This document shows, piece after piece, positions 1 to 41,529 of a stretch of 41,529 bases of DNA (position 1 is the stretch's first letter; each line of letters begins with the position of its first letter). The DNA is from Methylococcaceae bacterium. GTDB taxonomy: Bacteria; Pseudomonadota; Gammaproteobacteria; Methylococcales; Methylomonadaceae. The stretch spans positions 1-41,529 of the forward strand of contig JAJRDU010000274.1 of the NCBI GenBank assembly GCA_028748685.1, read 5' to 3'. Position numbers and translations under genes: made by a program. The notes below the pieces were generated by a model that did no database searches, had not been told where the DNA came from, and was given only the letters and a program-made list of their open reading frames with translations.

Positions 1-264
1 CCCCTTGGGTAGCAATTCAGAGTTTCTTTGGACACCCTTGCCTTCGCCTACATCTTCCCTTCTCACAGGGCAATGGCTGGACTTCCACCAGCTTGCTGAC
101 TACCATGCCAGTCGCACCGCACGACGCTACCGCTTATGCACCCTACGCGCCCATACATTTCTACATCGAACCGTTTTCTTCCGATGTCGCTGCCCGGCCG
201 CTTTGTGGGTTACAATCGCGGATCGCTTAACCGGTTGAATCCAGACAACGCCCAGAGAATCAGA

Positions 265-1749
265 ATGACACCCGCGCAATTCAATCAATACGCCCAACAG
301 GGCTACAACCGTATCCCCGTCTGCCGCGAAGTGCTGGCCGACCTGGACACGCCGCTCAGCGCCTATCTGAAGCTGGCCGACGGCGCTTATTCCTATTTGT
401 TTGAATCGGTACATGGCGGCGAGCAGTGGGGGCGTTATTCGATCATCGGTTTGCCGTGCAAGACCCGCGTCAAGATCAGTGACCATACCATTACGGTCGA
501 GAAAGACAGCGCGGATACGCAGACTTTCGAACATGCGCTGCCGTTGGAGTGGATAGAAGAATTCCGCCAGCAATACCGGGTGCCGGATATAGAAGGGCTG
601 CCGCGATTCAACGGCGGACTGGTCGGCTATTTCGGCTACGAAACCATAGGCTATATAGAGCCGCGCCTGCAATCGGCCGGCAAACCCGATCCAATCGGCA
701 CGCCGGACATATTGTTGATGGTGTCACAGGACTTGCTGGTGTTCGACAACCTGTCCGGCAAGATGCTGCTGTTGACCCATGCCGATCCGGCCCAGCCCGA
801 CGCTTACGAGCAAGCGCAAGCCCGTTTGGCGAAGCTGGTCGACAAGCTGCACCAGCTCAAGGCCCATCCGCAACCGCATTCGGGCGTCAAACAAGTCCAC
901 GAAACCGATTTCGTGTCCGGTTTTACCCAGCAAGGTTACGAGGATGCGGTGCGCAAGGCCAAACACTACATTACTGACGGCGATGTGATGCAGGTGGTAT
1001 TGTCTCAGCGTATGTCGATACCGTTCAGCGCCTCGCCCTTGGATTTATACCGCGCCTTGCGTTGCCTGAATCCGTCGCCCTACATGTATTACCTGAATCT
1101 GGAAGACTTCCACATCGTCGGCTCGTCGCCGGAGATACTGGTGCGGCTGGAAGACAACGAAGTCACTGTCCGTCCGATTGCCGGCACAAGGCGGCGCGGC
1201 GAGACTCACGAACAGGATTTGGAGCTGGAAAAAGAACTCCTCGCCGACCCGAAGGAAATCGCCGAACACCTGATGCTGATCGACCTTGGCCGCAACGACA
1301 CCGGACGCGTCGCCAAGATCGGTAGCGTCAAGCTCACCGACAAGATGATCATTGAGCGCTATTCGCACGTGATGCACATCGTCTCCAACGTCACCGGCGA
1401 ATTGCAGGAAGGCAAGAATGCCTTCGACGTGCTTGCGGCGACCTTCCCGGCCGGCACCGTCAGCGGTGCGCCCAAGATTCGGGCTATGGAAATCATCAAC
1501 GAGTTGGAGCCGGTCAAGCGCGGCATTTATTCCGGCGCGGTTGGCTATATCTCCTGGTCGGGCAATCTGGATACCGCGATCGCGATCCGCACCGCCGTGA
1601 TCAAGGATCAAACCTTGCACATCCAGGCCGGCGCCGGCATCGTCTATGACTCGGTGCCGCGCAGCGAATGGGAAGAAACAATGAACAAGGGCCGGGCGGT
1701 GTTCCGCGCCGTCAGTATGGCCGAAGCCGGCCTCGGAGGAAAAGCATGA
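265..1749 (+). CDS. trpE: anthranilate synthase component I
   Basis: Translation [24 protein letters not shown]...[27 protein letters not shown]...[14 protein letters not shown]...[18 protein letters not shown]...[20 protein letters not shown] is typical TrpE. ORF opens at 136, but the family N-terminus fits ATG at 265. Confidence 0.96.
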
Positions 1750-2336
1750 GCGCCGTCAAAGTGGTGATGGTCGATAACTACGATTCGTTCACCTACAACC
1801 TGGTGCAGTATTTGGGCGAACTCGGCGCCGATGTGGTGGTGGTGCGCAACGACGAAGTCACGGTGGCGGACATCGAATCCTTTCGCCCCGACAAGATCGT
1901 GATTTCTCCAGGCCCTTGCACGCCCAAGGAAGCCGGTATCTCGGTCGAGACCATCCGTACCTACGCCGGTAAATTCCCTATCCTCGGCGTATGTCTTGGC
2001 CATCAGAGCATAGGTTATGCCTTTGGCGGCAACATCATCCACGCCAAGCAAATCATGCATGGCAAAGTCTCGCCCGTTTATCACAAGGATGTCGGTGTAT
2101 TCAAAGGCCTGAGCAACCCTTTCACCGCCACCCGTTATCATTCGCTGGTAATCGAACAAGCCAGCTTGCCCGATTGCCTGGAAGTGACCGCCTGGACTCA
2201 GGATGCCAGCGGCAATATCGACGAAATCATGGGTGTCCGCCACAAGACTCTGGATATCGAAGGCGTACAATTCCACCCCGAGTCTATCCTGACCGAGCAT
2301 GGGCATGAAATGTTGAGGAATTTTTTGGCGCGATAA
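1746..2336 (+). CDS. trpG: anthranilate synthase component II (glutamine amidotransferase)
   Basis: [29 protein letters not shown]...[11 protein letters not shown]...[10 protein letters not shown]...[12 protein letters not shown]; class I GATase triad. ATGA overlap with the trpE stop; ORF start 1668 is too early. Confidence 0.96.
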
Positions 2337-2372
2337 AACTAATTTTCTGGGCAGTTTTTACCGAGGCGAAGC

Positions 2373-2810
2373 TTGAGCGACACGCTTTCTCCAGAAGAAC
2401 GAAGCGAGCGAATGTCCAGGGTTCGAAACAAGAATTCGATCCCGGAAATGAAATTGCGACGACTGGTTCATGGCTTGGGTTACCGCTATCGATTGCATGT
2501 TGGCAAACTGCCTGGAAAACCAGATTTGGTTTTTCCAGGCAGACGCTCGGTAATATTCATGCATGGCTGTTTTTGGCATAGGCATCCTGGCTGCAAATTA
2601 GCCAGATTGCCGAAGTCAAAACTTGATTTTTGGGTTGAAAAGTTGGAAGCGAACAGACAGCGCGACATAGCGCACCAAAAACAATTACGAGAACTCGGGT
2701 GGCGGGTCTTGGTTATTTGGGAATGCGAAATGGACGATATCGAACACGTGTCTTTAATGGTTAAGACATTTTTGGGCGCGGAACGGGTAAATAGTAATGA
2801 AATCAGTTGA
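2373..2810 (+). CDS. vsr: very short patch repair endonuclease (Vsr)
   Basis: SPEERSERMSRVRNKNSIPEMKLRRLVHGLGYRYRLHVGKLPGKPDLVFPGRRSVIFMHGCFWHRHPGCKLARLPKS...FWVEKLEANRQRD is the canonical Vsr signature (FxHGCFWHxHxxC). TTG start. Confidence 0.95.
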   Translation: MSDTLSPEERSERMSRVRNKNSIPEMKLRRLVHGLGYRYRLHVGKLPGKPDLVFPGRRSVIFMHGCFWHRHPGCKLARLPKSKLDFWVEKLEANRQRDIAHQKQLRELGWRVLVIWECEMDDIEHVSLMVKTFLGAERVNSNEIS

Positions 2811-4008
2811 ACTTTTTGCCGGTGCCGGTGGGCTGGCGATGGGTATATCCCTCGCTGGATTTGAATCCTTGGCCGTTGTCGAATGGGATAAATGGGCTTG
2901 TGACACAATCCGGGAAAACCAAAAACGTGGGTTTCCGGTTATCCAAGATTGGCCTTTATGGGAAGGCGATGTTCGATTATTCGATTGGTCTTCCATTCCC
3001 GAGAATATCGATTTATTGGCTGGCGGCCCGCCATGCCAACCCTTTTCGATGGGGGGTAAGCACCGAGCGTTTGGAGATAGCCGCGACATGTTTCCCACTA
3101 CGGTCGAAGTGGTTCGAAAACTGCGTCCCAAATCTTTCATAATCGAGAATGTAAAGGGATTGACCCGGTCCAGCTTTGCCAATTACTACCAGTACATTCT
3201 TCTCCAATTGGAATTTCCAGAAGTTTCTCGCAAGGATGGTGAAACATGGCTGGAGCATCTCAAACGCTTGCAATCCGAGAAATCATCTGGCGCCCTGCAC
3301 TTGTCCGGACTGACTTATAACGTGGTGCCTACCTTGGTTAACGCGGCGGATTATGGCGTTCCTCAAAAACGCGAGCGTGTGTTTATAGTGGGATTCCGCT
3401 CCGATCTTGACGTCCGTTGGTCTTTCCCTCGCCCCACGCATGGTCTCGATTCCCTTTTGTACTCGCAGTGGATTACCGGAGAATACTGGGAGCGTCATAA
3501 AATCCGGAACAATAACAGACCACCACTCTGCTCTCGGCTGGAACCAAGCGTTCGCAAGCTCTCTCCGCTTCTGCCACCCGAGGAAAAACCTTGGCGAACC
3601 GTCCGCGATGCCTTGATCGATATTCCCGACCCACGTCTTGCCGATGCGCGGAATTTTTTAAACCACAATTTCCAGAGTGGGGCAAGAGCGTATCCGGGGC
3701 ACACCGGCAGCCCTCTCGATTTGCCAGCAAAGACTTTGAAGGCTGGAGATCATGGCGTACCCGGCGGGGAAAATATGATGGTGTTCGAGGATGGAGATGT
3801 CCGCTATTTCAGCGCGCGTGAATCGGCGAGGCTACAAACGTTTCCGGATGGATATGTTTTTCATGGTTCTTGGAGCGAAACCATGCGTCAATTGGGCAAT
3901 GCGGTGCCCGTGACCTTGGGACGACGAGTGGCTGCTTCCGTTGCCGAGCGTTTGGCGGAAGCTCAAATGCGTACGCTTGTTCGTTCAAGGCAAAGGCATA
4001 GCGCATGA
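2797..4008 (+). CDS. DNA (cytosine-5-)-methyltransferase of a type II R-M system
   Basis: C5-MTase motifs: ELFAGAGGLAMG (I), GGPPCQPFS (IV), ENVKG (VI), QKRERVFIVG (VIII), QLGNAVPV (X). Overlaps vsr by 14 bp. Confidence 0.95.
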   Translation: MKSVELFAGAGGLAMGISLAGFESLAVVEWDKWACDTIRENQKRGFPVIQDWPLWEGDVRLFDWSSIPENIDLLAGGPPCQPFSMGGKHRAFGDSRDMFPTTVEVVRKLRPKSFIIENVKGLTRSSFANYYQYILLQLEFPEVSRKDGETWLEHLKRLQSEKSSGALHLSGLTYNVVPTLVNAADYGVPQKRERVFIVGFRSDLDVRWSFPRPTHGLDSLLYSQWITGEYWERHKIRNNNRPPLCSRLEPSVRKLSPLLPPEEKPWRTVRDALIDIPDPRLADARNFLNHNFQSGARAYPGHTGSPLDLPAKTLKAGDHGVPGGENMMVFEDGDVRYFSARESARLQTFPDGYVFHGSWSETMRQLGNAVPVTLGRRVAASVAERLAEAQMRTLVRSRQRHSA

Positions 4009-4649
4009 CGATCAGAAATATCATTCCATTCAATCCTCTCGACAAACGTCATTTGGGGGAAAGTGTCGGCCAGGCAATGCTTCGGCAAGCCGTGATATGC
4101 ATGACCGACCTGAACACTTTTGAAGGCGCCGGAATCTATGCAATTTACTATTCCGGGAATTTTCCGGCCTACGAAGCCGTTACCATGCGTAATACCGATG
4201 GGAAATTTAATGCGCCGATTTATGTCGGGAAGGCTGTTCCCAAGGGCGCGCGCAAGGGTGGCGATCTCAACGCAAATCCTGGCAGGGTTTTATATAACCG
4301 ACTTACGCAACATATTAAAAGTATCGAGGATGCTTCGAACCTCAATCTTGCCAACTTTCATTGCCGTTATTTAATCGTTGACGATATCTGGATTCCGCTC
4401 GGTGAATCCCTATTAATTGCCAAGTTTGATCCGTTGTGGAACAAACTTATCGATGGGTTCGGCAATCATGATCCTGGCAGCGGCCGGCATGCCGGGCTTC
4501 GCCCTCGCTGGGATGTTTTGCACCCCGGTCGCCATTGGGCTGAAAAATGTCAGCCAAGAGCGGAAACTGCCGAACAAATCATTGGCGAAGCAAGGGATTA
4601 TTTACGAAATAATCCTCCGCCAGAGGATACATCCATGATTAACGTTTGA
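4005..4649 (+). CDS. Eco29kI-family (GIY-YIG) type II restriction endonuclease
   Basis: GAGIYAIYYSG...APIYVGKAVPKGARKGG...ESLLIAKFDPLWNKLIDGFGNHDPGSGRHAGLRPRWDVLHPGR matches the Eco29kI-like GIY-YIG layout. ATGA overlap with the methyltransferase stop. Confidence 0.88.
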   Translation: MTIRNIIPFNPLDKRHLGESVGQAMLRQAVICMTDLNTFEGAGIYAIYYSGNFPAYEAVTMRNTDGKFNAPIYVGKAVPKGARKGGDLNANPGRVLYNRLTQHIKSIEDASNLNLANFHCRYLIVDDIWIPLGESLLIAKFDPLWNKLIDGFGNHDPGSGRHAGLRPRWDVLHPGRHWAEKCQPRAETAEQIIGEARDYLRNNPPPEDTSMINV

Positions 4650-4752
4650 TTAATTTTCTGAGTAATTGATAAATCGTTAACCGGTTGAACCTATACGAAA
4701 CGAAAAACAAATCATCGAACAAGTTTCCGGCCGGACCGATGGGAATAGCGCC

Positions 4753-4971
4753 ATGTACGAACGTTATGTTAAACAAAAAATTGAAACCGGGCTCAATGCC
4801 ATCGAAGAAGGTCGTGTCGTCAATCATGAAGAGGCCAAAGAAAATTTGTTAGGCGAAGATGAAATGGCTTATTTGCTGAAAAATCCGGTTAATAGCGAGC
4901 GCTTGCTAACAGCCATTAACAATATCGAGCAGCCGCAATATATCGTTCGCGTTGATCTATCCGAGCTATGA
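4753..4971 (+). CDS. small antitoxin-like protein (possible chimeric or remnant antitoxin)
   Basis: 72 aa. C-terminal half EMAYLLKNPVNSERLLTAINNIEQ resembles the YefM C-terminus ([20 protein letters not shown]). N-terminal half YVKQKIETGLNAIEEGRVVNHEEAKENL resembles the C-terminal motif of other antitoxins. No adjacent toxin ORF. Confidence 0.5.
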   Translation: MYERYVKQKIETGLNAIEEGRVVNHEEAKENLLGEDEMAYLLKNPVNSERLLTAINNIEQPQYIVRVDLSEL

Positions 4972-4980
4972 AAATCGCTT

Positions 4981-6225
4981 TTGAACAAAGTGTTCTCTAA
5001 TAATCCTTCCGTCGCCATCATCGGCGCCGGCCCCGCAGGATTAATGGCCGCCGAGGTATTAAGCCAGGCCGGCCTGAAAGTGGATGTTTACGATGCCATG
5101 CCGTCGGTGGGCCGCAAGTTTCTAATGGCGGGCAAGGGCGGTTTGAATATTACCCATGCCGAATCATTCGGACAGTTTTTGTCGCGATATGGCGATCGCC
5201 GCGCCGAATTGACGGATGCGCTGACCGGATTCTCGCCGGATAAGTTGCGGGAATGGGTGTTGAGTTTGGGGATAAACACCTTCGTCGGCACGTCGGGCCG
5301 GGTGTTCCCGGCCGAAATGAAGGCCGCTCCGATGTTGCGAGCCTGGTTACACCGTTTACGGGCCGCCGGCGTCAAATTCCACATGCGCCATCGCTGGCTG
5401 GGATGGACGGCCGACGATCAATTGCGTTTTTACAGCTATGGCCTCGAACGCATCGTCGCGGCCGATGCGGTGGTTCTGGCGTTGGGTGGCGGTAGTTGGC
5501 CGCAGCTGGGTTCTACGGGGGCCTGGACCGCGCTGTTGGCTCAGCGAGACATAGACTTGGCGCCGCTGCGACCGGCCAATTGCGGTTTCGACGTCGCTTG
5601 GAGCGGCTATTTTCGTACTCGCTTTGCCGGCCAGCCGCTCAAGCCGGTTCGCATGGTATTCAATAACCGGCATGGCGAGGCATTCAGCCAACAAGGAGAA
5701 TTGACGATTGCCGAATACGGACTTGAAGGCGGGCTGATTTACAGTTTGTCGGCACCCTTGCGCGATGAAATATCGGCAAACGGTTCGGCGGTGATAGCCT
5801 TGGACTTGATACCGGACCGCACGCTGGAAAACGCCACCGAGCGCCTGTCGGCGCCACGTAGCAAGCAGAGTATCAGCAATCATCTGCGCAAGCGCTTGGG
5901 TCTGGATGGCGCTAAGGCCGCTTTGCTGCGCGAGGTCTTATCCACCGAGACAATGAACAATCCGTCGCAATTAGCCTCAGCATTAAAGGCCTTGCCCATC
6001 AAACTGTTGGCAACGCGTCCGCTGGAAGAGGCGATCAGCACTGCCGGCGGTGTCAGATTTGAGGCACTGGACAGTCACTTGATGTTGCGCAAATTGCCCG
6101 GCGTGTTTATTGCTGGTGAAATGTTGGATTGGGAAGCGCCGACCGGCGGTTATCTATTGACCGCCTGTCTGGCGACTGGCCGTGCCGCCGGTTTTGGGGT
6201 TCTGGCATGGCTAAGTCAAAGATGA
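4981..6225 (+). CDS. TIGR03862-type NAD(P)/FAD-dependent flavoprotein (HI0933/BaiN-like oxidoreductase)
   Basis: N-terminal Rossmann VAIIGAGPAGLMAAEVLSQAGLKVDVYD, VGRKFLMAGKGGLNITH, C-terminal GVFIAGEMLDWEAPTGGYLLTACLATGRAAG. TTG start. Confidence 0.9.
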   Translation: MNKVFSNNPSVAIIGAGPAGLMAAEVLSQAGLKVDVYDAMPSVGRKFLMAGKGGLNITHAESFGQFLSRYGDRRAELTDALTGFSPDKLREWVLSLGINTFVGTSGRVFPAEMKAAPMLRAWLHRLRAAGVKFHMRHRWLGWTADDQLRFYSYGLERIVAADAVVLALGGGSWPQLGSTGAWTALLAQRDIDLAPLRPANCGFDVAWSGYFRTRFAGQPLKPVRMVFNNRHGEAFSQQGELTIAEYGLEGGLIYSLSAPLRDEISANGSAVIALDLIPDRTLENATERLSAPRSKQSISNHLRKRLGLDGAKAALLREVLSTETMNNPSQLASALKALPIKLLATRPLEEAISTAGGVRFEALDSHLMLRKLPGVFIAGEMLDWEAPTGGYLLTACLATGRAAGFGVLAWLSQR

Positions 6226-6383
6226 GATGCGCGGATATTGGCGGTGGTTTGTTATCATGTCGACCCAAAAAACATTTTATCCTGCGTAGGATGAAGTGGA
6301 CGCGTAAAACCAGCATCAAAATTGCAAGCTGGGTATCGCTTGTGCTCCGCCCAGCCCACGCCCGCCGACTATTGAATTGATAC

Positions 6384-7409
6384 ATGCAAATCCAAGCCAC
6401 GCTGCAAAAACTGCTCGATAAACAAGATCTCGCCGCCGACGAAATGCGCGATGTGATGCGCGAAATGATGGTCGGAGAGTTGACCGATGCCCAGATCGCC
6501 GGTTTTTTGATTGCCCTGCGCTGCAAGGGCGAAACCGTCGAGGAAATTGCCGCAGCGGTTGGCGTGTTGCGAGACCTGGTGCGGCATGTGCCGGTGCAAG
6601 GTGAGCATGTGATCGATACCTGCGGTACCGGCGGTGATGGCGCCAATACCTTTAATATTTCCACCACTGCCGCCTTTGTGGTGGCCGCAGCTGGCGGCAA
6701 GGTCGCCAAGCATGGCAACCGCTCGGTATCCAGTAGTTGCGGGAGCGCGGACGTACTGGAGACGGCCGGTATCAATCTGGATATGTCCGCCGAACAGGTG
6801 GCGCGATGTGTAGCTGAAATTGGCGTCGGTTTCTTGTTCGCCGCCAAACACCATAGCGCGGTGCGCCACACGGTGGGTCCGCGTAAGGAAATGGGCGTCA
6901 GGACGCTATTCAATCTGATTGGCCCGCTATCCAATCCGGCCAATGCCCCTCACCAGTTGATCGGCGTGTTCGACAAACAGTGGTTGCTGCCGGTGGCGGA
7001 AGTGCTGAAAAAGCTCGGCAGCCGCCATGTACTGGTGGTGCATGCCGAGGATGGCCTGGACGAAATCAGCATCGCCGCGCCGACTGATGTCGCCGAGTTA
7101 AAAAACGGTGAAATCAGTACCTTTAGGCTGACACCCGAACAATTTGGCCTTGAACGCGGCAGCCTTGCAAGTTTGGCTGTGGATAGCGCGCGATCCAGCC
7201 TGGAAATTATTAATGGGGTTTTGAATAACCAGCCGGGGCCGGCGCGCGATATTGTGGCGCTGAACGCCGGTGCAGCGATATATGCGGCGGACTTATGCGA
7301 CACCTTACGGGACGGCGTAAAGGAAGCCTTGCGGGTAATCGAAAACGGATCCGCAAAAATGAAGTTCGAAGCGCTAATAGCCTATTCAAGAGACGACTTT
7401 TCCGCTTGA
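6384..7409 (+). CDS. trpD: anthranilate phosphoribosyltransferase
   Basis: [51 protein letters not shown]...[16 protein letters not shown] is typical TrpD. Confidence 0.97.
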
Positions 7410-7807
7410 TGAGAGGGCTGGATGGGGTAAGTATCAGCTTTTAGTCATCCAACGAAGTTGGCGCCCAGCCCGGCTTGAGGCCCATGCATGCGGCGGATGC
7501 CGAATCCGGGTTTGAGCGATGTATCAAGAAAGGTTAACGCCGATTCGGGTTTTGCTCTCCATGCCGCGCTCAGTGTCAATCGAAATGTGCCTGTCGAGCA
7601 CAATCGCTGTTTGGCATTTTGCAAGTTGATTAGTAACCAAGTTCATTCAATCAGTGTTAACATAATCAAGTAATCTATACAATCGCAAGTGTTCAGAGGG
7701 TGTCGCGCCGCGATTGTCCGGCATTTCGACAAATACCTCTTTCCGTGCTATACATTAGCTAGTGTGTTCAGCACCATTCATTCTCCTACAACAACCGGAC
7801 GACTACT

Positions 7808-8236
7808 ATGGACATAAAACAAATATTATCCGAAGAACACCAACTCCATAACATTATTTCCTTTCCTCGTGGCCTTCCCGGGTTTGAGGATCAGACCCGC
7901 TTCAGGTTGTTTCGCGAGGAAGGCAACGAAATCGTTTACTGGCTACAGGCGTCGGACAATGAAGCCCTGACCTTTTCAGTTGCCCCTCCCTTGTATTTCA
8001 ATATCAACTATAACTTCACCTTGACCGACGAGGAAGAGAGTTTGCTGCAAGTCAAAAGCCCCGACGATTTGCTGATCTTGATTTTCCTGGCCAAGGAGGA
8101 AGAACAAGGCAACAAACCGAGCATCAAGGGCTCGTTCAAATCGCCTGTGTTGATTAACACCGCAAAGCACATCGGTTACCAAAAAGTCTTGGCTGACATC
8201 GAACAAAACATCACTCTGATCGAAAAGACGAGCTAA
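7808..8236 (+). CDS. fliW: flagellar assembly factor FliW
   Basis: IISFPRGLPGFEDQTRFRLF...FSVAPPLYFNINYNFTLTDEEESLLQVKSPDDLLILIFL...IKGSFKSPVLINTAKHIGYQKVL; FliW family pattern. Confidence 0.85.
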   Translation: MDIKQILSEEHQLHNIISFPRGLPGFEDQTRFRLFREEGNEIVYWLQASDNEALTFSVAPPLYFNINYNFTLTDEEESLLQVKSPDDLLILIFLAKEEEQGNKPSIKGSFKSPVLINTAKHIGYQKVLADIEQNITLIEKTS

Positions 8237-8272
8237 ATGACCGATGTCTCTGAAGCTTGATTAGCAAGGAAA

Positions 8273-8300
8273 GACAACCACCAACGGATTGGTGGTTGTC
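8273..8300. terminator. convergent hairpin, likely bidirectional terminator between fliW and panD
   Basis: Perfect 10-bp stem gacaaccacc/ggtggttgtc with 8-nt loop in the convergent fliW/panD gap; the minus strand continues into a T-rich run (tttcctt). Confidence 0.7.
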
Positions 8301-8309
8301 TGGATTCAA

Positions 8310-8699
8310 TCAGGCCGGTTGGACGGGAATGGAATGGCTGGAGTGGCTAATGTTGTTATTGCCGTCGAAATAAACCAGAGTTGGCTTATAGTCTTTTAAC
8401 TCATGCTCATCGAGACTGGCGAAGGCGCAGACGATGATCAAGTCTCCGGGGCAAGCCAGACGCGCGGCGGCGCCATTGATGGAAAATACACCCGAGTCTG
8501 CTTCGGCGCGAATCGCGTAAGTCGTAAAACGCTGGCCGTTATTGATGTTGTAAATGTGGATCTGCTCGTATTCTCTGATTCCGGAAAAATCCAAAATCTT
8601 GCTGTCAATCGCACAGGATCCTTCGTAATCCAGTTCGGAATGCGTTACACGCGCCCGGTGTAACTTGGCTTTGAGCATGTTTATGTGCATGGTAAACAA
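8310..8699 (-). CDS. panD: aspartate 1-decarboxylase
   Basis: [56 protein letters not shown]...[24 protein letters not shown]; ESxGSC-type processing site (here YEGSC). Confidence 0.96.
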
Positions 8700-8751
8700 C
8701 GATAAATACTAGGGCCGGCGATTATGCCTTAAATTGGAGTAGCTATCAAAT

Positions 8752-9639
8752 TTAAGCATTTTCTTTTATAGGTAAAAATCCAGTTCGATCAGGTGTTTGC
8801 TTGCAAAAATAGACGTTGTCGATCAGGCGGGTTGTGCCCAGTCTGGCGGCGAGCAAAATCACCAAAGTATGATCATTTGGGTTTGCCGGCAGCAGATCGT
8901 CGCTTCGGCAGACATTGAAATAATCCACCGCAAACCCGGCTTGTTGCAGGAGTTGCCTCTGCTGATCCTCCACGGCTTGATAATCGTCTTTTCCGGCCAG
9001 AATCGTATCGCGCGCGGCGCACAGCGATTGATAAAGCCGGGGGGCTAGGCGTCTTTGCGCTGCCGACAAATAACCGTTGCGGGAGCTCATCGCCAAACCG
9101 TCGGTTTCCCTAACCGTCGCCACGCCTTGAATCGCCACGGGGATATTCAGATCCGCAACCATGCGGCGGATTACCGCCAATTGCTGAAAGTCCTTCTCGC
9201 CCAGCAGCAACAAGTCGGGCTGCAGGATGTTTAACAGTTTGCAGACCACCAATGCCACGCCGTCGAAATGGCCGGGGCGACTGGCGCCGCAATGTAGCGT
9301 TGACAGGCCGCCGACCGAAATGCTGGTTTGTATGGGTTGCGGATACATTTCCTTTGCCGACGGCAGGAATAGCAAGTCGGTGTCACATTCGATCAGTTTT
9401 GCTTGGTCCTGCTGCTCGGTGCGAGGGTAGCTGGCAAAGTCTTCGTTCGGCCCGAACTGGGTGGGGTTGACGAAGATGCTGACTACCACCTTGTCGGCCT
9501 GCTGTTTGGCGGTGGTCACCAGCTTGATATGGCCGGCATGCAGATTGCCCATGGTCGGCACAAAGGCAACGCTTTGCCGTTCCTGTCGCCATTGCCGAAT
9601 GTTGGCTCTTAAGGCTTCGATGTTTGTGACGGTTTGCAT
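8752..9639 (-). CDS. panC: pantothenate synthetase (pantoate--beta-alanine ligase)
   Basis: VPTMGNLHAGHIKLV, VSIFVNPTQFGPNEDFASYPRT, LLLGEKDFQQLAVIRRMV, SSRNGYLS. Confidence 0.96.
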   Translation of the reverse strand: MQTVTNIEALRANIRQWRQERQSVAFVPTMGNLHAGHIKLVTTAKQQADKVVVSIFVNPTQFGPNEDFASYPRTEQQDQAKLIECDTDLLFLPSAKEMYPQPIQTSISVGGLSTLHCGASRPGHFDGVALVVCKLLNILQPDLLLLGEKDFQQLAVIRRMVADLNIPVAIQGVATVRETDGLAMSSRNGYLSAAQRRLAPRLYQSLCAARDTILAGKDDYQAVEDQQRQLLQQAGFAVDYFNVCRSDDLLPANPNDHTLVILLAARLGTTRLIDNVYFCKQTPDRTGFLPIKENA

Positions 9640-9643
9640 GGTC

Positions 9644-10453
9644 TCAGTAACTGTGTTCCGGGCCTGGAAACTGCGCCGATTTTACCTGTTGGTGATAACG
9701 GTGCACCGCGTCCGCGATGCCAACGGCTCCCGCCATGAAGTTTTTGGAAAAACGCGGCCGGTTGCCGACGCTGATGTCGAGCATGTCGTACAGCACCAGA
9801 ACTTGGCCATCGCAATTGATGCCGGCACCAATGCCGATCACCGGAATATCGAGTCTGCCGGTAATTTCGGCGGCCAGCGGGGCCGGAACGCATTCCAGAA
9901 TCAACAAACCGGCACCGGCCTGTTGGATTTTCAGCGCATCCTCTATCATGTTCTGAGCCTGCAGCGCATCTCTGCCCTGAACCTTGTAACCGCCGATGCG
10001 GTTGACCGATTGTGGCAACAAGCCCAGATGCCCGCAGACCGGTATGCCTTGTTCAACCAGAAAGCCTATCACATCGATTTTCACGCCTTCCAGCTTGACC
10101 ATCTGTGCCGCGCCTCCCTGCATTAGGCGGGCGGCATTGGCTAAGGCCTGCTCCGGTGTCGCATAGCTGGCAAACGGTAGGTCGGTGATCAGGAATGCGC
10201 GTTTCCTGGCGGCTGCAACACTACGGCTGTGATAAACCATATCGTCGACCGTTACCGGCAACGTGGTATGGTGGCCTTGAATCACCATGCCCAGCGAATC
10301 ACCAACCAGAATCACATCGATGCCGGCTTGATCGAGTAATGCGCTGAAACTGGCGTCATATGCGGTCAGACAGCTGATTTTTTCGCCGGCCTGCTTCATC
10401 GCCGCTATATCGCTGATGGTTAGGGTTTTCGGCGTATTCGCATATAAAGTCAT
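9644..10453 (-). CDS. panB: 3-methyl-2-oxobutanoate hydroxymethyltransferase
   Basis: ISCLTAYDASFSALLDQAGIDVILVGDSLGMVIQGHHTTLPVTVDDMVYH...GAQMVKLEG. ATG at 10453 preferred over ORF start 10486. Confidence 0.96.
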   Translation of the reverse strand: MTLYANTPKTLTISDIAAMKQAGEKISCLTAYDASFSALLDQAGIDVILVGDSLGMVIQGHHTTLPVTVDDMVYHSRSVAAARKRAFLITDLPFASYATPEQALANAARLMQGGAAQMVKLEGVKIDVIGFLVEQGIPVCGHLGLLPQSVNRIGGYKVQGRDALQAQNMIEDALKIQQAGAGLLILECVPAPLAAEITGRLDIPVIGIGAGINCDGQVLVLYDMLDISVGNRPRFSKNFMAGAVGIADAVHRYHQQVKSAQFPGPEHSY

Positions 10454-10953
10454 TGCGCTATCCTTTTTAATCCGTCCGCTGGGCAAGCCGTCAGTAACTC
10501 CGCCAGACGGCCCTTGCCGGGTATCGGCAAATCGCTGTCCGCGACATCCGCCAAGGGGTGAAGCACGAAGGCTCGATTCGGCAGTTCAGGATGCGGTACG
10601 ATCAGGTCCGGCTGGTTAATGAGTTGTTGATCGTAAAGCAATATATCCAGATCCAGCGTTCTGGCGCCCCAGCGCACCGACCGCACTCGGCCATGCGCGT
10701 TTTCGATCCCTTGCAGTTGCTTGAGCAAATTCGGCGCCGACAATCGAGTCTTGATACGCATCACCGCATTGACGTAATCGGGTTGATCCTGGGGGCCAAC
10801 CGGCCGACTGCCGTAAAGCGGTGAGAAGGCGATTTCCTCGACATCCGCTAGCCCGGCGATTGCTAGTCGGGCGCTGGCGATGGTATGGATCGGATCGCCG
10901 AGATTGCTGCCCAGTCCGATATAGGCCTCGAACCATGGATTCGATGGTGTCAT
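10450..10953 (-). CDS. folK: 2-amino-4-hydroxy-6-hydroxymethyldihydropteridine pyrophosphokinase
   Basis: YIGLGSNLGDP, SRPVGPQDQPDYVNAVMRI, RWGARTLDLDILLYD, PHPELPNRAFVLHPLADV. Confidence 0.95.
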   Translation of the reverse strand: MTPSNPWFEAYIGLGSNLGDPIHTIASARLAIAGLADVEEIAFSPLYGSRPVGPQDQPDYVNAVMRIKTRLSAPNLLKQLQGIENAHGRVRSVRWGARTLDLDILLYDQQLINQPDLIVPHPELPNRAFVLHPLADVADSDLPIPGKGRLAELLTACPADGLKRIAQ

Positions 10954-12245
10954 TCCTGATTGGAAGGTTTGGTCCGGCCACGATAACGGCCGGATTTGCG
11001 GCGCGGCTTGCCTGATCCGCCCTTGGGGGGCGCCGTCATTTTCTGGCGCAATTCTTCATCAGCCTCCTGAAAACGGGTCCACCAGTCGAACAGTTCCGGA
11101 TCGGCGCCACCGGTTTCAGCCCTGAGCTGCAGGAAATCGTAAGCGGCCCTGAATTTCGCTTGCTCCAGCAAGCGATACGGCCGAGTGCCGACGGTCTTGG
11201 AAAATTTGTTCTGTAAAAACCAGACGTCCCGCATGGATTGGGTAATGTGGCGCGGCATTGCGGTGATTTTTATTTGCCGGGTCAGCACTTCGTTGGCGGC
11301 ATTTTGATAGGCGAGGGTCTCGTTTTCGCCGTGCGCGATGCGTGTTTGCGCGGCCAGTTGCAAGGGTTCCCACAGCAGCGCCGCCAATAAAAAGTAGGGC
11401 GTCAGGGTTTTGCCTTCGGCGAAACGCTTGTCGGAGTTTTCCAATGCCCGGATCAGAAATAGCCGGGGAAAGTCGTGATCCAGTGTCTGCAGACATTCGT
11501 CCGTCGCCGGAAACAGGATGGCAAACAAGCCGTAATGTCTCAGCATTTCAAAGGTTTGCAGCCCATAGCCGGCCAGGAACAGCTTGAGCATCTCGTCGTA
11601 AAGGCGGGCCGATGGTATGCTTTTCAGCAGTTCGGCCTGGGAGTGAATCGGTTGTTCGGTATCGGGATGCAGCGTGAAGCCCAGCTTGACCGCGAAGCGG
11701 ATAGCCCGCAGCATCCGCACCGGATCTTCGCGATAACGCATGGCGGGATCGCCGATCAGCCGCAACACGGCGGCGGCATGGTCCTGCATGCCGCCGGTGT
11801 AATCCACCACCGAAAAATCGCGGATGTTGTAATAAAGGGCATTGACGGTGAAATCGCGGCGCCAGACATCCTGTTCCAAGGTGCCGAACACATTGTCGCG
11901 CAGCAATCGGCCGTTTTCGTGTACCACTTGCTGATCGGATTCCTCGGGTTCCGAGCCCCGAAACGTGGCCACTTCGATGATCTCGCGGCCAAAAAACACA
12001 TGCGCCAGACGGAACCGCCGGCCGATGATCCGGCAGTTGCGGAAGATTTGTTTGACCTGTTCCGGGCTGGCGTTGGTCGCCACGTCGAAATCCTTGGGCT
12101 CGCGGCCCAGCAATAAATCCCTGACGCAACCACCGACCAAATAGGCTTCGAAGTCGGCCTTTTTCAGACGTATCAGCACCTTTAGGGCATTTTCGCTGAT
12201 CTGAGAGCGGGAAATGCAGTGCTCGGCGCGCGGATAAATCTTCAC
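10950..12245 (-). CDS. pcnB: poly(A) polymerase I
   Basis: AYLVGGCVRDLLLGREPKDFDVATNASPEQVKQIFRNCRIIGRRFRLAHVFFG...EQDVWRRDFTVNALYYN...PVRMLRAIRFAVKLGF; basic C-terminal tail. Confidence 0.95.
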   Translation of the reverse strand: MKIYPRAEHCISRSQISENALKVLIRLKKADFEAYLVGGCVRDLLLGREPKDFDVATNASPEQVKQIFRNCRIIGRRFRLAHVFFGREIIEVATFRGSEPEESDQQVVHENGRLLRDNVFGTLEQDVWRRDFTVNALYYNIRDFSVVDYTGGMQDHAAAVLRLIGDPAMRYREDPVRMLRAIRFAVKLGFTLHPDTEQPIHSQAELLKSIPSARLYDEMLKLFLAGYGLQTFEMLRHYGLFAILFPATDECLQTLDHDFPRLFLIRALENSDKRFAEGKTLTPYFLLAALLWEPLQLAAQTRIAHGENETLAYQNAANEVLTRQIKITAMPRHITQSMRDVWFLQNKFSKTVGTRPYRLLEQAKFRAAYDFLQLRAETGGADPELFDWWTRFQEADEELRQKMTAPPKGGSGKPRRKSGRYRGRTKPSNQE

Positions 12246-12565
12246 CGTATTCGCTACCGGTTCCGAATGCTCGGCAGGGGAAAAGATTTTTTTGAAGAAA
12301 CTTAAAATGACACTATTCCTTTGTTGTTGTTATCTGTCCGGTTTTCCACTCCACCGTAAAGCGCCGGAAACCGTTTAATTTAGCGATACTGGTATCATAA
12401 CATCTTGCCGGAATCCAGCTCAATCAGCCCCGCCTTCCACATTCTTTGTCGATATAGTAGAATCGGCGCGCGCGTCGCTGCCATGACGTATCACGATAAG
12501 AACAAATCCGCCATAGCCTTTAACAAAGACCATGGGCGATTACTCAAAAGATGCCGGGGAAGATT

Positions 12566-12745
12566 ATGATTAAAAAATTGTTGGATGGTTTGATCGACCG
12601 TCCTTTATTTACCAGTCTGTTTGTGGCCGATTTTGCCGTGTTGCTGTTTCACAGGCCGCCGTTTCTGTTTTCAGTGTTGATGGTTGGCGGTTTGGTTGCC
12701 ATGAGCATGTATTTGGGACAAAAACTCGAATTGTTCAGCAAGTAA
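12566..12745 (+). CDS. small hydrophobic (membrane) protein of unknown function
   Basis: MIKKLLDGLIDRPLFTSLFVADFAVLLFHRPPFLFSVLMVGGLVAMSMYLGQKLELFSK, two hydrophobic stretches, followed directly by a strong terminator. Confidence 0.5.
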   Translation: MIKKLLDGLIDRPLFTSLFVADFAVLLFHRPPFLFSVLMVGGLVAMSMYLGQKLELFSK

Positions 12746-12772
12746 TTGCGGCAAGCAGATAAAAAAATAATT

Positions 12773-12813
12773 AAAAAGCCCGGTGCGGAATCTAGTTCCG
12801 CACCGGGCTTTTT
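12773..12813. terminator. strong intrinsic terminator
   Basis: Perfect 18-bp inverted repeat aaaaagcccggtgcggaa-tctag-ttccgcaccgggcttttt with A/T tails on both sides. Confidence 0.93.
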
Positions 12814-12820
12814 GCGTAGG

Positions 12821-13213
12821 ATGACGGCGGTTTGGTACGATGCGCTGCTACTCCTGGCCGTACTGTTTTTCGCGACCGCGCTGGTGCTGCCGTTCAATTC
12901 CGGGCAGGCATTTTCTTCCGGCCAATACCTCTACCCGCTTTATCTGTTAGCCATTAGCTTTATTTTCTACGGTTGGTTTTGGACGCACGGCGGCCAAACA
13001 CTGGGATTAAGAGCCTGGAAAATCAAGGTCTGCCGTGAGGACGGCGGCCCCGTTAGCTGGCGGCAAGCCGGATTGCGCTTTATAGCGGCGGCGCTGTCTT
13101 GGGCCTGCTTCGGTCTGGGTTTTCTCTGGTGCCTGTTCGACAAGAACCACCTGTGTTGGCACGACTACTTATCCAAAACCCGTTTGTGCTCCGCCAACCA
13201 AGAAAAGGGCTGA
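12821..13213 (+). CDS. RDD family membrane protein
   Basis: VWYDALLLLAVLFFATALVL...TLGLRAWKIKVCREDGGPVSWRQAGLRFI...GLGFLWCLFDKNHLCWHDYLSKTRL is RDD-like. Start moved to 12821 because the ORF start at 12746 would run through the terminator. Confidence 0.85.
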   Translation: MTAVWYDALLLLAVLFFATALVLPFNSGQAFSSGQYLYPLYLLAISFIFYGWFWTHGGQTLGLRAWKIKVCREDGGPVSWRQAGLRFIAAALSWACFGLGFLWCLFDKNHLCWHDYLSKTRLCSANQEKG

Positions 13214-13275
13214 GACTCAAAACGGATATGATATATTCCCGGCTTACCTCATCAATCGCTCGTCGGGAGTATCCA

Positions 13276-13662
13276 ATGAAAACAATAACAACACTCTTAT
13301 CACTGCTCGCGGCGCTTGCCGCTTTTTCGGCCAATGCTGACGTGAAACTGGAAGACAACTCGAAGATTCTCGGCAAATGGCAGGTCACCGCCGAAGCCCT
13401 CGCGCTGGACAGGGAAAAGAAACCCTTGCATGTGACTTGGGATTTTCAAAAGGACGGCACGCTGATGACCACCGGTGAAGATGCACGCAGTGGAATTGGC
13501 GAAGTGAGCATCCCGATCAAATATAGCGTGGCTGATGGCGTGATCAAAAAACAAATCACTCCGGGCCGGGAAAAATACGAGGATTGCGCGGTAGTGGAAA
13601 TGGACGGAAAGGAGATGACTTTGAAATGTAAATTTCTGTATCTGTTCATGATTCGGAAATAA
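13276..13662 (+). CDS. small secreted protein, lipocalin-like, function unknown
   Basis: Sec signal MKTITTLLSLLAALAAFSANA, then KILGKWQV...WDFQKDGTLMTTGE..., a lipocalin-like fold pattern. ATG at 13276 after gggag. Confidence 0.6.
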   Translation: MKTITTLLSLLAALAAFSANADVKLEDNSKILGKWQVTAEALALDREKKPLHVTWDFQKDGTLMTTGEDARSGIGEVSIPIKYSVADGVIKKQITPGREKYEDCAVVEMDGKEMTLKCKFLYLFMIRK

Positions 13663-13674
13663 TCCCCGATTTAG

Positions 13675-13702
13675 GCCGGTGTATTGGCGGCAATACACCG
13701 GC
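13675..13702. terminator. convergent hairpin between 13276..13662 and lptG
   Basis: Perfect 12-bp stem gccggtgtattg/caatacaccggc with 4-nt loop. Confidence 0.7.
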
Positions 13703-13711
13703 TCGACATCT

Positions 13712-14779
13712 CTAACTCACCCGCCGCACCGCGTAAACCGCTCCGCAAAACACCAATAAACTGGGCAAGACGGCCATCAGCACCGGATTCATGTCGTAAA
13801 CCAGGCCGACATGGCCGGCAATTTTGTCGAAGATATTGAAAGTCGTGCCGATCAGGACCCCGATCAGGATACGGGCGCCGGTACTGGTTCCTCGGCCAAT
13901 GCCGATTACGAATGGCGCGGAAACCATCAGCATCACAAAGGTCACCAGCGGATTGATCAAGCGGCTCCAGAAGGCCAGCTCGTAAATTTGTGATTTCTGG
14001 TTATTTTCTTTCAGAAAGTCGATGTACATGAACAGATCGTACAAAGACAGGTTGTCGGAATCGACTACCGCCACTTTCAACAAATCGGCATCGATGCTCG
14101 ATTTCCATGCCTCGGTAGCTTGGGAGCTGGCAAATATCCGTTGCTCGCCAATTTCCGAATGTTTGACACCCTTTAGCTGCCATTGCTCATCACCTTCGAA
14201 CTGGGCGTGTTCGGCATGCGTGATCTCTTTTAATTTATGACTATCGTCGATTTCGTAAATACGAACGTCAGCCAGCGAACCGTCATCGAGAATTTTTCGG
14301 ACATTGATAAAACGGTTGCCTTCCCGCAGCCACATGCCATATTGCGAGCGTAGTACTACGCCATCATGCAACGCCGTGGTTCTGAGCACCTGCGCGGCAC
14401 GTTCGCTGGGAGGGGCGACATATTCGCCGATCAGTACCGCCCCTATGACCAGTACCAGGCCCGCCAGCATGATGGTTCTGATGATCCAGAACGTCGAAAG
14501 GCCGGTGGCGCGTATAGCGACGATTTCGCGGTTGTTGGCCATGGCTCCCACCACGAACAAACTGCCTAGTAGGGCAGCGGAAGGCGTTAGTTCATATATG
14601 ATGCGCGGCGACGTCAAGGTCAGATAAATCAGAATTTGCTTTAAACCGTAATTGCCCTTGCCCAGATCCTGGAGTTGATCGCTAAAGGTAAACAAATTGT
14701 ATAGGGTCAACAGCAGTAATAGGGCGACGGATGAGCCTTTAACGACTTCCTTGACGATATAACGCGTTAGTACTCCCAT
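13712..14779 (-). CDS. lptG: LPS export ABC transporter permease LptG
   Basis: MGVLTRYIVKEVVKGSSVALLLLLTLYNLFTFSDQLQDLGKGNYGLKQILIYLTLTSPRIIYELTPSAALLGSLFVVGAMANNREIVAIRATGLS is typical YjgQ/LptG. Confidence 0.95.
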   Translation of the reverse strand: MGVLTRYIVKEVVKGSSVALLLLLTLYNLFTFSDQLQDLGKGNYGLKQILIYLTLTSPRIIYELTPSAALLGSLFVVGAMANNREIVAIRATGLSTFWIIRTIMLAGLVLVIGAVLIGEYVAPPSERAAQVLRTTALHDGVVLRSQYGMWLREGNRFINVRKILDDGSLADVRIYEIDDSHKLKEITHAEHAQFEGDEQWQLKGVKHSEIGEQRIFASSQATEAWKSSIDADLLKVAVVDSDNLSLYDLFMYIDFLKENNQKSQIYELAFWSRLINPLVTFVMLMVSAPFVIGIGRGTSTGARILIGVLIGTTFNIFDKIAGHVGLVYDMNPVLMAVLPSLLVFCGAVYAVRRVS

Positions 14780-14780
14780 C

Positions 14781-15914
14781 TCAGCGTCCCTTTTTCAGAT
14801 TGATTAAAAACCACTTTAGACCGTAAAGGCGGAGCAGAAATACCATGCCCAGAATCAGCAGCAACAGGTCTATCCAGAAATATCCCAGCCAGTACGGGAC
14901 CTTCCCACTGATTACCCAGCTATGATTGACACGTTGCAGGTTCGAGTAGGCGAAATAGATCCCGAATGCCACCAATATGCTGCCATAGACGCCGCCACGC
15001 GGCGACAGTTTTGCCAATGGCACCGCCAGAAAGCCCAATAGAATAACGCCCAAAGGCCCATTCAGGCGATCCTGCATTTCCGCGACGTCTATCAGGTTCC
15101 TGGAGTGCCATAGCTGGTTGGTATTCTGGGCTTGGCTGCCCAGTATCAGTTCGGTGGTTTTTTTCTCGATCTGTACCGCGTATTCGGTAAATTTTTCGAC
15201 CGTGAAATCCTTGTTGCCGGGTACGCCTAGAATACGTTCGCCCTGTTCCAAAATCAGATATAAACCGCCGGGCAAGTTTTCCAGGTGCCCGTATTCGGCG
15301 TTGGCCACTCCGGTTCTGTCACCCTGTTTATTCTGTATGAAGACATGCCGCATTTTTCCGGATGTGTCGACGCCTTCCGTGTAAAAAATCAATTCTCCGC
15401 CGCTGTATTCGCTAAAACGGCCGGCCGAGATGCTGCGTACGTCGGCCGAATCCTTGTCCTGTTTCATTAAGGTTTGGCTATGCGCTTCGGCCCAGGGCGC
15501 GGCAAACATCGACAAGCCGGCCGCGCAAAGGCTGAGCGGTATCAGCACCCAGAAAACCGAGCGGTAAATGGTCAACATACCGCCGCCCGCCGAGGCGATG
15601 GCCGCCATTTCCTGTTCCCTATGCATGCGCCCCAGCACCATCAACACGGACATGAATAGTGCCGCGGGTAGAAACGTCGTGGCAACGGTGATGGTCTTCA
15701 AGCCCAGCAGGCTCAGCACGGTTTCGTTGGAGATATTGCCGGCAATTGCCTGGGCTAATACCCGGATAAACTTCTGGCTGACGATGATGATGACCAATAC
15801 GGTTAGTACCGCGCCGACAGTCTTAAATAAATCGATCACAATCATCCTATCCAGCACCGTCATCAGCCGGAAAGGACGGCCGGCGCCGGGTATCGTTCGT
15901 TCTTCGTTCAACAA
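14781..15914 (-). CDS. lptF: LPS export ABC transporter permease LptF
   Basis: YjgP/YjgQ family, upstream of and adjacent to lpt[32 protein letters not shown]...[23 protein letters not shown]. Confidence 0.94.
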
Positions 15915-16005
15915 CTCACTCCATATATTCTCATGTATAATTTACGCCCATGCCCCGCACCCGGCACAAACTCTAACATCGCGACATTTAAAGGCCACTG
16001 TTAAC

Positions 16006-17490
16006 ATGGACTATTCTATAGAAAGCTTATCCTTAGACAAACTGCAAAGCGACTGTCTGCTGGTCGGGATCTACGAAAACCAGCAACTCAGCCCCGCTGC
16101 GACGACTCTGGATGGGCTGTGCGATGGTCTGTTGAGTAAGTTTATCGCCCGTGGCGACATCAAGGGGAAAAATGCCGAAACCCTGCTGATCAATAACGTT
16201 CCCCGTGCCGGCATCGAACGCATCGTGGTGGTTGGCTTTGGCGAGCGCGGCAAGCTGACTCGCAAACTGTACCGCAAGGCCTTGGCGGCGGCGATTAAGA
16301 CCGTCAAGGACAGCAAGGTTAAAGCGGCGACCTGCGCATTGCTCGATATCGAAGTGGAAAAGGCGGATATTTCTTGGCAGACCCGCCAGATTGTCGAGGT
16401 GTTTAACGAAGGCCTATATCAATACTGCGCCACTAAAAAAGTTGACGATAAATTTCCGTTACAGCAACTGCGCATCGCCGTTACCGACTCCCTCAAGCAA
16501 CAGGCCGAAACTGGTTTGCAACAAGGCGTGGCGATTGCCCAAGGCGTGGATCTGACCAAACAACTGGCCGACTTGCCTGGCAATATCTGCACACCCAGCT
16601 ACTTGGCTGAACAGGCGCTGATCTTGGCCGGACAACACGAAAAATTGGACTGCGAAATTCTCGAAGAAAGCGACATGGAAGCCTTGGGCATGGGGGCGTT
16701 GTTGTCGGTATCGCGCGGTAGCCGTCAGCCGGCCAAACTGATCAGTCTCAATTATCAGGGCGGCGATGCCAATGCTAGACCCATCGTATTGATTGGCAAG
16801 GGCCTGACCTTCGATGCCGGCGGTATCTCGCTGAAGCCCGGCCAAGGCATGGACGAAATGAAATACGACATGTGCGGCGGCGCCAGCGTATTGGGGATTT
16901 TGCGGGCCGCAACACTGTTGAATCTGAGGCTGAACATCGTCGGCCTGATTCCTTCTTCCGAGAACCTCCCGGACGGCAATGCCAACAAACCCGGCGACAT
17001 CCTGACCAGCATGTCCGGCAAGACCATCGAAGTTCTCAATACCGATGCCGAGGGGCGTCTGATCCTTTGTGACACCCTGACCTATGCGAAAAAATTCAAT
17101 CCGGAAGTGGTGATCGATCTGGCTACGCTAACCGGCGCCTGCATCGTCGCCTTGGGCCGGGTCCCCAGTGGCTTGTTCGGTAACGACGACAAACTCTGCG
17201 ACGACCTGCTCGGCGCCAGCGAAGCCGCTTGCGACTTGGTTTGGCGCATGCCGGTCTGGGAGGAATATCAGGAGTTGTTGAAGTCCAACTTCGCCGACCT
17301 CGCCAACATCGGCGGACCCGACGGAGGCAGCATCACCGCAGCTTGCTTCCTGTCGCGCTTCGCCGAGGATTTTCGCTGGGCGCATATCGACATCGCCGGC
17401 ACCGCCTGGCGCACCGGCGCCAACAAGGGCGCGACTGGCCGGCCCGTGCCTCTGGTCAGCCAGTATCTGCTGAATCGCGTATCGGCATGA
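16006..17490 (+). CDS. pepA: leucyl aminopeptidase (M17)
   Basis: [34 protein letters not shown]...[17 protein letters not shown]...[13 protein letters not shown] start at 15568 would overlap antisense lptF; ATG at 16006 ([14 protein letters not shown]) used. Confidence 0.96.
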
Positions 17491-17610
17491 CCATGATGCG
17501 AACATCGGTGGAGATTGTTCTAAATTGAAGTTTCGTACCATGGAAGTCATCTCTGCCGGTGGCCGCGTTATCCGTTTTTGCGGTAAGGTTAAAAATCCGC
17601 AAAAACCGGC

Positions 17611-18039
17611 ATGACGGAAGTAAGCTTTTACGTGCTGGGCTCGCATTCTCAGCAGGAGCGCCTGGACTTTGCCTGTAGGCTGATTGAAAAAATCTATCGT
17701 AGCGGTCAAAACTGTTATGTGCTGACCGACTCCCAGGAACAGGCCGCCAGTATCGACAAACTGCTCTGGACTTTTCGGGCCGGCAGTTTCGTTCCGCATC
17801 AGATTTACAACGGCATCGTTCCCGAGTTGAAACAAACCATCCTGATCGGCGGCAATGACATCCCGGAAAGCCGGCAAAACGTGATCGTCAACCTATCCGA
17901 TAACGTGCCGGCCGTTACCGAGCATACCGAACGCATCCTGGAAATCCTCGACAACAGCGAAACCTGCAAGCAGGCCGGGCGCCAGCGTTACCGCCATTAC
18001 CAGCAGCTCGGATTGGCGATAGCCACGCATAAGATGTAG
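17611..18039 (+). CDS. holC: DNA polymerase III subunit chi
   Basis: VSFYVLGSHSQQERLDFACRLIEKIYRSGQNCYVLTDSQEQAASIDKLLWTFRAGSFVPHQI; downstream of pepA as in many gammaproteobacteria. Confidence 0.93.
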   Translation: MTEVSFYVLGSHSQQERLDFACRLIEKIYRSGQNCYVLTDSQEQAASIDKLLWTFRAGSFVPHQIYNGIVPELKQTILIGGNDIPESRQNVIVNLSDNVPAVTEHTERILEILDNSETCKQAGRQRYRHYQQLGLAIATHKM

Positions 18040-18041
18040 CC

Positions 18042-18644
18042 TCAGCCTAGTTGTTGATCAGCTTGTTGTTTCTGCTGCAAAAACGCCAGTACATCCTCAT
18101 TATTGACCTGATAGTAAATGTCTTCGACGGCAACCGTGATGTCCAAGGACCGGAAGTTAATCTTGTCGCCCAGGTAGTAATAAAACGATTGCCAGCTATC
18201 TCGGCGGCTGAAGACCTGAATTTCACCCTTGTCCTGCTCGATCAGCAGATATTCTTCCAGCGTGGGAATGGCTTGGCAACGCAGGCGTTTGGCACTTTGA
18301 TCGAACTTGCGAGTGGTTTTGGACAACACTTCGACGATGATGACCGGCGATGTTTTGTAGTAATCGTTTTCGTTGTCCTCGCCGCAGACCACCATCGCAT
18401 CGGGATAGAAAAAGTCATCGGCCACTCGAAGTTTCATGTCGGCCATAAAAGTCCTGCACGGTTTGCCTTTCAGGCAATTTCTGAGTTCGCTGAAAATATT
18501 GCCTGCCAGCAGATTATGGTTTTCGCTGGCGCCGGTCATCGCATAAGCTTCGCCGTCTATCAGCTGATGCTTGATCTCGGATGCCAGCTCCCCTTGTAAA
18601 TATTCTTCCGGATTGATGTGACGATGGGCGTGTTGTAATGCCAT
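18042..18644 (-). CDS. Uma2 family (PD-(D/E)XK-like) endonuclease
   Basis: LQGELASEIKHQLIDGEAYAMTGASENHNLLAGNIFSELRNCLKGKPCRTFMADMKLRVADDFFYPDAMVVCGE...IIVEVLSKTTRKFDQSAKRLRCQAIPTLEEYLLIEQD matches Uma2/DUF820. Confidence 0.93.
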   Translation of the reverse strand: MALQHAHRHINPEEYLQGELASEIKHQLIDGEAYAMTGASENHNLLAGNIFSELRNCLKGKPCRTFMADMKLRVADDFFYPDAMVVCGEDNENDYYKTSPVIIVEVLSKTTRKFDQSAKRLRCQAIPTLEEYLLIEQDKGEIQVFSRRDSWQSFYYYLGDKINFRSLDITVAVEDIYYQVNNEDVLAFLQQKQQADQQLG

Positions 18645-18694
18645 GGTTATCTCGACCTTTAATGTTGTTTGAACAAGGACAATAATTGAAGACT

Positions 18695-19834
18695 TTATTC
18701 GATTTTGGTTTCGGTGGCCGGCTCGACCGTGTCCTTGTAAAGTCTAGCCGTTGTATCGAAAGCGTCAGTGATAGCCAAAAAGGCATCGATCACGTCGGGA
18801 TCGAATTGGGTACCCCGGCCTTCCTTTATCAGACGGACGGCTTCTTCATGAGAATATGCCTCTTTGTAGACACGCTTGGTAATCAAGGCATCGTAGACGT
18901 CGGCAACCGCCATCAAGCGCGCACTGACAGGAATAGCGTCTCCCGAAAGTCCTTGAGGATAGCCGGAGCCATCCCATTTTTCATGATGGCAATAAGCGAT
19001 CTCTATGGCGTAATTCAAAAATGAACGGTCGCTGTCGCCAAAATCCCGCGCCGCCGACAAGATGGCGGACCTTCCGACCTCGCAGTGCCGTTTCATAATT
19101 TTCCACTCGTCAGTACTGAATTTTCCAGGTTTGAGCAGTATCGCATCGGGAATGGCAACCTTGCCGATGTCGTGCAGGGGGGCGGTCTTGAATAACAGCT
19201 CGACAGTGGTATCGGTGAAGGGGTAACGAGGATTGGATCGCAACTGTTGGGCCAATAGTCGTATGTAATTTTGGGTACGACGAATATGGTTGCCGGTTTC
19301 ATTATCCCTGACTTCAGCCAATGCGCAAAATGCAGTGATGATGGAGCTTTGTGCGGCAATGAGCTGCCGATTTTTCCGTTCAACCTCTTCAGTTCGCTCG
19401 GCCACCAAGAACTCGAGGTTTTCGTTATGGCGTTTAAGCTCGCGTTTGGCCTTGGCCAGCATCAGATGATTCCGGACTCGCGCCAACACAACGGGCGGGG
19501 AAGCCGGTTTATGAATGAAATCCTCGGCGCCCAGCGAAAGACCGTATTCCTCGTCGACAGCACTGTCCAAGCTGGTCAGGAAAATCACCGGTATATCGCG
19601 AGTAACCGGGTCGGATTTAAGATGCTTGCAAACCTCGAAACCGTCTATGCCGGGCATCACCACATCCAGCAACACCAAATCCGGCGAATTGCGGGCGATC
19701 AGAGTCAATGCTTCGGTCCCATTGCAGGCAAAACTTGTGCTGTATCCCTTGCCCAGTATGTTGCTCAACACCTCGATATTACCGAGGGAATCGTCAACGA
19801 TCAGTATTCCGGGGCGGTTATCTTGGTTATTCAT
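18695..19834 (-). CDS. response regulator with HD-GYP (c-di-GMP phosphodiesterase) output domain
   Basis: Receiver ILIVDDSLGNIEVL...LVLLDVVMPGIDGFEVCKHLKSDP; HD-GYP: RDNETGNHIRRTQNYI, LLFKTAPLHDIGKVAIPDAILLKPGKFSTDEW, EKWDGSGYPQGLSGDAIP. Confidence 0.95.
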   Translation of the reverse strand: MNNQDNRPGILIVDDSLGNIEVLSNILGKGYSTSFACNGTEALTLIARNSPDLVLLDVVMPGIDGFEVCKHLKSDPVTRDIPVIFLTSLDSAVDEEYGLSLGAEDFIHKPASPPVVLARVRNHLMLAKAKRELKRHNENLEFLVAERTEEVERKNRQLIAAQSSIITAFCALAEVRDNETGNHIRRTQNYIRLLAQQLRSNPRYPFTDTTVELLFKTAPLHDIGKVAIPDAILLKPGKFSTDEWKIMKRHCEVGRSAILSAARDFGDSDRSFLNYAIEIAYCHHEKWDGSGYPQGLSGDAIPVSARLMAVADVYDALITKRVYKEAYSHEEAVRLIKEGRGTQFDPDVIDAFLAITDAFDTTARLYKDTVEPATETKIE

Positions 19835-22800
19835 GGTTCTTTCCAGTTATGCCGGTCTAAGAGCTTTTCCAATGCGATCAGCGCCACATCGTAGCGTAAT
19901 TGTTTTATTGCTAGCGCTATGTCCGTAAATTCCAGAGCCAGGGATTGGTCTTTTATCGTGCCGTCAAGATCCTCAACCGAATATCGGGCATCCAGATTCC
20001 TGGTCTTCAATTGCTGCCTTAACGCATTGAGACGAACTATAAGATCGGCCGTTTCAAGCGGCTCTTTCGTTACCTCGGGCGTGATGGTTTGAACATCGCC
20101 GATATTTTCTCCCAGATTGTGCAATAAAAGGAGTATGGCTTCGCACGCCCGAGCAAGGGCTTCCGTATGCACCTTCAAACCTTCCCTTTCGCCGGCTTTG
20201 ATCATATGGCAAAGCCGGTCGGCCGGCGATTTGACCGTTTCGAAGCCCAAGTTGCCGGCTTCACCTTTCAGGCCGTGGGCGACGAAAAACAGCCGTTCGG
20301 GATTGTCGTCGACATTCAGTTGGCGCAGTAGCGTCGCGGTCTCACCATGCTGCTCGGCGAAGGCAAGCAACAAGCGCCGATAAAGGGCGACGTTGCCTCC
20401 CAATCTTGCCAATCCCGCACGCACCGACACGCCGGGGAGCCGGTTCTCGAGCTCGGCCAATGCCTTGGCATCCGGACAGGTTTCGGCTGGCTCTTCGGAT
20501 ATTGCCGCATCGGTTTTGGGTGCTATCCATTTCGCTAGAGTCTCGGCCAATTCTTGGGGTTCGACAGGCTTGGCGATGTGGTCGTTCATGCCGGCGGCGG
20601 CACAAGCTTCCCGGTCCTGAGCCATCGCCGCCGCCGTCATCGCGATGATGGGTAGTTCCTGGCCAATTTCCGACTGGCGTATCTTGCGGGTGGCTTCCAA
20701 TCCATCCATCACCGGCATATGCAGGTCCATCAACACCGCGTCGAAGCCGGCTTTCCTCAGCCATTCCAAGGCCTCCTGGCCATTGTTGGCAACCGTGACT
20801 TCCAGACCGCCTTTTACGAGAAACTCCCGCGCCACCTGTTGATTGAGTTCATTGTCTTCCACCAGCAAAATACGCGCTCCGCGGATGGCCGCGAGAGTCT
20901 TTCGCGTGGCTTTAAATTCATCGGGCACGGGAATAAGCGGGGAGACTTCGTTTTGTTGTAGTTGGATCAATGTATTGAATAGACTGGACGGTGTGATTGG
21001 CTTGGTGATGATCGCATCCACTCTAATGTTGCCGGCCGCCTTAGCCAGCTCTTCCCGGCCATAGGCCGTGACCATGATGGACACCGGCGGCCGGCTGACA
21101 TGCTCTTCCTTTGCTATGGTCTTGGCAAGCTCCAGGCCACTCATGCCCGGCATTCTCCAGTCCAACAACAACAGCTCGAAGGGTTTGCCGCTGGTTTCTG
21201 ATTCGGTGAACAAGCGCAAGCCCTCTTGGCCCGAAAGGGCCGTGACCACCTCGAAATGCCAACTTTCCAAAATGGTGCGAAGAATGACCAGCGAGGTTTC
21301 CTGATCATCGACGACCAGGGTTCTCATGGTCCTTAAATCCTGCAAACCCCGCCCTTTTGCAAACTTGGCCAAAATTGGTCTTGGAGGTAGGTCTAGGGGT
21401 ATTGTAAAGGCAAAGGTACTGCCGCATTCCGGTTCGCTTTCCAGGGACATTTCTCCGCCCATTATTTCCACCAGGCGTTTACAGATCGTTAGCCCCAAAC
21501 CGGTACCGCCGAATTTGCGGGTGACACTGGCGTCGGCTTGCACGAAAGGCTGAAACAGGCGGCTGGCTTGGTCTGGGGTAATGCCGATGCCGGTATCTCG
21601 CACCGCAAAACGCAGGCGTATCGCTTCGTTCGTCCTTTCCAACACTTGAACACGGAGATGAACCTCGCCATGCAGGGTAAATTTAATGGCGTTGCCCACC
21701 AGATTATTGATGATCTGGCTGAGACGGAGCGGATCGCCGAGCAATTGATCGGGCACATCCGGCGCCATGTCGATGAACAGTTCCAGGCCTTTTTCATCGG
21801 CACGAATAGAGAATAAGTCGGCCGTTGAGCGTAGAATTTCTTCCAGGCTAAACTCGATCGTTTCAATATCGACACGCCCGGCTTCGATCTTCGAGTAATC
21901 GAGAATATCATTCAGAATGCCTAGCAAGGCTCGGGACGAACTTAATACCTTGCTTAAATAATCATGTTGTTTTTCATCCAGCGGGGTATCCAGCGCCAAC
22001 TGGCTCAGGCCGATGATGGCGTTCATCGGCGTTCGAATTTCGTGGCTCATGTTGGCGAGAAAGTCGGATTTTGCCTGGTTCGCGTCATCCGCTAGCTTCC
22101 TGGCCGCCTCCAGTTCCGCCGTTCGCGCGTTAACCAGGCGTTCGAGGTGATCTTTATAGTGCTCCAACTCCTCTTCGCTGCGCTTGCGTTCGGTTATATC
22201 CATTCGGATGCCGAGGACGCGGGTAACCATGCCATCTTCGCCGACTCGGACACAGAATGCCTTGACCGCCAGCCACCGGTACGTGCCGTCTGCATGGCGC
22301 ATCCGGGCTTCATAGCTATAGGCATTCGCCTGTTTTGCCAGTACGGCGCCGATTTTTTCGGCGACGTCCGCGCGGTCATCCGGATGAAGCCGCTCCAGCC
22401 ATTCGTCACGGTCGCCTTGACCGGATTTGGGTGGATAGCCCAGCATGGTGTAATAAATTGGCGACACCTCGAAGCTATCATTCTTGACATCCCAATCGAA
22501 GACGCCGATTTGCGCCGCTTCCAGCGTCATTCGCAAGCGCTCTTCCGATGTTCGCAGTTGCTCTTCCACGCGCTTGCGTTCGGTAATCTCTAACGTAAAA
22601 CCGTTGATCTGGCCGGTTTGTTCATTCAAATAGCCGGACATCGAGAACCATTTGACTTGCCCGTTGATGGGCGCCGCTTGTGCTTCAAATCCACGTACCT
22701 CTTTATCTTCCCGAATCAACCGATTAAATAACTTCAATTGATCGAGATCGGCCCACCGCGTCTCGGCCAGCGAATAACGTTGCAGAAAGCTATCGACGGA

Positions 22801-23901
22801 GTCGCATTCGAATTGGCGGGCTAAAGTGAGATTCAAAAAGCTGAAATGTCCTTCAAAATCCCGTTGAAAAATGCCTATAGGTGCGTTTTCGATGATGTAG
22901 CGGTACTTTCGTTCGTTGGCTTGCCACCGAAATATGCTGTATCGGGCCACCAGCGCCAGCGCCAGCGATGCAAGCGCGATGACCAGTCCGGCGATGGCGT
23001 ACCAGAGTAGATGTTTCCACCATTCGGCCAGATAATCCTGTTCGGCGATGGCGGCCAACACATACAGCGGGTACTCGCCGACCCGGCGAAAGCTGTAGAG
23101 CCGCTTGATACCGTCAGCCGGGCTGACCTCTATATAAACACCGTGTTCTATTCCTTGAGAAAGGAATCCGGCAACCGGATGATTGGGCACGGGCACGCCC
23201 AGATTGGTTTCCAATTTCGGGTGGCGCGCCAGAAGCCGCATCCGATCGTCGCGCAGTAAAACCGCGCCGTGTTCGCCAAGGTTCAGTGTCGCGTAAAATT
23301 TTTCGAACGAACTCAGTTGGACAATGACATTAATGTAGCCGGCGAAACCGCCATCGATGGAATCGATTCGCCGGGTAAGAGAGATATGCCAGATGCCCAA
23401 TGTGCGCGAGATCTCGGGGGGGGAAATGTGTAATCCGATATCGCGATTATCCCGATGTAGCTGAAAGCTCTCCTTATCGGCGATATTCATGGGGGGCTGA
23501 GCGTCAATGGAACTGTATATACAATCCCCGGCCGCATTAAATATTTGTATCCCATCTATTCCAATAACCGCCGCTTGGTGAATGTTATCGGCCTTTTCCT
23601 TGAGTAAGGCCTGCAAGGAATTGGTTCCACCGGAAATATCGAACTGACTGGCGCGCATGTCGTCAGGGCGGATATGACTTTGAATATCTTTCAGAATCAG
23701 GTCGATTTTCTGAATAGTGGCCAGCGCATGTCCTTCCAGGACCAGGGAAATATTCTCCGTTTCGATGCGGGCGTGTTCGATGCGGCTAGTGCGTTCTTGC
23801 AGCAGATTCAAGCCCATCAGCGTAGCGAAGCCCAGGACTCCGACCAAGCTGGCAGCGATCACCAAATCAAAAGAGGATGCTTTTGAAAAACGTTGCCTCA
23901 T
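19831..23901 (-). CDS. hybrid sensor histidine kinase (PDC/dCache-like sensor, 2 PAS, HisKA, HATPase, 2 REC, Hpt)
   Basis: Two TM segments flanking a periplasmic region; PAS ([42 protein letters not shown]); [54 protein letters not shown]...[12 protein letters not shown] and [14 protein letters not shown]...[12 protein letters not shown]; Hpt [14 protein letters not shown]. Confidence 0.95.
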
Positions 23902-23987
23902 GAGTCCCCCTCCTAGTGATCAATTAGCCGATTTCCTAGTCAAATTTAGCTCAGCATGAGCCAATGTGCGGGATATTTTTAATTGAT

Positions 23988-24845
23988 CTAATCCTTTTTA
24001 TGTGATGCGTCCTGCATCTCCAAAGCAGCCTGATACAGCAGCTTCTTGCGTTGCCCGGTGATTTCCACCGCCAACGCCACGGCGGTCTTGATCGAGCATT
24101 CTTTTAGCAAAAGTTTGAGTATGCGTAACTGCTCGTCGCTGAGCCCATCGCCTTCGTCTTCAGCCTCGTGGCCGGCGACGATGACTACAAACTCGCCCTT
24201 GCGCATGTTCTCGTCAGTCTTGACCAACTCGGCGACGCGGGCCAATTGGTCCCTGACGATGGTTTCGTGCAGCTTGGTGATTTCGCGAGCGACACAGACT
24301 TCATGAGCGGCGGGAAAAATTTCCAGCATGTCTTCCAGAGCCGCCTGGATACGATGGCTGGATTCGTAAAAGGCCCAGGTGGTGGCATCCTTGAGTTTAT
24401 CCTGGAAAAAATTCTTGCGCGCCGACGAAGTGCGCGGCGGGAAGCCTTCGAAAGTGAAGCGGGTAATCGGCAGGCCTGACGCCGACAGCGCGGCGATCAA
24501 CGCGCAGGCGCCGGGTATCGGCGACACCTCCATGCCTTCCTGTTTGGCCAGTTTAACCAGCGGCAGGCCGGGGTCGCTGAGCAGCGGTGTACCGGCATCG
24601 GATACCAGCGCGATGGACTGGCCTTCCCTGATTTTGTCCACCAGGCCTTGCGAGGCCTTGTCTTCGTTGTGCTGATGCAGGGAAATCAGCGGCCGGTTGA
24701 TGCCGTAGTGTTGCAGCAGCATTTTGACGTGGCGGGTGTCCTCGGCGGCGATCAAATCCACTTGCTTAAGCACTTCGACGGCTCGAAAGCTGAAATCGGC
24801 CAGATTACCTATTGGCGTGGCAACCACGTATAATTTCCCGCTCAT
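23988..24845 (-). CDS. rsmI: 16S rRNA (cytidine1402-2'-O)-methyltransferase
   Basis: LYVVATPIGNLADFSFRAVEVLKQVDLIAAEDTRHVKMLLQHYGI...ALVSDAGTPLLSDPG...SPIPGACALIAALSASGLP. Confidence 0.96.
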   Translation of the reverse strand: MSGKLYVVATPIGNLADFSFRAVEVLKQVDLIAAEDTRHVKMLLQHYGINRPLISLHQHNEDKASQGLVDKIREGQSIALVSDAGTPLLSDPGLPLVKLAKQEGMEVSPIPGACALIAALSASGLPITRFTFEGFPPRTSSARKNFFQDKLKDATTWAFYESSHRIQAALEDMLEIFPAAHEVCVAREITKLHETIVRDQLARVAELVKTDENMRKGEFVVIVAGHEAEDEGDGLSDEQLRILKLLLKECSIKTAVALAVEITGQRKKLLYQAALEMQDASHKKD

Positions 24846-24868
24846 CGCTTTTTGTGTCCTCCGCTACT

Positions 24869-26686
24869 ATGACTGATTCAAGATTCGCCGGCATTATGCC
24901 CCGTCACCGCCCGCTTTGCTGGATTTTCGGCATGCTGTTGCTGGCATCTTGCAGCAGCGAACCCGTGAAAAACCAGGCGCATCTCGAAACGCGGCCGCAG
25001 TCCAAGCCGCAACGGCCAAAACGGGCCGCCGCACCGGTCAAAAGCTACGGTTTGGCCGATAATCAGGCCTCCCAACATTTGCTGAATGCCGATACCTTGA
25101 TTCAATCCGGCAACAGTCCCGCCGCCCAGAAAGAACTGGATCTGATTAAGCAGGCCGATTTATCCGCCGAACAGCGCAGCAAATTGAGTCTGCTGGAAGC
25201 GCAAATGGCTTTGAACATGGGCGATGCCGAACAGGCCTTGAACAAGCTGCAAATCACCAGACCGAAGTTGCTGGCTACCCCCGATCAGATCAGTTTTTAC
25301 CAGTCGCTGGCGTTTGCGCACTCGCTGATGGGCAACGTGCTGCCCGGTGTCAGCGCCCGGATCAAGTTGGGTAGCCTGCTGCAGAGCCCCAAACAACAAC
25401 AGGAAAACATCGTCACGATTCTGGACTTGCTCAGCGTGTTACCGATGGAGACCTTGGATGCGCAGCCGGCCATCGCGGACGAACTAAGCGGCTGGATGGC
25501 CTTAGCCAAGGTGCTCAAACAGCGCAATCAGGCCGGTTTTGACGTCGGCGAAGAAATCCGGCAGTGGCGACAAGTATTTCCCAATCATCCCGCCAATGCC
25601 GAATTCTTGCAGGCTTATCTGGCAACGCCGCAACCGGCTTCGCAGCCGATGGCCGCCGAGCAGGCGCCGGGCCAGCCGGCTGATACCGGCGCAATGATAG
25701 CGGTGTTGCTGCCTGCCTCTGGTTCATACGCCCAAGCGGGCAAAGCGATTAAGGAAGGGCTCTCGGTCGCGCATCGCCTGGCCGCCAGCGCCGCGCCGCA
25801 ATCCGCCTTGAAATTCTACGACACCGAGGAAACCGACATCACCTCCCTGTATAACAAGGCCGTTGCCGAGGGCGCCAAGCAAGTGATCGGACCCTTACTC
25901 AAGGAACAGATCGAAACCCTGGCGCTCAATGCCGAGCTGACGGTTCCGGTTCTGGCCTTGAACCATGTCGAGCATCTAAGCAAAACCAATCTCTATCAGT
26001 TCGGTTTAAGCCCGGTAGACGAGGCTGAGCAGTTGGCCTTGAAAGCCCGCCGCGACGGCCGCCAAAGCGCCGTGCTGCTAGTGCCCGACAACTCGTATGG
26101 TCAGCGCATCGGCCAATACCTGGCTTCTGCCTGGCAAAGCCAGGGTGGCATCATTGCCGGCATGCAAAGCTATGATCCGAAGCAGCATAACATTGCCAGC
26201 CAGCTGAATACCTTGCTCGCGACCGATCCGAGAGTTCAAAATCAGCCGCAAACGATCTTGCTCAGCGCTAGTCCCGAGATTGGCCGCGAACTGGCGCCAC
26301 AACTCAAATATCATCAAGGCGGCGATCTTGCGGTTTATGCAATGCCGAATATTTATAGCGGCCGGCAGAACCCCATTAAGGACACCGAACTGGGCGCGAT
26401 CAATTTTTGCGACATTCCCTGGCTGTTTGCGGATGCCTACAGCGGGCCGCTCAGCCAATCCGCGCTGCAATCGACCTGGCAAGCATTGCCCGACAGCGCG
26501 ACCCGGCTGGTGGCCTTGGGCGTCGATGCCTACAACCTGCTCGGTCAGTTGCATCAGCTGGCGACGACACCCTATGCCGGCGCCACCGGCCGTTTATCGC
26601 TGAACGGCGAAAATCAAATTACCCGAAAATTGGTTTGCGCCCAGTTTAAAGCTGGCATGCCGGTGTCGACTGGCTACGTTGAGTAA
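24869..26686 (+). CDS. lpoA: penicillin-binding protein activator LpoA
   Basis: Lipobox LLLASC; C-terminal periplasmic-binding-like domain IAVLLPASGSYAQAGKAIKEGL...; divergent from rsmI and upstream of yraN, the conserved neighbourhood. Confidence 0.92.
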   Translation: MTDSRFAGIMPRHRPLCWIFGMLLLASCSSEPVKNQAHLETRPQSKPQRPKRAAAPVKSYGLADNQASQHLLNADTLIQSGNSPAAQKELDLIKQADLSAEQRSKLSLLEAQMALNMGDAEQALNKLQITRPKLLATPDQISFYQSLAFAHSLMGNVLPGVSARIKLGSLLQSPKQQQENIVTILDLLSVLPMETLDAQPAIADELSGWMALAKVLKQRNQAGFDVGEEIRQWRQVFPNHPANAEFLQAYLATPQPASQPMAAEQAPGQPADTGAMIAVLLPASGSYAQAGKAIKEGLSVAHRLAASAAPQSALKFYDTEETDITSLYNKAVAEGAKQVIGPLLKEQIETLALNAELTVPVLALNHVEHLSKTNLYQFGLSPVDEAEQLALKARRDGRQSAVLLVPDNSYGQRIGQYLASAWQSQGGIIAGMQSYDPKQHNIASQLNTLLATDPRVQNQPQTILLSASPEIGRELAPQLKYHQGGDLAVYAMPNIYSGRQNPIKDTELGAINFCDIPWLFADAYSGPLSQSALQSTWQALPDSATRLVALGVDAYNLLGQLHQLATTPYAGATGRLSLNGENQITRKLVCAQFKAGMPVSTGYVE

Positions 26687-26691
26687 AGCCG

Positions 26692-27650
<959 letters not shown>

Positions 27651-27723
27651 GGGCTTCGCTTTTGTTCAGCACTTCCTGCGGACTGGGTAGGACATACCGT
27701 TAAGTGAAGGAAACTCTGAATAA

Positions 27724-27798
27724 GTCCTTCGACAAGCTCAGGACGAACGGTAACTGTTTGATTCCGTTCGTGATGAGCCTGTCGAACCATGAGCGGAA
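27724..27798. repeat. REPIN-like inverted repeat pair
   Basis: ccttcgacaagctcaggacgaacgg ... ccgttcgtgatgagcctgtcgaacc; the second half reverse-complements to ggttcgacaggctcatcacgaacgg, a diverged inverted copy. Confidence 0.8.
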
Positions 27799-27826
27799 TA
27801 AATTTGTTCAGGATTTCCTTAAGAAC

Positions 27827-27887
27827 TTGTAGGTGCAAATTTATTTGCACTAATGGCGCTAAATGTCGAATAAATTCGACCCTACAG
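27827..27887. repeat. second REP/REPIN-like element with two internal hairpins
   Basis: tgtagGTGCAAAT-tt-ATTTGCAC ... GTCGAAT-aa-ATTCGACcctaca: two hairpins in inverted orientation flanked by tgtagg/cctaca. Confidence 0.75.
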
Positions 27888-27969
27888 TGTATGCCGACTG
27901 GTAAGGCACCTGTATGACGGGTTTGTGCGGCGATTAAAGGTCTCTGAATATCTATTATCTTACCGAGCT

Positions 27970-28770
27970 ATGACAGCCTTTAACAACGACGCCCCCATCG
28001 GGGTGTTTGATTCGGGCGTGGGCGGATTATCCGTTCTCCGTGCCATCCATAGTAAGCTTCCCGAAGAAAACCTGATTTATGTAGCCGATTCCGGCAACGC
28101 GCCGTACGGTGACAGAGATGGAGATTTTATTGCAACCCGTGCCACAAAGATTACCGAGTTTCTTCTAGCCTCCGGCGCCAAGGCGATCGTTGTTGCCTGT
28201 AACACCGTCAGCGTCGTGGCGATCGAGAGACTTCGCTCATGGTGCCCGGTACCCGTGGTAGCGATGGAACCGGCCATTAAGCCGGCATCGCAAAACACCA
28301 AAACCGGCGTGATCGGCGTGCTGGCCACTCGCCGGACTATCGCCAGCCCAAGCGTCGCGAGGCTCTGCGAAGCCCACGGCAAGAACGTCGAAATTCTGTT
28401 ACAACCCTGCCCAGGCCTGGTGGAACAAGTCGAAAAAGCCGAGTTGCTGAGCGACGCAAGCCGTGCGTTGCTCCTCGGATACATTTCGCCGCTGCTGGCT
28501 GCCGGCGCCGACACGCTGGTGCTGGGATGCACACACTACCCCTTTCTCTCTCAACTGATTCGCGACATCGTCGGACCGAACATCGCCATCGTCGATCCGG
28601 CCGTGGCGGTTGCGTTGCAAGTCGAGCGCCGACTCGGCGACCATCGCGTATCCGCTCCCCGAACCCAACCTGCGGAAGCAAGATTTTTCTCGAGTGCCGA
28701 CCCCAATGACGCTCGGGCGATCATCTCCGCCTTGTGGGGTCGAGAGGTGGCGGTTCAGGGTATGGACTAG
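27970..28770 (+). CDS. murI: glutamate racemase
   Basis: IGVFDSGVGGLSVLRAI, YVADSGNAPYG, AIVVACNTVSVVAI, LVLGCTHYPFLSQLI; ATG at 27970. Confidence 0.96.
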   Translation: MTAFNNDAPIGVFDSGVGGLSVLRAIHSKLPEENLIYVADSGNAPYGDRDGDFIATRATKITEFLLASGAKAIVVACNTVSVVAIERLRSWCPVPVVAMEPAIKPASQNTKTGVIGVLATRRTIASPSVARLCEAHGKNVEILLQPCPGLVEQVEKAELLSDASRALLLGYISPLLAAGADTLVLGCTHYPFLSQLIRDIVGPNIAIVDPAVAVALQVERRLGDHRVSAPRTQPAEARFFSSADPNDARAIISALWGREVAVQGMD

Positions 28771-28880
28771 CGGTGTTTCGATGAAATCGATGACCCTCTC
28801 GCGACAGCGGGGTTGGTAGGCTGATGGGTAGAGCAAGGCAAAACCCAGCATCGTTAGCTTGTTTGGCCCACCCTTTGGTT

Positions 28881-30068
28881 CTATTTGTTAGGTAGTGTTT
28901 GTTCAGGCGGTGTACTTATTTTAATGAGTTCCCCGATTACTTGTCCTTCAAGTTTCGAGGAATGAGTGGCATCTGTTGGCCCAATTAGGATTATGGGGCC
29001 GGCTAGAGCACGCCAACGTTGCTGGAACTTCCTTTGAATAGATTTTGCAAAGGCTGCAAATTGTTTGGGATCCGGTGCGCAACATGGACATCCCGGAATG
29101 CCTACGACGGGATCATCCAGCGCGATATTGTTTCCAACACGCTTGATGTACCAAGTAAACAAGCCCTCACACTCATTACCACCCAGCTCAGGGAGTTGCG
29201 ACTTTTCTTTAAAACGCCAGACGAACAGTCCTTCGTCTCGATTTTCGTAAGCCAAGGACCAGCCCATGGTACGCCCAACCTCTAGTGCTTTGTCCTGCAG
29301 AAAACGATCTGGAGGGAGCGGATTGGTTTGTTGGGTTTCCAATCCCGATATCCCCATTGCATCGCCCCATTTGTAGCGAACAGTGGCCGAGCAAGTGGTA
29401 TCTGCTACCGTTACACTCGCCCCTCCACCACTTTTGCCCAAGACTGCGGGCGCGACGACAATACCAAACACTCCGTCGTCTGTTCCATTGACTGGAAATT
29501 CCCCTAACTCCCCATTGGATTTCGCGACGACTTTGAGCTCTTGTTTTGGTACAAAGCCTTCGCCTTTGATTTGGAAAGCCTGACCTTCCGCGGACAAGGG
29601 CTTGACTGAAAGTCGGCAATTGCCTTCTCCTTGGGCTATGATGGGAAATGGAGTGATTTCAACAAAGGCTTTCTTGCTTTTGTCACTGGAAATCAGCGCG
29701 ATCTCAATGGATTCCCCCTCAAGCATCTTCTTCAGGACGTACTCACGTTCTGCTCCATCATCTTGTAAGATACGACCTGAACCGTCGATGTGAAGTGGCT
29801 TGTATATCTCGGTGGTTCGCCTGTCGATCCCTCTTGCCCACAAAGAGTATGTCTTGTCGCTGGGAAACCCCTCGGCCCGCAACTTATACGTTACCCCCGT
29901 GCCTTCCTGAGTAGGTTCTCGAAAGGTCTCCTCATAGATAAGCCGCGCACCCGGAGAAGCAAATTGGTTTCCCCATTCAAGTTGAACCTCCCTATCTCCA
30001 GAGGTTGGCAGAACCGTTGCGCAAGCACTCAAAAGCAAGGTAATGGCTATCAAAGGGATTGGTCTCAT
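28881..30068 (-). CDS. lipoprotein of unknown function
   Basis: MRPIPLIAITLLLSACATVLP lipobox (LLLSAC); no recognisable family; C-terminal GIPGCPCCAPDPKQFAAFAKSIQRKFQQRW. Start set at 30068 rather than ORF start 30092. Confidence 0.7.
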   Translation of the reverse strand: MRPIPLIAITLLLSACATVLPTSGDREVQLEWGNQFASPGARLIYEETFREPTQEGTGVTYKLRAEGFPSDKTYSLWARGIDRRTTEIYKPLHIDGSGRILQDDGAEREYVLKKMLEGESIEIALISSDKSKKAFVEITPFPIIAQGEGNCRLSVKPLSAEGQAFQIKGEGFVPKQELKVVAKSNGELGEFPVNGTDDGVFGIVVAPAVLGKSGGGASVTVADTTCSATVRYKWGDAMGISGLETQQTNPLPPDRFLQDKALEVGRTMGWSLAYENRDEGLFVWRFKEKSQLPELGGNECEGLFTWYIKRVGNNIALDDPVVGIPGCPCCAPDPKQFAAFAKSIQRKFQQRWRALAGPIILIGPTDATHSSKLEGQVIGELIKISTPPEQTLPNK

Positions 30069-30292
30069 TGTTTTACCTTTTGTGCTCAACAAATGATCAT
30101 ATGATTACCGTATATCATCCCTGTTTGCCATACTCTAGGCAATAGACTCTGTATTTTGATCAAATCTAACTGCCTTTCTTCCCGTATTGGCGAATAGATT
30201 GTTTTGCTGAACGACAGACCCGATATGTTGTGTTGGCTTCAAATGTCGGGTTGCACCACGCAAGGCTAATACGACCGGCGGTTGTGGTTGTT

Positions 30293-30319
30293 TTGATATT
30301 TCAATAATTGTTGTATAGT
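30293..30319 (+). promoter_or_regulatory. putative ars promoter/operator
   Basis: TTGATA (30293-30298), 15-nt spacer, TATAGT (30314-30319); spacer contains caat-a-attg dyad that could serve an ArsR-type repressor. Confidence 0.45.
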
Positions 30320-30325
30320 TGCCCT

Positions 30326-30700
30326 ATGGATAAGCAACTCGCAACGACAATCTTCGAATCCCTGGCTTCCGGCGTGCGGCTGGATGTTTACCGGCTGCTG
30401 GTCAAGAACGCCCCCAACGGCCTGGTCGCCGGCGAAATCGCTACCCAATTAGCTCTGCCGCCGACCAATCTGTCCTTTCATCTCAAGGCCTTGACCCAGG
30501 CCGGCTTGCTAAGCGTAGTTCAGGAAGGCCGCTACCAGCGCTACCGCGCCAATCTCGCGGTGATGCGGGATTTGATCGGGTATCTGACCGCCGAATGTTG
30601 CACCGGCCATCCCGAGCAGTGCTTCGAAACCGATGCGGCGGCCGGCTGCTGCGATGCCAAACCCACACTTTCATCTACACCCACGGACTCGACATCATGA
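30326..30700 (+). CDS. arsR: ArsR family transcriptional repressor (arsenic-responsive)
   Basis: FESLASGVRLDVYRLLVKNAPNGLVAGEIATQLALPPTNLSFHLKALTQAGLLSVVQEGRYQRYRANLAVMRDLIGYLTAECCTGHPEQC; winged helix plus C-terminal CC...C; first gene of an ars operon. Confidence 0.95.
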   Translation: MDKQLATTIFESLASGVRLDVYRLLVKNAPNGLVAGEIATQLALPPTNLSFHLKALTQAGLLSVVQEGRYQRYRANLAVMRDLIGYLTAECCTGHPEQCFETDAAAGCCDAKPTLSSTPTDSTS

Positions 30701-31197
30701 ACGTGCTGTTTCTTTGTACCGGCAATTCCTGCCGTTCCATCCTCGGCGAAGCGACTTTCAACCATCTGGCGCCGGAAGGCTGGCGGGCATTGAGTGCCGG
30801 CAGCAAGCCCACAGGCCAGGTGCATCCGCGTTCGCTGGCGCTGCTGAATCGGGAAGGCATCTCGACCGAAGGCTATTACAGCAAGTCCTGGAACGACCTG
30901 CCTGTGACGCCGGACATCGTGCTCAGCGTCTGCGGCAACGCTGCCAACGAAACCTGCCCGGCTTATCTGGGCCCGGTATTGCGTAGTCACTGGGGCGTCG
31001 AAGATCCGGCTCACGCCACCGGCACCGATGAAGAAATCGACGCCTCGTTCATGACCGCCTACCGCATCCTGCGCCATCGCATCGAAACCTTTCTGGCGCT
31101 GCCGCTGGATGAATTGCGGAATGATCCGGAGCGACTGAAGGCGGAACTGGACCGCATAGGCAGCTTGTTACCCTCACCCCAGCCCCTCTCCCACTAG
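30697..31197 (+). CDS. arsC: arsenate reductase (low-molecular-weight phosphatase fold)
   Basis: MNVLFLCTGNSCRSILGEATFNHLAPEGWRALSAGS...SWNDLPVTPDIVLSVCGNAANETCPAYLG; overlaps the arsR stop. Confidence 0.94.
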   Translation: MNVLFLCTGNSCRSILGEATFNHLAPEGWRALSAGSKPTGQVHPRSLALLNREGISTEGYYSKSWNDLPVTPDIVLSVCGNAANETCPAYLGPVLRSHWGVEDPAHATGTDEEIDASFMTAYRILRHRIETFLALPLDELRNDPERLKAELDRIGSLLPSPQPLSH

Positions 31198-31207
31198 GAG
31201 AGGGGCT
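31181..31207 (+). terminator. intra-operonic hairpin with T-tract overlapping the arsC stop codon
   Basis: agcccctctcc-cacta-ggagaggggct then tttt; the arsC TAG (31195-31197) lies at the loop/stem junction. Confidence 0.65.
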
Positions 31208-31247
31208 TTTACGGCCCTTCCTCTAGTGGGGAAGATTAAGGAGAAGC

Positions 31248-31859
31248 ATGATGAGCAGTATTCAAATATTCGACCCCGCCCTGTGTTGCAGCACCGGCGT
31301 CTGCGGCGTGGACGTCGATCAGCAATTGGTGGCTTTTTCGGCCGATGCCGATTGGGCCAAGCAAAACGGCGCGCAAATCGAGCGCTTCAATCTGGCACAG
31401 CAACCCATGGCTTTTGCGGAAAACCCGGTCGTCAAGGCGTTTCTGGAAAGCTCCGGCGCCGAAGCCTTGCCTGTTATTCTAGTTGATGGCGCGTTGATGC
31501 TCGTAGGACGTTATCCCAGACGAGACGAACTGGCACAATGGGCCGGAATCAACGCCTCGGCGCCAAGCCAACTAAGCGAGCAAGTGGCGGAATTGATCGC
31601 GCTGGGCGCGTCGATAGCCGCCGGCTGCGAACCCTGTTTCAAGTTCCATTACGACAAAGCCCATAAGCTCGGCGTCGACAAACAAACCATGCAACAAGCA
31701 GTCGAAATCGGCGACATGGTCAAACGGGCCTCGGCCAAAAACATGCTGGAACTGGCCGGACGCATCTTAGGTAATCCCACGGCCGACAGCGCCACTTCCG
31801 CCTGCTGCGGCGGCACATCGGAAAAGAAGACGACCGACAGCGGCGGTTGCTGCCGTTAA
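31248..31859 (+). CDS. arsD: ArsD arsenite metallochaperone fused to a C-terminal AhpD/CMD-like domain
   Basis: ArsD core IQIFDPALCCSTGVCGVDVDQQLVAFSADADWAKQNGAQIERFNLAQQPMAFAENPVVKAFLESSGAEALPVILVDG; then ELIALGASIAAGCEPCFKFHYDKAHKLGVDKQTMQQAVEIGDMVKRASAKNMLELA (CxxCxxxH); then tail ACCGG...GGCCR. Confidence 0.92.
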   Translation: MMSSIQIFDPALCCSTGVCGVDVDQQLVAFSADADWAKQNGAQIERFNLAQQPMAFAENPVVKAFLESSGAEALPVILVDGALMLVGRYPRRDELAQWAGINASAPSQLSEQVAELIALGASIAAGCEPCFKFHYDKAHKLGVDKQTMQQAVEIGDMVKRASAKNMLELAGRILGNPTADSATSACCGGTSEKKTTDSGGCCR

Positions 31860-31884
31860 CGTGCAAAAAGCCGGAGACCTTGCG

Positions 31885-33642
31885 ATGAAATTCCTGATCA
31901 ACCCGCCCAAGTTTTTGTTTTTCACCGGCAAGGGCGGTGTCGGCAAGACTTCCATCGCCTGCGCCACGGCGATCAGGCTGGCGGATGGCGGCCGGCAAGT
32001 GCTGCTGGTCAGCACCGACCCGGCTTCCAATGTCGGCCAGGTGTTCGGCATAGCCATAGGCAACAGGATTACCGCTATTCCGGCAGTGCCGGGTTTGGCG
32101 GCGCTGGAAATTGATCCGCAAGCGGCGGCACAAGCCTACCGGGACCGTATCGTCGGCCCGGTGCGCGGCTTGTTGCCGGAAACGGTGGTGAAAGGCATAG
32201 AGGAACAACTGTCCGGCGCCTGCACCACGGAAATCGCCGCGTTCGACGAGTTTACCGCGCTGCTGACCGATTCGGCGCTGACCTCAGCTTACGATCACAT
32301 CGTGTTCGACACCGCGCCGACCGGCCACACCATACGCCTGTTGCAACTGCCTGGTGCCTGGAGTGGCTTTCTGGAAACCGGCAAGGGCGATGCCTCCTGC
32401 TTGGGTCCCTTGGCTGGCCTGGAAAAGCAGCGAGAGCAATACAAGGCCGCCGTGGATGCGTTGGCCGACGAAACCCGTACCCGGCTGGTTCTGGTGGCCC
32501 GCGCCCAACAAGCCACCTTGCGCGAAGTCGCCCGCACCCATCGGGAACTGACCGGGATTGGCCTGCGCAATCAATATCTGGTCATCAACGGCATTTTGCC
32601 CCATATCGAGATAGCCAACGATCCCTTGGCTGCGGCCATACACGAACGCGAACAAACGGCATTGCAAGCCATCCCGGACGTATTGCAAAGCTTGCCTAGT
32701 GACGAACTCATGTTGAAGCCCTTCAATCTGGTGGGACTGGATGCCCTGCGCCAATTGCTGGTCGACACGCCAACGCAAGAGCCAATCACGGTGGATTCGC
32801 CGATAGAGCTGGAGCAACCTGGTCTTTCCGAACTGGTCGAGCAGATTGCCCAAGACGGCCACGGTTTGGTGATGCTGATGGGCAAGGGCGGGGTGGGCAA
32901 GACCACGCTGGCCGCCGCGATTGCCGTCGAACTTGCGTATCGGGGACTACCTGTACATCTGACCACTTCCGATCCGGCCGCGCATTTGACCGAAACTCTG
33001 GATGGCTCTTTGGATAACCTGACCGTCAGCCGCATCGATCCCTTCGCAGAAACCGAAACTTATCGCCGGCATGTGGTGGAGACCAAGGGCGCGAAACTCG
33101 ACACACAAGGCCGTGCCTTGCTGGAAGAAGACCTGCGCTCGCCTTGTACCGAGGAAATCGCCGTGTTTCAGGCCTTTTCGCGGATCATTCGCGAGGCCGG
33201 CAAGAAATTCGTGGTGATGGACACCGCGCCGACCGGCCATACCTTGCTGCTGCTGGACGCGACCGGCGCTTATCACCGTGAAATATCGCGGCAGATGGTC
33301 AGTGGCATTCATTACCTGACGCCTATGATGCAGTTGCAAGACCCCAAGCAAACCAAGGTGCTGATTGTCACGCTGGCGGAAACCACGCCGGTACTGGAAG
33401 CCGTCCATCTGCAGGACGATCTGCGCCGCGCCGGCATAGAACCTTGGGCCTGGGTGATCAACCAAAGCGTTGCCGCCACGAAGGTAAATTCGCAATTGCT
33501 ACGCCAGCGCGCCGCCAACGAAGTGCGTGAAATCGAAGCGGTCGCCAATCGGCATGCCAGCCGCTATGCCGTGGTGCCCTTATTGCAGCGGGAACCGGTA
33601 GGTGCGGAACGCTTATTGGAAATCGCATCCTTCAAGCATTAA
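31885..33642 (+). CDS. arsA: arsenite-stimulated ATPase ArsA (two tandem nucleotide-binding halves)
   Basis: Two deviant P-loops FFTGKGGVGKTSIACA and LMGKGGVGKTTLAAA; two DTAPTGHT motifs. Confidence 0.97.
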   Translation: MKFLINPPKFLFFTGKGGVGKTSIACATAIRLADGGRQVLLVSTDPASNVGQVFGIAIGNRITAIPAVPGLAALEIDPQAAAQAYRDRIVGPVRGLLPETVVKGIEEQLSGACTTEIAAFDEFTALLTDSALTSAYDHIVFDTAPTGHTIRLLQLPGAWSGFLETGKGDASCLGPLAGLEKQREQYKAAVDALADETRTRLVLVARAQQATLREVARTHRELTGIGLRNQYLVINGILPHIEIANDPLAAAIHEREQTALQAIPDVLQSLPSDELMLKPFNLVGLDALRQLLVDTPTQEPITVDSPIELEQPGLSELVEQIAQDGHGLVMLMGKGGVGKTTLAAAIAVELAYRGLPVHLTTSDPAAHLTETLDGSLDNLTVSRIDPFAETETYRRHVVETKGAKLDTQGRALLEEDLRSPCTEEIAVFQAFSRIIREAGKKFVVMDTAPTGHTLLLLDATGAYHREISRQMVSGIHYLTPMMQLQDPKQTKVLIVTLAETTPVLEAVHLQDDLRRAGIEPWAWVINQSVAATKVNSQLLRQRAANEVREIEAVANRHASRYAVVPLLQREPVGAERLLEIASFKH

Positions 33643-33651
33643 CCGGAGAAG

Positions 33652-34713
33652 ATGATGAATCAAGAAGTTTGCTCGAGAACAGGCCTGTCTTTCCTGGACC
33701 GTTTCCTGACGCTGTGGATTTTCACGGCCATGGCGGTGGGCGTTGGCATCGGCTTTGTTTTTCCTTCCGAGGTCAATGCCGTCAGCCAGGCCGTTTCGGT
33801 CGGCACCACCAACATCCCGATAGCGATCGGCCTGATCGTGATGATGTATCCGCCACTGGCCAAGGTGCATTACGAGGAACTGGGCGATGTGTTTCGCAAC
33901 TGGCGGATATTGGGCGTTTCGCTGCTACAAAACTGGGCCATCGGCCCGCTGCTGATGTTCGTGCTGGCGATTGTGTTCTTGCGCGATTATCCGGAATACA
34001 TGACCGGCCTGATCCTGATCGGCCTGGCCCGCTGCATCGCGATGGTGATCGTCTGGAACGAGCTGGCGCGCGGCGACAATGAATATGCGGCTGGGTTGGT
34101 CGCCTTCAACAGCGTTTTCCAGGTATTGTTTTACAGCGTCTATGCCTGGCTGTTTATCAGCGTGCTGCCGCCTTTGTTCGGCATGCAGGGTAGTCTGGTC
34201 GATATTACGATAGGCGAGATCGCCAAAAGCGTGTTCATTTATCTGGGCATCCCGTTCATCGCCGGCTTCGCCACCCGTTTCGTGGCGGTGCGCGCCAAGG
34301 GCAAGGACTGGTACCAAAACCACTTCGTGCCCAGGATCAGCCCGCTGACATTGATCGCGCTGCTGTTCACCATCGTGGTGATGTTTTCGCTGAAGGGCGA
34401 CTTGATCGTGCAACTGCCGCTGGACGTGGTGCGCATCGCCGTGCCGCTGCTGATTTATTTCGTGGTGATGTTCTTGGTCAGTTTCATGATGGGAAGGGCC
34501 ATAAACGCCGGCTACGCCAAGACCACCACGCTGGCTTTTACGGCCGCCAGCAACAACTTCGAGCTGGCGATTGCGGTGGCGGTGGCGGTGTTCGGCATCA
34601 ACAGCGGCGCGGCATTCGCGGCGGTCATAGGGCCGCTGATCGAGGTGCCGGTGATGATTGCCCTGGTGAATGTGGCGTTTTTCTTTCGCAAGCAGGGATA
34701 CATCAAAGACTGA
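33652..34713 (+). CDS. acr3: ACR3 family arsenite efflux transporter
   Basis: [28 protein letters not shown]...[22 protein letters not shown]...[43 protein letters not shown]...[19 protein letters not shown]. Confidence 0.97.
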
Positions 34714-34812
34714 CGTCCGCCGTGCCGCCTCGGCGCGCCGCATGGTGTGGCATGATGAGAGTCGGTTGGAAATGGCTTTCCGATTTGGCCACCGCAAACA
34801 GTTCCGCCAAGC

Positions 34813-34860
34813 CTGCGTGATATGCCGCATAGTCTTGAAAAAATATGGCATATCACGCAG
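34813..34860. repeat. 14-bp perfect inverted repeat downstream of acr3
   Basis: ctgcgtgatatgcc (34813-34826) and ggcatatcacgcag (34847-34860), 20-nt A-rich loop. Confidence 0.7.
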
Positions 34861-35003
34861 TTAGGCCGTGTTTGTGACTGGTAAAGGCAGATGGTACCGG
34901 CGTATTGCAGCCACAGACATCCGTTGATGACGAAAAATCGAAGGAATGGCTTATTTATTGCTGAATAAGTCGCTTTAATCGCTGCAAAAACACAGCAACG
35001 CAA

Positions 35004-35531
35004 ATGTCCAAAGACTCTTCCGGTTTCCTGCATACCCTGTTTCAGCGCCATGCTCGCGAAATCGGCAGCTTCGTACGCGGACGCTGGCCCAAGGAACAGG
35101 ATGTGACCGACATCGTCCAGGAAACCTTTCTGCGGCTGTCGCAAACTCCCGAACCGGAAACCATCCTGAATCCCAGGGCCTTCCTGTTTCAGACCGCCGC
35201 TAATCTGACCGTCGACCGACATCGCCGCCGCGAGACCCGCGAACGCTACGACGAACCGGATGCCGAAGTCGAGCATGTGGCTGACTCGGGTTTATCGCCG
35301 GAACACTACTGGCAAACCCATCAGCAATTGGAAAAATTTAGCGCCTGGCTGGACGAACTACCGGAGCTTCGACGCCATGCCTTCGTGCTGTACCGTATAG
35401 AGGGCTGCTCGCATGCCGAAATCGCCAAGCGGCTGGATATTTCGGTGCGTTGCTCCGAACGTTATGTGATGCTGGCGATGCAACACATCAGCGCCCGTCT
35501 CGGCGCGGAGCGGGATCAGGACTGGCGGTGA
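35004..35531 (+). CDS. ECF sigma factor, FecI type
   Basis: LFQRHAREIGSFVRGRWPKEQDVTDIVQETFLRLSQ...NPRAFLFQTAANLTVDRHRRRETRE...LDELPELRRHAFVLYRIEGCSHAEIAKRLDISVRCSERYVMLAMQH. Confidence 0.94.
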   Translation: MSKDSSGFLHTLFQRHAREIGSFVRGRWPKEQDVTDIVQETFLRLSQTPEPETILNPRAFLFQTAANLTVDRHRRRETRERYDEPDAEVEHVADSGLSPEHYWQTHQQLEKFSAWLDELPELRRHAFVLYRIEGCSHAEIAKRLDISVRCSERYVMLAMQHISARLGAERDQDWR

Positions 35532-35601
35532 GCGTCATGCTTAACCGTCTACGATAATGTCCGGTAAACTGTGCCCACTTTGAAGTTAAACAATATCGAA
35601 C

Positions 35602-36576
35602 GTGACTGATACATCTAACTGCACCCAAGCTCATCGAGATCAGGCTATCGCTTGGTTGCTGCGCTTGCGCGACGCGCCGGCAGACACTTTGCTGGAACAG
35701 GCTTTTGCCGAATGGCTGGCGGCCAATCCCGCTCATCCGCTTGCCTACCAACAAGCGGAGGCACAATGGGCGTGGATGGACGCGTTTAAGGGACAGGGCT
35801 TTCGGGCGCGGGATGAGGCTTTGCGCTATAGACCGCCGGTTCACAAGCCTCTATGGCGGGGTTTGGCCGGCTACGGCATGGCCGCGACCGTGCTGTTGGG
35901 GGTAGGCTGGGCCATGTTTTCGCCGCAGGGTTGGTATGGATTGCCCCGCAGCTATGGCACCGATAAAGGCCAAAGGCAATCCCTGGCCTTATCCGATGGC
36001 TCCCATCTGGAGTTGAACACCGATACGGAGGTCAGGGTGCATTTCAATCATCACCAACGCCATGTCGATTTGGTGCGCGGCGAAGCCTTCTTTGAAGTCG
36101 GCCACGACGTGGAACGGCCATTTACCGTGCATGTCGGCAATGTCCTGATTCGCGACATCGGCACCGCTTTTGATGTCTACAAGCAATCCGGGCAAATCAG
36201 CGTGGCGGTGCGGGAAGGCGTCGTGGAAATGGAAGGCCAGGGCGAGCGCCGGGAAGTAAGCGCCGGCCAGCAATTGGCTTACGATAACGGTGGCCGTTTC
36301 GTTGAAGTATCGCAAGCGGATATAGCATCGGCTACCGCCTGGCGGCAGGGTCTCCTGCTATTCCGCGGCCGCAGGCTGGCAGAGGTACTTGCGGAGATAG
36401 GCCGCTACCACGACGTCGACATCCGCTTGCCCGATCCCAAACTCGCGGACTTGCGCGTCAACGGCAGCTTTCGCACCGAACAACTGGATAATATGCTCAA
36501 CGCCGTCGCCACGCTGCTGCCGGTTAATGTTAAGCGTATCGGCGAGAAGGAGATCGTGTTGGAGGCGGCCAGATAG
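35602..36576 (+). CDS. FecR family anti-sigma/transmembrane signal transducer
   Basis: DQAIAWLLRLRDAPADTLLEQAFAEWLAANPAHPLAYQQAEAQW...LALSDGSHLELNTDTEVRVHFNHHQRHVDLVRGEAFFEVGHDVERPFTVHVGNVLIRDIGTAFDVY; GTG start. Confidence 0.94.
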   Translation: MTDTSNCTQAHRDQAIAWLLRLRDAPADTLLEQAFAEWLAANPAHPLAYQQAEAQWAWMDAFKGQGFRARDEALRYRPPVHKPLWRGLAGYGMAATVLLGVGWAMFSPQGWYGLPRSYGTDKGQRQSLALSDGSHLELNTDTEVRVHFNHHQRHVDLVRGEAFFEVGHDVERPFTVHVGNVLIRDIGTAFDVYKQSGQISVAVREGVVEMEGQGERREVSAGQQLAYDNGGRFVEVSQADIASATAWRQGLLLFRGRRLAEVLAEIGRYHDVDIRLPDPKLADLRVNGSFRTEQLDNMLNAVATLLPVNVKRIGEKEIVLEAAR

Positions 36577-36743
36577 GGCGAATTCGCTACGCGCTCTTAC
36601 GGGTCATTCGCCCAGGGTTACATAAATTCGCCCCCTGCAAGGTTTGCAAAACGCTGAATTGAAAAAAATTGGCCTTTGTTGGCGGCTTTTAAAACCTCCC
36701 GCGTCTATGCCCATGAACCCTTAAAACAATGGAGACATGGAGC

Positions 36744-39182
36744 ATGACATTGAAGATGAAACGGCTGGCGGTTGCAATGACGCTGATTTCCGCGCAAGCC
36801 TACGCCGACGACGGCAAACACCACTTCGACATTCCCGCGCAAAATCTGGCTTCGGCGCTGCAACAACTGGCGAATCAATCCGGCGCTGCGATGCTGTATG
36901 CCGAACACAGCGCCGCCGGCAAGACCAGTCCGGTTTTGAAAGGCGATTACACCATCGAGGAAGCCATCCGCAAGTTGCTGACTGGCAGCGGCCTGACTTA
37001 TAGCATCGATGGCGACGGCACGGTGACATTGAGACCGGTTTCAAGCGCGAACGATGCGACCACGTTAGGCGCGGTGACGGTGACCGGGCAAGCCGTCTAT
37101 GATGCCAAAGACCCTTACAACCCAGACTACGTCCTGCCCAACGCTACCGCCGGCACCAAAACCGATACGCCAATCATGGAAACGCCGCTGAACGTACAGG
37201 TGATTTCCAAGCAGGTGATGAAGGATCAGCAAGTCGTCAATCTCGATCAGGCCCTGAAAAATGTCAGCGGCGTGACGGTAGTCGGCAACGCGGCGGATGC
37301 CGCTTTTGACGGCGGCCTGCTGCAATCCGTCGTGTTACGCGGCTTCGAATCGCAGTTCTTTTTCCGCAACGGTTTTCGATTGCAACAGGGAGCCGCGAGC
37401 CGGGCGATGGCCAACGTGGAATCGGTTGAGGTGCTGAAAGGTCCGGCGGCTATTCTATACGGCATGGTCGAGCCAGGCGGCATGGTCAACGTCATCACCA
37501 AGCAGCCGCTGGAGACACCGTACTATGCCTTGAATCAGCAGTTCGGTTCCTTCGATTTTTATCGCACGACGATCGATGCCACGGGGCCGGTCACCAACAA
37601 CAAGGATTTGCTGTACCGGATGAATATGTCCTATCAGAACAGCGGTTCGTTTCGCCAATTCGTCGATAAGGAAGATGTGTTTCTGGCGCCGGTTTTGAAG
37701 TGGAATATCAGCCCAAAAACCCAGGCAAGCTTCGAGCTGGAGTACGACCATAATCACTTCGGCGCCGATTCGGCCATCATGCCGATGCTAAACGGAAAAA
37801 CCACCAATATCCCGCGCAGCCGCAATTATGGGGAATATTCGCCGGCAACCACCGAGAGCGTTTTCGGCGGATTCACGTTGGCGCATCAGTTCAACGACGA
37901 CTGGTCGATCAAGCAACGCTTTTCGATCAATCAACAACATAATCACCAACCCAAATTTCTGCTCCGTAATGGCGTCACAGACAACGATATTCACCGCTTT
38001 GGCGCCGGATGGGACTTTCAATACAATACTTACTCCAGCAATATCGACTTGACCGGACATTTCAACACATTTGGCTTAAAACATACCTTGCTGTTGGGGG
38101 GCGATTACTATCACCTGCATACTAAAAAAGCTACGTCCTATTCGCTTGACAGTAGTAGCGGTACCTTTTACGAGTCGACCATTAACTTATTCAATCCGGT
38201 TCATCCGGGCTCGCCCTTACCCATGTTTCCGTCCAGCTTGCTCGCGAACGATACCGATCAATACGGTGCTTACATTCAGGATCAGATCAAGTTGCCATAC
38301 GGTTTTCATGTCATGGGCGGCATTCGCTATCAAAACCTGCATCAAGCGAGTACGGACGAATTTAACCCTGGCGCGGACAGCGCCCAGTCACAAGACGCCG
38401 TCACGCCTCGGGTTGGCATGTTATGGCAACCGCAAAGCTGGCTCAGTCTTTACGCCAACTATGTCGAGAGTTTCGGCGCGAATACCGGAATTGTGTATCC
38501 TAACAAAGTGGCTCCGGCGTCCAGCGCCGAACAGTATGAAGGCGGCATCAAAACCGAGTTCTTCGACGGCAGATTACGCGCCAATTTGGCCTACTACGAT
38601 TTGACCAAAACCAACATTCCTTCCAGCGATCCCGATCCCGCTCATCAGAATTATGTCATCGTCACTGGTGCCGCTAGGAGCCGTGGGCCGGAATTGGATA
38701 TCAGCGGTGAAATCCTGCCGGGCTGGAACATGATCGCCACTTATGCCTATACCGACGTGCGGGTGATCAAAACCAATGCCAATAATGAACCGGCTCGAAA
38801 TGGCACCGTAGCGGTAGGTTCGCGTTATTTCAACGTGCCGCGCAATACCGCCTGCTACTGGAATACCTATGAATTTCGGGATAGCGACTTGAAAGGTCTG
38901 AAATTGGGTGGAGGCGTAACCTTGCGAGATGGCCAAACCGGATGCTGCGATGTGCCCGCCGCAACCATTCCAGGCTATGCGACGGTCGATCTGTTGGCCG
39001 CTTATAGCGTGAAAGTCGCTGGCGCTAAAATCACCACACAACTGAATATCAACAATCTGCTGGACAAACGTTATTACACCGGACTGCTGTCATCCGGCGC
39101 CAATAGCCCGAGCTATAGTCTGGCAACCATAGACTTTGGCCAGCCACGTAGCGTGATAGGATCGATCAACATTCAATATTAA
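36744..39182 (+). CDS. TonB-dependent siderophore receptor with N-terminal STN signalling domain
   Basis: STN: HHFDIPAQNLASALQQLANQSGAAMLYAE...VLKGDYTIEEAIRKLLTGSGLTYSIDGDGTVTL; plug METPLNVQVISKQVMKDQ...ESVEVLKGPAAILYGMVEPGGMVNVITKQP; barrel ends SIDFGQPRSVIGSINIQY-like (TIDFGQPRSVIGSINIQY). Start among several ATGs uncertain. Confidence 0.93.
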   Translation: MTLKMKRLAVAMTLISAQAYADDGKHHFDIPAQNLASALQQLANQSGAAMLYAEHSAAGKTSPVLKGDYTIEEAIRKLLTGSGLTYSIDGDGTVTLRPVSSANDATTLGAVTVTGQAVYDAKDPYNPDYVLPNATAGTKTDTPIMETPLNVQVISKQVMKDQQVVNLDQALKNVSGVTVVGNAADAAFDGGLLQSVVLRGFESQFFFRNGFRLQQGAASRAMANVESVEVLKGPAAILYGMVEPGGMVNVITKQPLETPYYALNQQFGSFDFYRTTIDATGPVTNNKDLLYRMNMSYQNSGSFRQFVDKEDVFLAPVLKWNISPKTQASFELEYDHNHFGADSAIMPMLNGKTTNIPRSRNYGEYSPATTESVFGGFTLAHQFNDDWSIKQRFSINQQHNHQPKFLLRNGVTDNDIHRFGAGWDFQYNTYSSNIDLTGHFNTFGLKHTLLLGGDYYHLHTKKATSYSLDSSSGTFYESTINLFNPVHPGSPLPMFPSSLLANDTDQYGAYIQDQIKLPYGFHVMGGIRYQNLHQASTDEFNPGADSAQSQDAVTPRVGMLWQPQSWLSLYANYVESFGANTGIVYPNKVAPASSAEQYEGGIKTEFFDGRLRANLAYYDLTKTNIPSSDPDPAHQNYVIVTGAARSRGPELDISGEILPGWNMIATYAYTDVRVIKTNANNEPARNGTVAVGSRYFNVPRNTACYWNTYEFRDSDLKGLKLGGGVTLRDGQTGCCDVPAATIPGYATVDLLAAYSVKVAGAKITTQLNINNLLDKRYYTGLLSSGANSPSYSLATIDFGQPRSVIGSINIQY

Positions 39183-39509
39183 CCGCGTTTCGCGGATCAG
39201 GGTCTGCAATCGTGACCTGAACGTTTCAAACCAATTTTTCAACTTGCACGGGTTGGGGTTTTCAACCCCGATCTGAACGTTTGGCATAAGACCGATATTA
39301 TCCAGCTAAAGCATTTCGGCTGAGGTAAATACCCCGTCCAGCCAGATTAATAGGCGTGCGTCACGTGGGCTCCTTTTACGGAGCGGTTACAGAATACCAC
39401 TACGGTAAATTACACATTTTTTCGCACAGGGTGGGGATTTAGCGGTTTCATTCGTCTTAACCGATATGATCCCGAATCAGCTTTCCAATCATCCCACTTC
39501 ATCTTTGTA

Positions 39510-40934
39510 TTGATGTCCGCCAGACGCAAACACCTCAAGGCTAATCTTGTTGCGTTACTGCTCGTGTTCGCGGCCGGTTGCTCCACCGTGCCGGAGCGGG
39601 ACGCCAAGCGGCTCGATATGCCCGTGCCGGCTCGATGGGCCAGCGATGGCGGTTTTGCCGATCAGGCTTCCACCGCCTGGCTGGAAGCCTTCGCCGATTC
39701 TAAGCTTACTGTGCTGGTGCGGGATGGTTTGGCCGCCAACTTCGACTTGAAAGCCGCCGCCGCCCGCGTCGATGCGGCGCGCGAACAGGCCATCATCGCC
39801 GGCGCGCCTCGCTGGCCGCAGTTGTATTTTGCACCCGGCTACCTGCGCGGCAAGGACAGCAGCGGGGAAGCCGGCGCGTTCAGCGCGCTATTCAATCTGG
39901 GGTGGGAGCTGGATGTCTGGGGCAGGATCAAGGCCACGCAGCAAGCGACTGCGCGGGAGGCCGATGCGGTTGAAGGTGATTACCGGGCCGCGCAACTGTC
40001 GCTGGCGGCGCGCATCGCCCAGGCCTATTTCGATTTGACCGAGGCGCAATTGCAGGCCAGTGTGGCCGAGCAATCGGTCAAGGACAGGGGCGTGATCGCC
40101 GATCTGGTGCGCGGCCGTTTCAACAAGGGCCTGACGCGCGGCCTGGACCTGCGGCTGGTATTGACCGACCTGGCCAATGCCGAGGCGCAATTGGCTCAAA
40201 CCCGCAATGACGTGCAGATCTTAGCTCGCCGCTTGCAAAACCTGCTAGGCCGCTATCCGGACGGCAAGTGGGTGGCGTCGAACGGCGGGGCGAATGATTT
40301 CGCCGCCACATCCTCACAACTCGAACGAGCCACGGCACTGCCAGAACCTCCCAAGGCGTTGGCAGCCGGCTTACCGGCGGAATTGCTGGAGCGGCGGCCG
40401 GACATCGTTGCCGCCTTCACGCGCCTGCGCGCAGCCGATTCTCGTTTGGAAAGCGCCGAGAAGGCCTTGTTGCCGCGAGTGACGCTGACGGCGGCCGGTG
40501 GTACCAGCAGTCCGGCATTGACCGAGATGGTCGATCCGCGCATGGTAGCCTGGAATCTGGCGGCCGGCCTGGCGCAGCCGCTGTTTACCGGCGACCGTCT
40601 GCAAGGCGAGATTCGCTTCAACGAAGCCAAGGTCAAGGAAGCCTACAATCAATATCAAAGCGTGGCGCTGAATGCCTTCCGCGAGGTCGAGCAGGCGCTG
40701 GCCGCCGAGGCCTGGTTGCGCAATCAGGAACGGGCCTTGCGCGAAGCCGTCGAGCAGACCGCTGCCAGCCGCAAGTTGGCGGTGTATTCCTACCGGCAGG
40801 GCCTGATCGAAATCCTTACCCTGCTCGACAGTTACCGCAGCACGCTGAATGCGCAAAGCGCCCATTTGGCCGTGCAACGGCAATTGCTGAACAATCGTAT
40901 CAATCTTTATCTGGCCTTGGGCGGTGCCGTTTGA
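39510..40934 (+). CDS. NodT/OprM-family RND efflux outer membrane lipoprotein
   Basis: Lipobox FAAGC; NFDLKAAAARVDAAREQAIIAGAPRWPQL...GWELDVWGRIKATQQATAREADAVEGDYRAAQLSLAARIAQAYFDL...ELLERRPDIVAAFTRLRAADSRLESAEKALLPRVTLTAAGG. Confidence 0.94.
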   Translation: MMSARRKHLKANLVALLLVFAAGCSTVPERDAKRLDMPVPARWASDGGFADQASTAWLEAFADSKLTVLVRDGLAANFDLKAAAARVDAAREQAIIAGAPRWPQLYFAPGYLRGKDSSGEAGAFSALFNLGWELDVWGRIKATQQATAREADAVEGDYRAAQLSLAARIAQAYFDLTEAQLQASVAEQSVKDRGVIADLVRGRFNKGLTRGLDLRLVLTDLANAEAQLAQTRNDVQILARRLQNLLGRYPDGKWVASNGGANDFAATSSQLERATALPEPPKALAAGLPAELLERRPDIVAAFTRLRAADSRLESAEKALLPRVTLTAAGGTSSPALTEMVDPRMVAWNLAAGLAQPLFTGDRLQGEIRFNEAKVKEAYNQYQSVALNAFREVEQALAAEAWLRNQERALREAVEQTAASRKLAVYSYRQGLIEILTLLDSYRSTLNAQSAHLAVQRQLLNNRINLYLALGGAV

Positions 40935-41529
40935 ATCTGCAACAATCGAGCTTGAAAATCCTGGCGCCGATACTGGTGTTGCTGGCGGCGGCCGGCACGG
41001 CCTGGGCGATCGTCGCTCTACGGCCCGAGACCGTTCAACGGTCCGAACAACCCAACACACCCAAGGTCAATGTCATCCGCGTCGAACCACAAACCTTGAA
41101 ACTGAATGTATTTTCGCAAGGCGTGGTAGCGCCACGCGAAGAAATCGACTTAGTCTCGGAAGTGGCCGGCAAAGTCGTGCAGGTGCACCCGGCCATGGTG
41201 GCCGGTGGCTTTTTCGCCGCCAACGAATTGTTGCTGACCATCGATACCCGCGATTACGATTACGCCATCGCCGCCGCCGAAGCGCAAATCGCCGAAGCCC
41301 GGCGTGTGCTGATCAACGAGCAGGCCCAGGTCGAACAGGCCAAGAGCGAATGGCAGGCGCTGGGCGAAGGCGAGCCGACCGACTTGGCGCTCCGCAAACC
41401 GCAACTGGCCGAGGCGGAAGCCAAGTTACATGCCGCCAAGGCCGATCTGGCCAAGGCCAAACTCAACCGCGAACGCTGCGAACTCAGGGCACCATTTGCC
41501 GGCCGGGTAATCAGTAAACAGGCGGGACT
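40931..41529 (+). CDS. RND efflux periplasmic adaptor (HlyD/MFP family), truncated by window end
   Basis: Manual translation from TTG 40931: LNLQQSSLKILAPILVLLAAAGTAWAIVALRPETVQRSEQPNTPKVNVIRVEPQTLKLNVFSQGVVAPREEIDLVSEVAGKVVQVHPAMVAGGFFAANELLLTIDTRDYDYAIAAAEAQIAEARRVL...LNRERCELRAPFAGRVISKQAG. Open at 3' end, hence not in the ORF track. Confidence 0.9.
   Translation, partial: MNLQQSSLKILAPILVLLAAAGTAWAIVALRPETVQRSEQPNTPKVNVIRVEPQTLKLNVFSQGVVAPREEIDLVSEVAGKVVQVHPAMVAGGFFAANELLLTIDTRDYDYAIAAAEAQIAEARRVLINEQAQVEQAKSEWQALGEGEPTDLALRKPQLAEAEAKLHAAKADLAKAKLNRERCELRAPFAGRVISKQAG

Follow-up and report, generated by a model that had tools for sequence, protein, structure and literature searches.

The arsD gene of the window (the whole analysed stretch of 41,529 nucleotides) encodes a fusion protein of 203 aa (31248..31859, + strand), in which a complete ArsD is followed by a helical domain of the AhpD/CMD type and by a tail that carries two Cys pairs. 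We believe that two things are new here, the ArsD-CMD fusion and a free CMD-CC gene in ars clusters, a short gene with the same CMD domain and its own Cys-pair tail, and that CMD-CC is the more open lead. Because CMD is fused to ArsD and its relatives occur as a separate gene in ars clusters, these results suggest that a direct link between the handling of arsenite and thiol chemistry is possible.

Architecture of the fusion protein

The arsD-CMD ORF has no interruption, starts with ATGATG and is preceded by an aaGGAGa ribosome-binding site. The joining of two ORFs by a frameshift or by assembly was considered and rejected, because independent genomes (70–83% identity) and more distant ones keep the reading frame intact; the single 203-aa ORF of the first-pass annotation is therefore real. 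The ArsD domain (residues 2-101; 31251..31550, + strand) matched PF06953 (1.1e-45) and the solved structure 3mwh (2.2e-42). The Pfam match covers residues 2-112 with 155 bits (cut-off 27), and NCBIfam chaperon_ArsD reached 135 bits (cut-off 90). The As(III) site, which had been read as CC-STGV-C, lies at C13, C14 and C19 as described, and these cysteines are invariant in 7/7 fusions. An AlphaFold model, built with seven fusion sequences, contains two confident domains, and its ArsD part is that of the solved ArsD 3kgk/3mwh by Foldseek (rmsd ~0.7-1.1 over ~100 aa). By profile, fold, As(III)-site cysteines and its place beside arsA, the window protein is an ArsD.

The second domain (residues 107-174; 31566..31769, + strand) was recognised by Pfam CMD PF02627 (7.7e-10; residues 103-158, 39.1 bits, cut-off 23) and NCBIfam ahpD_dom (32.4 bits, cut-off 27.8), and by alignment. 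Its model matched the AhpD-like 3bey with probability 1.00, rmsd 2.5 over 66 and an E-value of 2e-3, and AhpD 1me5/1gu9 with rmsd 1.0 over 51 at a weak E-value of about 1. When the domain was modelled separately, the 50 best structure matches were almost all AhpD/CMD. Since the E-values of the fold matches are modest (2e-3), motif, profile and fold were read jointly, and together they bear out the AhpD/CMD-like core with C127, C130 and H134. The extent proposed for it, 107-176, needed adjustment: the domain is there, while its helices reach to about residue 174, and the model predicts disorder for residues 178-203 (pLDDT below 50 from residue 178). This tail (31770..31856, + strand) carries the pairs C186-C187 and C201-C202 where they had been placed. 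The dN/dS between the window and its close relative G009 was ~0.08 for ArsD, ~0.18 for CMD and ~0.68 for the tail, and the CMD module is under purifying selection.

Studies have shown that the relay of Mycobacterium tuberculosis AhpD consists of Glu118, Cys130, His132, Cys133 and His137 (PMC3141380). The spacing E115-C127-C130-H134 of the window protein is identical to E118-C130-C133-H137, so four of the five relay residues are present. These four are invariant in the alignment of 7 fused and 12 free relatives, which makes thiol-disulphide chemistry more likely than a purely structural role. The position of His132 is taken by Pro129, and is Pro in all fused and free members, so the five-residue relay of the AhpD enzyme is incomplete; the enzyme-level profile TIGR00777 scored 20 bits against a cut-off of 192. 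No NCBIfam match to PcaC was obtained for the window protein, and the context is an ars operon, not aromatic degradation. In our reading of the sequence, the resulting CxPC motif recalls thioredoxins. The domain thus shares the helical hairpin and the Glu/CxxC/His spacing with the AhpD/CMD family (M. tuberculosis AhpD; PA0269; O27018, 3bey), whereas it differs in being minimal, in having Pro for His132, in being fused to ArsD and in its Cys-pair tail. Compared with R773 ArsD (3mwh/3kgk), the window protein has the whole ArsD fold, the three essential cysteines, the place before arsA and a Cys-pair tail, but an extra AhpD-type domain of ~70 residues separates the core from the terminal Cys pairs.

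The ars operon of the window

The fusion gene is part of an operon arsR-arsC-arsD-arsA-acr3 on the + strand. The arsR gene (30308..30700) encodes an ArsR/SmtB repressor with ECC...C C-terminal cysteines, supported by Pfam HTH_20/HTH_5 and by NCBIfam HTH_metalloreg at 51.2 bits, just below the cut-off of 55. It is followed by arsC (30697..31197), which encodes an arsenate reductase of the low-molecular-weight-phosphatase (thioredoxin) type with CTGNSCR and SVCGNAANETC (PF01451, 69 bits); its best NCBIfam, arsC_pI258_fam, scored 72.5 bits, below its equivalog cut-off. Judged by its closest family and by the expected cysteines, which are kept, this ArsC would be thioredoxin-dependent and is a possible electron acceptor. 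Downstream of the fusion gene are the arsA ATPase gene (31861..33642; TIGR04291, 919 bits) and the acr3 arsenite efflux pump gene (33652..34713; TIGR00832, 461 bits), both on the + strand. Redox genes are known to accompany ars operons, for example the arsT thioredoxin reductase (PMC12607644).

A GC-rich palindrome that can fold as an RNA hairpin lies between arsC and arsD, over the arsC stop codon (31181..31207). Its local RNA fold was stronger than that of shuffled sequences (z -2.5), and the left arm of the palindrome was not found in the retrieved loci of other genomes. In Bacillus CDB3, an arsC-arsD hairpin reduces the expression of the full operon (PMC4562236). On the 3' side of acr3, an ECF sigma gene and, after it, a gene for a FecR-like anti-sigma factor were read by eye from the ORFs (35004-36576); this is probably an ordinary iron-uptake regulator pair.

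Distribution of the fusion

The search for the same architecture among ArsD homologues, which the first-pass annotation had suggested, showed that it recurs at full length in seven genomes from four family-level lineages. The identity to the window fusion was 83% in G009, 74% in G040 (L022), 70% in G002, 55% in BMS3Bbin13 (G365, L023), about 52% in G832 and about 50% in G412; G009 and G002 are two-contig assemblies. G832 is of the window's order but of a different family, and G365 and G412 come from other families of the class. The ArsD sequences of G033, from the window's genus, and G059, from its family, are identical to those of Methylomonas koyamae (L024) and Methylovulum miyakonense (L028), respectively, so the window probably derives from Methylomonas. 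The fusion is rare, with 7 genomes among well over 700 searched. Three fusions (the window, G365 and G412) were found when 369 genomes were drawn evenly from the class, and none among 290 genomes from the class of G617, a different one in the same phylum. In most relatives, including close ones in the same genus, ArsD is plain, about 118 aa long, and ends in Cys pairs.

Every fusion sits within an ars cluster. The fusion gene is adjoined by arsA in the window, G009, G002, G365 and G412, and the G040 contig breaks inside arsA. G832 has the fusion and no ArsA anywhere in a genome rated 100% complete, while G843 (L095), of the same family, has arsA beside arsD. The ars cluster of G832 (L092) contains arsD-CMD, acr3, two arsC and arsI, without arsA.

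Plasmid-borne spread of the fusion was also considered and rejected, because the ArsD part had thousands of plasmid matches and the CMD part had none below E 0.001; what the CMD part did match on plasmids was generic CMD proteins alone, at E about 0.3. There was no CMD-bearing ArsD among the plasmid matches listed, and beyond these, one record covered at least 80% of the fusion query. The ArsD-CMD fusion was not found in phages. A Rhodococcus plasmid and Methylocapsa loci, which matched past residue 105, turned out to carry ordinary ArsDs.

The free CMD-CC gene

The free CMD-CC genes come from the gammaproteobacterial family f99, which includes G412, a genome with one fused and one free copy of the module. 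The set consisted of 14 loci (L051:3195-3533, L055 and L135-L146) with 12 intact copies of 92-114 aa. In the 369-genome draw, ars-type CMD modules scored at least 104 bits and all others at most 53 bits, and this gap indicates that the ars-type modules are a discrete group. An ars-type gene, defined by a tblastn match to proteins of the window, G412 and G483, was located at most 2.3 kb from the free gene in 10/14 loci, and in two CMD-CC loci the nearest ars-type match was a glyoxalase-type domain alone, with arsA, acr3 and arsD on the same stretch. No ars gene was present on the other four stretches. In G483, CMD-CC lies between two arsA genes and beside an ArsN2-monooxygenase gene; selenocysteine was considered for this free CMD match and rejected, as the TGA is upstream of the true start. 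G472 (L141:2874-4572), one of the 14 loci, has a row of arsR, CMD-CC and a gene for a methyltransferase that resembles ArsM and has a Cys-rich tail; this protein scored 188 bits to NF008823, below the cut-off of 263.

A SigZ-like ECF sigma gene lies directly after the free CMD-CC gene on the same strand in 13/14 loci, and this hints at signalling rather than catalysis. The free CMD-CC gene with the SigZ-like sigma gene may be a new component of ars systems or a sensor pair. A broader proposal is that CMD-CC is a component of arsenic resistance that has gone unrecognised, and that it occurs both free (with an ECF sigma gene, or between arsR and an arsM-like gene) and fused to ArsD, where it forms an As(III) carrier that is coupled to redox and able to serve Acr3 without ArsA, as in G832; we hold this to be tentative and rather doubtful.

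Origin of the fusion

The redox domain had been described as inserted before the CC tail of ArsD. Its position between the core and the Cys pairs is confirmed, and the insertion history is not, since the free CMD-CC protein is Cys-pair-tailed too. A Cys pair after residue 100 was found in 64/67 plain ArsDs, and one or more terminal Cys pairs in all 12 intact free CMD-CC proteins. Because both partners end in Cys pairs, joining arsD and a CMD-CC gene end to end would yield the same protein, and this history fits as well as insertion does. The tails are short and fast (dN/dS ~0.68), so their origin is not readable from them. The fused CMD domains formed one group in the tree (support 89/92), next to that of the free f99 proteins (84/90), and both groups lack full support. 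Separate origins of the fusion were considered as well: the fusions are scattered in the ArsD tree, but a single clade was not rejected (AU p 0.18) and the fused CMD domains group together.

Proposed function and alternative explanations

Our preferred, still speculative reading is that the window protein is an ordinary ArsD As(III) chaperone carrying an AhpD-type thiol-disulphide module (CMD-CC) in cis, and we give it a probability of about 0.4. The CxPC pair would cycle between dithiol and disulphide and reduce nearby thiols. Its target may be the ArsD As(III) site with the Cys-pair tail, which in the oxidised state are unable to bind As(III), and/or the disulphide between two cysteines of ArsC, the thioredoxin-type reductase whose gene lies just before arsD. 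The Cys pairs of the flexible tail could act as carriers of electrons or As(III) between the CMD module and the ArsD site, after which As(III) would be handed to ArsA or released to Acr3. The grounds for this reading are the four invariant relay residues, the selection on the module, the ars context and the arsT precedent; it is weakened by the Pro in place of His132 in all members, by the sigma gene that accompanies 13/14 free copies and by the lack of the module in most ArsDs. The coupling to the hand-off of As(III) to ArsA, proposed earlier, is plausible where arsA adjoins the fusion gene, but G832 shows that it cannot be the only role. We infer that the G832 fusion protein must work without ArsA, for example with Acr3 or as a store.

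The cysteines may also serve binding alone. CMD-CC would then be an extra As(III)-binding relay and oligomerisation platform without redox turnover, in which the CxPC and tail pairs feed the ArsD site and CMD-type oligomers, hexamers in relatives, increase the local number of sites. The Cys-pair tails on unrelated cluster proteins (free CMD-CC, ArsI/CadI-like, ArsN2-monooxygenase and ArsM-like), the mostly hexameric state of AhpD-like proteins (PMC3141380) and the retention of the fusion in G832 without ArsA are consistent with such a relay. A plain thiol site has no need of the AhpD-relay Glu and His, but both are invariant, and we consider pure binding somewhat unlikely. It is less likely that the module is a sensor or regulator, whose free form would govern the SigZ-like ECF sigma factor encoded next to it, in response to As(III) or thiol oxidation, and whose fused form would tune the repressor side of ArsD. 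The sigma gene beside 13/14 free copies speaks for it, as does R773 ArsD, in which the C-terminal Cys pairs are tied to regulation (repression) and Cys12/13/18 are the chaperone site (PMC4562236); however, homology revealed no SigZ-like gene in the retrieved stretches around the fusions, and the window's own ECF gene at 35004 precedes a FecR-like gene.

The replacement of His132 by Pro speaks against the idea that the module is a weak peroxidase, which, like AhpD together with AhpC, would protect the thiols of ArsD and ArsA against peroxides. PA0269, with Tyr for His132, still weakly reduces H2O2 (PMC3141380), but AhpD is chiefly an AhpC adaptor and no ahpC-like gene was noticed in the fusion operons, so this role seems improbable to us. 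A fusion that is neutral and tolerated but functionless in itself would agree with the rarity of the architecture; nevertheless, its retention over deep divergence, the invariant motif residues and the module dN/dS of ~0.18 make this explanation very unlikely.

Precedents and significance

No published ArsD fusion with a CMD/AhpD domain was found by a free-text literature search, in which subscription journals were thinly covered. The nearest precedents are the ArsN-ArsD fusions and the ArsM-AhpD selenoprotein. Published ars fusions include ArsN-ArsD, ArsR-ArsC, Acr3-ArsC and AqpS-ArsC (PMC6205960). They resemble the window fusion in joining ars proteins, ArsD included, whereas ArsN is a putative acetyltransferase and the window fusion carries a thiol-redox-type domain. 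The ArsM-AhpD domain selenoprotein family is listed in PMC13188914, and its NF041537 is among the best family-level matches of the window CMD domain. Here too an AhpD domain is fused to an arsenic enzyme, but the partner is the methyltransferase ArsM and the motif is CxxU with selenocysteine.

If the proposed function is true, arsenite chaperoning is tied to thiol redox state in one polypeptide. The small unnamed CMD-CC gene would be a possible new ars component, and G832 is a test case for the role of ArsD without ArsA. The fusion also bears on why AhpD domains recur beside arsenic proteins, ArsD here and ArsM elsewhere.

Many ars proteins seem to share C-terminal Cys pairs. Several other proteins were observed in the retrieved loci. 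L051:3653-5503 and L136:4899-6665 encode an ArsN2 acetyltransferase fused to an FAD-dependent oxidoreductase, and the L051 protein has a tail with several Cys pairs. A 287-aa protein at L052:482-1345 joins an LMW-type ArsC to a glyoxalase-like (VOC) domain, and an ArsI/CadI-family protein at L092:3957-4385 ends in the C-terminal SSCCSPSK.
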